Virus record (IMG/VR): IMGVR_UViG_3300042988_000109
Coordinates: 1-44,501 of that record
From: a virus
DNA: 44,501 bases
Direction: 5' to 3' (one strand)
Below the pieces are notes generated by a model that worked only from the letters and a program-made list of their open reading frames with translations, ran no database searches and was not told the DNA's origin. The position numbers were made by a program, and so were the translations under genes. Below, piece after piece: positions 1 through 44,501 of this stretch. How positions within the stretch are numbered: the stretch's first letter is position 1; the number at the start of each line of letters is the position of its first letter.

Positions 1-223
1 GATAGCAATCAAGCGGATACAAGCGACTATCGGGGGCGTGACCAATCTCTTCCTGACACTCACGTAACAATGCTTCTCGTAGGGTCTCACCACGCTCTAT
101 CTTGCCGCCCGGTATGCCCCAGTTCTGCTCTCTACTGTTACGCAACAGGTACAAGATGCGGCCAGTCGTCTTGGCATAGAATAGGACGCCAATAGCATTT
201 ATAGGTCGTTTCACCGTAGTCAT
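1..223 (-). CDS. NUDIX hydrolase, partial (3' end beyond window)
   Basis: The first 74 codons of a minus-strand gene are visible; the rest lies beyond the left edge. A complete NUDIX box is present at about residues 42-63: a GGK start, then E, then REC and the EE-I-G end, matching G-x5-E-x7-REU-x-EE-x-G-U. Residues 9-28 form the usual beta-strand lead-in. NUDIX enzymes hydrolyse nucleoside diphosphates linked to another group (for example oxidised dNTPs, NAD derivatives, capped RNA); the substrate cannot be told here. Its ATG overlaps the stop of the upstream gp15-like gene by one base (TAATG), so it is probably translationally coupled and transcribed from the same late promoter. Confidence 0.88.
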
Positions 224-1887
224 TAGATTACTAGACGCCATGTTCCTTGTTCGTACCACCCTTCAAACGACTTGCGCCATGCACCTTCGTTAGAACGATA
301 TTGTAGACCGCTAGTAGTGTTAGTAACATAGTCAACGGATTCAAATGATGGGCGTGTCGCTACGAACCAACCAGTACCAGTGAATGTTAGTTCTGTATCG
401 TTAGTAACATCTGCTGGCAAAGCAGTGCTCAAGATAATCTGACTACTACGATAGTCAACTAGGTGAATAGTGCTTATACTAACAGTAGGAGCAGAACTCA
501 GAGCAACAGTCATATTAGCAAACAAGCCACTAACATCGCTCAACTGTAGCATAACGTCATTCACATAGTTATTGCCAACAGTACGCGCGGTTGCTGTGAT
601 GTCGCCATACTCAATGATATCATTAGCACGAGCGCCATTAGTAAGACCTTCCCAAGCATTACTAATACCTGTATGCGTATCTCCGGCCGAATGCGCAGTC
701 ACTAAATCTGAATCACGCTGATTAGGAATATCATTTACGATAATGTAGCGCTGGTGCGGTTCAGTCAGCGTTGTCGGTGTGTCTGGTAACGAATTACCAG
801 GATACTTCACTAGCGGGTCAATCACCATATCAACAGGGTCTAGCGTATCAGCAGGCAGCGTGTCAGCATCGATAGTAAACGTCAACATACGGTCATCAGA
901 CGCATCATACTCAATCGTACCGATAATCTCAGTAGTCATATACTCATTCTCAAGCGCAATCTGAGTGATGCCTTCCTTGATAGTACCATAAGCATTTAAG
1001 ACACTGTGCCAGTACACTGCTGTATCTGGACCATTCAATTGATCAACAGAAACATCATCAGTATAAACTTCATCATCATTGATTACCGCACTAGCTGGTA
1101 GGATCTGTAACTTGTTGCCGACTAGGAGTAGTTGATAGCCATACGGCGTAATCTTTTGACGAGTGCCTAACAATAAGCTATCGTTTTGCATGTCTTCGAG
1201 TGCTTTACCCTTAAAGATACTAGCAATAATCTTGTGGATCATGCCTGCCTTCTTGACCTTGATTGGACCGGAGATCCATATTGGAAGCCAGAACTTCCAG
1301 TTAGTCACTTCGATAGTGTTACCGCTACCAGCTGGTACGCTACGACTATTGTATATAATACCATCTTGATATACAACCGATAAGTTAGTCCAGTCAAAGT
1401 AACTATCATTACTCTGAATCTCTAGTGATGGGTTAAACAAGACGCCTAACTGCTCAATAATCTCAAGACGCTGTTGATGGCTACTAGTCCAAATATCAAC
1501 AGATATACGCAGGGTATATGGCACTGGCATTTGACGTTCAACTGAAAATGCTTGACCTTGAGTAGTCTCGTATTGACCAGTATCACGATTGAATGTGCGC
1601 TGACGAACAACACTCTTGTCAATAAAGTATGGCTCTTGGGTTCTGCGTTGGTCATACTCTAAGCCAGAGATATAGTATGTAATCATTGGCACAGTATTCA
1701 TGGTGCTTGAACTGTTGTTATTGATAGCAGCTGCCACTTGGCGCGAACCATCACCATAAACAACTGGTACACGATGCAAGATAGGGTTACCCTTAGGGTC
1801 ACTACCATATTGTACATCGACAAATGAAAATATTTTGCCAAATTGTGTTAAAAAGCGTCGAATCTGATTGTCGTGGAAGTAGTTCAT
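223..1887 (-). CDS. Tail sheath stabiliser / tail completion protein, gp15-like, with long C-terminal extension
   Basis: A protein of 554 residues. Residues 1 to about 225 follow the T4 gp15 pattern: an aromatic N-terminus (MNYFHD), an RVPVVYG segment, a [13 protein letters not shown] stretch, then [14 protein letters not shown] and the [12 protein letters not shown] helix region. gp15 caps the tail at the head-proximal end and joins it to the neck. T4 gp15 is roughly half this length; the extra ~320 residues form a beta-rich, Thr/Asp-rich extension ending in aromatic-rich GTGWFVA and [16 protein letters not shown] segments, probably exposed on the neck. A GATAAATA late element lies 18 nt upstream, followed by an AAGGAT ribosome-binding site. 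The gp15 assignment rests on motif memory, not alignment. Confidence 0.75.
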
Positions 1888-1905
1888 GGTGAATCCTTAG
1901 TTAAA

Positions 1906-1913
1906 TATTTATC
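1906..1913 (-). promoter_or_regulatory. Late promoter element, minus strand (GATAAATA)
   Basis: The minus strand reads GATAAATA 18 nt before the gp15-like ATG, with a purine-rich ribosome-binding site between. It matches the T4 late consensus TATAAATA recognised by the phage late sigma factor. Confidence 0.6.
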
Positions 1914-1942
1914 GCGTTACTGTCTGCTGTATAAGTATGTGC

Positions 1943-2149
1943 ATGTTTATTACACTTACAAATGCAAGTCCCGCTTTAAGAGGACAACCAGTAGCTATCG
2001 ATGATAAAGTCATCGTATCAATCTTCCGTAACACTGTTACCCGCGAAGATGAATCAGTCGAAGACGTGACTTTTATGTTCTGCCCACCTCACGGCACATG
2101 GGAAGTTACAGAGACCGTAGCAGAAATCGTAGCTAAGCTAAACAAATAA
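1943..2149 (+). CDS. Small conserved phage protein
   Basis: A 68-residue protein beginning MFITLTNASPALRGQP, with an NTVTRED segment and a C-terminal PPHGTWEVTETVAEI. I recognise this as a small conserved protein of T4-like aquatic phages with no known function. An in-frame ATG at 1937 would add two residues; 1943 is preferred because remembered homologues begin at MFI. With that start a -10-like TATAAG (1930-1935) ends exactly 7 nt before the ATG and no ribosome-binding site is visible, consistent with leaderless translation. It sits alone between two minus-strand genes and ends immediately next to the stop of the gp14-like gene, tail to tail. Confidence 0.8.
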   Translation: MFITLTNASPALRGQPVAIDDKVIVSIFRNTVTREDESVEDVTFMFCPPHGTWEVTETVAEIVAKLNK

Positions 2150-4306
2150 TCAGTCTGGTCTCAAGCTAGTAGATAACCCTTGACGAGACTTGATAGTCTG
2201 ACCGTTAGGTAGAGTAACAGTCTCGGTGTTATTGAGGAAGCCAGCCTTCTGATTAGTACTATCTGGTCCGAATCCGCTAGCAGTACGCACCTTCTCACTG
2301 ATCTTGATCCATAAGGTACCATCCCAACGATACAGAATCTGTGGTACATAGTCAGTGCGTAGGAAGTAATCGCCCTCTTTAGGGTTACCAGGGAACACGA
2401 TGCCCTTGCCAGTTGGTTCACCGTTTGGCGCGGTACCATCGCCAGCGCCGTATGCTGCCAAGTAGCCAAAGCCACGTGGACTTGCTCGTTTAATAAACTG
2501 GAATCGTGGATCTTCGTCGGCGCGGAAGTCCATCGTGCCATCAATCAACTTACCATCATCAAACGCAAACTCAATGCGGTCACCCGCGTTCATGCCAGAT
2601 AAGGTTGGTGTGCTTGTTGTGATAGTAATGGTGTCTGACTCGATTCCACCAGTAGTTGCAGTCACAGTCTGTATGTCAGTCACCGTGGTACCAGTCTTAA
2701 ACACACTAAACGTGCCGCCATCAACCGTTTGTACTGTGGCGCGAATCACACTACCTACCACAAGAGCGGTGTCATATGAACTCAATACGATGCTTGTCTT
2801 ACCAACGGAAGTAGTCTCAACAGTAACACTCTTAAAGATACCACTAAAGTCACTAGCGACTTCAATTTGTACGTCACTGATATCAGTCTGCAAGGCAGTA
2901 CTAAAGGTCACAGTCTTAGCAGTCCGGTTTAACGCAGAGATTCGAGTACCAGTAGAGAACACACTCGTGGGAGTGCCGTTGTTACTATATACGGTGGCCT
3001 TCACCACCAAGCCGACCTTCAAGTCTTCCGACCAGGTTAATAGGGTAGCTACACTTCCGCCTTTAACGCCCGAAACCGCGTCTATATAGAAGTTAGGCAC
3101 TTGGTCAGCAGTTGAGTAGTGGTTATCACTAGTACCGTATGGACCAGTCTTTGCGATACCAGTGTATACAGTAGCAGTCAGTACACTATCGCCGAATACA
3201 CGACCGCTGTTCATGTCATTCTTATCAGCAGAGGTAGTTCCAGTACTCAAGACTACACGTTGACCAGCAACTATGTTCCTCGCAGCTGCCGCGCTTACAC
3301 GAATACCAGTACTCGCGTTCTTATATCTGCTACTCTCAAATCGAGCGATATAACCCTTGCCCAACAACGGACCACCATTAGGGTTCTTAACAATGTTGAT
3401 AGGCGCTGCTGGTGTGCCGCTAGTATCAGTAGGTACAACATATAGGGAGCTACGGTCAATACCAGTCTGTGGTAACAAGCGCTCAGCTTCTGCTAGTTGA
3501 GCATCATTAATCTCAATATTCTTGTTGTATGTGCTAATCAAGTCACGTAGCGTACCAGTAGTATCAACTTGCCAGTAGTTGGTATCAGTAGGTAGCGTAC
3601 CAGCAGGCACAGGACCCTTACCAGCAACCGGTGTGTATGTCTTACCACCATACGTCACAGTGTATCCTTCGCCGTATGTTTTGGTCTCGTCCCAGTCGCC
3701 CATGTACATATCGGTATTTGTAGGCGTAGTTAAGATATCTGCAAACTGCTGACTATCAACTAGTGGCTCACATTTAATGCGCCACAAGTGCGGGTACCAA
3801 GTTTGTGAAAAGCCCTCACTGGCATAGTTAGCATCAGTGATTTGATAGTAGCGACGAAGAGATGTGGGAATCGCTTCATTTAGCGGATGATAGTCAGTCA
3901 GATGTGGCAATTCGAAGACATCCCCCACCACCAGTTTTCGACCAATAAGATCAATCATATCTCCATAGTGCACGGTGATAAAGATCACGTCATTCGTCAA
4001 AAACAGACCGAACTGTGACAAATCAAAATCTAAGTTGGCTACGTTGTAATGCCCTCTCAATCGATATACATCAGCTTCGTATTTACGATCTCTGTTTTCC
4101 AAAAACAGCAAATCTTGAATCGCCAACGGGTCCGGTTTAGTAATTTGTGGTTGTGTGTGACTACTACTGGGACCAGTGTTTTTTGGACCCATATACTTGT
4201 GAATCAACAAGTCAGTGCCACCTACCTGGAACTGCTCTTTGATCACACGATCAATGTATCGGTAGTTGTTTGACTTAGTTGGTGAGTAATTAGATAGACG
4301 TGGCAT
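2150..4306 (-). CDS. Neck protein, gp14-like, with carbohydrate-binding-like module and long C-terminal extension
   Basis: A protein of 718 residues. Residues 20-190 resemble T4 gp14, a neck protein bridging head and tail: an IKEQFQVGGTDLLIH start, DPLAIQDLLF, a LSQFGLFLTNDVIFITV strand, VGDVFELP and HLWRIKCEPL. T4 gp14 is about 256 residues. The extension holds, at about 202-247, a CBM5/12-like pattern (W...YGEGYTVTYGGKTYTPV...YW) typical of chitin-binding-type modules, then a Ser/Thr/Val-rich beta region. It ends in a segment (EGDYFLRTDYVPQILYRWDG, then an SRQGLS motif) that I recall from gp14-like proteins of aquatic phages. It is encoded opposite to gp13, and its late element lies only 4 nt before the ATG. 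Confidence 0.72.
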   Translation of the reverse strand: MPRLSNYSPTKSNNYRYIDRVIKEQFQVGGTDLLIHKYMGPKNTGPSSSHTQPQITKPDPLAIQDLLFLENRDRKYEADVYRLRGHYNVANLDFDLSQFGLFLTNDVIFITVHYGDMIDLIGRKLVVGDVFELPHLTDYHPLNEAIPTSLRRYYQITDANYASEGFSQTWYPHLWRIKCEPLVDSQQFADILTTPTNTDMYMGDWDETKTYGEGYTVTYGGKTYTPVAGKGPVPAGTLPTDTNYWQVDTTGTLRDLISTYNKNIEINDAQLAEAERLLPQTGIDRSSLYVVPTDTSGTPAAPINIVKNPNGGPLLGKGYIARFESSRYKNASTGIRVSAAAARNIVAGQRVVLSTGTTSADKNDMNSGRVFGDSVLTATVYTGIAKTGPYGTSDNHYSTADQVPNFYIDAVSGVKGGSVATLLTWSEDLKVGLVVKATVYSNNGTPTSVFSTGTRISALNRTAKTVTFSTALQTDISDVQIEVASDFSGIFKSVTVETTSVGKTSIVLSSYDTALVVGSVIRATVQTVDGGTFSVFKTGTTVTDIQTVTATTGGIESDTITITTSTPTLSGMNAGDRIEFAFDDGKLIDGTMDFRADEDPRFQFIKRASPRGFGYLAAYGAGDGTAPNGEPTGKGIVFPGNPKEGDYFLRTDYVPQILYRWDGTLWIKISEKVRTASGFGPDSTNQKAGFLNNTETVTLPNGQTIKSRQGLSTSLRPD

Positions 4307-4310
4307 AGTG

Positions 4311-4318
4311 TATTTATC
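4311..4318 (-). promoter_or_regulatory. Late promoter element, minus strand, 4 nt from ATG
   Basis: The minus strand reads GATAAATA, then CACT, then the ATG of the gp14-like gene. With T4-type spacing the transcript would start at or next to the AUG, leaving no leader. Confidence 0.6.
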
Positions 4319-4537
4319 TACAGGTCATGGTGCTACGCACGTGTGTCATTCAGTGTCCATCATCCGTGGTACCCGTCTGCGACGAGTACACACAATTTAC
4401 TTCGTTTGCTCCGGCTATCGCCTACGCATACTCGTAAATTACTTCTTTTTTGATATAAAGAGAGCAAAGTATCCATTCCATATCTATTAAATCAGCAAGA
4501 TATATGAGTTCACCTTAATACACAACATATACACACC

Positions 4538-4556
4538 ATAGTGCTATACATCCGAC
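4538..4556 (+). repeat. Direct repeat copy 1 (19 nt)
   Basis: ATAGTGCTATACATCCGAC; it matches copy 2 at 17 of 19 positions, with the copies 76 nt apart start to start. Confidence 0.7.
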
Positions 4557-4573
4557 CAGCTCCATCTCACATT

Positions 4574-4596
4574 GTGAAAAATATGACGTTTTTCAC
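4574..4596. repeat. Inverted repeat, 8-bp arms with 7-nt loop
   Basis: GTGAAAAA (4574-4581), loop TATGACG, TTTTTCAC (4589-4596). It has A/T-rich arms and no separate U-tract, so it is as likely an operator as a weak bidirectional terminator. Confidence 0.45.
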
Positions 4597-4613
4597 TCAA
4601 AAACAGTGTACTT

Positions 4614-4632
4614 ATAGTGCGATACTTCCGAC
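4614..4632 (+). repeat. Direct repeat copy 2 (19 nt)
   Basis: ATAGTGCGATACTTCCGAC; it differs from copy 1 at two positions. Both copies carry a -10-like hexamer context, so a duplicated operator or promoter is possible. Confidence 0.7.
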
Positions 4633-4687
4633 GAAATTGTGCACAACTTGTGTATAACTTTGGAATTCACCGCACGTCCAAAATCTA

Positions 4688-4716
4688 TTGACTAATAAGT
4701 ATTAGATCGATAGAAT
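4688..4716 (+). promoter_or_regulatory. Sigma70-type promoter for the 4726 operon
   Basis: TTGACT (4688-4693), 17-nt spacer, TAGAAT (4711-4716). The predicted start is near 4723, only about 3 nt before the ATG at 4726. Confidence 0.65.
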
Positions 4717-4725
4717 GAACGAACT

Positions 4726-5931
4726 ATGGCTACTAAATCAACAAAATCAAAACAAATCCAGGTCACATCATCTGGTAGTAAAGTAATCTTTAAAGAATTG
4801 CGTCCAAATGACGCAGAGACGAAATATGCAGGTTCTGAACCAATCTTTGAAGACGAGCAACCAGCTCCAGATGAGCGTACTGGAGTGATGGTTCGTGCAT
4901 TTAACTGGTACAGCCGATTCTACTCTTCAAAACAAGCTAAAGAAATGATGCTCCAATATCTTGAGCACAATGACCGTCTTCCAGAAGCAAAGCAATTCAA
5001 ACGAGTGACCGAGTCTGACATCATCACAACTTATGCTTGGTTAGCTCGTTTATCTCTCCGTGGCTTAGAACTAACAGAGATTGAAGTCTCCAGAATCAAC
5101 TCAGAAATCTCCAGATTAATAGCCACCATAGGCGCACCAGAAGAGCACAGTCAGTTCAAACCAAAGGTCGACGAAGCGCCTAAGTTTAACATTCAAGAAC
5201 TTATGAGAGACCGCGCACGTGAAGCACAGGGTGAATTTGAAGGTCTCCTAGACGAGTTCATGACAGTTGATAGCTCTAAGTTAAAGACTGATGGTCGAGT
5301 TATGGCAGAGCTATCGACTCGTAATATCTTGCCAGGACACATCACTATGCTAGTTGAAATCTGGCAAAAGAAGATTGCTGAATTCACTGAAGCCCTTGAC
5401 ACAAATGACAAGCAACTTAAAGAAGCCTACGGACACTATAGTAAGACTCAAATGAAAAATATCATTAAGTTTTGTGAAGCTATCATCGCTGACCTTCGTG
5501 GATACCAATCAGTCAAAAAGGCAGCAAAAGCACCAAGAGCCCGTAAAGCAGTACCAGTTGAAAAGATTGTAAAGAATCTAAAGTACTTGAAGAAATGGAT
5601 CGACGAAGCATCTAAACTATCACTAGAGAGTGTGTCACCAACAAAGTTACATGGCGCAGCAGAGTGCTGGGTATATAACCCTACCACTCGTAAGCTAACC
5701 CATTATCTAGCTGATGAGTATAGCAAGTCACTAACGGTAAAAGGCAACTCAGTCATTGGCTTTGACAAAGTAAAGAGTGAGACCAAGACAATTCGTAAAC
5801 CCGCTATGCTAACTGAGTTCGTCAAAGTTGGCAAGCCAGCTAAACGTACTCTCTTCAAAGACTTGACTACAACACCTACTGAGCCTAATGGCCGCTTCAA
5901 CGACAACTTAATCATCCTTGCTGCTTGGTAA
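4726..5931 (+). CDS. Conserved phage protein of unknown function
   Basis: A protein of 401 residues with a Lys/Ser-rich N-terminus (about 1-20). The middle (about 75-260) is mostly helical, rich in Glu, Lys and Arg and possibly coiled coil. A Lys/Arg/Ala-rich basic patch lies near 262-275. A compact C-terminal part runs from about 310 (WVYNPTTRKLTHYLA, then a VKGNSVIGFDKVKS segment). I recall similar sequences in other T4-like phages but know no function. The mixture of coiled-coil region and basic patch would suit a nucleic-acid or scaffold-type binding role, which is only inference. It is the first gene after the divergent control region, with a sigma70-type promoter almost abutting its ATG, so it is likely early or middle expressed. 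Confidence 0.8.
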   Translation: MATKSTKSKQIQVTSSGSKVIFKELRPNDAETKYAGSEPIFEDEQPAPDERTGVMVRAFNWYSRFYSSKQAKEMMLQYLEHNDRLPEAKQFKRVTESDIITTYAWLARLSLRGLELTEIEVSRINSEISRLIATIGAPEEHSQFKPKVDEAPKFNIQELMRDRAREAQGEFEGLLDEFMTVDSSKLKTDGRVMAELSTRNILPGHITMLVEIWQKKIAEFTEALDTNDKQLKEAYGHYSKTQMKNIIKFCEAIIADLRGYQSVKKAAKAPRARKAVPVEKIVKNLKYLKKWIDEASKLSLESVSPTKLHGAAECWVYNPTTRKLTHYLADEYSKSLTVKGNSVIGFDKVKSETKTIRKPAMLTEFVKVGKPAKRTLFKDLTTTPTEPNGRFNDNLIILAAW

Positions 5932-5932
5932 T

Positions 5933-6367
5933 ATGAAGATTAGTGAATTAATCGACCGAGTCACTCGTCCAGCTATCCTAGAAGACTGGATGAGTGCTGA
6001 CTTGGTAACTATCGTCGAAGATGGCGGTACTCTCATTGAGATGACAAATCTAAAGTCTAGAATCACAGACTTGCCAGCTAACATAGTGCTGTGGACTCGC
6101 CCACAACCTGCCCAGTTACCACACAATAAGTATCGCATTAAAGTAACCAAAGACCACATGCATGTCGCTACATATTTGATATCATCAACACCAGCGCTTA
6201 TTGGCATCTACGCTTCAAAGAAGTACGCACTGGACAGTTACGAGGACGAACAAGTACAGAAGTTTATCAGAACATTCGCATCACTGTTGATATCGTATGT
6301 GGATGCAAAAATAACTGACGATGAGTTGGAATTCCAAATTCAAAAAATAAACAAAGAGACCATATGA
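5933..6367 (+). CDS. Hypothetical protein
   Basis: A protein of 144 residues starting MKISELIDRVTRP. The ATG at 5933 begins two bases after the preceding stop, so coupling is likely; a longer TTG-initiated reading from 5918 overlaps the upstream gene and is less plausible. The protein is mixed alpha/beta, with a hydrophobic C-terminal helix region (FIRTFASLLISYVDA, about 117-131) followed by a short charged helix. There is no signal peptide and I recognise no family. Its last four bases overlap the start of the methylase gene (ATGA), which ties it to that transcription unit. Confidence 0.72.
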   Translation: MKISELIDRVTRPAILEDWMSADLVTIVEDGGTLIEMTNLKSRITDLPANIVLWTRPQPAQLPHNKYRIKVTKDHMHVATYLISSTPALIGIYASKKYALDSYEDEQVQKFIRTFASLLISYVDAKITDDELEFQIQKINKETI

Positions 6368-6951
6368 GCGACTTATTCGACTTCAACGATGAGCCCCAAT
6401 CTAACAAAGCTGTAGCTAAGAATCTAGGCTATGTTGGTGCACCAGTATCAAAACTAAAAGCAGGGCGTGATAGCGATAGCTGGTACACACCGCCTGCGTA
6501 CATCGAAAGCGCCCGACTAGTACTAGGCACCATCGACTTGGACCCGTTCAGTAGTGCCCTTGCTAACGATGTGGTACAAGCTACCAAGTATCACACGGAG
6601 CAAGATAGTTCCATCGAAGTTGATTGGGTGGCACGTACAGTGTGGATGAATCCGCCCTACGGCCCACTATGCGGCGCAGCTGTAGACAAGTTTATCGAAC
6701 AGTTCGCCCTAAAGAACTTCCAAGAAGGCATCATCTTAGTAAACAACTCAACTGATACAAAGTGGTTCAAACGACTAGCCGCACACGCAAGTGGGTGGTG
6801 CTTTACTGATCACCGAATAGGATTCAACGCGCCTGACGGCAAATCACTTGGCGGCAATACGCGCGGCCAAGTGTTCATTTACTTCGGACCTAATATTCAG
6901 AAGTTCAAACAACAGTTCGAGCAACACGGACTAGTATTACAGAAAGCATAA
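6364..6951 (+). CDS. dam: DNA N-6-adenine methyltransferase (phage Dam type)
   Basis: A protein of 195 residues of the phage Dam family (the Pfam Dam / DNA N-6-adenine-methyltransferase group). Visible signatures are SWYTPPAYI (about 39-47), the IDLDPFSS segment (57-64), the catalytic NPPY motif (96-99, followed by G) and a NNSTDTKWF segment. Full length for the family. It would transfer a methyl group from S-adenosylmethionine to N6 of adenine in the phage genome, probably protecting it from host restriction or modulating transcription and packaging. The target sequence cannot be inferred. Its ATG overlaps the upstream stop. With the glycosyltransferase at 38293 it suggests more than one type of DNA modification. 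Confidence 0.88.
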   Translation: MSDLFDFNDEPQSNKAVAKNLGYVGAPVSKLKAGRDSDSWYTPPAYIESARLVLGTIDLDPFSSALANDVVQATKYHTEQDSSIEVDWVARTVWMNPPYGPLCGAAVDKFIEQFALKNFQEGIILVNNSTDTKWFKRLAAHASGWCFTDHRIGFNAPDGKSLGGNTRGQVFIYFGPNIQKFKQQFEQHGLVLQKA

Positions 6952-6953
6952 CA

Positions 6954-7322
6954 ATGACAACACCAATCGCAGACCAACACAAATTTATGACAGCGTGTGA
7001 CCAGACAACCGGCACCTTAAACGAAGCACAGTACAAACTCTACTGTGATCTAATCGAAGAAGAGTACAATGACGAGTTCAAACTAGCACTAGCTAACAAT
7101 GACCGAGTAGAACAACTAGACGCCCTCATCGACATCTTGGTAGTGACTATTGGGGCCCTACACTCCGGCGGCTTCGACGTAGAGGGAGCATGGAACGAAG
7201 TGATGCAGACAAACTTCGCAAAGATCGACCCTACTACTGGTAAAGTACGCAAGCGTGAAGACGGTAAAGTTTTGAAGCCGGCCAATTGGACACCGCCGAA
7301 CCTAGCACCGTTCGTCAAGTAA
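6954..7322 (+). CDS. MazG-like / phosphoribosyl-ATP pyrophosphohydrolase family NTP pyrophosphohydrolase
   Basis: A protein of 122 residues of the all-alpha NTP pyrophosphatase superfamily. The metal-binding pattern is visible as LIEEEYNDEF (33-42) and QLDALIDILVVT (54-65), giving the acidic cluster E35-E37/E41 and D56/D60 expected to hold magnesium. Such enzymes cleave NTPs or dNTPs to the monophosphate and pyrophosphate. In phages they are thought to change the nucleotide pool or host alarmone state. The C-terminus (VRKREDGKVLKPANWTPPNL) has the recurrent GKVxKxxxFxxPDL-like tail of phage members. It lies two bases after the methylase stop, in the same operon. Confidence 0.85.
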   Translation: MTTPIADQHKFMTACDQTTGTLNEAQYKLYCDLIEEEYNDEFKLALANNDRVEQLDALIDILVVTIGALHSGGFDVEGAWNEVMQTNFAKIDPTTGKVRKREDGKVLKPANWTPPNLAPFVK

Positions 7323-7466
7323 ATGCTTACCATAGAGGACTTCGATAATGATGCCGAACTGTTTAGGCAATATCTAGTAGACAGAGAGGTTACGAGACGT
7401 TCAGAGACATCAAGCTGCCATGAAGATAAATACCTTACTAAAGGGTATTCTTCATGGCAAATTTAA
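7323..7466 (+). CDS. Possible small protein, 47 aa
   Basis: An open frame directly after the MazG-like stop (TAA then ATG with no gap) encodes MLTIEDFDNDAELFRQYLVD and continues to a stop at 7464-7466, running 13 bases into the gp13 gene. The first half is acidic and helical. There is no ribosome-binding site beyond coupling, and the late promoter of gp13 lies inside it. It may be a real coupled gene or chance; I recognise no family. Confidence 0.4.
   Translation: MLTIEDFDNDAELFRQYLVDREVTRRSETSSCHEDKYLTKGYSSWQI
7425..7432 (+). promoter_or_regulatory. Late promoter element before gp13
   Basis: GATAAATA, 21 nt before the gp13 ATG, with AAAGGG in between as a ribosome-binding site. The leader around it (7422-7453) is an imperfect inverted repeat. 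Confidence 0.62.
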
Positions 7467-8209
7467 CCGAACTAAAAGCGCAACTATTCAAAAACGCGGA
7501 GTTCCGTCTAGGCGGCGGCATCGTTGACATCGAATTAGATCCTGCCCATTATGAGGCAGCGTATCAGTATGCTATTGCTACTTACAGACAAAGGGCAGCT
7601 GGCGCCTATGAAGAGTCTTATAGCATACTCACGATAGAGAAGGACCAGAACTCGTATATCTTACCACAAGAGATCAGCAGAGTGCGCCAAGTGTTTAGAA
7701 AGACGGTAGGACTGTCCACAGGCCCTGGTGCTACGTCATTTGACCCATTTAGTAGCGCCATACTTAATACCTATTTGTTGTCGTATAACCATGCTGGTGG
7801 ACTTGCCACGTATGACATGTATGCTCAGTATATTAAAGAAGCTGCGCGTATGTTCGGCGGATACGTGATTTACACCTTTAATCCAGTGACTAAAGAAATT
7901 AAATTTGCCCGCGACTTCAAAGGTTCTGGTGAAGAAATCTTATTATGGACAGACAATCTTAAACCTGAGATCAACTTACTTCAAGACCCAATGATCTCCA
8001 ACTGGATCTATAGTTGGACAATTGGTCAGTGTAAACTAATGATTGGTGAAGCTCGTGAAAAGTTCAGCACGATTGCTGGCCCTGGCGGCGGCACTACCCT
8101 AAACGGCGCACAAATGAAAGCAGAAGGCGCCAAGATGCATGAAGACCTACTCTTGGACCTCCGTAATTACGTTGACGGTTCCTTCCCTTTGACCTGGACA
8201 GTTGGCTGA
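7454..8209 (+). CDS. Neck protein, gp13-like
   Basis: A protein of 251 residues resembling the gp13 neck protein of T4-like phages, which closes the filled head and receives the tail. The features I rely on are MANLTELKAQL, FRLGGGIVDIELDP (17-30), an IATYRQRA helix, YILPQEISRVRQVFR (70-84), an ILNTYLLSYNHAGGLATYDM stretch, and SNWIYSWTIGQCKLMIGEAR with KFSTIAGPGGGT. These match neck proteins I recall from T4-like phages of alphaproteobacteria. T4 gp13 is about 309 residues, so this one is slightly short. It is on the plus strand, whereas the gp14- and gp15-like partners are on the minus strand over 3 kb away, so its own late promoter must keep expression balanced. Confidence 0.78.
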   Translation: MANLTELKAQLFKNAEFRLGGGIVDIELDPAHYEAAYQYAIATYRQRAAGAYEESYSILTIEKDQNSYILPQEISRVRQVFRKTVGLSTGPGATSFDPFSSAILNTYLLSYNHAGGLATYDMYAQYIKEAARMFGGYVIYTFNPVTKEIKFARDFKGSGEEILLWTDNLKPEINLLQDPMISNWIYSWTIGQCKLMIGEAREKFSTIAGPGGGTTLNGAQMKAEGAKMHEDLLLDLRNYVDGSFPLTWTVG

Positions 8210-8231
8210 TAAATTAGTACTCCAAAAGAGC

Positions 8232-8259
8232 TTGACACTCCACCAATTAGTGATAAGAT
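8232..8259 (+). promoter_or_regulatory. Sigma70-type promoter for dNMP kinase
   Basis: TTGACA (8232-8237), 16-nt spacer, TAAGAT (8254-8259). The -10 box ends 7 nt before the ATG at 8267, so the mRNA should start at or beside the start codon. Confidence 0.68.
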
Positions 8260-8266
8260 AGTGTCT

Positions 8267-8926
8267 ATGACTAACAAAATATTGGGAATATCCGGCTTTA
8301 TTGGTGGAGGCAAAGATACAGTTGCCAACTATCTAACAACCACTCATCAATTCAAAAAACTAAGTTTTGCTGCACCACTCAAAGATGCAGTCGCCGCAGT
8401 CTTTAACTGGGAAAGAGAATTGCTTGAAGGCTCCACAAAAAGCAGCCGTGAATGGCGAGAGAGAGTTGACCCATGGTGGAGCGAACGATTAGGCATCCCA
8501 GACTTAACTCCAAGATACATCCTACAACAGTGGGGTACCGATGTCCTCCGCGGACACTTTCACAATGATATTTGGGTAGCTTCTATTGAGAATCAACTCA
8601 GACAAGCTACAGACAACATCGTAATCAGTGACGTGCGTTTCCCAAATGAAGTAGAAGCCATCAGACGCTGTGGTGGACAAGTAATTAGAGTAACTCGTGG
8701 CCCAGACCCAGAATGGTACGAAGCTGCCTACAGTTACAATCAAGGTCAACGTGCTAATCTTGCCTGGGCCACCAGCAAACGCAAACTAGATTCCCTTAAT
8801 ATTCATCCTAGTGAATACAGTTTAGTTGGAACACAATTCGACCATCAACTAGACAACAACCACGCAATCGATGCGCTATATCACAACATAGATGGGCTGT
8901 TAAACAGAATGGACGCCAACAAATAA
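8267..8926 (+). CDS. Deoxynucleoside monophosphate kinase (T4 gp1-like)
   Basis: A protein of 219 residues with P-loop GFIGGGKDT (10-18) and the ISDVRFPNEVEAI motif diagnostic of the phage dNMP kinase family (T4 gene 1). It phosphorylates dNMPs, in T4 including hydroxymethyl-dCMP, to dNDPs for phage DNA synthesis. An enzyme able to accept modified monophosphates would fit the TET-associated glycosyltransferase at 38293. A GTG at 8261 is in frame, but ATG 8267 is chosen because remembered homologues start at xxKILGISG and because the -10 box would put the transcript start at about 8266-8267. It is flanked by a sigma70-type promoter and a terminator, so it is a monocistronic early gene inside a late region. 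Confidence 0.9.
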   Translation: MTNKILGISGFIGGGKDTVANYLTTTHQFKKLSFAAPLKDAVAAVFNWERELLEGSTKSSREWRERVDPWWSERLGIPDLTPRYILQQWGTDVLRGHFHNDIWVASIENQLRQATDNIVISDVRFPNEVEAIRRCGGQVIRVTRGPDPEWYEAAYSYNQGQRANLAWATSKRKLDSLNIHPSEYSLVGTQFDHQLDNNHAIDALYHNIDGLLNRMDANK

Positions 8927-8929
8927 AAG

Positions 8930-8960
8930 ATAGGACACAGAAGTGTCCTATTTATCTTTC
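8930..8960 (+). terminator. Rho-independent terminator after dNMP kinase
   Basis: Stem ATAGGACAC (8930-8938), loop AGAA, GTGTCCTAT (8943-8951), followed by a T-rich TTATCTTT. It separates the early kinase from the late sheath gene. Confidence 0.75.
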
Positions 8961-9002
8961 CAAGTAAAAAATTCCAATAAGTCTATCTTTTTGTGCATTC
9001 TA

Positions 9003-9010
9003 GATAAATA
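9003..9010 (+). promoter_or_regulatory. Late promoter element before tail sheath
   Basis: GATAAATA 47 nt before the ATG. The leader carries a 5-bp hairpin (9018-9022 with 9029-9033) almost at the predicted 5' end and an AAGGAAG ribosome-binding site; such a 5' hairpin may stabilise a highly expressed mRNA. Confidence 0.68.
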
Positions 9011-9057
9011 TTGATAACGAGAATGGTATCTCGCATCACTAAAAGGAAGACAATATT

Positions 9058-12000
9058 ATGGCATTATCAAGCCCAGGAACCGAAATTACAATTGTGGACG
9101 AGTCTCAGTACTTGCCAGCTGCACCTAACTCAATCCCTCTAGTTGTTATTGCAACTGCTCAGAACAAGATTAACGCTAGTGGCACCGGTGTAGCAACTGC
9201 TACTACTAAGGCTAATGCCGGTAAACTCTATCAAGTAACAAGTCAACGTGACTTAATTACCTACTACGGTAACCCATTCTTCTATAAGACTACAAGTGGT
9301 ACTTCGATTCAAGGTTACGAATTAAACGAATACGGTCTCTTGGCTGCTTACAGTGCTCTTGGTAGTACTAATTTGGTGTATGCTATTCGTGCTGATATTG
9401 ACTTGGCAGCGTTAGTTGGTAAGACTAGCCGTCCAAGTAGCGCTCCTGATAACGGTAGCTGGTGGTTAGATACTAGTACAAGTACATGGGGTATCTATGA
9501 ATTTAACGCTAGTACAGGTACATTCACATCGAAGACTCCACTAGTTCTAACTGGTACTGACTTAGTACCTGGTACGAGTTTTCCTTCTGATTCACTAGGC
9601 AGTGTTGGTGATTACGCGGTTGCTCTAAACAGTTCTGATTCTACTACGGCTATAAACTTCGACAAAGCTCCAGATACGAACAGTACATACTTCAAGAAAG
9701 TAAAGCCATTAACGACTGGCGCTGTGGCTACTTGGGTAGCTGTTGGTAGCCCAGAATGGCAAGGCGCTGTTCCTACAATCACAACTAGTAACACTGAGAT
9801 TACCGCTTCAACAGCTGGTAAAGTAATCGTTACGATGAACACAACCACAGCATCATTCACTGGTGTTATCAATAACGGTAGCGATCCTGCTGCTGCTGGT
9901 AATATCTTGACTGTTACTAGCGGTACTGCTCCAGCCGTCGATCAGTTGGTAGTTGGTAGTGGCGTCCTTGCCGGTACTTATATCGTTAGTGGTAGTGGCA
10001 CATCATTTGTTGTGAGCAAGTCACAACTAGTCGGTAGTAAGGTTGCTGAAGTCACTGGTAGTATTGCCGGCACGACTCTAACAGTAACTGCTGTTGCTAG
10101 CGGCTCATTAGGCGTAGGCACATTATTAATTGGAAGTCACAATGTTCCGGTAACGGCAGCAGGTAACTTAGTATCTGGTGAAACATACACAATCACTACG
10201 GTTGGTAATGCTGATTGGGTAGCAGCAGGAGCAACGGAATCTGCCACTATCTCTGCTGGTAAGATCATCGGTGCTGAATTGGAAGTCAGTGATATCACCA
10301 TTTCTGCTGGTAAACTAGCTGTTGGCGCCGCGTTAACTGGCATCACCGGCGTAACGGCTGGTTCATACATCACGGCACAAACTCACAAGTATGTTACACG
10401 ATATACAGCATCTGCTGTCGCGACCGGCAGTATCACACTGTCGAATATCGCTGGTCTAGAAATAGGAATGTCCGTGCGTGGCGAAGGTATTACAACAGCT
10501 GCAACTATTAGTGCGATTGATTCTACTAACAAGGTAATCACGCTGAGCCAAAGTGGTGCTATCACTACTGCATCGGTATACAACTTCTATTCGGCTACAA
10601 GTGCTGTTGATGGCGATAAAGGTTTATATCGTACATCTATCTCTCAGGCTAGCGAAGTTTCCATTACTGCCGGTAAAGTGCAGCCATTGTTGGGCACAAC
10701 AGGCGCAACATTCACTGCGAACGCAGCGGCAGCGGCATTATCTACATTGGGAACTGGTGCTGTAACTCAGAGCATCAAGGCTGGCACATACATCAGTGGG
10801 GTGCTCACTACTGGCGCAACTAGTACATACACTGTGACTAATACACAAAATGTCACTTCATTGACTATATCTGGATATAGCTCTCCATTGACTAGCCAAG
10901 CCGGTAAATCCATCACAATGTCTTCCGGCGAGGCAGCAACAAAGGTGGCAACAGAAATTGGAACTGCTAACCTACCATTTGTAAGTACTGGTACAGACAG
11001 TGGTAAGTCAGTTATCTACGCTACTAAAGACGGTGCAGTATTAAATGTCGGTGGCGATGCTGTTACTCTAGCTGCTCTTGGTCTAGAGGCAGATGCATAC
11101 TATTCACCAACTTGCTATTTCGGTACAAACGCCAATCAACCTAAGTGGCGCACAACTGATACTGAGTCTCGTCCAACTGGTTCAGTATGGGTCAAGACAA
11201 ACGCAAGTAATGGCGGTCTAAGTCTAGCTGTTAGTCAGTACAGTAGTGCTAGTGCTGCTTATATCAATAAGACAGTTACTATCGACAAAAGTGACTGGTC
11301 AGTAAACAACGAACTAGACAGCACTGGTGGTAAAGCTATCCCTGTTAATACAGTATACGCTCAAGTCAGTTTCGACCAATCTGCTCCAGTACAGTTGTAC
11401 TATCGCGCTGCTAGTGGTGCTAGTGTATTCACTGGTAATTCTACATCGATGACGTTCACTACTGGTGACACATTCAACGTACAAGTTAGTGAGCCTGGCT
11501 CATCAGCGCTATCTTCTACTATATACCCAGTTACTATCGCGGTTGACCCTGCGAACACTGCCGGTGTACAGGCAAAGAATTTCACATACTCATGGGCGAC
11601 TGCTAATATTCCATATACAACAGCCACTGTTGATAGTGTGACTGGCGCCATTGTATTGACTCATACTGAGGGCGGCGTTATCGTCTTAGACGACACTAGT
11701 ATCCTATCTACTAGTGCCCTAGAATCTGCCGGATTCGGCATCGGTGACATTTATAGTCTGGCTAACTCAACTGGCGTCTTGGGTGCTAAGTATGGTCCTT
11801 ATAAGACTGTAACTAAGGCGTTTAGTAATACTACTTTCGAATTAACAGTCAGTGTTACATACACTGGCACTAAAGTCGATTCCGTCTCTATTAATAACGA
11901 CGGTACTACCAATGGTACTGGAACATACACAGTCACTGATGGTACAAGCTCAATTGTTGTTAAATTAAATAGTGCGACATCTGCATCATGGGTATCAGGA

Positions 12001-13692
12001 TTCCCAACGCCTCAATATACAGTTCAACTAAGTAACTGGGAACCGTTCGAGTACATCAGTGACACTACTGCTCCAGTTAATAACCCAGTAACTGGCACAC
12101 CATGGTACTATTCTACTATCAGTCAAGTTGACTTGATGGTCAACGTAGGCAGCACTTGGAAGGGTATTCAGAATGCTCTATACGACGACAGTGGCACAGC
12201 ATATGCTACAAGTTCAGGCGCATCTGGTACTAACTCAACTGGTATCATCATCGCTGCTACTGAACCAGAAGCCCAAACTAATGGTTCACAACTACAGTAC
12301 GGTGATCTATGGTTAGACACTGGTGACTTAGAGAACTACCCAGTAATCTATCGCTGGAGAAAAGATGCCACTACTGGTGTTAAGTCATGGACTCTAATCG
12401 ACAACACCGACCAAACTACAGAAGACGGTATTCTATTCGCAGACGCTCGTTGGGGCGCAGATGGTTCAGTTGACCCAGTCAATGATTCTATGCCTACTAT
12501 CACTAGTATGCTAACATCTGACTACGTTGACTTAGACGCACCAGATCCAACTGCTTACCCACAAGGTATGATCTTGTTCAACACTCGTCGTTCAGGTTAT
12601 AACGTTAAGAAGTTCGTTACTAAGCATTTCACAACTGCTAACTATCCTGATGCTTCCGGCACTGTTGGTACAAAAGGAGCTCTACCAGCCAAGGAATACA
12701 CCTGGGTATCAGCTTCCGGCCTCAAGACTGATGGCTCACCATACATGGGTCGTAAAGCTCAACGTGCTATGGTAGTTGCCGCTATGAAAGCAACCCTAGA
12801 CAATAGTTCAGAGTTGCGTGACGAAGAAACTAAGTTTAACTTAATCACTGCACCTGGTTACCCAGAGTTACAGCCTAACATGGTAAGTCTAAACAATGAC
12901 CGTAATCAAACTGCTTACATCATTGGCGACACACCACTCCGCTTAGCTGACGATGCTAATGCTATCACAGCATGGGCAACAAACGCTAAAGGCGCAACTG
13001 GTACTGGTGAAGACGGTTTTGTCACACGTAACACTTATCTAGGTGTGTACTACCCAAGTGGCATCACTACTGACCTAACCGGTGCAGACGTAGTTGTTCC
13101 AGCATCTCACATGATGTTGCGCACTATGATCTACAACGACACAGTTGCTTACCCATGGTTCGCTCCAGCTGGTATGCGCCGCGGTGTGATTGACAACGCT
13201 TCTAACATCGGTTATATCGACGCTGCTAGTGGTGAATTCAAGACTACCAAGAACCGTGTTGCTCTCCGTGATATTGAATATACAAACATGATTAACCCAA
13301 TCGCGTTCTTCAATAACATTGGTCTACTCAACTACGGTAACAAGAACAGTTTTGACAGTCAAAGTGCTCTAGACAGAACTAACGTTGCTCGTTTAATCTG
13401 TTATATCCGTGATCGCCTACAAGTTGCGGTTCGTCCGTTCATCTTTGAACCTAACGATACCAACACTCGTAGCCAGATTAAAGCTGTTATCAACACGCTA
13501 TTCGCTGACATTCAAACTAAGCGCGGAATTTATGACTACCTGGTTGTCTGTGATGAGAGTAACAACACTCCAGCGCGTATTGACCGTAACGAACTCTGGC
13601 TAGATATTGCGATTGAACCGGCAAAAGCTGTTGAATTCGTTTACGTACCAGTACGAATTTTGAATACGGGCGAGATTAAAGCTGGCGCATAA
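9058..13692 (+). CDS. Tail sheath protein, gp18-like, greatly enlarged
   Basis: A protein of 1544 residues. The N-terminus (MALSSPGTEITIVDES, then NSIPLVVIATAQNK and a YELNEYGLLAAYSALG stretch, to about 130) and the C-terminal ~420 residues (from about 1123; GMILFNTRRSGYNVKKF, an INPIAFFNNIGLLNYG segment, RIDRNELWLDIAIEPAKAVE and a final PVRILNTGEI) are typical phage sheath. T4 gp18 is 659 residues. The central ~980 residues are Gly/Ser/Thr-rich beta modules, including several copies of a recurring phage decoration motif (GNILTVTSG...AGTYIVSG..FVVSKSQ and LVSGETYTITTVGNADW). As the contractile sheath forms the outside of the tail, this insert should coat it in protruding domains. It is bounded by a late promoter and a strong terminator. 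Confidence 0.92.
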   Translation: MALSSPGTEITIVDESQYLPAAPNSIPLVVIATAQNKINASGTGVATATTKANAGKLYQVTSQRDLITYYGNPFFYKTTSGTSIQGYELNEYGLLAAYSALGSTNLVYAIRADIDLAALVGKTSRPSSAPDNGSWWLDTSTSTWGIYEFNASTGTFTSKTPLVLTGTDLVPGTSFPSDSLGSVGDYAVALNSSDSTTAINFDKAPDTNSTYFKKVKPLTTGAVATWVAVGSPEWQGAVPTITTSNTEITASTAGKVIVTMNTTTASFTGVINNGSDPAAAGNILTVTSGTAPAVDQLVVGSGVLAGTYIVSGSGTSFVVSKSQLVGSKVAEVTGSIAGTTLTVTAVASGSLGVGTLLIGSHNVPVTAAGNLVSGETYTITTVGNADWVAAGATESATISAGKIIGAELEVSDITISAGKLAVGAALTGITGVTAGSYITAQTHKYVTRYTASAVATGSITLSNIAGLEIGMSVRGEGITTAATISAIDSTNKVITLSQSGAITTASVYNFYSATSAVDGDKGLYRTSISQASEVSITAGKVQPLLGTTGATFTANAAAAALSTLGTGAVTQSIKAGTYISGVLTTGATSTYTVTNTQNVTSLTISGYSSPLTSQAGKSITMSSGEAATKVATEIGTANLPFVSTGTDSGKSVIYATKDGAVLNVGGDAVTLAALGLEADAYYSPTCYFGTNANQPKWRTTDTESRPTGSVWVKTNASNGGLSLAVSQYSSASAAYINKTVTIDKSDWSVNNELDSTGGKAIPVNTVYAQVSFDQSAPVQLYYRAASGASVFTGNSTSMTFTTGDTFNVQVSEPGSSALSSTIYPVTIAVDPANTAGVQAKNFTYSWATANIPYTTATVDSVTGAIVLTHTEGGVIVLDDTSILSTSALESAGFGIGDIYSLANSTGVLGAKYGPYKTVTKAFSNTTFELTVSVTYTGTKVDSVSINNDGTTNGTGTYTVTDGTSSIVVKLNSATSASWVSGFPTPQYTVQLSNWEPFEYISDTTAPVNNPVTGTPWYYSTISQVDLMVNVGSTWKGIQNALYDDSGTAYATSSGASGTNSTGIIIAATEPEAQTNGSQLQYGDLWLDTGDLENYPVIYRWRKDATTGVKSWTLIDNTDQTTEDGILFADARWGADGSVDPVNDSMPTITSMLTSDYVDLDAPDPTAYPQGMILFNTRRSGYNVKKFVTKHFTTANYPDASGTVGTKGALPAKEYTWVSASGLKTDGSPYMGRKAQRAMVVAAMKATLDNSSELRDEETKFNLITAPGYPELQPNMVSLNNDRNQTAYIIGDTPLRLADDANAITAWATNAKGATGTGEDGFVTRNTYLGVYYPSGITTDLTGADVVVPASHMMLRTMIYNDTVAYPWFAPAGMRRGVIDNASNIGYIDAASGEFKTTKNRVALRDIEYTNMINPIAFFNNIGLLNYGNKNSFDSQSALDRTNVARLICYIRDRLQVAVRPFIFEPNDTNTRSQIKAVINTLFADIQTKRGIYDYLVVCDESNNTPARIDRNELWLDIAIEPAKAVEFVYVPVRILNTGEIKAGA

Positions 13693-13712
13693 TTCATACT
13701 TTAGTATGCAAA

Positions 13713-13740
13713 ACAAAAGGGACTACACGGTCCCTTTTGT
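13713..13740 (+). terminator. Rho-independent terminator after tail sheath
   Basis: An 11-bp stem, ACAAAAGGGAC (13713-13723) with GTCCCTTTTGT (13730-13740), and a 6-nt loop. A smaller CATACT/AGTATG hairpin (13695-13708) precedes it. Confidence 0.72.
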
Positions 13741-13802
13741 CATTCTGAACCACATGGTCCACCACATAAATGTCAACCGCCTCTCCAATTTAGTTCCAAA
13801 AA

Positions 13803-13810
13803 GATAAATA
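13803..13810 (+). promoter_or_regulatory. Late promoter element before tail tube
   Basis: GATAAATA 31 nt upstream of the tube ATG, with TAGGAGAAT as ribosome-binding site. Confidence 0.68.
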
Positions 13811-13841
13811 CTACAGAGAATCTATTAATAGGAGAATTATA

Positions 13842-14471
13842 ATGGCTCTAAGTTCAACATTGGCTAAAATGAGAGTTGCCGGCGCCGACCAAGGCGATAC
13901 TGGTGGCGTTCTAATGCCTAAACTACAGTACCGCTTCCGTGTGCTATTCGACGCTTTTGGCGGCGAACCAAAGTCAATGGAATTGACAAAGCAAGTAATC
14001 GACGTGTCTCGTCCATCAGTCAACTTTGGCGAAATCCCAATTGAGATGTACAACAGTCGTGTATACTTAGCTGGTAAACCTACATGGGAAGCAGTATCAC
14101 TCAATATTCGTGATGACGCTACTGGCGCTATCGCTGCTCTAGTTGGTAAACAATTGCAACGTCAGTTTGACTTCCAAGAACAAGCATCTGCCGCAGCTGG
14201 CGGTGACTATAAGTTCACTACACGTGTTCAAATTCTTGACGGTGGTAACTCTTCTGGTACAGTTGGTGTTCTTGAAGAATTCCAATTACTAGGTTGCTAT
14301 CTAGTAAGTGCAAACTACAATACCTTGAACTATGCCACAAACGAAGCTGTGACAATCGCTTTATCAATTCGCTTTGATAACGCTATTCAAACTAGTACTG
14401 ACAACGGCGCTACTGCTACTGGTATCGGTCAGACAATCGGCCGCACAGTTGGTACAGCAGTTACTGGTTAA
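13842..14471 (+). CDS. Tail tube protein, gp19-like
   Basis: A protein of 209 residues, near the usual length of tail tube subunits (T4 gp19 is 163). It shows the tube beta-barrel pattern: LQYRFRVLFDAFG (27-39), then TKQVIDVSRPSVNFGEIPIE (the conserved loop after the first strands), YLAGKPTWEAVSLNIRD, and a C-terminal EFQLLGCYLVSANYNTLNY followed by ALSIRFDNAI. It polymerises into hexameric rings through which DNA passes. It directly follows the sheath gene, the normal T4-like order, but has a separate late promoter after the sheath terminator, allowing independent dosage. Confidence 0.92.
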   Translation: MALSSTLAKMRVAGADQGDTGGVLMPKLQYRFRVLFDAFGGEPKSMELTKQVIDVSRPSVNFGEIPIEMYNSRVYLAGKPTWEAVSLNIRDDATGAIAALVGKQLQRQFDFQEQASAAAGGDYKFTTRVQILDGGNSSGTVGVLEEFQLLGCYLVSANYNTLNYATNEAVTIALSIRFDNAIQTSTDNGATATGIGQTIGRTVGTAVTG

Positions 14472-14481
14472 TAGTCAGTAA

Positions 14482-15612
14482 ATGGCTGGATTCTTTCAAG
14501 AGGTAATTAAGGGTGCCGGAGAAGGCTTCTTCGGCAATCCTATGCTGCGTGACGCTCAACACGCAAGCAAAACATTCAGAACGAATGGGTATGGTAACGC
14601 ACCAAAACTCAAGTTCTTATTCCATGTTTACTTCGAGATTAATGATTCGATGATTAGCTCTAACGCAGGAGCGTTCCCTGAAAAATCCCTGCCTGGTTTG
14701 CTGGTAAAAAACATCACTCTTCCTAAATATACAATGACACTAGCTGAGATGAATCAGTATAATCGTCCAAAGTATGTTCAGACTAAAATCAAGTATGATC
14801 CAGTTCAAATTGCGTTCCATGACGACAATCTAGGCGCAGTTAAAAAGATTTGGCATAACTACTTCTCTTACTACTATAACGACAGTAGTACCGCCTCAAA
14901 GAATCCCACATCGATTGCTACATCAAATACATATGATGCCAGTATATCGAATCAGAATTGGGGTTATCAAGGTGAGCCACCAACATCTTCGTTGGCAGCA
15001 TCAGTTGGTAAACCAAAACCGTCATTCTTTAAATCAATTAAGATTTATGGGTTTAATCAGCACAGCTTTAGCTTATATACACTGGTTAATCCTGTAATTG
15101 AGCGCTTTGAGCACGACACTTATGACTACTCACAAGCAACTGGCATCATGGAAAATCGGATGACTGTTCGCTATGAGACTGTTACTTATAGTGAAGGCGC
15201 GCTTAATGGTGAGTCACCTGATTCCGTGGTACAAGGATTCGGCAAGCAAGAGTACTATGACAGAACCCTATCGCCAATCTCTCGCCCTGGTAGTAATCGC
15301 ACAATCATGGGCCCTGGTGGCTTATATGATGCTGGACAAGGCATTCTTGCTGATCTCGATAAGCAACCACCAGACTTACTTGGCGCAATTCAAAAAGCTG
15401 GTACTGCTTATAAGACATTCAAAAGTCAGGATCTTAAAGCTATGGCAAAAGCAGAATTGTTAGGCGCTGCTAAGCAAGCCGCGGCTTCAATTGATGGCGC
15501 TGCTGTTCGCGCAACATTCAATAACTTCTTCTCATTCAAGAGTGCGCCTGCTGACGCCTCTACTCCTACTACTCCAGACGCGGTATCAACTGATAGTAAT
15601 CCTACGAGTTAA
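14482..15612 (+). CDS. Tail-tube-fold baseplate protein (gp48/gp54-like)
   Basis: A protein of 376 residues with a tube-like N-terminal half: LKFLFHVYFEINDS (about 43-56), then SLPGLLVKNITLPKYTM, EMNQYNRPKYVQTKIKYDPV (the same strand-loop arrangement as gp19), an IWHNYFSYYYND helix and FFKSIKIYGFNQHSFSLYTL. T4 baseplate proteins gp48 and gp54, which cap the baseplate and start the tube, share the tube fold and are about this size. The last ~100 residues are Ala/Lys-rich and helical. The gene follows gp19 with 10 bases between and no promoter of its own. Which of gp48 or gp54 it corresponds to cannot be settled by eye. Confidence 0.68.
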   Translation: MAGFFQEVIKGAGEGFFGNPMLRDAQHASKTFRTNGYGNAPKLKFLFHVYFEINDSMISSNAGAFPEKSLPGLLVKNITLPKYTMTLAEMNQYNRPKYVQTKIKYDPVQIAFHDDNLGAVKKIWHNYFSYYYNDSSTASKNPTSIATSNTYDASISNQNWGYQGEPPTSSLAASVGKPKPSFFKSIKIYGFNQHSFSLYTLVNPVIERFEHDTYDYSQATGIMENRMTVRYETVTYSEGALNGESPDSVVQGFGKQEYYDRTLSPISRPGSNRTIMGPGGLYDAGQGILADLDKQPPDLLGAIQKAGTAYKTFKSQDLKAMAKAELLGAAKQAAASIDGAAVRATFNNFFSFKSAPADASTPTTPDAVSTDSNPTS

Positions 15613-15616
15613 TCGT

Positions 15617-15624
15617 ACTAAATA
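15617..15624 (+). promoter_or_regulatory. Late promoter element
   Basis: ACTAAATA, 18 nt before the GTG start at 15643, with a TGGAGAAC ribosome-binding site in between. Confidence 0.5.
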
Positions 15625-15642
15625 TACTATTGGAGAACAATA

Positions 15643-15969
15643 GTGTCAACAGTTAACATAGTAGAAAAAACATACGGTAATACCATATCAGTCCCAGCTG
15701 ACCGATATGAATTGGTGCTGTCATTCTTTAGTCAGTACTTAACATCAGAGACCACCGCTAAAGCATTCGCAGAGAATTTATTCTTGATTAGTCAAGTATC
15801 TGGTATTGATGTGCTTGAATTACTGGACAGTTTTGTTGATGGTGATGCAATCTCTATGACTGCTACTATGGCATTCTTTATGAATTCATTTAGTGATAAG
15901 ACTATCATGTATGGTGTTGGAGCAATCATTCAACCTAATCATAAAGTGGCACGGAATATCGTACAGTAA
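15643..15969 (+). CDS. Conserved small phage protein, probable assembly or virion role
   Basis: A protein of 108 residues starting with GTG, supported by a well-placed TGGAG site. It is mostly helical (about 22-90: YELVLSFFSQYL, FAENLFLISQVSGIDVLELL) and ends with YGVGAIIQPNHKVARNIV. I recall similar small proteins upstream of gp4-like genes in aquatic T4-like phages; the function is unknown. Position between tube-type and head-completion genes, with its own late element, points to a structural or assembly-chaperone role. Its stop overlaps the gp4 start by one base (TAATG). Confidence 0.72.
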   Translation: MSTVNIVEKTYGNTISVPADRYELVLSFFSQYLTSETTAKAFAENLFLISQVSGIDVLELLDSFVDGDAISMTATMAFFMNSFSDKTIMYGVGAIIQPNHKVARNIVQ

Positions 15970-16403
15970 TGGCTAAGTTTGCGCAGGGAATTTATACTCC
16001 TAAGAATCCAGAGAAGTACGTAGGTGTTGGTAAAATCCGATATCGTTCAGGATGGGAGCTGACCTTCTGCGCGTTTTGTGACAATAACGACAGTGTCCTA
16101 CAGTGGGCTAGTGAGTGTGTGCGTATACCATATAGGAATCCACTTACCAATAAACAAACAGTTTATGTTCCTGACTTTTTGGTCGTGTATGTAGATAAGA
16201 ATGGCGCGCAACACGCCGAATTGATTGAAATTAAACCACTTAAACAAACATCTCTACAGGAAGCAGGCCGCTCACGTTCGGCACAAGCTGCTGCTATTGT
16301 AAATGCTGCCAAGTGGGCTGCCGCACAAGCCTGGTGTAAACGAGCAGGTGTCCGATTCAGAGTCATAACTGAAAATGACATTTTTCGCAACGGTTCCAAA
16401 TAG
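15969..16403 (+). CDS. Head completion protein, gp4-like (nuclease fold)
   Basis: A protein of 144 residues matching T4 gp4 (gp50/gp4 head completion). It carries the TnsA/PD-(D/E)xK-type pattern: YRSGWELTFCAFCD with E30, VYVPDFLVVYV with D69 at the PDF motif, and ELIEIKP with E87 and K89. In T4 it acts after DNA packaging to make the head competent for tail joining; the nuclease-like core may trim the packaged end. The length is close to T4 gp4 (about 150). It is translationally coupled to the preceding gene. Confidence 0.86.
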   Translation: MAKFAQGIYTPKNPEKYVGVGKIRYRSGWELTFCAFCDNNDSVLQWASECVRIPYRNPLTNKQTVYVPDFLVVYVDKNGAQHAELIEIKPLKQTSLQEAGRSRSAQAAAIVNAAKWAAAQAWCKRAGVRFRVITENDIFRNGSK

Positions 16404-16404
16404 C

Positions 16405-16412
16405 GCTAAATA
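16405..16412 (+). promoter_or_regulatory. Late promoter element, 4 nt from ATG
   Basis: GCTAAATA then GACC then ATG of the gp16-like gene. It overlaps the gp4 stop region. The spacing predicts a leaderless transcript. Confidence 0.58.
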
Positions 16413-16416
16413 GACC

Positions 16417-16941
16417 ATGACAAAAAAATTAAGCGAATTATTCAATCTGACGGACACGAATGAAGAGATATCAGATGAAACAGTGCTTCCAGATGAACAG
16501 GAAGCGATTCCAGCAGGTTTTATCACGGAGACAATGCTAGACGACATCGACAAGATTGAAACGGCCCTGCCTGCGGTAAAGGGCTTAGAAGCATCCGATA
16601 AGGAAATGGACGAATTAGCTGCCAAGGCCCAAGTTGCGTTTGACAATTTGATCGACCTCGGATTTCAAGTCGATTCGCGCTTTGCCAGTGAGATATTCAA
16701 TAGCGCATCGTCAATGCTGGGACATGCCATAACCGCCAAAGTTGCCAAAACTAACAAAAAGCTCAAAATGATTCAGTTACAGCTGCAAAAAGCTGAATTG
16801 GATCGCAAATTGGCAGCTGCCGCAGCAAAAGGTGAAGCCGCTACTGATACTACACCGTTAGGCCAAGGGCAAGTGCTTGATCGTACGGAGCTTATTAAGC
16901 AAATTATGGCTCAGTCAAAATCTGCTTCCACTGATAAATAA
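16417..16941 (+). CDS. Terminase small subunit, gp16-like
   Basis: A protein of 174 residues (T4 gp16 is 164). It has an acidic N-terminus, then a long helical hairpin: AQVAFDNLIDLGFQVDSRFA, a SASSMLGHAITAKVAKTNKK segment, and QLQLQKAELDRKLAAAA (about 70-145), consistent with the gp16 coiled-coil core, and a flexible tail. gp16 forms rings that regulate the packaging motor gp17 and DNA recognition. It follows gp4 and is unusually separated from gp17 by more than 9 kb. A late element 4 nt before the ATG provides transcription. The N-terminus is Lys-rich and there is no classic ribosome-binding site. Confidence 0.72.
   Translation: MTKKLSELFNLTDTNEEISDETVLPDEQEAIPAGFITETMLDDIDKIETALPAVKGLEASDKEMDELAAKAQVAFDNLIDLGFQVDSRFASEIFNSASSMLGHAITAKVAKTNKKLKMIQLQLQKAELDRKLAAAAAKGEAATDTTPLGQGQVLDRTELIKQIMAQSKSASTDK
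16933..16940 (+). promoter_or_regulatory. Late promoter element
   Basis: GATAAATA overlapping the gp16 stop codon, 24 nt before the ATG at 16965. Confidence 0.58.
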
Positions 16942-16964
16942 GTAATATACACTGGAATTCAAAC

Positions 16965-17576
16965 ATGAAAACATTTAAGCGTTATTTAGCCGAGTCTGTA
17001 CGTTCTTACAAGTATAAGATCCGGATTGCTGGCGAACCACAAAAAAACTTCCTCGAGTTGTTCACATACAACTTAGCTAAATTTGACCCAGTACATATCA
17101 GTACACCAAAGTCAACACCAGTTCAGAGTAAGCCATTGAACTTCCCAGAATTAAAAGATCAAAGCGTTACCATGATCGATGTGGAATTCCGTTACCCGGC
17201 AACTGAGCAAATGATTAAGCAATTGGCTACTCTCCTACAGTATGATGAGAATCTAGTGCGCATGTTAGGTGCAGAGTATATGGACTCCCTAGAAGCAGAA
17301 GAGTCTATGTATGAAAATCAACCAAATCCACTCATTGGTGATGATACCCTAGAAGACAATGGCAAAGAAGCCTCCAAAGAATATGGTGATAGCTACTTAA
17401 CTCGAATCAGAGCCCAAGAAAAAGGCAAAGCTATCAAGCAGGAATTTGCTAAGAAGGAAGGCACCCAGTCCGCTGACCCATTTAACCCAAGCAAACTAAT
17501 CGATAAACAAAATCAATCTAGCCCTATGAGCAAGATTAAACGCCCAGCGTTACCAGCAACCGGAGCACGTAAGTAA
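16965..17576 (+). CDS. Conserved T4-like virion candidate with capsid-targeting-like N-terminus
   Basis: A protein of 203 residues. The N-terminus MKTFKRYLAES resembles the capsid-targeting sequence of T4 internal proteins (such as MKTYQEFIAEA, as I remember it), and YLAE fits the L-x-E site cut by the gp21 prohead protease. Next comes a compact domain (about 14-115: YKYKIRIAGEPQKNFLELF, FDPVHISTPKSTPVQSKPL, VTMIDVEFRYPATEQMIKQL) that I recall from other aquatic T4-like phages. The last ~70 residues are charged and disordered. Function unknown. It starts a three-gene run with short spacing (2-3 nt) ending at 20220. Confidence 0.75.
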   Translation: MKTFKRYLAESVRSYKYKIRIAGEPQKNFLELFTYNLAKFDPVHISTPKSTPVQSKPLNFPELKDQSVTMIDVEFRYPATEQMIKQLATLLQYDENLVRMLGAEYMDSLEAEESMYENQPNPLIGDDTLEDNGKEASKEYGDSYLTRIRAQEKGKAIKQEFAKKEGTQSADPFNPSKLIDKQNQSSPMSKIKRPALPATGARK

Positions 17577-17578
17577 TC

Positions 17579-19843
17579 ATGAGCTTAAAATCATTCATCG
17601 CAAAAGTAGAAACTACTCAACTCAATGAGTTCGCTCCAGCAGCACCAAGTGCCCCGAGTGCACCAGGCGCACCAGTTACTCCACGTGTAGGACAAAAAGT
17701 AATTGTTAAACCAGGAGCTCCTGCTAAGACTGGTACTACAGCACCAGCTGCAAACACGGCAGTGCCCGGCACACCAAGTGCACCTGGCTCAACACAACCA
17801 CAATCTCAAATTACTAATCAAGCAGGCAAAGTAATTGCGCAAGCTAACACTGCTGATGCCAAGAAGTTAGGCGACTTAGTTAATGCTGGTAACGTCACAA
17901 TGATGGACCCTACTACTGGTGAACCACTCGAAGAAGCTGGCGAAGAGAGCCAGACTTACAGAGACGCTAAAGCCCTTCAACGCGCTGCTGGTATCAATGC
18001 CAGTGCTGACGATGCCGAAGAACGTATGAAGGCTCGTCGTGAAGAACCTAAGACTGCGTTCCAACACGCATCAAAGACATTTATGAAACACGCAAAAGAC
18101 CCACTAGGATTAAATGAAAGTGTTATGACAGCCTCAAAGTTAGAGGACATCTTGTCTAACTATCCACATGAACATAAAATGGCCCAAGAAGGTTGGGGAA
18201 TGGACGCTAGTTTAGCAGAAGCGCTAACTGACCATTACTTCAAAGAAGGCCGCATCCCACGTGCCGTATGGAACGCATCTTCTGAAGAGCTCCGTAAACA
18301 CGTTGAAGAATGCTATACCCAAGATGTACAGCAGATGCAAGAAGGTATCGAAGACCGTATTGGCGCAACACCTGCACCAATCAATCGTAATCCTGTAACT
18401 CAGAATCCAGTAACAACACCTGCGTTTGTTCGTAAACAACAAACTGCTGGTGCGCCTGTCGCTGCTCCTAAAATGACTCCAAAAGTCGCACCAGTAGATA
18501 AGCAGGCATCGCCATCACAACCAGTTCAAGATGAACTCGAAGAAGCATCTCCGCTAGAGACAATGCTTCGCCAAGCAACTAAGGAAAGCACAATGTACGA
18601 AAGTAAAAAACTAAAGGGCGGTCAAGCTAAGCTAGACGCTAACAAAAATGGCAAGCTAGAAAAAAGTGACTTCAAAGCCCTACGTGCTAAGAAGGTTGAT
18701 GAAGCCACTACTAAGACCAAGACTGGTGTTAAACACACTGCTGATGACGGTGGTTACGGTCGCAAAGATGACGATGCTTCCACTGGCGGTGATAAGTCAT
18801 TTGATAGTAGTGAATTGAATTCAGTATTTGGTGGCAAGAAGCCAGCAAAAGAAATTGGCAAACTATCTGTTAAGAAGCGCATCAAGACAAAAGCTGATAG
18901 TGAAGAAGTTGATGAGTCATTCACCAAGTGGGATGCTCAATTGAAGACTCTCTTAGAAGGCAAGCAAATTGTTAAAGAAGGTCTATCAGTATCTACATCA
19001 GTAGGTCAAGAAGGCGCACCAGACACAGTTAGTATCACTGCTAGTGACGAAGACGCGCATCAACTCTTGGCACTCTTAAACAATGCGGGTATGGGCAGTG
19101 GTGTACCTAGTCACTCAGTTAAGACTGACCCAATGGCAGACTTAATGAAAGCACACGCTGATAGTGAAGGCGGCTCATTCTCTACTGCTGGCACAGAAGA
19201 ACCAGGTGACATTGAAGTCACAGACTTCGACGGCGCACAAGACGAAATCTCTGGTAAAGAAGATGACGGTATGGACGCTATGAAGCAAATGCTAGCAGCT
19301 ATGGGCATTGGTAGCGATGCCGCTCCTGAACCTAAGCACAATGAATTTGATGCTGGCAGTGACAGTGAAGAAGGTGACGAAGAATCCGGTGAAGAATCTT
19401 CTGGTGAAGAAGGTGAAGACGACACTGAAGTTGTAGTTGGTGAAGAGTGGAGTGATGACGAAGCTGACGAAGACTACGATAGTGATGGTGAAGTTGAATC
19501 TGAAAAAGAAGAGCACGAAGGCGCTGTTGGTAATGCTATCGAAGACAGCGAAGACTCTGACGACGAAGATAAAGAAGAGCACAAGTGCGATAGTTGTGGC
19601 GGCGAATTAAACGAGGGTCACGACTGCGGTACTCAATTGAACGAGTGGGCAAACTCACCACAGGGTCAAAGTGAAGACGAAGAGTTCACAGCAACAATTG
19701 ATTACTTTACCAAGACAATCGCAGGTGGTCTCAATGGTCAAAAGCGTGATCAAACAGTATTGCCACACACTAGTGTAAAAGTCAGTGAAGGCTATAACAT
19801 TGATGTAGCTGCTGAGATGCGCAAACTAGCTGGCATTCGTTAA
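17579..19843 (+). CDS. Large acidic internal-head-type protein with EF-hand-like loop
   Basis: A protein of 754 residues, strongly acidic and mostly low complexity. An Ala/Pro-rich segment (about 19-85) follows a short N-terminus (MSLKSFIAKVETTQLNEF) holding a possible gp21-type cleavage site. Several LNE/LEE/LxE sites recur. A canonical EF-hand-like calcium loop, D-A-N-K-N-G-K-L-E-K-S-D, lies near 352-363. A very acidic Glu/Asp/Ser run spans about 595-665, followed by a Cys/His cluster (KCDSCGGELNEGHDCG, about 669-684) able to bind zinc, and the tail ends EMRKLAGIR. This suggests an ejected or scaffold-like internal head protein processed by the prohead protease; it is not clearly gp22. Spacing to both neighbours is 2 nt. 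Confidence 0.75.
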   Translation: MSLKSFIAKVETTQLNEFAPAAPSAPSAPGAPVTPRVGQKVIVKPGAPAKTGTTAPAANTAVPGTPSAPGSTQPQSQITNQAGKVIAQANTADAKKLGDLVNAGNVTMMDPTTGEPLEEAGEESQTYRDAKALQRAAGINASADDAEERMKARREEPKTAFQHASKTFMKHAKDPLGLNESVMTASKLEDILSNYPHEHKMAQEGWGMDASLAEALTDHYFKEGRIPRAVWNASSEELRKHVEECYTQDVQQMQEGIEDRIGATPAPINRNPVTQNPVTTPAFVRKQQTAGAPVAAPKMTPKVAPVDKQASPSQPVQDELEEASPLETMLRQATKESTMYESKKLKGGQAKLDANKNGKLEKSDFKALRAKKVDEATTKTKTGVKHTADDGGYGRKDDDASTGGDKSFDSSELNSVFGGKKPAKEIGKLSVKKRIKTKADSEEVDESFTKWDAQLKTLLEGKQIVKEGLSVSTSVGQEGAPDTVSITASDEDAHQLLALLNNAGMGSGVPSHSVKTDPMADLMKAHADSEGGSFSTAGTEEPGDIEVTDFDGAQDEISGKEDDGMDAMKQMLAAMGIGSDAAPEPKHNEFDAGSDSEEGDEESGEESSGEEGEDDTEVVVGEEWSDDEADEDYDSDGEVESEKEEHEGAVGNAIEDSEDSDDEDKEEHKCDSCGGELNEGHDCGTQLNEWANSPQGQSEDEEFTATIDYFTKTIAGGLNGQKRDQTVLPHTSVKVSEGYNIDVAAEMRKLAGIR

Positions 19844-19845
19844 TT

Positions 19846-20220
19846 ATGAGAGCACACGAGTTCATAGGCGAATCTAAGGCTGCTAAAATCAGCAAGAGAA
19901 ATAGTCAATCTACTAGGGGTCTGGCAAAGTTCAGAGACCCTAATGGATACGATCGCATCTACGAACTCAATCGTGTGATGATGGCAGTTGCTGCGACTGA
20001 CGGTGATATCGACCCACTAGTCAGTCAAGAAAGCTGGAGTGGTCGCTTCAATACTGCTCATCCGTACACAGAAGCCGAACAAAAGATGCTAGAAAAAGCA
20101 TACAAAGCAATCGGCAGTGAGCACCATGACCTAAACAACGGCGACATGCTATCCCGTGAACTAGAAGATACGCAGAAGAAGAGTCCGGTACCAACTACCA
20201 AGCGCGTCAAATTCAAATAA
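19846..20220 (+). CDS. Conserved T4-like protein with capsid-targeting-like N-terminus
   Basis: A protein of 124 residues starting MRAHEFIGESK, again a short helix ending in an I-x-E site. The middle (FRDPNGYDRIYELNRVMMAV, then NTAHPYTEAEQKMLEKAYKA, about 28-87) matches a small family I recall from T4-like aquatic phages; the function is unknown. The C-terminus is Lys/Arg-rich (TTKRVKFK). It lies two bases after the large acidic protein, in the same unit, and probably shares packaging into the head or another virion role. Confidence 0.75.
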   Translation: MRAHEFIGESKAAKISKRNSQSTRGLAKFRDPNGYDRIYELNRVMMAVAATDGDIDPLVSQESWSGRFNTAHPYTEAEQKMLEKAYKAIGSEHHDLNNGDMLSRELEDTQKKSPVPTTKRVKFK

Positions 20221-20243
20221 AAAATTTAAGCACTGTTCCTGGA

Positions 20244-20251
20244 TATAAATA
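20244..20251 (+). promoter_or_regulatory. Late promoter element (perfect TATAAATA)
   Basis: The only exact match here to the T4 late consensus, 24 nt before the methyltransferase ATG, with AAAGGAAC as ribosome-binding site. Confidence 0.7.
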
Positions 20252-20275
20252 TCTCCATCAAACAAAGGAACAAAT

Positions 20276-20974
20276 ATGGCATTAGATGCTTCACAAACAA
20301 TTGACTTACTCAAACTCCGCTTCGTATTAGACTGGATGTACAACACCCATGTTTATGCAGAGGGGGATTCGGGCTTCCACAAGGAAATTACAACAAAGAT
20401 GGTAGCTGATTACATCGATCCACTCAATCTACCAAAAGACGCAAAAATCTTAGACTTAGGTTGTGGCCCAGGCTACTTCTTAAATGAGATGAAAGAACGC
20501 GGCTACACAAACATGGTAGGCGCAACTCTCAGTCCAGAAGACAGAAAAATCTGTGAAGACAATGGCCACACTACTGCCCCATACGACATGAGCTTTTTAC
20601 CAGTAAAAGACGGTTACATTGATGAGTCAGTTGACTTCATCTTTGCTCGTCACGCACTAGAGCACTCACCATTCCCGATCATCACGCTCGTTGAGTGGAA
20701 CAGAGTCTTAAAGCAAGGTGGCAAAATTTATATTGAGATCCCTCAACCGGACTGCCAACGCCGTCATGAATTCAATCCGAATCATTATTCTATCTTGGGC
20801 GCAACACAATGGGCAGCACTCTTCCAGCGTACAGGCTTCACTATCGACAAATTCAACAACTTCGAATTTGACTTAAAGTTAGGTCGCACTGATGAGAATG
20901 GTGAACTAATCTCCGAGCGTGAAAAGTATTACTGTATCGTAATAACCAAAAACCATTGCTTAGATTTGAAGTAA
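20276..20974 (+). CDS. Class I SAM-dependent methyltransferase
   Basis: A protein of 232 residues with SAM-binding motif I ILDLGCGPGYF (58-68), an acidic motif II region, SVDFIFARHALEHSP (motif IV area, about 122-136) and the RVLKQGGKIYIEIPQP strand typical of Methyltransf_11-type enzymes. The substrate is unknown; small molecules, sugars and proteins are all possible, and there is no DNA-type NPPY motif. It sits in the late structural region with its own perfect late promoter and a terminator directly behind, so it is expressed with virion genes. That favours modification of a virion protein or surface, though this is inference only. Confidence 0.85.
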   Translation: MALDASQTIDLLKLRFVLDWMYNTHVYAEGDSGFHKEITTKMVADYIDPLNLPKDAKILDLGCGPGYFLNEMKERGYTNMVGATLSPEDRKICEDNGHTTAPYDMSFLPVKDGYIDESVDFIFARHALEHSPFPIITLVEWNRVLKQGGKIYIEIPQPDCQRRHEFNPNHYSILGATQWAALFQRTGFTIDKFNNFEFDLKLGRTDENGELISEREKYYCIVITKNHCLDLK

Positions 20975-20992
20975 GAGATAACTCTCCTATAT

Positions 20993-21013
20993 TGGCCCTT
21001 CGGGGCCATTTTT
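20993..21013 (+). terminator. Rho-independent terminator with UUCG tetraloop
   Basis: Stem TGGCCC (20993-20998), loop TTCG, GGGCCA (21003-21008), then TTTTT. The exceptionally stable UUCG loop makes this the clearest terminator in the window. Confidence 0.88.
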
Positions 21014-21016
21014 GTC

Positions 21017-21024
21017 ACTAAATA
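21017..21024 (+). promoter_or_regulatory. Late promoter element, 4 nt from ATG
   Basis: ACTAAATA then TTCT then ATG (21029). It begins only a few bases after the terminator U-tract, so the following gene should depend on this leaderless-type start. Confidence 0.6.
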
Positions 21025-21028
21025 TTCT

Positions 21029-21853
21029 ATGTCCTTCGACCCATTCAAACAATCAAAATTAATGTCCGCGTATACTGGTATGCAAAATAGTACAGTACCA
21101 CAGAGTGAAATCGAAAGTATCGACGACTTGAAGCGCCTAGCTGGTGTTACCACGAGTTATGGTGAAGAGACGAGTGAATACGCTACAAATCTAGGGCAGA
21201 TACAACGTGAACAGAACATACGGCCCGGGTCGGAGGAATGGTTTAAGCTGTGGTTCGCCCGTCCTCATCTAACAGGTGAAAAGCCATTCAATGAAGGCAT
21301 TCAAAAATACACGGTATCAACAGCAGATGCTGAGTTCCTAATTGAGCAACATATAAACGCAACTAGCAGACAACGCTTTGCCCTACATGGTCCTAACAAA
21401 AAGCTATTTGAACATTATGACCTAGATACCGCCACAGAACTAATCACCGAAAAGATTGTCGAGGAAGAACGCTTGGTGACTGAAAATATCGCACCAAATG
21501 ACCCTCTACTAACGGAGTTCTTCACGGCATTCGGCAACTTCAGTACTGGCAATACAGTCAATCCTAATGATAGTGTATGTGTACTCCGTTTAACTGCCAC
21601 AAAGTTCACCGGCAAATCAATCACACTCACAGGATTCTTAGATGGCAGAGTAATATCTGGTATAGGTAATGGTGTCATCTACTTCGAGGACGGTTCAATG
21701 TTCCCAGAGACGCCCGTATTACGTCAGCAAACGCGCACATGGGATCAAACTATCGTATTTAAAGACAGCAATCATGCGCAACAATGCTATACGCTCCTGC
21801 TATTACATCTATCGGATAACAGGGAATGGGAGTTCGTTGACGAAGTTAGCTAA
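21029..21853 (+). CDS. Conserved T4-like hypothetical protein, probable virion component
   Basis: A protein of 274 residues. The N-terminus (about 28-36) has DDLKRLAGV, a motif repeated in neighbouring proteins. A SEEWFKLWFARPHLTGEKPF segment (about 68-87) is one I recall from aquatic T4-like phages. The middle is helical and acidic (ATELITEKIVEEERLVTE). The C-terminal ~110 residues are beta-rich (ATKFTGKSITLTGFLDGRVI, then VIYFEDGSMFPET). Function unknown. There is no visible ribosome-binding site, in keeping with the leaderless-type promoter immediately upstream. Confidence 0.75.
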   Translation: MSFDPFKQSKLMSAYTGMQNSTVPQSEIESIDDLKRLAGVTTSYGEETSEYATNLGQIQREQNIRPGSEEWFKLWFARPHLTGEKPFNEGIQKYTVSTADAEFLIEQHINATSRQRFALHGPNKKLFEHYDLDTATELITEKIVEEERLVTENIAPNDPLLTEFFTAFGNFSTGNTVNPNDSVCVLRLTATKFTGKSITLTGFLDGRVISGIGNGVIYFEDGSMFPETPVLRQQTRTWDQTIVFKDSNHAQQCYTLLLLHLSDNREWEFVDEVS

Positions 21854-21856
21854 ATA
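21849..21856 (+). promoter_or_regulatory. Late promoter element
   Basis: GCTAAATA overlapping the preceding stop codon, 20 nt before the ATG at 21877, with ATAGGAAC between. Confidence 0.52.
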
Positions 21857-21876
21857 CTAGATATAGGAACACTCAT

Positions 21877-22239
21877 ATGAAAATTCAAGAACTTCTCCAA
21901 GGCTTAATCGACGATCTAGATGGCATGGAACATACCACTGGTAACCCACGCAATTCAACGACCTCTGCTCAAGGAGGCTTAGTGCCAGCTTTTGCTGATA
22001 ACACCGATAATACTGAAGCTGAAGTGTTTGTGCCGCCACTACAAGCGTCCCTAGAGCTACAGAAACGTGAAGCTGGTGTAGATAGTATCTACGACAGTGA
22101 AGACGAGTGTGTAGACTTAATCGGCGCTGACTATGAAGAGGAATCTGATGGTACAGACGAATTGAATGCAATCACACGCTTAGCAGGCTTCCCACAAGAA
22201 CCAATCGTAGCAATCACACAATCAAGTACTCCGTTCTAA
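21877..22239 (+). CDS. Small acidic conserved phage protein
   Basis: A protein of 120 residues, acidic, beginning MKIQELLQGLIDDLDG. A VFVPPLQASLELQKREAGVD segment (about 50-69) is a pattern I recall from T4-like aquatic phages, and the C-terminal part carries LNAITRLAGFPQ, the same RLAG-type motif seen in two other nearby proteins. Mostly disordered. Function unknown; it lies just upstream of the tail fibre gene (12 nt gap, good AGGAG site before the fibre) and is likely co-transcribed with it. Confidence 0.7.
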   Translation: MKIQELLQGLIDDLDGMEHTTGNPRNSTTSAQGGLVPAFADNTDNTEAEVFVPPLQASLELQKREAGVDSIYDSEDECVDLIGADYEEESDGTDELNAITRLAGFPQEPIVAITQSSTPF

Positions 22240-22251
22240 TAGGAGTCCTCC

Positions 22252-25185
22252 ATGATACATGATTTATTCACCAGTCGAAACAACGGCGTAGACCCAGCAA
22301 ACTACGTAGGCTCAGTCAATCGTCTATGGTACAACCCAGATACAAACACCTTGCGCTACAGTGACGGCAACACACCAGGCGGACTGGGCGTAAACCCAGG
22401 CAACAACGTAGTGATACCAGGTGGCAGTAACGGCGCTGTTCAATTCAAGGGCGGTGGCACATTCGACGGTACGAATGACTTTCACTATCACTCTGCTAAT
22501 AGTACACTAGTATTATCTAATGCTATCTCAGTTGCCAATATCACAGTATCAACTACACTGATTGCTAACACAGCAAACATCTCATATCTAAACAGCACAC
22601 ATTCAAATCTAGGTAATGTCTCAAACGTTCATCTCAATGGCGGTAACGCACACGAGTTATTACAAACAGATGGCAGTGGCAATCTCACATGGGTAGCTAT
22701 TACATCAGTAGCAAACGCTAACTATGCTAACTTCGCTGGTAACGCTAATACCTCTAACACTGCGACAACAGCAAACACAGCAAACTATGCTAACTTCGCT
22801 GGCACAGCAAATATCAGTAACACCTCTGCTAACGCTAACTATGCTCTCTCATCTAACACTGCTAACTCAGCTACAACAGCGACGACAGCAAACACAGTTA
22901 CATCAGCAGCACAATCTAACATCACAAGTGTCGGTAATCTAACATCACTCACAGTCACTGGTGTTACTAATCTGGGCGAAGTCGGCAATGTAAAAATCAC
23001 TAGCGGCGGTAACGGTCAATACTTACAGACAGATGGCACTGGTAATCTCACATGGGCAACAATCGATTCTGCGCCTCAAGTTGCGGGCAACAACAATCAA
23101 GTACAGTACAACAGCAACGGCGCATTTGCAGCTAGTCCCAACCTAACCTTCAACGGTACACTACTAACTACACGTAACTTCAAAACAACAGTAGCAAACT
23201 TAGGTGCGCCGGCTAACATTACAATCACTGGCGGCAGTGATGGTTATGTTCTTACAACAGATGGAGCAGGTAATCTCTCATGGTCAGAGTCAAGCGGCGG
23301 CGCACCGGATGGTAGCGACGGCGAGTTACAGTTCAAAAACGGCAACGTGTTCGGTGCCGACAGTAACCTCTCTTACAACTCATCAACACAAACACTAACA
23401 GTAGCAGGCACACTACGTGTAGCAACTAGCATCGAGACAACAGGAGCATCACCAGCACCTCAACTCTCGGGATTCATCATCGCTAACACTGTATCGGCTG
23501 ACTTAGGTTCGGTAGCAAATCTACGCATCACAGGCGGCAATGCTAATCAGTATCTCAAAACAGACGGCACTGGTAATCTCTCTTGGTACACACCAGCAGG
23601 CGGCGGTGGTGGTTCACCCGGCGGTAATAGCGGCGAGATTCAACTCAACACTGCTGGCGCATTCGGCGGCACACCTAATCTAGTATTCGCTAACAACACA
23701 CTAACAGTTACATCGAACATAGTCACTGATGACATAATCTCTAATACAATCGGCGGCAACACTATCACTGCTACTGACTTATTAGTGTCAAATGTAGCTG
23801 ACTTAGGTGATGTATCAAATATTACAATCACTGGCGGCACTAACGCTCAGTTCTTACAAACAGACGGTAATGGCAATCTCGTATGGACAGGCGATGCTAC
23901 ATTCGACTCGCTTATCATCAATGGTAACGGGTTAGTGACGGGTACATGGACAGTACAGGGCACAACAGCAACAGTCAATGCTACGTCACTGAACGTAGAA
24001 GACCCCATTATCAAAATAGGCGGATTTGCTAACGGTGATCCGCTCACACTAAACGACGGCAAAGATCGTGGCATATTAGGTCACTACTACACAACTGAAC
24101 ACGTTGATACATTCATGGGATGGGACAATAGTAATGCAGAGTTCGCATTCGGTAGTAACGTCAGTGACGCTAACGATATAGTTACATTCAACTCGTTCGG
24201 TAACGTTCGTGCCCATACATTCAAGGGCAACATCGTTGCTCGTTCAGCAAACTTAGGCAACGTAGCAAACATGACCCTCACTGGTGGCAGTAACGGTCAG
24301 TTCTTACGTACAGACGGTAACGGTACACTAACATGGGCTACAACATACGGCGATACAAACGTCGGCAGCTACATTCCTAACTACACTGGTAACACTAACT
24401 TTACTGGCAGCAACATCTCTCTAGGTGCTGTTGCTAATCTACACATCACTGGCGGTAGTAACGCTCAGTTCTTACAGACAAACGGCAGTGGCAATCTCTC
24501 ATGGGCAACGGGTTATGGCAACAGCGATGTTGGTAGTTATCTAGCAGCATACACGGGTAACATCAACTTTAGTGGCAGTAACATCTCTCTAGGTAGTGTC
24601 GCTAACTTACACATCGCTAACGGATCAAGTGGTCAGTTCTTACAAACTGACGGCAACGGCAATCTAAGTTGGGCAAACTTAGCAAGCGTATCAGGCAATA
24701 TCGGTACTACCGGTAACATCACTGCTAACTATGTCAACGCTAACAAACTCTATGGCACTGTTCTAACGGCAGCGCAACCGTACATCACTAGTCTTGGCAA
24801 CGTTGGCAACCTAACAGTTACTGGCAACATCATAGGTAATGTCGATGGTTACTCTATCGGCTACAAGGCGGTACCTCAAGTAACAATGTCGGGTAACGTA
24901 ACACTAGCGCTAACAGATAGTGGTAAGCACTACTACAACACAGCAACAGGCGTATCACAAGTAACAGTACCAAACGCGGCAACGGTAGGCTTCGATATTG
25001 GCACTGCTATTACAATCGTCAACAAGAGTAGTAGTAACTTGACCATCACACCGGCTACGGGCGTATCAATCTTCATGGCTGGTAACTCAACAAGTAACAG
25101 CAGAGTCATGGCAACATACTCAACGGCAACACTTCTTTACACCGCTACGAATGAATGGTTTTTGACTGGTACAGGACTGACCTAA
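22252..25185 (+). CDS. Repeat-containing tail fibre protein
   Basis: A protein of 977 residues. The N-terminal ~60 residues (ANYVGSVNRLWYNPDTNTLR, then YSDGNTPGG) resemble the N-terminal domain of phage fibre proteins. The body carries about eight copies of a repeat built on LGNVANLHITGGSNAQFLQT followed by DGNGNLSW (codons near 22612, 22975, 23200, 23506, 23806, 24256, 24421 and 24592), spaced by Asn/Thr/Ala-rich linkers such as TANYANFAGTA. The C-terminal ~110 residues form a distinct domain (VTMSGNVTLALTDSGKHYYN, an AITIVNKSS segment, and EWFLTGTGLT). This is probably a trimeric beta-structured fibre. Its stop overlaps the start of the Gly-rich adhesin gene (TAATG). Confidence 0.85.
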   Translation: MIHDLFTSRNNGVDPANYVGSVNRLWYNPDTNTLRYSDGNTPGGLGVNPGNNVVIPGGSNGAVQFKGGGTFDGTNDFHYHSANSTLVLSNAISVANITVSTTLIANTANISYLNSTHSNLGNVSNVHLNGGNAHELLQTDGSGNLTWVAITSVANANYANFAGNANTSNTATTANTANYANFAGTANISNTSANANYALSSNTANSATTATTANTVTSAAQSNITSVGNLTSLTVTGVTNLGEVGNVKITSGGNGQYLQTDGTGNLTWATIDSAPQVAGNNNQVQYNSNGAFAASPNLTFNGTLLTTRNFKTTVANLGAPANITITGGSDGYVLTTDGAGNLSWSESSGGAPDGSDGELQFKNGNVFGADSNLSYNSSTQTLTVAGTLRVATSIETTGASPAPQLSGFIIANTVSADLGSVANLRITGGNANQYLKTDGTGNLSWYTPAGGGGGSPGGNSGEIQLNTAGAFGGTPNLVFANNTLTVTSNIVTDDIISNTIGGNTITATDLLVSNVADLGDVSNITITGGTNAQFLQTDGNGNLVWTGDATFDSLIINGNGLVTGTWTVQGTTATVNATSLNVEDPIIKIGGFANGDPLTLNDGKDRGILGHYYTTEHVDTFMGWDNSNAEFAFGSNVSDANDIVTFNSFGNVRAHTFKGNIVARSANLGNVANMTLTGGSNGQFLRTDGNGTLTWATTYGDTNVGSYIPNYTGNTNFTGSNISLGAVANLHITGGSNAQFLQTNGSGNLSWATGYGNSDVGSYLAAYTGNINFSGSNISLGSVANLHIANGSSGQFLQTDGNGNLSWANLASVSGNIGTTGNITANYVNANKLYGTVLTAAQPYITSLGNVGNLTVTGNIIGNVDGYSIGYKAVPQVTMSGNVTLALTDSGKHYYNTATGVSQVTVPNAATVGFDIGTAITIVNKSSSNLTITPATGVSIFMAGNSTSNSRVMATYSTATLLYTATNEWFLTGTGLT

Positions 25186-26225
25186 TGAGCGGCGCAACAA
25201 TGATGATTCAGTTGAATCAGTATGCTATTGTCAATAGCGTTAGTACTCCACTGGAAACTATTGAGGCAGCGCCCAGTGGTAGTACGGTAACTATGTTGAT
25301 CACTGGATCTGGTTACGGCACTTGGACAAAACCATCTAACTATAATGGATTGAGTAGTAAAATAACTATTATTGGTGCTGGAGGTAGTGGAGCAAATACA
25401 ACGTCTGGTGGCGGCGGAGGTGGCGGAGGTGGCGGATTCGCCCAGTCAAACAACGTCAACATTACTAGTAACGTATGTTTTTATTACTTGTCTCCTGGCG
25501 GCACATTAGCAAATGCTGCTACTGATTCATGGTTCAACAAAACTGGTGCTAATTCTAAGCCGTCATCATCATCAGGTGGTGTACTTGCTAAAGCTGGTAC
25601 AAACGGTTCAACGGTAGTCACTGGTACAGGCGGAGCAGGAACGGCATCATCGGCAGCTACGAATCTAGGCGCATCAGTAGTCAAAGCGGGCGGCTCTGGC
25701 GGCACAGGTGCGGCAGCTACACGAAGTGCGGGTGGCGGCGGCGCTTCTGGCGGCGGCATGATAGGCGTACAATTCTACACGGGCGCAGTAGGCGGCAGTG
25801 GCATCTCATCAACCTTGTACAACCCGTCAGGCGGTGGCGGTGGTGGAGCAGGTGGCGGTGTTGGCGGCAACGGAACGGATACTCGAGGCGGCAATGGCGG
25901 CAACGGACCATCAGGTACCGGCGGTGGCGCTGGTAGTGCTGGTAACGGCGCAGACGGTACAGTCGGTGGTGGCGGAGCAGGCGGCTGGAGTGACAAATCG
26001 TCATCAATCAGCTACAACGGAGCAAACGGCTCACATCAAGCACTATGGACTGACTTCGTAACGGGAGCGAGTGCTGGCCCAGGCGGCGGCGGCGGTGGAG
26101 GTGGCGGCGGCACATACTCGACGAGCACTGGTGGCACTGGCGGCTACGGAGGTGGCGGCGGAGCAGGACCAACACCAGGTGCCGGCGGCCCAGCTGTTAT
26201 CGCCATTACATACACTGTGGCATAA
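25185..26225 (+). CDS. Glycine-rich tail fibre adhesin candidate
   Basis: A protein of 346 residues. After an N-terminal ~85 residues (MSGATMMIQLNQYAIVNS, then a TWTKPSNYNGLSSKITIIGA strand that starts the Gly-rich fold in many fibres) it is dominated by glycine: runs of ten Gly at about residues 87-96 and around 310, and many GGxGG blocks with Ser, Thr, Ala and Asn. It ends in a hydrophobic strand, AVIAITYTVA. Such chains form polyglycine-II helix bundles, as in the gp38 adhesins of Salmonella phage S16 relatives. Start 25185 is chosen because it overlaps the fibre stop; a start at 25155 lies wholly inside the fibre gene. It is probably the receptor-binding tip. Confidence 0.8.
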   Translation: MSGATMMIQLNQYAIVNSVSTPLETIEAAPSGSTVTMLITGSGYGTWTKPSNYNGLSSKITIIGAGGSGANTTSGGGGGGGGGGFAQSNNVNITSNVCFYYLSPGGTLANAATDSWFNKTGANSKPSSSSGGVLAKAGTNGSTVVTGTGGAGTASSAATNLGASVVKAGGSGGTGAAATRSAGGGGASGGGMIGVQFYTGAVGGSGISSTLYNPSGGGGGGAGGGVGGNGTDTRGGNGGNGPSGTGGGAGSAGNGADGTVGGGGAGGWSDKSSSISYNGANGSHQALWTDFVTGASAGPGGGGGGGGGGTYSTSTGGTGGYGGGGGAGPTPGAGGPAVIAITYTVA

Positions 26226-26231
26226 TAGTAG

Positions 26232-26239
26232 CATAAATA
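26232..26239 (+). promoter_or_regulatory. Late promoter element, 4 nt from ATG
   Basis: CATAAATA then AACT then the terminase ATG (26244); again a leaderless-type geometry. Confidence 0.58.
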
Positions 26240-26243
26240 AACT

Positions 26244-27827
26244 ATGTCTGATGATAATGCATTTATTCGCGCCAAAGGCCGCATAGTAGCCCTAACACCA
26301 GAGCAAGCGGTAGAAGTTGCTCGTTGTGCTGATCCGGAAACAGGATACAAGTACTTCCTTGAGAACCATTTTTATATCCAGCATCCTACAAAGGGTAGAA
26401 TGTTGTACAAGCCGTACAAATATCAAGAAGAACTTATCGCCAATTATCACAATAACCGTTACTCAGTCAGTTTATTAGCACGCCAGTTAGGAAAAACCAC
26501 GAGTGCCGCTGGCTATCTACTCTGGTACGCTATGTTCAATGATGACAAGACTATCTTGATCGCCGCTCACCAATACACCGGTGCGCAGGAGATTATGACT
26601 AGAATCCGGTATGCTTATGAGCTATGTCCCATGTGGCTAAAGGCAGGCATTGAAGTATACAACGCCGGTAATATTGACTTCGAGAACAAGTCGCGTATCG
26701 TTGCTCGTGCTACCACTGAAAAGACCGGTCGTGGTATGTCCTTATCATTACTTTATTTGGACGAGTTCAGTTTTGTCCGGCCTAACATTGCGAAAGAGTT
26801 TTGGACAGCCATCTCACCAACACTGGCAACTGGTGGTAAATGTATTATTACCAGCACTCCTAACAACGATGAAGATCAATTTGCTCAAATCTGGAAAGAT
26901 GCCAATAACAAATTCGATAAGTTCGGCAATGCCACCGTACTTGGTAAAAACGGATTCTCACCATACTTTGCAAAGTGGGATGTTCATCCAGACAGAGATC
27001 AGGAATGGGCAGAAGAAGAACGAGCAAAGATTGGTGAAGAAAAGTTTAAAAGAGAGATGGAATGCGAATTCATCATCGACGCCGAAACCCTAGTTGACTC
27101 ACTTACACTAGCCTCCCTACAAGCTAAAGACCCCATTGAAAAGATGGGCCAAGTTCGCTGGTTCAAAAAGCCAACTAAGAATAACACATACGTAGTTGCT
27201 CTAGACCCATCCCAAGGAACTGGTGGTGACAATGCCGCTATTCAGATTGTGGAAGCAAGTACGTTCACTCAGATAGGTGAATGGAAGCACAATAAGACTC
27301 CTATTCCTGAACAAATCAAACTGCTGGCAGAGATCACTGAGTATATCGCCGAGTGTACTGGACAACCAGAGAAAATCTACTACGGATTTGAAAACAATGG
27401 TGTTGGTGAAGCAGCACGAGTATCTCTCTTGGAGCGCAGTAGAGATAACATCAAGGGCAACTTTACAACAGAATCACGTAAAATCGGCACTGCTGCGCGA
27501 TTACCATATTCGGGATTCGTCACAACTAATCCAACAAAGAACGCGGCTTGTGCTAAATTGAAATCTCTCCTAGAAGGACGAAGATTAACTATTAATAGTC
27601 AGCCGCTGATATCTGAACTCAAGACATATATCGCTGCCAGAAGTAGTTTTGCGGCAACTATTGGTCAGACTGATGACTTGGTATCTGCCATGTTAATCGC
27701 AGTTCGTATGATTGGTGTGATACAATCATTTGACACGAAGATTAGCGAATCATATACTGATCACTCGGAGGTTATTGTCCCCATGCCCTTCATAATGTCG
27801 ATGAGTAGTAGCTCCTTGTTTGGTTAA
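26244..27827 (+). CDS. Terminase large subunit, gp17-like
   Basis: A protein of 527 residues (T4 gp17 is 610). The ATPase domain shows a Walker A variant ARQLGKTT (79-86), Walker B LLYLDEF (169-175, catalytic E at 174) and coupling motif TSTPNN (about 204-209). The RNase H-like nuclease domain shows ALDPSQGTGGDN (first Asp about 321), the acidic FENNGVGEA region and QTDDLVSAML near the C-terminus. It powers DNA translocation into the prohead and cuts concatemers. It is preceded by the adhesin gene rather than gp16, unlike the usual 16-17 order, and has its own late promoter. Confidence 0.95.
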   Translation: MSDDNAFIRAKGRIVALTPEQAVEVARCADPETGYKYFLENHFYIQHPTKGRMLYKPYKYQEELIANYHNNRYSVSLLARQLGKTTSAAGYLLWYAMFNDDKTILIAAHQYTGAQEIMTRIRYAYELCPMWLKAGIEVYNAGNIDFENKSRIVARATTEKTGRGMSLSLLYLDEFSFVRPNIAKEFWTAISPTLATGGKCIITSTPNNDEDQFAQIWKDANNKFDKFGNATVLGKNGFSPYFAKWDVHPDRDQEWAEEERAKIGEEKFKREMECEFIIDAETLVDSLTLASLQAKDPIEKMGQVRWFKKPTKNNTYVVALDPSQGTGGDNAAIQIVEASTFTQIGEWKHNKTPIPEQIKLLAEITEYIAECTGQPEKIYYGFENNGVGEAARVSLLERSRDNIKGNFTTESRKIGTAARLPYSGFVTTNPTKNAACAKLKSLLEGRRLTINSQPLISELKTYIAARSSFAATIGQTDDLVSAMLIAVRMIGVIQSFDTKISESYTDHSEVIVPMPFIMSMSSSSLFG

Positions 27828-27843
27828 CAAGGCGCTGTTCCAT

Positions 27844-27851
27844 GATAAATA
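27844..27851 (+). promoter_or_regulatory. Late promoter element
   Basis: GATAAATA, 19 nt before the ATG at 27871, with ATACGGAAC between. Its place between the terminase stop and this ATG argues for the 27871 start. Confidence 0.62.
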
Positions 27852-27870
27852 TAAGATATACGGAACAACC

Positions 27871-29322
27871 ATGCCAAAATCAACAGAAAACATTAATAGA
27901 GACCTTGAAGACCTGCTCAATAGTCAGGGATGCAAGGTAAAATACCTAGATAGTTCAGGTGAGAGTTTACCTATTCCAGATGAAGCTGAAGTCTTCGCGT
28001 TCAATTTGCGCGACGGTGGTGTAGACTTGGGAACAGTTAATGTAACTGCCGATGGTCTCAGAAATCTTGTAGTCTACTATGATGATACCACAAATCCAGC
28101 TGCCCATAAAAACAGCAAGCGTTGGACAGGAATTCTTAGACTCCTAAAGGCATTTGCCATGAAGCGTCAAATGAATTTTGAACTTAAAAATACAGATAGA
28201 GTGAAAACAGATATGAAACGACGAGCCCACCTAGATGCCAAGAGCACAGATCGATTACTAGAGGGCTATTATGGCACTCGCGACACCAGTTACAGTGACG
28301 ACAGTCCTACCATCAAACTAATCATCAAGCACAACAAACGCCTTGAAGAAAATGATCAGCGATTCCGCCATATCGACAGAATCTTCTTAGAGACATCTGT
28401 TGGTGAGCGAATTCTTGTGCCTACAAATAAGCCATCCCAAGCACGTATGTTCGCCCGTCACATCGCTGAAGGTGGCGAATTCAAAGACAGTCGCTGGAGC
28501 CACTTGCAAGAAATCTGTGAAGACGTTGAGTCTCTTGGTGGATTCGTCCGCGCAACAAAACGCGGCCGCGAACAATTCAATGAAAGTGCCCAGCGCATGA
28601 TTGTGGAAGCTGTTGAGAAGTATGCACAATTACGTGAGTCTGTTAAGAAATTATCTACCAGTCGTGGTTATAACACATACTTTGAAAGCTATGCGCCTTC
28701 AGTAATCACTGAGACTGATGGAGACATGGGTGATGTGTTCGCGCAGAGTTCATTGGATAGTCGCATCGAGAGGGCACTGCCGGTACTTAGTAAATTCGGG
28801 ATTAAAGTAGGTAAAATAGCAGAGTCAGCACAATTCGAAGAGTGGGCAGATGCGCTGTTGGCAGAATCACTAGACCCAATGAGTGAAGACCAAATTGCTG
28901 AGTTACTAGAAATCTTAGCGGATGGACAGATGAAGGTTGGCCCAAACGCGACTAACATCATCGGAATCTTGCGTGATGTCTTGGAAAACGACGGCCTAAA
29001 TGCTGAATTGAAAGCTGCTGCTAGAAAAAATGCAAACAATGAAGCGTCACCGGTAATCATTAGCTGGATGGAACGTCAGAAGAATCCTCGCTATGAGAGT
29101 ATACTCGCTAAGCATGAAGCTAGCTCCAAAGATGCAGAAGAACCTGCAGCGCCAGCACCTAAGGCTCCACCAGCTCCGACACCAGAAGCGCCTCCAGCAG
29201 AAGAACCAGCGTCCGACGCGCCTCCAGCAGATGATCAGGCACCAGAAGAAAAAGAATTGCCGCCAATGCCTGATTTAAAAGAGTCAGAATTCAGTCGTTT
29301 GCTTAAACTATCAGGGCTATAA
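27871..29322 (+). CDS. Conserved T4-like virion candidate protein
   Basis: A protein of 483 residues from ATG 27871. A TTG at 27820 would overlap the terminase and place the late promoter inside the gene, so it is rejected. Around residues 125-215 is a segment (LLEGYYGTRDTSYSDDSPT, a LIIKHNKRLEEND stretch, an IDRIFLETSVGERILVPT segment, ARMFARHIAEGGE) that I recall from a conserved family of aquatic T4-like phages. Helical regions follow. A Pro/Ala/Glu-rich linker (about 425-465) leads to a C-terminal peptide ending FSRLLKLSGL, similar to the terminal motif of the acidic protein at 17579. No function is known; the late promoter suggests a virion or assembly role. Confidence 0.75.
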   Translation: MPKSTENINRDLEDLLNSQGCKVKYLDSSGESLPIPDEAEVFAFNLRDGGVDLGTVNVTADGLRNLVVYYDDTTNPAAHKNSKRWTGILRLLKAFAMKRQMNFELKNTDRVKTDMKRRAHLDAKSTDRLLEGYYGTRDTSYSDDSPTIKLIIKHNKRLEENDQRFRHIDRIFLETSVGERILVPTNKPSQARMFARHIAEGGEFKDSRWSHLQEICEDVESLGGFVRATKRGREQFNESAQRMIVEAVEKYAQLRESVKKLSTSRGYNTYFESYAPSVITETDGDMGDVFAQSSLDSRIERALPVLSKFGIKVGKIAESAQFEEWADALLAESLDPMSEDQIAELLEILADGQMKVGPNATNIIGILRDVLENDGLNAELKAAARKNANNEASPVIISWMERQKNPRYESILAKHEASSKDAEEPAAPAPKAPPAPTPEAPPAEEPASDAPPADDQAPEEKELPPMPDLKESEFSRLLKLSGL

Positions 29323-31155
29323 GTGAAACAAGTTGGGATGTTCGAGAATTGGACTACTGCGGTCGTAGGCAAATACGATATCCCGACACATCTAAACGAA
29401 TTCAAATCTGGTGACGCACTCAAGCGTCTGGTTAAAACACAAAAATCAGAACGTTCCCAACTCACCCAGAGAGCGGTAGGACGAGAATTCCAACATATTG
29501 AAGACTTAGTATACATCGAAGGAATTCCTGGTATTAAACGTGCGCTGGATAGCTTGGCAGACATATCTGCTGGCGTGCACCCTCTTGAGTTAAAAGTTGA
29601 TGGATCGCCTGCTCTAATATTTGGTAGAGACTCTTCTGGTACGTTCCACTTTGGTGACAAGTATGCTAAGCAAATATTGAGTACCCCAGAAGCGGTGTAC
29701 GCTTACTTTATAAGAAACGATAGCACTCCTGCTCGACAGAAGTTTGCTCAGACAATGGCAGCACTTTGTCCAATATTTGCAGGGGCTACACCAAGAGAAT
29801 TCAGAGGATTCTTAGAAGCCGGGCTGATGTGGAGCTCCACGCCACCAAAGTCAGCATCTGGACAATATTACTTTACTCCAAATACTGTTACTTACTCAGT
29901 GTCACCAGACTCAGAGTTGGGAGCGAGAATAGCTGAATCAAAAGCAGGCGCATGGGCAACGGCATTCTTCAATCAGATACCAGGATTAGGTGGTACTCGA
30001 ACACCAGTTGGAGATCGAACCGCCATCTTTAACAACACGCCATCATTGGTAATCATTCCTCCTAAATTCACACAAGGCGGAGTTGATATCAACACACGTT
30101 CGTTGCAGACAATCATGGCATATGCCACTAAGATGCGCGGGCCTATAACTCAATTCCTATCTAATGATATATCAAATACAATCTATCAATATATCAATAG
30201 CATGGTGGAAGTAGAAGGTGGACTGTCTGATCTCAATAATGGATTCGTCGATTGGGTAAATACCAGTACTAAGATACCAGCAGCGCAACAATCTACAATA
30301 GTTGGCGCAGTTACCAGTAACAGCACCGGTGCTCTCGCAGTCTTTAAAATCGTGGAAGCAATTGCTAGAATTAAAAATAGTATAATCTCTCAACTAGAAC
30401 AGAACACACTAGGTAGTCTAGGCATCACAGCAAAGTTAAAGTCAGGAGAACAGGGCGGCGAAGGATTCGTATATGACCCTAATTCTGGTAAGCAGCCAAT
30501 CAAATTAGTAAATCGCGCAACATTCACTAAAGCAAATAGAATGCGTGAATTAAATGAAGATGCAGGAACAGACAGCACTGTAGTTGTAGCCTGGGGCCGC
30601 GGCATGGGACATCTCGGACACATGTATTTGGCAAGTGCAGTAATCACCACTGCTAATCAGTGTGGTGGTACACCTAGATTCTATGTATCAGAAACAGTTG
30701 GTAAAGAAGACCCGCTATTACCAGAAGAAAAGTTAGCTATCTATAAAAAAGTATTCCCAAAACAAGCAGCGATCTTCAGCAGTGCTCACACACCACTAGA
30801 AACTCTCAGAGAGTTATACAGTGAAGGGTACAAGAATTTAATCTTCATTACTGGTGACGATCAAGTTGAAGCATTCCGATTCTTAGGCGAACCTTCAAAG
30901 ACTACTGGTAAATTACCAGTACCATTCAATAGTGTGCGTGTAATCAGTAGACAAGAGACTCAAGATCCCTACGCTCGTGAAGCGGGCCCACGCGCAACGC
31001 CCATGCGTGACATTCTTACTAATCCGAATGCCACTACACAGCAAAAGTATGCTCTCTGGCGCAGAGACATGCCGCGAACATTAAGTGATAGTGATGTTCA
31101 GCAATATATGACAATTGCAGCACAGCGATTGAATTCGCCAATAGATCCAAAATAG
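29323..31155 (+). CDS. Fusion of ligase-like nucleotidyltransferase and HxGH-type nucleotidylyltransferase
   Basis: A protein of 610 residues from GTG 29323, directly after the upstream stop; ATG 29338 (MFENW) is an alternative. The N-terminal ~400 residues show motifs of the polynucleotide ligase/capping superfamily: KVDGSPALIFG (motif I, Lys 91), FRGFLEAGLMWS (motif III-like, about 160-171), EGFVYDP (motif IV, 380-386) and PIKLVN (motif V, 392-397). The C-terminal ~190 residues look like a cytidylyltransferase/NMNAT-type domain: VVAWGRGMGHLGHMYLA (HxGH-like, 421-437), LIFITGDDQVEAFRFLG and RATPMRD (an ISxTxxR-like site). It would transfer AMP or CMP onto an unknown substrate. I recall homologues in phages carried as a domain of unknown function. 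It lies in the late region. Confidence 0.72.
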   Translation: MKQVGMFENWTTAVVGKYDIPTHLNEFKSGDALKRLVKTQKSERSQLTQRAVGREFQHIEDLVYIEGIPGIKRALDSLADISAGVHPLELKVDGSPALIFGRDSSGTFHFGDKYAKQILSTPEAVYAYFIRNDSTPARQKFAQTMAALCPIFAGATPREFRGFLEAGLMWSSTPPKSASGQYYFTPNTVTYSVSPDSELGARIAESKAGAWATAFFNQIPGLGGTRTPVGDRTAIFNNTPSLVIIPPKFTQGGVDINTRSLQTIMAYATKMRGPITQFLSNDISNTIYQYINSMVEVEGGLSDLNNGFVDWVNTSTKIPAAQQSTIVGAVTSNSTGALAVFKIVEAIARIKNSIISQLEQNTLGSLGITAKLKSGEQGGEGFVYDPNSGKQPIKLVNRATFTKANRMRELNEDAGTDSTVVVAWGRGMGHLGHMYLASAVITTANQCGGTPRFYVSETVGKEDPLLPEEKLAIYKKVFPKQAAIFSSAHTPLETLRELYSEGYKNLIFITGDDQVEAFRFLGEPSKTTGKLPVPFNSVRVISRQETQDPYAREAGPRATPMRDILTNPNATTQQKYALWRRDMPRTLSDSDVQQYMTIAAQRLNSPIDPK

Positions 31156-31250
31156 TAGCAGTCTTAGCACTGTACATGCTAATATATACTCTATCGATGA
31201 ACGAACTTCATCGTAATCAATGAGATGTTCAGAAATGGACAAATCAGTGA

Positions 31251-31278
31251 TTGACAACTGAGCAAGGTATGTTATACT
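31251..31278 (+). promoter_or_regulatory. Sigma70-type promoter before gp32
   Basis: TTGACA (31251-31256), 16-nt spacer, TATACT (31273-31278); the predicted start is at about 31285. Confidence 0.72.
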
Positions 31279-31284
31279 AAGTTC

Positions 31285-31335
31285 ATGAGTCAAACCCGGC
31301 AGTATTCTCTTACTGACCACAAACAAAGTTTATAA
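31285..31335 (+). CDS. Possible 16-aa leader peptide
   Basis: The ATG lies exactly 6 nt after the -10 box of the gp32 promoter, the same geometry as several leaderless genes here, and opens a frame encoding MSQTRQYSLTDHKQSL then TAA. It may be a translated leader that influences gp32 expression, or chance. Confidence 0.3.
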   Translation: MSQTRQYSLTDHKQSL

Positions 31336-31382
31336 CTCTAGTATTTTTTCGACATCGTTTACATTTTTAAAGGAGAACATAT

Positions 31383-32411
31383 ATGTCATTAGCAGCAATC
31401 CGCGCCAAATTGGCCGCACAAGATAACAAAGCCCAGGGTAATCGTGAGAAGTCACAAGGTGACAATCAACTATATCCATTCTGGAACATCAAAGAAGGTG
31501 AACAAGCAACCGTTCGATTCTTACCAGACGGCGACTCATCAAACTCATTCTTCTGGGTAGAAAAAGCAATGTTTAAACTACCATTCACTGGCGTTAAAGG
31601 TCAGAATGATAGTAAAGAATATACCGTCCAGATTCCCTGCATGGAAATGTACGGCGAGAACTGCCCAATCTTGGCAGAAGTTCGCACTTGGTACAAAGAC
31701 GACTCCCTCAAGGAAATGGCAAACAAATACTGGAAGAAGCGCACCTACTTGTTCCAAGGCTTCGTCAAACAAAGTCCACTTGCCGACGACACTACACCAG
31801 AGAATCCAATTCGCCGATTCGTAATCACCCCACAAATCTTCGCAGTCATCAAAGCATCTTTGATGGACCCAGAGATCGAAGAAATGCCAACAGACACTCT
31901 TCGCGGTCTAGACTTCAAAATCGTTAAGACACAAAAAGGCGGCTATGCTGATTACTCCACTTCAGGCTGGGCACGTAAAGAATCTGCGCTAACTGCTGAA
32001 GAAGAAGCAGCTATTGCACAACATGGTTTGTTTAACTTGAAGGAATTCTTGCCTAAGAAACCAAGTGAAGCTGAACAACGCATCATGAAGGAAATGTTCG
32101 AAGCATCAGTCGATGGTCGTCCATATGACGCAGAACGTTGGGGTGCATACTTCAAGCCATGGGGTCTAGATGTTGGCACAGCACCACGCGCTCCAGAACC
32201 AGATGCTAATCATGAGCCAATTCCTAAGATTCCGGCATCTGCACCAGCATCTGCACCAGTAGCAGAAGCAGCTAAGCCTGAAACTCAGCCATGGGAAGCA
32301 GACGCAGCAGAAGCGGCCGAATCAATCAAGGTGCCAGCACCAGCTGCCGGTTCCGATAAAGCAACCGATATCCTCGCGATGATCAGGGCACGTCAAGGCA
32401 AAACTGCCTAA
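31383..32411 (+). CDS. Single-stranded DNA-binding protein, gp32-like
   Basis: A protein of 342 residues (T4 gp32 is 301). Core features are YPFWNIKEGEQATVRFLPDG (31-50), FFWVEKAMFKLPFTG, IPCMEMYGENCPI (84-96), YWKKRTYLFQGFV and RRFVITPQIFAVI, typical of gp32 of T4-like aquatic phages. An N-terminal basic arm (about 1-22) serves cooperativity; an acidic, Ala/Pro-rich C-terminus should recruit replication proteins. Only two cysteines (C86, C94) lie where T4 uses one His and three Cys to bind zinc, so the zinc site looks incomplete. It has its own sigma70-type promoter and an AAAGGAG site. Confidence 0.93.
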   Translation: MSLAAIRAKLAAQDNKAQGNREKSQGDNQLYPFWNIKEGEQATVRFLPDGDSSNSFFWVEKAMFKLPFTGVKGQNDSKEYTVQIPCMEMYGENCPILAEVRTWYKDDSLKEMANKYWKKRTYLFQGFVKQSPLADDTTPENPIRRFVITPQIFAVIKASLMDPEIEEMPTDTLRGLDFKIVKTQKGGYADYSTSGWARKESALTAEEEAAIAQHGLFNLKEFLPKKPSEAEQRIMKEMFEASVDGRPYDAERWGAYFKPWGLDVGTAPRAPEPDANHEPIPKIPASAPASAPVAEAAKPETQPWEADAAEAAESIKVPAPAAGSDKATDILAMIRARQGKTA

Positions 32412-32423
32412 TAGCTGAAAAGT

Positions 32424-32447
32424 AGATAACGCCTTAGGGCGTTATCT
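32424..32447 (+). terminator. Strong hairpin after gp32 (terminator or attenuator)
   Basis: A 10-bp stem AGATAACGCC (32424-32433), TTAG loop, GGCGTTATCT (32438-32447). It is followed by CTATTATAAGG rather than a long U-tract, so partial termination or 3'-end protection of the gp32 mRNA is likelier than full stop; uvsX downstream has no clear promoter of its own. Confidence 0.6.
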
Positions 32448-32466
32448 CTATTATAAGGAGCAGAGA

Positions 32467-32700
32467 ATGACTCTACCAAACGAGAGGTTGCGCTCTATAA
32501 ACCAAGCAAAGAAGCTGTTAGAAGACTTAATCGATCCTGGCAAAACACCACGAGTACCAGCAATCGTAAGAGAACGAGCACGTGGCGCCCTACGCCATTT
32601 CCCATCTGATTACGAAGTTGATAAGATAGCAGCAAGTTGTCCAGAATTACTAGACACACAACCATTTAATGGTTACAATTATACAATATTAGGAAAATAA
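32467..32700 (+). CDS. Small conserved protein (BPSL0761-like)
   Basis: A protein of 77 residues: MTLPNERLRSINQAKKLLED, a DPGKTPRVPAIVRERARGAL segment and LRHFPSDYEVDKIA. This is the pattern of a small family known from phages and bacterial accessory DNA (BPSL0761 family, from memory) of unknown function. A good AAGGAG site precedes the ATG. It sits one base from uvsX, between gp32 and the recombinase, hence likely linked to replication or recombination. Confidence 0.8.
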   Translation: MTLPNERLRSINQAKKLLEDLIDPGKTPRVPAIVRERARGALRHFPSDYEVDKIAASCPELLDTQPFNGYNYTILGK

Positions 32701-32701
32701 C

Positions 32702-33643
32702 ATGTCAAAACCATTTGATCTGAGTAAATTCAGAAAAGACATCACTAAATCAATCGAAGGGCTATCAATTGGCTTTTCCGACCCTACTGATTGGATCAGT
32801 ACCGGTAACTATGCACTCAACTATCTAATTTCGAGTGACTTCAAAAAAGGTGTACCACTAGGCAAAGTAACAGTGTTCGCTGGTGAATCAGGTTCAGGCA
32901 AATCATTTATTTGTTCTGGTAATTTAGTTCGCAATGCTCAAGAGCAAGGTATCTATGTAGTGCTAATCGATAGTGAAAATGCGCTAGATAAGACCTGGTT
33001 AGAAGCCCTGGGCGTTGATACGAGTGAAGATAAACTTCTAAAATTGAACCTGGCCATGATTGATGATGTCGCTAAGACAATCTCAACATTCATGAAAGAC
33101 TACAAAGCAATGGCCGAAGACGAACGACCTAAAGTGCTGTTCGTGGTAGACTCACTAGGTATGTTGATGTCACCAACAGAAGTCAATCAATTCGATGCTG
33201 GTGAAATGAAGGGCGACATGGGTCGTAAACCTAAAGCGCTCAAAGCACTGGTAACTAACTGTGTGAATATGTTCGGTAGTTGTAATGTGGGCTTAGTAGC
33301 TACTAACCATAGCTATGCCAGTCAAGACCAATATTCTCCAGACCCAATCGTCTCTGGTGGCTGCCTAACGGCGGGACACAAGGTTAGAATGTCCGACGGT
33401 ACAATGAAGCCAATCGAGATGATTCAGATTGGCGATTTAGTTCAAACATTGGATGACGATAAAATCGTTGAGGACACATTTACTTATGATGATAAAGAAG
33501 TATTCGAGATTGAACTAGACACAGGCGAGATCATTCAAGCTACAGGCGAACATAAGTTCCTGACATTGGTTGATGGCGCCCATCAATGGAAGATGCTCAG
33601 TGAATTAAACGTTGACGATTCTATATTACAGATCCTAGAATAA
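32702..33643 (+). CDS. uvsX: UvsX recombinase N-terminal part fused to split-intein N half
   Basis: A protein of 313 residues. Residues 1-220 are the N-extein, a RecA/UvsX-type recombinase: Walker A GESGSGKS (61-68), VVLIDSENALD, Walker B-like VLFVVDSLG and LVATNHSYAS. After VSGG, residue 221 is Cys, the first residue of an intein: block A CLTAGHKVRMSDGTMKP, a PIEMIQIGDLV segment, and block B IQATGEHKFL with the TxxH motif. The frame stops 93 residues into the intein. No endonuclease domain is included. Breakage falls in the region equivalent to RecA loop L2 (DNA binding), a highly conserved spot as usual for inteins. Without trans-splicing to the 34626 product the recombinase would be inactive. 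Confidence 0.93.
   Translation: MSKPFDLSKFRKDITKSIEGLSIGFSDPTDWISTGNYALNYLISSDFKKGVPLGKVTVFAGESGSGKSFICSGNLVRNAQEQGIYVVLIDSENALDKTWLEALGVDTSEDKLLKLNLAMIDDVAKTISTFMKDYKAMAEDERPKVLFVVDSLGMLMSPTEVNQFDAGEMKGDMGRKPKALKALVTNCVNMFGSCNVGLVATNHSYASQDQYSPDPIVSGGCLTAGHKVRMSDGTMKPIEMIQIGDLVQTLDDDKIVEDTFTYDDKEVFEIELDTGEIIQATGEHKFLTLVDGAHQWKMLSELNVDDSILQILE
33362..33640 (+). mobile_element. Split intein, N-terminal half
   Basis: 93 codons beginning with Cys1 immediately after the Gly-Gly of the recombinase. Blocks A and B are intact; the half ends in EILQILE-like acidic/hydrophobic residues (ILQILE) and a stop. Confidence 0.92.
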
Positions 33644-34651
33644 ATGTCGGCTTCAAAAAAGATTAAACACTGCGAAGTTTGCGGATGCCAAGTCACCAAA
33701 AGCGTGATGCAAACTCCAGTGGTGTGTTCTGACGAATGTAAAAAGATTCGCAAATCAAATTTGCCTAAGAAACTATCGATAGTCTCTTTACAGTATTGGA
33801 TAAATTGTGGATATTCCATCGATGATGCGAAAGCTGAAGTGATCAAACAACAACGATTACGTAGTAAACGGTGTGTTGAATACTGGATTAATCATGGATA
33901 CAGCCATGAAGACGCAGTGTCCGAAGTGGCAGCAGTCCAAAGTGCCAACGGTAAGCGATATGCGTCCGCCTATTCAGAAGAAGACCGACGCAAAAAAAGT
34001 TCGTTCTGTGTAGAATATTGGATAAATTTGGGATTGGATTTAGATAGCGCAACAAAACTTATATCTGAACGCTCTGATACAGTGTCACTGAAGTCGTATA
34101 TTAATAGACACGGTGAAGATGAGGGGACTAGGTTATATGAGGAACAATGCGCACATAGGCAGAATCATTATTCACTCGAAGGATATATCGATAAGCATGG
34201 CTTAGAACAAGGCACCATCATGTGGAATAAAAAATTCCAACATCGACCAAACTCTAAATCTGCTGATTCGTTTTTTGTCAAGCTGTTGACAATCCTTACA
34301 CCGACTCCTAAGATATATTCGGCAATCACTGAACACGGTGAGTATGGATTGAACGACAGCTCAAATGGTAAATATTACTTCTATGACTTTGTGATACCGG
34401 AATACAAACTGTGTATCGAATATCACGGAGATTACTGGCACTGTAATCCTATTAAATATCTAGCTAAATTCTATCATCCACATAAGAAGATGACCGCTAC
34501 TGAAATATGGCTAGCTGATAGCATAAAAATTGACTGTCTCAAGACACAAAGAGGTTACGATACTTTAATAGTATGGGAATCAGACGACGAAAACACGAAA
34601 CTAAACCAAATTATGGAGAAAATAAATGAACTTAAAAACAGTAAAAATTAA
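33644..34651 (+). CDS. Free-standing Vsr-like (EDxHD-type) homing endonuclease
   Basis: A protein of 335 residues in the gap of the split intein. The nuclease core near 246-269 reads YDFVIPEYKLCIEYHGDYWH, the pattern of the Vsr-related homing endonucleases described with fractured genes. The N-terminus has a four-Cys zinc-ribbon-like unit (C10, C13, C28, C32). Residues 48-197 carry five related helical modules: QYWINCGYSIDDA, EYWINHGYSHEDA, EYWINLGLDLDSA, SYINRHGEDEG and YIDKHGLEQG, probably NUMOD-like DNA-binding units. It should cut intein-free uvsX alleles and spread the element. The ATG directly follows the IntN stop; its 3' end overlaps the IntC start by 26 nt. Confidence 0.87.
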   Translation: MSASKKIKHCEVCGCQVTKSVMQTPVVCSDECKKIRKSNLPKKLSIVSLQYWINCGYSIDDAKAEVIKQQRLRSKRCVEYWINHGYSHEDAVSEVAAVQSANGKRYASAYSEEDRRKKSSFCVEYWINLGLDLDSATKLISERSDTVSLKSYINRHGEDEGTRLYEEQCAHRQNHYSLEGYIDKHGLEQGTIMWNKKFQHRPNSKSADSFFVKLLTILTPTPKIYSAITEHGEYGLNDSSNGKYYFYDFVIPEYKLCIEYHGDYWHCNPIKYLAKFYHPHKKMTATEIWLADSIKIDCLKTQRGYDTLIVWESDDENTKLNQIMEKINELKNSKN

Positions 34652-34745
34652 ATCAAAAAAATCAATCGGCATTGTTCCAGTATATGATATCTGCGTTCCT
34701 GGACCAAATCATTACTTCCTAGAGAGTGGAGTTGTTAGCCATAAC
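34626..34745 (+). mobile_element. Split intein, C-terminal half
   Basis: 40 codons with intact blocks F and G and the terminal HN dipeptide before +1 Ser; a normal size for natural split-intein C halves. Confidence 0.92.
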
Positions 34746-35165
34746 TCGGGCTTCGTGTATGCTTCCTCAATCTTGGTTGCTATGAAGAAACTCAAGTTGA
34801 AAGAAGATGAAGACGGCAACAAGACTAGTGAAGTACTAGGCATTCGCGCTGGTTGTAAGATTATGAAGACTCGTTATGCTAAGCCATTCGAAGACATTCA
34901 GATTCAAATCCCATATGAGAGTGGTATGAACCCATACTCTGGCTTCTTCGACCTAATTGAAAAGCGTGAGCTGATCAAAAAAGAAGGCAATCGTTATGCG
35001 TACACTGACTTGAACGGCGAGATTCACAAGTACTTCCGCAAAGAGTGGAACAAGAACGAAAACGGCATCATGGACTTAGTAATGGATGAATTTCATGAGA
35101 AAGAAAAGATTGCCGCCATCGCTCAAAAAGTTGCCGATGAAGCAGACGATAACACAGAAGTGTAA
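34626..35165 (+). CDS. uvsX: Split-intein C half fused to UvsX C-terminal part
   Basis: A protein of 179 residues. Residues 1-40 are the intein C half: block F VYDICVPGPNHYFLE (19-33) and block G GVVSHN ending in His39-Asn40, followed by Ser41 as the +1 nucleophile. Residues 41-179 are the C-extein, with SGFVYASSILVAMKKLKLKE, then GIRAGCKIMKTRYAKPFED and GMNPYSGFFDL, matching the C-terminal part of UvsX (T4 has a comparable DPYSGLLDM segment). Joining 220 and 139 residues restores a recombinase of about 359 residues. Translation may be coupled to the endonuclease gene, which it overlaps. Confidence 0.93.
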   Translation: MNLKTVKIKSKKSIGIVPVYDICVPGPNHYFLESGVVSHNSGFVYASSILVAMKKLKLKEDEDGNKTSEVLGIRAGCKIMKTRYAKPFEDIQIQIPYESGMNPYSGFFDLIEKRELIKKEGNRYAYTDLNGEIHKYFRKEWNKNENGIMDLVMDEFHEKEKIAAIAQKVADEADDNTEV

Positions 35166-35171
35166 TAAATA
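35164..35171 (+). promoter_or_regulatory. Possible late promoter element
   Basis: AATAAATA overlapping the UvsX C-part stop, 21 nt before the ATG at 35193. Late expression of the following recombination gene would be unexpected, so this may be chance. Confidence 0.38.
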
Positions 35172-35192
35172 GGCTCGAGGAGAATTTAATTT

Positions 35193-35462
35193 ATGAAACT
35201 TGATGTTATCGCAGAAGTATGGTTAATGATGAAGGACAGTATCTTATCTACGGACAGAGATACTGTTGCTGAGAACTTGGTTGGTATTCTTATTGACAAT
35301 GACTATTCACCAGCAGATATCAAAGCCGCATTCAGAGGCGACCTAGATATGATGGACGCTCTTACGGTGTATGTCGATGATTCTTCTGACTTTGAAGACG
35401 CTGATTACGAAGAGTATGACGAGCCAGCAGATGAAGAAGACTATGATGATGAGTGGAACTAA
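35193..35462 (+). CDS. Small acidic conserved phage protein
   Basis: A protein of 89 residues. The N-terminal ~60 residues are helical (MKLDVIAEVWLMMKDSIL, an ENLVGILIDNDYSPADIKAA stretch) and the C-terminus is extremely acidic (about 20 of the last 30 residues Asp or Glu). I recall such proteins in T4-like phages near recombination genes; the function is unknown. The acidic tail could mimic DNA or bind gp32/UvsX-type proteins, which is inference. A strong GAGGAG site precedes it. Its stop overlaps the uvsY ATG by one base. Confidence 0.78.
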   Translation: MKLDVIAEVWLMMKDSILSTDRDTVAENLVGILIDNDYSPADIKAAFRGDLDMMDALTVYVDDSSDFEDADYEEYDEPADEEDYDDEWN

Positions 35463-35920
35463 TGTCTAACTGGTACACAAAAGTCACCACTGACCTATCA
35501 ACGCTGCCTGACTTTATTGAGCACTACAACACCGAACTAGCGCAAGCTAGACTCGAAGTTAGTGTTAAGGGCAGCGTTGAGCGAAGTCTTGCTGGATTGC
35601 CAGGTGTCACCGAGCATCGCTTTAGTCAATTACAAACGATTGAAGCTGTGCTGAATCATCTCAATATTCAACTACGTAAGATTCGCAGTGCTACCTTCAG
35701 GAAGTACCTAGAGAATTACAATCGCGCACTTACAAGCCGAGACGCCGAAAAGTATGTTGATGGTGAATCAGATGTGATTGATATGGAAACTATCATCAAC
35801 GAGGTCGCCCTCCTACGTAATCGGTATCTGGGAATCCTCAAAGGATTAGAATCCAAAAACTTTATGTTGGGGCATTTGACAAAACTTAAGGTAGCAGGTC
35901 AAGAAGACTTCACGCTTTAA
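35462..35920 (+). CDS. uvsY: UvsY-like recombination mediator
   Basis: A protein of 152 residues (T4 UvsY is 137). It is all-helical and shows the UvsY pattern: YNTELAQARLEVSVKGSVER, then HRFSQLQTIEAVLNHLNIQL, then LENYNRALTSRDAEKYVDGE with D-V-I-D following, and LRNRYLGILKGLES near the C-terminus. UvsY helps load UvsX onto gp32-covered ssDNA, so it works directly with both neighbours. An ATG at 35462 is chosen because it overlaps the preceding stop (TAATG); a GTG at 35453 is upstream in frame. Confidence 0.85.
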   Translation: MSNWYTKVTTDLSTLPDFIEHYNTELAQARLEVSVKGSVERSLAGLPGVTEHRFSQLQTIEAVLNHLNIQLRKIRSATFRKYLENYNRALTSRDAEKYVDGESDVIDMETIINEVALLRNRYLGILKGLESKNFMLGHLTKLKVAGQEDFTL

Positions 35921-35926
35921 CAATAC

Positions 35927-35955
35927 TTGACAATCATCGAGGCTCCTGCTACAAT
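35927..35955 (+). promoter_or_regulatory. Sigma70-type promoter embedded in a hairpin
   Basis: TTGACA (35927-35932), 17-nt spacer, TACAAT (35950-35955); the predicted start is at about 35962, inside the hairpin described next. Confidence 0.75.
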
Positions 35956-35978
35956 ACAGCAATTGTAGTTAGGAGCCT
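35940..35978 (+). promoter_or_regulatory. RBS-sequestering hairpin
   Basis: Outer arms AGGCTCCT (35940-35947) and AGGAGCCT (35971-35978), inner arms CTACAAT (35949-35955) and ATTGTAG (35962-35968), loop ACAGCA. The right outer arm contains the AGGAG ribosome-binding site of the 35981 gene. Transcripts from the embedded promoter would lack the left arms, read-through transcripts would not. Confidence 0.75.
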
Positions 35979-35980
35979 TT

Positions 35981-36640
35981 ATGTCTTTAGAATTCAAATA
36001 TGATACCGACATTGCCTTTGCGGCGGCATGTGCTGCTATGCGTCTAAACAATGGTTATATCAAAGACGATACTAATGGCGAATTCAGCGCCATTCTTCAA
36101 AAATTTACAAGCCCGCCAAAGAAATCAAATAGAAATCTTATTCCAGTTGTCTTGGCAGATCAACGACTAATCAATCAATATGATCGTGAGTTGGCTAGTA
36201 CAGTGCGTACATTCTGCCAAGGGTTAACATTAAAACTCCTTAAAGATGGATATCTATCACGCAATGACCAAATCTGGATGGATGCCTCTAATGCGGACTC
36301 AGTTAAAGTTGGCAACATCATTGAACTGGCGGCATCACCAATAACATGTCTTAAATCAATTCAGCGTAGTGTAGTCGAGGAACGGATGAATCGCACGGTA
36401 CAGGCATACTATGCACAAATCGAAGAACGTGTATCAGAAAAAGTCGAAGTGCTACAATCAGTGTATAGCCACAACTATGGTCGATATTATATGAGTGGCA
36501 TTACAAGTACTAATCACGCGATATTCTTTTCCATGCTTCGACCACTTGAAGTCGGCGCGACTTATAGCATTACTGGTAGAGTAAACAAACATCGAGAAAA
36601 CTTTGTCACTGGTATCAACTTTGTTAAGGTAAAACAATGA
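35981..36640 (+). CDS. Hypothetical protein under hairpin control
   Basis: A protein of 219 residues that I do not recognise. The N-terminal half is helical (FAAACAAMRLNNGYI; a YDRELASTVRTFCQGLTLKL stretch). There is a Ser/Pro/Lys loop near 47-53 (SPPKKSNRN). The C-terminal part alternates strands and helices (NYGRYYMSGITSTNHAIFFS, TYSITGRVNKHRENF) and might be a small beta-barrel or OB-like fold. It lies between uvsY and an AAA ATPase and has a dedicated promoter plus an RBS-hiding hairpin, so its translation depends on which promoter made the mRNA. A replication-associated role is plausible from context only. Confidence 0.75.
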   Translation: MSLEFKYDTDIAFAAACAAMRLNNGYIKDDTNGEFSAILQKFTSPPKKSNRNLIPVVLADQRLINQYDRELASTVRTFCQGLTLKLLKDGYLSRNDQIWMDASNADSVKVGNIIELAASPITCLKSIQRSVVEERMNRTVQAYYAQIEERVSEKVEVLQSVYSHNYGRYYMSGITSTNHAIFFSMLRPLEVGATYSITGRVNKHRENFVTGINFVKVKQ

Positions 36641-36816
36641 ATCAACTCCATCAATTAGAAATGGCCGAAGAATCCTATCGCGATAGTATGGGAAGTGTCA
36701 CTGTTGCTGGCATCACGTTTGATGGCTGGCGAGTCCTGCAAGAATTAGATCCAATAGCGTATGATTGTGGTCTAGCGGATTATCTAGACTCTCTCGGAAT
36801 CGATACGGATATTTGA
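36637..36816 (+). CDS. Small conserved phage protein, 59 aa
   Basis: The start overlaps the previous stop (ATGA), and the frame encodes 59 residues to a TGA at 36814-36816. The sequence has VTVAGITFDGWRVLQELDPI followed by AYDCGLADYLDSLG. I recall this LxELDPIAYxCGLxDYxDSL pattern as a small conserved protein in many tailed phages, function unknown. The -35 box of the next promoter overlaps its stop codon, which marks the end of this unit precisely. Confidence 0.75.
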   Translation: MNQLHQLEMAEESYRDSMGSVTVAGITFDGWRVLQELDPIAYDCGLADYLDSLGIDTDI

Positions 36817-36841
36817 CAATTGCCGGGAATAGTGATACAAT
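36813..36841 (+). promoter_or_regulatory. Sigma70-type promoter for AAA ATPase
   Basis: TTGACA (36813-36818), 17-nt spacer, TACAAT (36836-36841); a 25-nt region with AAGGAAG precedes the ATG at 36867. Confidence 0.75.
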
Positions 36842-36866
36842 ACCGTCTTTACGTTAAGGAAGCAAT

Positions 36867-37913
36867 ATGTCAACAGTGCGAATCATCAATGGTGAATATC
36901 ATAGTCGTCCGGTATCTGGTATCTTTACGCTAGTAAAAGAGTATAAAGAAGGCAAGAACTGCGGATTCATCACAGTGAAGAATGACGGGAGATTCGAAGG
37001 TGGCAGCGCAACACCTCGCATCCGAGTTCGTGCCGCCTCTGACTTTGAATACTTGTCCGGTCACTCGGTCGTGGTACCTACCCATGTGGTCACAACATTT
37101 AGCGCAGATGAATCGGAGCCTGAAATCTCCGAGACGGATACTGAAGCTATGGATCGGATTGCCACTCGTTTTGCCATTCTTGATGAAATGTCTCTTGCTG
37201 CCATCAATGGTGGCATTCGCGGTCTAATCGTATCTGGCCCACCAGGTGTAGGCAAATCATTCGGCGTTGAGCAACAGCTGGCAAAAGTATCCTTGTTTGA
37301 TCAACTTGCCGAACGAAAGATTCGATATGAATTTGTTAAAGGTGCCACTACTGCTCTAGGATTATATACACAGCTGTATAAATTCAGTGATCCGGAGAAT
37401 GTTCTGGTATTTGATGACTCGGACGGAATCTTTACCGATGAATTGAGTATCAACATCTTGAAGGCGGCCCTGGATTCTGGTAAACGCCGCAAAATCTTCT
37501 GGAACAGCGACAGTTCAATGCTCCGTCGTGAAGGTATTCCTAATAGCTTTGACTTCCAAGGTTCAGTAATCTTTATTACTAACTTGCGATTCTGTAACCT
37601 CAAGTCCCAGAAGATTCGTGATCACCTTGACGCCCTTCAATCACGCTGTCACTTCCTTGACCTAACAATTGATACTCTGCGTGATCGTATGCTGCGCATT
37701 AAGCAAGTTCATCGTGACGCACCTGGTGGTCTCTTTGCAGACTACTATTTTGATGGTGATGAAGCTGAACAAGTACTAGACTTTATGTGGGAAAATCGCG
37801 ATCAGCTCCGTGAATTCTCTCTACGCATGTGTATGAAGATTGCAGACTTGATTAAGATTAGCCCACAGAACTGGGAAATGCTAGCAAAGAATACAGTAAT
37901 GCACCGAGATTAA
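36867..37913 (+). CDS. AAA family ATPase
   Basis: A protein of 348 residues. The N-terminal ~90 residues may be an adaptor domain. The ATPase core has P-loop GPPGVGKSF (124-132), Walker B VLVFDDSDGIF (179-189), and sensor-like segments (KIFWNSDSSML; SVIFITNLRF at about 230-239) and DALQSRCHFLDL with a candidate arginine finger. T4-like phages often carry such uncharacterised ATPases near recombination genes. It is not gp44 (the clamp loader ATPase), because the SRC motif is imperfect (QSRC) and the Walker B box is DDSD rather than DExx, but a distant relation cannot be excluded. It has its own promoter and a terminator behind it. Confidence 0.82.
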   Translation: MSTVRIINGEYHSRPVSGIFTLVKEYKEGKNCGFITVKNDGRFEGGSATPRIRVRAASDFEYLSGHSVVVPTHVVTTFSADESEPEISETDTEAMDRIATRFAILDEMSLAAINGGIRGLIVSGPPGVGKSFGVEQQLAKVSLFDQLAERKIRYEFVKGATTALGLYTQLYKFSDPENVLVFDDSDGIFTDELSINILKAALDSGKRRKIFWNSDSSMLRREGIPNSFDFQGSVIFITNLRFCNLKSQKIRDHLDALQSRCHFLDLTIDTLRDRMLRIKQVHRDAPGGLFADYYFDGDEAEQVLDFMWENRDQLREFSLRMCMKIADLIKISPQNWEMLAKNTVMHRD

Positions 37914-37922
37914 TTACTCCAT

Positions 37923-37947
37923 ATGCCGCCATTGAGCGGCATTCTTA
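37923..37947 (+). terminator. Rho-independent terminator after AAA ATPase
   Basis: A 7-bp stem ATGCCGC (37923-37929) with GCGGCAT (37936-37942), 6-nt loop CATTGA, then TCTTAATT. Confidence 0.65.
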
Positions 37948-37959
37948 ATTCCAAATTAG

Positions 37960-37987
37960 TTGATTTAAGAACCATATAGAGTACAAT
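37960..37987 (+). promoter_or_regulatory. Sigma70-type promoter for the glycosyltransferase pair
   Basis: TTGATT (37960-37965), 16-nt spacer, TACAAT (37982-37987), followed by a TGGAGAAAT site before the ATG at 38015. Confidence 0.65.
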
Positions 37988-38014
37988 AGGTACTATTATA
38001 TGGAGAAATATTAA

Positions 38015-38296
38015 ATGGCTAAGAAGAAACCACAAGTGTCATCAATCTTTGACTTCTCGGACATGGAGTCTACTGAGAATGAGTGGCGGGGAATGCCCTC
38101 GTTTGAACAACCGGACAATGGTCCATTCCGTCAAATTATTATCTCGTTTGAGGATCAAGCGGGAATAGATGCGTTTGCTAAGTTGATCGATCAACACGTT
38201 ACAGATAAGACTAAATCGCTTTGGTATCCACCACGCGAACGTAATAATCTGACCAATCTGTTTTGGTTCGACTCCAACAAGGACACGGAACAATGA
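38015..38296 (+). CDS. Small conserved protein accompanying the glycosyltransferase
   Basis: A protein of 93 residues. The core is EWRGMPSFEQPDNGPFRQII, then a SFEDQAGIDAFAKLIDQHVT stretch and KTKSLWYPPRE. I recall this WxGMPxF ... IxVxFxxxxDxxxFAxLIxQxxTxKTKSxWYP pattern from phage DNA-modification and ParB-like nuclease neighbourhoods, function unknown. It overlaps the TAGT-type glycosyltransferase start (ATGA), and the two share the promoter at 37960, so a shared role in DNA modification is likely. Confidence 0.8.
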   Translation: MAKKKPQVSSIFDFSDMESTENEWRGMPSFEQPDNGPFRQIIISFEDQAGIDAFAKLIDQHVTDKTKSLWYPPRERNNLTNLFWFDSNKDTEQ

Positions 38297-39240
38297 AAAA
38301 TCTTTTTCCAATTTATGTCCCTACCAAGGGAAGAGCTGATAGTAGACTAACGAGTAAAGCGTATGACTTTATGAAAATGCCGCACTATCTTGTTGTCGAG
38401 CCCCAAGAGTGCGAGATATATGAGAAGTCAATATTTGATTGGGAAAAGGAAACAGGTCTCACATCATACGCGACAGTATTGGAACTCGATCTCAACTATA
38501 AAGAAACTTATGAATTGGGCGATGATCTTGGCCTAACAAAATCAACTGGACCTGGTCCTGCGCGTAACTTTGCATGGGATCATTCAATTAAGAATGGCTT
38601 TGAGTGGCACTGGGTCAGTGATGATAACATCAGAAACTTCCTACGTCTAAATAACAATCTAAAGATCAAGATGGGAGACGCAACAGGGTTCAGAGTGATG
38701 GAGGACTTCGTCATGCGCTATCAAAATGTAACGATGGCCGGGCCTAACTATCGAGCATTTGCATCTCAGAACGCATCGGTGCCGCCGTATGTGAAGGGTA
38801 CTAGAATTTATTCTTGTAATCTGATAAAGAATGACGCCAGATGGCTCACTGGACCAAGAGCAGGTCAACGCATGGCTTGGCGTTTACGCTATAATGAAGA
38901 TACAGTACTGAGCTTAGATATGCTCACACAGGGTTATCAAACCATCCAATTTAATTTCGCGTTACAAGATAAATTACGCACCCAGGTTCTTGGCGGCGGC
39001 AATACAGCTGAGTTTTACGCCAGCGAAGGCACATCTGCAAAGTCAAGAATGCTAAAGGAAGCATATCCCGAGTACACAGAGCTTGTATGGCGGTTCCAAA
39101 GAGAACATCACCACGTGGACTATTCCTCATTTAAAGACATTCCTCTTATCAGAAAGCCGGATTTGAACATCATTGAAGGAACAAACAATTATGGTATGGA
39201 ACTTCGCGAAGTGCCTCCGGCCGCGCCAGGTAGAGTTTAA
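38293..39240 (+). CDS. TET-associated-type glycosyltransferase (TAGT family)
   Basis: A protein of 315 residues from ATG 38293, which overlaps the preceding stop; a TTG at 38263 is in frame but lies inside that gene. It has a GT-A type fold start IYVPTKGRADS (7-17), a GPGPARNFAWDHS segment (86-98), the metal/sugar-binding WHWVSDDNIRNF (105-116; DDN in place of DxD), and RLRYNEDTVLSLDM. This is the family predicted to put sugars on hydroxymethylated or otherwise modified pyrimidines in phage DNA. No TET/JBP dioxygenase or hydroxymethylase lies in the window, so the modified base would have to come from elsewhere in the genome. Confidence 0.85.
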   Translation: MKNLFPIYVPTKGRADSRLTSKAYDFMKMPHYLVVEPQECEIYEKSIFDWEKETGLTSYATVLELDLNYKETYELGDDLGLTKSTGPGPARNFAWDHSIKNGFEWHWVSDDNIRNFLRLNNNLKIKMGDATGFRVMEDFVMRYQNVTMAGPNYRAFASQNASVPPYVKGTRIYSCNLIKNDARWLTGPRAGQRMAWRLRYNEDTVLSLDMLTQGYQTIQFNFALQDKLRTQVLGGGNTAEFYASEGTSAKSRMLKEAYPEYTELVWRFQREHHHVDYSSFKDIPLIRKPDLNIIEGTNNYGMELREVPPAAPGRV

Positions 39241-39250
39241 TGCCATCGAT

Positions 39251-40234
39251 TCATCGGCGATTCATTGAGTTGAGTGATGTTATTACGTTCAGCTTCGAAA
39301 CGTCCGCTGAACTCTTCCCCACTCTGGCGAAACCTAGTTCCTTGTAGGTATTACCGACGGCTTGTTCCGGAGTGAACAGGTTCTGTAGCAGTAGACACTC
39401 ATCATACGCCTTCACGGTGACTTTACGTTCGTTTTTGGCACAGAAGGTTTTCATTCTCGTTAACGATAGTTCAGGTTCAAGTGTTGCTGGCGAATCAAAT
39501 ACGCCTACTGGTGTGATATAATACCATTTATGTCGAGCATTGTTGGCGCCAACATGAGATTGGTTTTTTGTCATGGTGTTGCTCAGTTTGGTGCAAGTTT
39601 CGGCAGTCTTCACCGTTCCTTTATTTGCCTTAGAAATTAGTATTTTTGCTTCTGCTGACACTGGTATACCCTTGCTTACTGGTACCAAAATGCCAGTGAT
39701 ATACAATGGATCAGATTTAGAAACTAAAAAATTGTTACCCTGTTGATCTTTAACGGCTACTTTTCCACTAGACGGAGTCTGATGTACGCCGGGTACATAT
39801 AATGACTTATCGATCATTGTCCATTCGCCATCTACCATAACGGTGACTAGTCCATTAGTACCGAATCTACTCAGTGTTTGTTTTGCCTTATTGTAAAATT
39901 TAGGATTGATATGCACTGCGAATTTACCGTGTAGAGTAAATTCCAGGAATATCGCATCGTCAGAATAGTCAAAAGTTTGTAGTATTTTGTATTTGTAATT
40001 TTTTGGATTAGTCTTCTGATCTAGCTTAAAATCCTTATCCGTACTCGACGAAAAGTATTTGATACCTAGATCGCGATGTGGATGTTTCTTTGAAGTTCTT
40101 TTACCATAATAATGTTTGCCTTCAACTATATTAGTGATTCGGTAGATATAATGGTATCTCCCATCGATACCCGTTACTGCTCGACGACCGTAAATGTTAG
40201 TACGTGGGGTATTGGGTTCAGTATAAATAGTCAT
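39251..40234 (-). CDS. GIY-YIG-type homing endonuclease
   Basis: A protein of 327 residues on the minus strand. The GIY-YIG module reads YHYIYRITNIVEGKHYYGKR (27-46, YIY...YYG), followed by SSTDKDFKLD and FLEFTLHGKF with the likely catalytic Glu and a YNKAKQ segment. Two or three DNA-binding style segments follow (VAVKDQQGNNFLVSKSDPLY; KWYYITPVGVFDSPA). It is a free-standing selfish nuclease inserted antisense between the glycosyltransferase (11 bases from its end) and uvsW. It has its own minus-strand late element (40296-40303), a hairpin-forming leader and AAAGGAG site. Its likely target is a neighbouring gene in related phages. Confidence 0.85.
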   Translation of the reverse strand: MTIYTEPNTPRTNIYGRRAVTGIDGRYHYIYRITNIVEGKHYYGKRTSKKHPHRDLGIKYFSSSTDKDFKLDQKTNPKNYKYKILQTFDYSDDAIFLEFTLHGKFAVHINPKFYNKAKQTLSRFGTNGLVTVMVDGEWTMIDKSLYVPGVHQTPSSGKVAVKDQQGNNFLVSKSDPLYITGILVPVSKGIPVSAEAKILISKANKGTVKTAETCTKLSNTMTKNQSHVGANNARHKWYYITPVGVFDSPATLEPELSLTRMKTFCAKNERKVTVKAYDECLLLQNLFTPEQAVGNTYKELGFARVGKSSADVSKLNVITSLNSMNRR

Positions 40235-40260
40235 GCTGATTGCTCCTTTATAGCATTAGA

Positions 40261-40290
40261 GTAGTTGGGAATCCCCATTCCGCGAACTAC
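40261..40290 (-). promoter_or_regulatory. Structured leader of the GIY-YIG endonuclease
   Basis: The 5' leader folds into an outer 6-bp stem (40261-40266 with 40285-40290) and an inner 5-bp stem (40268-40272 with 40277-40281) around a CCCC (plus strand) loop. It lies between the late element and the ribosome-binding site; it may limit translation or protect the mRNA. Confidence 0.5.
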
Positions 40291-40295
40291 AACTA

Positions 40296-40303
40296 TATTT
40301 ATC
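40296..40303 (-). promoter_or_regulatory. Late promoter element, minus strand, for the homing endonuclease
   Basis: The minus strand reads GATAAATA about 60 nt before the endonuclease ATG. It lies back to back with the uvsW promoter on the plus strand. Confidence 0.6.
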
Positions 40304-40312
40304 CAAATAGCA

Positions 40313-40340
40313 TTGACTCCTAAACATTATGTTATAGAAT
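40313..40340 (+). promoter_or_regulatory. Sigma70-type promoter for uvsW
   Basis: TTGACT (40313-40318), 16-nt spacer, TAGAAT (40335-40340). The -10 box ends 6 nt before the ATG at 40347, predicting a leaderless mRNA. Confidence 0.66.
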
Positions 40341-40346
40341 GATTCA

Positions 40347-41807
40347 ATGAGTAAAAAATGTATTATTAATATAAGCGACGAAGTAAACGTTCGTTTTGAT
40401 GGCATTGATGCTATGGACAGAAGAGCCCTTGTTAAATTATTATCGTATGATATCCCTGGCGCTCGTTATTTACCAGCAGTTCGATTAGGACGTTGGGATG
40501 GTAAAGCAAGCTACTTTAATTTAAATGGAAGTAGCTATGTGAATTTACTAGATAAAATTATTCCATATCTCGATACTAAGGGATATGATATCGAATTGAA
40601 CGATGTCAGAGATTATTCCAATATCTTCAAATTCGATGAGATTGATGAAGCTAGCTTCAGCCATAAAGCGTGGCCTGTGGGACATCCAGCTGCCGGGCAA
40701 CCAGTAGTGTTGCGCGATTACCAGTGTAACATTATTAATACGTTCTTTAATAACCCTCAATGCATTCAGTCTATTGCGACCGGTGCTGGTAAAACTTTGA
40801 CCACAGCAGCGCTATCGTTGTCAGTTGAGAGTATGGGCCGATCAATTGTTATTGTGCCGAATAAATCATTGGTATCGCAAACAGAGGAAGACTATATCAA
40901 CTTAGGTCTAGATGTCGGTGTTTACTTTGGTGATCGTAAAGACTGGGGCAAGAAGCATACTATTTGCACATGGCAATCACTAGGAGTCTTATTGAAGAAT
41001 ACTAAATCTGGTGATGCTGAAGAGACGATTATGGACTTTATTGAGGACGTGGTCTGCGTAATTATTGATGAGTGCCATCAAGCCAAGGCAGCGTCATTAC
41101 TTGAGCTGCTATCTGGTCCAATGTCTAGAATACCAATCAGATGGGGATTAACTGGTACGGTACCAAAAGAAGAATATGCCGCTAACGCGCTATTATGTAC
41201 AATTGGTCCTGTTGTTGGTAAACTATCAGCGAGTGAATTACAAGAGCAGGGTGTGCTATCCAGGTGTCATGTAAACGTCCTTCAATATCAAGATGGCGTT
41301 GAGTTTAGCAACTATCAGAGCGAGTTAAAGTATTTGCTTGAGAACGAAGCTAGACTAGATGCTATTGCCAAACGTGTATTAACAATTAATGAGAGTGGCA
41401 ATACTCTAATTCTGGTTGATCGTGTGGCAGCTGGTAAAGCATTAGTTGATAGAATGCCAGGTAGCGTGTTTGTCAGTGGTGAAACTAAATCAGAAACTCG
41501 TAAAGCAGAATATGCAGAAGTAGCAACCAGTAATGATAAGATCATTGTTGCCACGTACGGTGTAGCCGCTGTTGGTATTAATTTACCACGCATCTTCAAC
41601 TTAGTCCTGGTGGAACCGGGTAAGTCGTTTGTGCGAGTCATTCAGTCAATTGGACGTGGCATTCGCAAAGCAGAAGACAAGGACTTTGTTCAGATTTGGG
41701 ACATCACATCGAATGCGAAATTCGCAAAGCGCCATCTAACAAAGCGAAAAGAATTCTACAAAGAAGCAAATTATCCGTTCTCGCTTGAAAAGGTAAACTA
41801 CAAATAA
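40347..41807 (+). CDS. uvsW: UvsW-like superfamily 2 helicase
   Basis: A protein of 486 residues (T4 UvsW is about 500). The N-terminal DNA-recognition domain (about 1-105) is followed by Q-motif-like LRDYQ (122-126), Walker A ATGAGKT (144-150), motif II DECH (241-244), motif III LTGT, and C-terminal RecA-domain motifs IV-VI, with TYGVAAVGINLPR and QSIGRGIRK. UvsW unwinds R-loops and branched intermediates and drives the switch from origin- to recombination-dependent replication, working with UvsX, UvsY and gp32 seen upstream. There is no ribosome-binding site before the ATG. Confidence 0.93.
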   Translation: MSKKCIINISDEVNVRFDGIDAMDRRALVKLLSYDIPGARYLPAVRLGRWDGKASYFNLNGSSYVNLLDKIIPYLDTKGYDIELNDVRDYSNIFKFDEIDEASFSHKAWPVGHPAAGQPVVLRDYQCNIINTFFNNPQCIQSIATGAGKTLTTAALSLSVESMGRSIVIVPNKSLVSQTEEDYINLGLDVGVYFGDRKDWGKKHTICTWQSLGVLLKNTKSGDAEETIMDFIEDVVCVIIDECHQAKAASLLELLSGPMSRIPIRWGLTGTVPKEEYAANALLCTIGPVVGKLSASELQEQGVLSRCHVNVLQYQDGVEFSNYQSELKYLLENEARLDAIAKRVLTINESGNTLILVDRVAAGKALVDRMPGSVFVSGETKSETRKAEYAEVATSNDKIIVATYGVAAVGINLPRIFNLVLVEPGKSFVRVIQSIGRGIRKAEDKDFVQIWDITSNAKFAKRHLTKRKEFYKEANYPFSLEKVNYK

Positions 41808-41813
41808 TATAAT
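41785..41813 (+). promoter_or_regulatory. Sigma70-type promoter inside the uvsW end
   Basis: TTGAAA (41785-41790), 17-nt spacer, consensus TATAAT (41808-41813), then exactly 6 nt to the ATG at 41820. It lies mostly within the last codons of uvsW. Confidence 0.68.
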
Positions 41814-41819
41814 CACACT

Positions 41820-42320
41820 ATGCACATACTACTATTAGAAAATCACAAATACGACTTAGGCACTCTGCCAGAAGAAATCGAGGACTTGCGTTTTGCAATT
41901 CTGGACAACAGTAATCCGGCATCAGTCGATTACTTTTATATCCCACTCATCTTCTTAGAGTCATTCAATTCACCAGCACTTGTCTTGCGCATCGGAGACA
42001 AAACGGTGAAGATGCCGTTAGATTGGCAAATCCTCATCGGAGAGCCGGATTTAGGTGATCTTGAGACTCTGCCATTAACTAGCTTAAATGAGCGCGGATT
42101 TAAAGCATTCCAGTTCAATCCGCTAGATGGATTTAGACCTAGCTTCCTTGATATAGAGATTCTTGATGTCTATCATGATGTTACATGGTATGCACCGCGT
42201 TTAAAGAACGGTCAATTCTTATGTGTGCCAATTGATGATACGCCATCACCACGCTGCGTTTACTTTGTCAAAGACATTAGTAAAAACTGTGAGATGGTTG
42301 ACTACTCACAGGTCTTTTGA
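41820..42320 (+). CDS. Conserved phage protein of unknown function
   Basis: A protein of 166 residues, acidic and beta-rich. It has PLIFLESFNSPALVLRIGDK (about 41-60), LPLTSLNERGFKAFQFNPLD (about 85-104) and RPSFLDIEILDVYHDVTWYA, a pattern I recall from other T4-like phages just behind uvsW. Function unknown. Its own consensus -10 box lies 6 nt before the ATG and no ribosome-binding site is visible, so it looks leaderless. It heads a group of tightly spaced genes to 44194. Confidence 0.78.
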   Translation: MHILLLENHKYDLGTLPEEIEDLRFAILDNSNPASVDYFYIPLIFLESFNSPALVLRIGDKTVKMPLDWQILIGEPDLGDLETLPLTSLNERGFKAFQFNPLDGFRPSFLDIEILDVYHDVTWYAPRLKNGQFLCVPIDDTPSPRCVYFVKDISKNCEMVDYSQVF

Positions 42321-42328
42321 GGTGACAC

Positions 42329-42922
42329 ATGGCAACACGTAAACCAGCAATTCCAGCAGATGAGAAGTTTGAGTCAGTTGATTTAAACATATTTGAAGTC
42401 CTCGAAGCACTTGATAAGAAGGACTATGGGTATTACTCTCGCCTGACAGAAGAACAGCAAAAAAAGTTTGTGCCATATGTCATCATTCACTGGATGAGTT
42501 CGATCAAAGCTGACGGGATGCTTGGTGCCTATTACACCATGAGTACTGATCAAAATGCAAATAAGTATTTGTTCAATGAGAATATCACCAGTCATCCGGA
42601 ATTACAATGGCTAATGCTTTGCGCAGCATCCCCTGGTATGGGCAAACAATTCCATCAATGGATACCACATCTTAACGCCAAGTTGGGTGAATTAAAAACA
42701 ACTGCCACCAAAAAAGAAGTTAAAGAGTACTTTGAAAAGGTATACCCAGGTGCAAATAAGTCTGACATTGATGAAGCCACAGTCTCTTATGTTGAGCAGC
42801 AGCATCACCAGCATCGTCTAGCGAAGTTAATGCCAGAAATGAAGATTGATGATATCAAAACCCTCGCACAAATTGTAACAACGGCAGAATTAGATCAGTA
42901 TGAAAAAGACTGCGGTAATTAA
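42329..42922 (+). CDS. Possible clamp-loader small subunit (gp62-like) or other replication protein
   Basis: A protein of 197 residues, all-helical. IFEVLEALDKKDYGYYSRLT, then FVPYVIIHWMSSIKADG, then HPELQWLMLCAASPGMGKQF and KKEVKEYFEKVYP. The arrangement of a variable N-terminal helix, a PYV..WMSS core and a late YF/YP helix recalls the phage clamp-loader A subunit family (T4 gp62), but gp44, its usual neighbour, is not adjacent. I give this as a weak proposal. A GAGGTG site precedes the ATG. It overlaps the next gene by 23 nt. Confidence 0.6.
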   Translation: MATRKPAIPADEKFESVDLNIFEVLEALDKKDYGYYSRLTEEQQKKFVPYVIIHWMSSIKADGMLGAYYTMSTDQNANKYLFNENITSHPELQWLMLCAASPGMGKQFHQWIPHLNAKLGELKTTATKKEVKEYFEKVYPGANKSDIDEATVSYVEQQHHQHRLAKLMPEMKIDDIKTLAQIVTTAELDQYEKDCGN

Positions 42923-43601
42923 AGAGCAACAATATCATTGCGAATATTGCAAGGCGAACTTTGTGCGGGAGTCTTCGTTGTTTAAGCATTTATGCGCACA
43001 AAAGCGTAGATGGTTAGACAAAGATACACCAGCTAGCCGACTTGCTTTTGCTGCATGGTCCAAATTCTATAGTACTGTTCAACCATCAATCAAGGAACGT
43101 ACATTTGAAGACTTTATGAAAAGTGCTTATTATAGCGGCTTCGCCAAGTTTGGAACTTATGCGGTTGAAACTAAAGTTGTGAATCCACTGCAATATGTTG
43201 ACTGGTTAATTAAATCAAATTCTAGATTAGACTCTTGGGCAACAGATACCTTATATGGTAAATATTTAATCGAGTATCTTCGCTTAGAGAATAGTATGGA
43301 CGCAATTAAACGCAGTGTTGAGACTCTGATAAAGTTATCAGAATCGGAGAACGTTCAAGTAACCGATGTGCTGCGCTACGTGAATGCCAACAGAATATGT
43401 CTGTCGATTACTGGCGGACATATTAGTCCTTGGTTATTGTACCATAGTTCTGGCGGCATTGAATTCTTGGGTAATTTAAACGAAGGACAAACTGGTATGA
43501 TATTTGAATATATCAATCCAGATTTATGGAATATTAAATTTAAACGATATGCAGATGAAGTCGCAGATGCGAAAAGTGTATTAAAGGCAGCAGGATTATG
43601 A
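42900..43601 (+). CDS. Conserved zinc-finger-containing phage protein
   Basis: A protein of 233 residues. A zinc-finger-like unit at about 13-32 (YHCEYCKANFVRESSLFKHL then C) has C-x2-C-x12-H-x-C spacing. The remainder is helical with SAYYSGFAKFGTYAVETKVV, then NPLQYVDWLIKSNSRLDSWA and GGHISPWLLYHSSGG. I recall near-identical architecture in aquatic T4-like phages without a known function. The N-terminal zinc finger and replication-gene neighbours suggest DNA or RNA binding. Its stop overlaps the next ATG by four bases. Confidence 0.8.
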   Translation: MKKTAVIKEQQYHCEYCKANFVRESSLFKHLCAQKRRWLDKDTPASRLAFAAWSKFYSTVQPSIKERTFEDFMKSAYYSGFAKFGTYAVETKVVNPLQYVDWLIKSNSRLDSWATDTLYGKYLIEYLRLENSMDAIKRSVETLIKLSESENVQVTDVLRYVNANRICLSITGGHISPWLLYHSSGGIEFLGNLNEGQTGMIFEYINPDLWNIKFKRYADEVADAKSVLKAAGL

Positions 43602-44194
43602 GTGGATTTACTTCAGATATTGATATTGATTGTGGCGACAGAGCCGACATCTTAGCTCTGTTAAAGCATATACCAGCTGGTCGTGTCCAAGATGGAGTGA
43701 TGAAACGTCATGCTACTGGTGTGCACATCACTAATATACCAGTAGACCCATTAACTGGTGCATCTACTATTGAGCACAAAGAAGCGGTCGACCGTGGTTA
43801 TATTAAATTAGATTTATTAAACGTCAATTTGTATAAGATGGTACGAGACGAAGCGCATTTGGTTCATCTGATGTCGGAGCCTGATTGGACACTCTTAAAA
43901 GATAGAGAGTTTGTGTCTAAGATGATTCACATCCACGGCCATTATGATACCATACAGGCAATGCCTGAGCCAGTTGATACTATTCCTAGATTGGCGATGT
44001 TACTGGCGATAATTAGACCAGCAAAACGACATTTGATTGGCAAGTCTTGGCGAGAAGTTGCGGAAACTGTGTGGAAGAATGATGGAGATGGATATACATT
44101 TAAGAAGGCGCACAGTATTGCCTATGCTCAGCTTGTAGTATTGAATATGAACTTATGTGTAGAAGAACCTACGTCATTCGCTTCACTAGAGTAA
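43598..44194 (+). CDS. Orphan domain resembling part of DNA polymerase III alpha (DnaE)
   Basis: A protein of 198 residues. DIDIDCGDRADILALLKHIP (7-26) echoes the PDIDIDF-x-DR segment of bacterial DnaE, and RGYIKLDLLNVNLYKMVRDE (about 66-85) echoes the GLVKFDFLGL segment after the polymerase active site. The rest (HLVHLMSEPDW, LAMLLAIIRPAKRH) also fits the palm/fingers part. The length is far below the ~1100 residues of DnaE, so it cannot be a polymerase alone. I recall similar stand-alone proteins in T4-like phages. Tail-to-tail overlap of 26 nt with the minus-strand gene at the window end. Confidence 0.62.
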   Translation: MSGFTSDIDIDCGDRADILALLKHIPAGRVQDGVMKRHATGVHITNIPVDPLTGASTIEHKEAVDRGYIKLDLLNVNLYKMVRDEAHLVHLMSEPDWTLLKDREFVSKMIHIHGHYDTIQAMPEPVDTIPRLAMLLAIIRPAKRHLIGKSWREVAETVWKNDGDGYTFKKAHSIAYAQLVVLNMNLCVEEPTSFASLE

Positions 44195-44501
44195 TCGAGC
44201 GGCGCTTAACACGTTTTTTGGCTAAGTCATTCATCGAGGTCACTGGACCGTGAATAATCTCTAGACCTTTATTGGTGAATGTCTTTAAATATGGTTTAAA
44301 TTGAGCCCAGTCGTCACGCAAAAAAAGATGAATTGGAATAAGCCTGTTGCTGCTCCACCACCATTCATCCGCCAGTGCTAAAAACTCTTGCTTTAAATCT
44401 TGATGGATGATGCTTCCATAATCATAAAAAGTCGTAATGGCATCATCTCTGTTTTGGATGATTCCGACGAATTCTTGGCCGCTGTAGCTACATACGGTAA
44501 T
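44169..44501 (-). CDS. Partial minus-strand hypothetical gene (5' part beyond window)
   Basis: An open frame of 110 codons entering from the right edge and ending with TAG at 44171-44169. Visible residues include VCSYSGQEFVGIIQNRDDAI, FLALADEWWWSSNRLIPIHL and a basic C-terminus (KKRVKRRS). WWW-SSNR-IPI-FL is a pattern I recall from small conserved T4-like phage proteins of unknown function. It converges on the plus-strand gene with a 26-nt overlap. Confidence 0.75.
   Translation of the reverse strand: MTVCSYSGQEFVGIIQNRDDAITTFYDYGSIIHQDLKQEFLALADEWWWSSNRLIPIHLFLRDDWAQFKPYLKTFTNKGLEIIHGPVTSMNDLAKKRVKRRSITLVKRMT

What the first reader, a model, noticed from the sequence alone, without database searches (positions are those of the whole stretch)
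32702..35165. Fractured uvsX: split intein with a free-standing Vsr-like homing endonuclease between the halves
The sequence shows a recombinase cut after VSGG by an intein N half (Cys1, TxxH), a stop, a separate endonuclease gene, then an intein C half ending His-Asn, with Ser+1 and the rest of UvsX. This matches the 'fractured gene' class known from phage metagenomes (split inteins of helicase, NrdJ and IMPDH genes with EDxHD endonucleases). Here it sits in the RecA-like recombinase at the conserved L2 region, and endonuclease and IntC overlap by 26 nt, so all three may be made from one mRNA. Whether a uvsX example has been characterised is unknown to me.
Basis: partly seen in the sequence, partly recalled or inferred. 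Interest (0 to 1): 0.93.

Follow-up and report, generated by a model that had tools for sequence, protein, structure and literature searches.

The report
Mobile split intein fractures phage recombinase
A virus gene for the DNA-repair protein UvsX is cut in two by a self-splicing protein element whose halves flank a DNA-cutting gene; the two protein halves probably stitch themselves together, and relatives show the whole insert has recently jumped between phages.

Summary
The window holds UvsX-N + a 93-aa intein N half (32702-33643), a free-standing 335-aa Vsr-like endonuclease (33644-34651), and a 40-aa intein C half + UvsX-C (34626-35165, 26-nt overlap). The exteins join seamlessly into a 359-aa UvsX, cut after the invariant Gly-Gly of DNA-binding loop L2. 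Both halves pass curated intein profile cut-offs, and joined they align with an uninterrupted intein at the same site in Salicola phage SCTP-2.

New here: about 20 further phage loci are split at this exact site, with a related, an unrelated, a decayed or no endonuclease. In two relatives a 1.4-kb cassette is 100% identical while the flanking uvsX is only 70-90% identical, so such cassettes move as units. The endonucleases group by insertion site, and close relatives sit free-standing beside uncut uvsX. Several phages split UvsX twice (three polypeptides).

The kind is known (Dassa 2009; Aeromonas phage Aes123 PolB has the same layout), so this is a new member with an informative evolutionary series. 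Splicing and DNA cutting were not tested; the EDxHD family assignment is inconclusive.

The parts
32702..33361 (+). UvsX N-extein, 220 aa (P-loop to the L2 Gly-Gly)
   Evidence: phrog_97 UvsX 6e-50; 95% aa identical to the uninterrupted uvsX of L006/L007
33362..33643 (+). Intein N half, 93 aa, Cys1, block B TGEH, TAA stop
   Evidence: TIGR01445 29.1 bits vs cut-off 24.5; Foldseek gp41-1 / Npu DnaE prob 0.94-0.99; 18-member alignment A6
33644..34651 (+). Free-standing Vsr-like homing endonuclease, 335 aa: N-terminal Cys cluster, repeated YWxxxGYSxxxA modules, C-terminal nuclease with invariant D248, E259, W265, H266
   Evidence: AlphaFold pLDDT 86.7; Foldseek Vsr 1cw0 prob 1.00; alignment A5
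34609..34625 (+). Ribosome-binding site for the IntC gene, TATGGAGAAAAT, inside the endonuclease gene; near-identical sequence in L005 and L091
34626..34745 (+). Intein C half, 40 aa, block F VYDI, ends His-Asn
   Evidence: TIGR01443 23.2 bits vs cut-off 15.6; alignment A7
34746..35165 (+). UvsX C-extein, 139 aa, Ser+1
   Evidence: phrog_97 1e-16; TIGR02012 RecA 3.8e-8
33362..34745 (+). Putative mobile cassette IntN-HEN-IntC, 1384 bp, absent from uvsX of close relatives L006, L007 and L008
   Evidence: movement of the homologous cassette shown in L261/L264/L265
31383..32411 (+). Upstream neighbour, gp32-like ssDNA-binding protein (context)
   Evidence: phrog_1192 1e-66
35453..35920 (+). Downstream neighbour, UvsY-like mediator (context)
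   Evidence: phrog_231 6e-13

Best explanation
uvsX is interrupted after the L2 Gly-Gly by a mobile cassette made of a canonically split class 1 intein with an independent Vsr-like homing endonuclease gene between its halves. UvsX-IntN and IntC-UvsX are translated separately, IntC from its own ribosome-binding site inside the end of the endonuclease gene. The halves associate, fold into one Hint domain and trans-splice (Cys1 / His-Asn / Ser+1) to yield intact 359-aa UvsX. The endonuclease cuts intein-free uvsX alleles at or near this site during co-infection, and repair, probably using UvsX, gp32 and UvsY themselves, copies the cassette. Shown: the anatomy, intein homology of both halves, many-fold recurrence at one site, and movement of the homologous cassette between diverged uvsX genes in relatives. 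Inferred: trans-splicing, endonuclease activity and its target, and dependence of homing on this phage's UvsX.
For: Both halves pass curated intein cut-offs and joined align to the contiguous SCTP-2 intein. Catalytic positions conserved: C1 and H64 invariant in 18 IntN, N40 invariant in 16 IntC. Exteins rejoin without gain or loss; 151 uninterrupted records. IntC has its own ATG, with an SD-like motif in 12 of 14 loci, while stop codon type, gap length and reading-frame relation vary freely. L264 vs L265: 1.4-kb cassette 100% identical, exteins mostly 67-90% per 30-nt bin; L261 vs L264 pS 0.83/0.76 in exteins vs 0.02-0.04 in the cassette. HEN tree: L2-site clade 98/98, Walker-A-site clade 100/97, TerL clade 100/100. 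HEN fold = Vsr. Aes123 PolB is annotated N-intein, VSR endonuclease, C-intein. T4 homing needs UvsX, UvsY and gp32 (PMC2988022).
Against: No splicing or cleavage data. The IntN fold match has low TM (0.37-0.43), as expected for half a Hint domain but weak by itself. IntC gives no Pfam intein hit at 0.1. The window's own cassette has no near-identical copy in a diverged uvsX, so its own mobility is inferred from relatives with a 44% identical endonuclease. H261, which lines up with Vsr H64, is Tyr in several homologues.
Confidence: 0.9

Rival explanations
1. Splicing works and is needed, but the endonuclease no longer homes: the cassette is a frozen relic kept because precise loss is improbable.
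For: L005 has only a remnant of the endonuclease (aa 274-330) and L091, L171 and L250 have none, yet all keep the split intein.
Against: The window endonuclease is a full 335-aa ORF with all residues that are invariant in 19 homologues; homologous cassettes moved recently and the endonuclease is under purifying selection there (dN/dS 0.03-0.14).
Confidence: 0.25
2. The halves do not splice; UvsX-N and UvsX-C work as separate subunits or the gene is dead, with function supplied by another recombinase.
For: The window is a 44.5-kb fragment, so a second uvsX cannot be excluded.
Against: Cys1, TxxH, His-Asn and Ser+1 are all kept; amino-acid replacement is well below synonymous change in IntN and IntC in every comparison; unspliced halves would leave half inteins at the DNA-binding loop.
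Confidence: 0.06
3. The insert is removed at RNA level (group I or II intron carrying the endonuclease).
For: T4-like phages carry introns with endonucleases (PMC2988022).
Against: No Rfam family reaches threshold anywhere in the window; the segments next to the junctions code for conserved intein halves.
Confidence: 0.01
4. Ribosomes join the pieces by stop read-through or frameshifting, giving one contiguous maxi-intein.
For: In the window IntN and the endonuclease are in one frame, separated by a single TAA.
Against: Frame relation (0, 1 or 2), stop codon (TAA, TGA, TAG) and gap (0-67 nt) differ among relatives; IntC always begins with ATG, mostly after an SD-like motif.
Confidence: 0.02

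Closest known systems
'Fractured genes' (Dassa et al. 2009, doi 10.1093/nar/gkp095; cited by held papers, full text not held)
   Same: Split intein halves on separate ORFs with a free-standing endonuclease gene between them
   Different: As remembered, the described cases are gp41 helicase, NrdA/NrdJ and IMPDH; here it is uvsX at loop L2, in a contig with phage context and a comparative series
Aeromonas phage Aes123 split PolB (gp43B1 / VSR endonuclease / gp43B2)
   Same: Same order, Vsr-type endonuclease homologous in its C-terminal domain, 17-nt overlap with the IntC ORF
   Different: DNA polymerase host gene; endonuclease only 32% identical over 95 aa and outside the L2-site clade
Salicola phage SCTP-2 UvsX inteins
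   Same: One of its two inteins sits at the identical site
   Different: Contiguous mini-inteins, no endonuclease; 38% identity to the window intein
gp41-1 split intein
   Same: Best natural match in profile (5.7e-12) and fold search; canonical split site
   Different: Host is the replicative helicase
MIJ3 split PolB intein with HNH endonuclease (PMC6892783)
   Same: Split intein with an endonuclease gene between the halves in a jumbo phage
   Different: PolB and HNH endonuclease
VidaL (ultra-short 16-aa IntN split intein; PMC13014065)
   Same: From memory it derives from a uvsX gene (VidaL UvsX-2); resembles the 15-aa IntN at the Walker A site of L091/L165/L169
   Different: Other insertion site; its uvsX origin could not be verified in the held library
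T4 SegA / collaborative homing (PMC2988022)
   Same: Free-standing endonuclease beside uvsX that cuts uvsX; free-standing relatives of the window endonuclease occur beside uncut uvsX (L260, L271)
   Different: SegA is GIY-YIG; collaborative homing was described for introns

Membership tests
Fractured gene (split intein + intervening endonuclease gene) | Host gene broken into two ORFs, each carrying one intein half at the break | tested here: met
Fractured gene (split intein + intervening endonuclease gene) | Separate endonuclease gene between the halves | tested here: met
   ORF 33644-34651; Vsr fold
Fractured gene (split intein + intervening endonuclease gene) | Joined exteins equal an uninterrupted homologue | tested here: met
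   gap 0 in 151 records
Fractured gene (split intein + intervening endonuclease gene) | Protein trans-splicing | not testable with these tools
   needs expression or proteomics
Class 1 split intein | Cys/Ser1, block B TxxH, block F, penultimate His, terminal Asn, +1 Cys/Ser/Thr | tested here: met
   C1, T61-G-E-H64, VYDI, H39-N40, S+1
Class 1 split intein | Curated intein profile match for both halves | tested here: met
   TIGR01445 and TIGR01443 above cut-off
Vsr-like nuclease | Vsr fold with D51- and H69-equivalent residues | tested here: met
   Foldseek 1cw0 prob 1.00; D248 and H266 invariant in 19 members; Vsr sequence alignment
EDxHD homing endonuclease family (I-Bth0305I) | EDxHD catalytic motif and I-Bth0305I-type catalytic domain | tested here: inconclusive
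   No hit named as I-Bth0305I among the sequence or fold hits listed; motif register not established because the defining papers are not held
Homing endonuclease | Element spreads into cognate intein-free alleles | tested here: inconclusive
   Met for homologous cassettes L261/L264/L265; no such pair was found for the window's own cassette
UvsX recombinase | UvsX/RecA core with P-loop and L2 Gly-Gly | tested here: met
   phrog_97; phage UvsX 9gbg 3.5e-35, VSGG|SGF aligned with RecA TTGG|NAL
Group I/II intron | Conserved intron RNA structure | tested here: not met
   no Rfam match

The most novel reading that the evidence does not exclude
UvsX in these phages is a repeatedly invaded, sometimes doubly fractured gene: two split inteins, at the Walker A loop and at the L2 loop, must both trans-splice three polypeptides into one recombinase. 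Mobile cassettes form when a free-standing uvsX-targeting endonuclease joins a HEN-less split intein (collaborative homing at protein level). Because homing needs UvsX, the element controls the enzyme that copies it; splicing might be promoted by ssDNA, as reported for the archaeal RadA intein (PMC10663303).
Probability: 0.25. Interest if true: 0.85.

Novelty: new member of a known kind. Interest (0 to 1): 0.62.

Why it matters
Fractured genes have been known since 2009, but how a split intein and a separate endonuclease come together and stay mobile has been hard to see. The uvsX series shows contiguous, split-without-endonuclease, split-with-decayed, split-with-intact and free-standing-endonuclease states at one site, plus near-identical cassettes in diverged hosts, so the steps become testable. 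It also offers new split inteins, canonical and ultra-short, for protein ligation, and a mobile element lodged in the recombinase that homing itself requires.

Tried and rejected
Group I/II intron: no Rfam match. Read-through or frameshift: frame, stop and gap not conserved. Assembly artefact: second identical record. Electrostatic pairing as proof of a split-adapted intein: IntN is acidic (-14) and IntC mildly basic (+3), but the contiguous SCTP-2 intein has nearly the same polarity (-16/-1), so this is uninformative. Apparent IntC matches from residue 11 in many loci were alignment overrun into intact uvsX, not inteins. Tako8 hits look spurious (no single stretch passes the threshold). The L273 endonuclease has an internal stop in the range used, so it was left out of the structure alignment; its dN/dS values skip that codon. 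Literature: no held paper has both 'split intein' and uvsX; Dassa 2009 and Carvajal-Vallejos 2012 are not held. IntN/IntC complex modelling was not attempted because joined sequences are not accepted.

Full report
Observation. ORF1 32702-33643 is UvsX-N (220 aa) fused to a 93-aa intein N half; the endonuclease ORF starts on the base after its TAA (33644-34651); ORF3 34626-35165 overlaps that ORF by 26 nt and is a 40-aa intein C half fused to UvsX-C. UvsX matches phrog_97 on both sides of the insert. The neighbours are gp32-like SSB upstream and UvsY downstream. The joined exteins are 359 aa and the junction VSGG|SGFVYASS aligns with RecA TTGG|NALKFYAS, i.e. directly after the Gly-Gly of loop L2; RecA G211 and G212 are the only DNA-contact positions completely conserved among RecA, Rad51/RadA and UvsX (PMC2663765). 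A second IMG/VR record is identical over 9 kb.

Intein identity. Both halves pass NCBIfam cut-offs (TIGR01445, TIGR01443). Joined, they align at 38% with the contiguous intein at the identical site in Salicola phage SCTP-2, whose UvsX carries a second contiguous intein at Walker A. A profile of 18 IntN finds gp41-1 first among natural inteins (5.7e-12). The AlphaFold model of IntN (pLDDT 86.7) matches inteins and other Hint domains almost exclusively, led by gp41-1 and Npu DnaE; low TM values are expected for half a domain. C1 and H64 are invariant in 18 IntN, N40 in 16 IntC, and His39 in nearly all.

Endonuclease. Sequence matches to Vsr are weak, but the fold model (pLDDT 86.7) matches Vsr with probability 1.00, then PvuRts1I and AbaSI. 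Invariant residues D248, E259, W265 and H266 sit in the motif DFVxxxxKxCxE(F/Y)xGDYWHxNP. The N-terminal part has a Cys cluster and repeated YWxxxGYSxxxA modules. EDxHD membership was not established.

Relatives at the same site. Fractured with a related endonuclease: L261/L262/L263, L264/L266, L265, L267-L269, L270, L273, L274, L275, L276, L169 (partial) and L253, and Lak-B5 megaphage read with TAG=Q. With a different ORF in the gap: L165 (524-aa nuclease-like) and L170 (HNH-like). With a decayed endonuclease: L005. Split without endonuclease: L091/L167, L171, L250. L172 is split with a 1.1-kb gap. Contiguous: SCTP-2. Uninterrupted: 151 fetched records, including L006, L007 and L008, nearest to the window in the UvsX tree (95% aa identity to L007). 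The split state is scattered over the UvsX tree, with at least 5 changes forced by well-supported branches.

Mobility. L264 and L265 share a 100% identical 1.4-kb cassette while flanking uvsX is mostly 67-90% identical in 30-nt bins, apart from the first 30 nt of the C-extein (1.00) and the poorly aligned C-terminal end; the change falls at the extein-intein junctions. In L261 vs L264 synonymous differences are near saturation in the exteins (pS 0.83, 0.76) and 0.02-0.04 in the cassette. This is what homing predicts. It is shown for relatives (endonuclease 44% identical), not for the window's own copy. Endonucleases from this site form one clade, those from the Walker A site another, those from TerL another, so the endonuclease follows the insertion site. 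Two members of the L2-site clade, L260 and L271, lie free-standing between a uvsX uncut at this site and uvsY, resembling T4 segA and the collaborative-homing idea (PMC2988022).

Expression. IntC begins with its own ATG preceded by an SD-like motif in 12 of 14 loci; ATGGAGAAAATnnATG is shared by the window, L005 and L091, although L091 has no endonuclease and L005 only a remnant. Stop codon, gap and frame relation vary, which excludes conserved read-through. No plus-strand terminator-like site was found in 31200-36900, so one mRNA is possible but untested. No intron RNA was found.

Known versus new. The kind is known: Dassa et al. 2009 (not held, cited in PMC6892783 and PMC7090010), annotated Aes123 PolB and MIJ3 PolB. 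No held paper mentions a split intein together with uvsX. From memory, the VidaL intein derives from a uvsX gene; held papers confirm only its 16-aa IntN. The window is therefore a new member of a known kind. The added value is the comparative series, the mobility evidence and the doubly fractured UvsX of L091, L165, L169, L172, L253 and L267-L269.

Limits. Nothing here shows splicing or cleavage. The phage genome is incomplete. Locus counts come from pattern-seeded scans capped at 80 loci, and are not frequencies.

Noticed in passing
L091 3513-5543 (also L166/L244), L165 3892-7409, L169 2719-5616, L172 3603-7040, L253, L267-L269: UvsX encoded as three polypeptides: an ultra-short IntN (15 aa in L091 and L165, e.g. 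CLPESAKVTVRLTEK*, 18 aa in L172; not read in L253 and L267-L269) splits the Walker A loop, and the canonical split intein splits L2; some carry an endonuclease in both gaps.
   Followed up: partly
L260 2848-3906; L271 5001-6059: Relatives of the window endonuclease free-standing between a uvsX uncut at the L2 site and uvsY.
   Followed up: partly
L159 3184-6336; L158 3628-7890: Terminase large subunit fractured after LPRQ(T/V)GK with a related endonuclease between the intein halves; L158 appears to carry a further intein (Cys..His-Gln|Cys) in the C part.
   Followed up: partly
L170 3826-5860: Replicative-helicase-like gene next to a fractured uvsX is itself split near its Walker A region (IntN CVHPETKVRIRFRKIS*).
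   Followed up: no
L342 1045-4178 (Lak-B5, MK250024.1): Unannotated fractured uvsX at the same L2 site in a Lak megaphage that reads TAG as Gln, with a 463-aa endonuclease-like ORF between.
   Followed up: partly
L341 1-2986 (Pseudomonas phage PAC2, PP408249.1): Cultured PAO1 phage whose uvsX is annotated as two RecA-like proteins: a Walker A split intein with a related endonuclease between; tractable for experiments.
   Followed up: partly
L340 47-4810 (Klebsiella phage KP13-7): A gene annotated hypothetical (DNA polymerase B-like by its TDSVYF motif) fractured with a related endonuclease.
   Followed up: no
window 39251-40234 (-): Minus-strand ORF amid plus-strand genes matches phrog_314 homing endonuclease (3e-20), next to a glucosyl-HMC glucosyltransferase-like gene (38263-39240): a second mobile gene in the window.
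   Followed up: no
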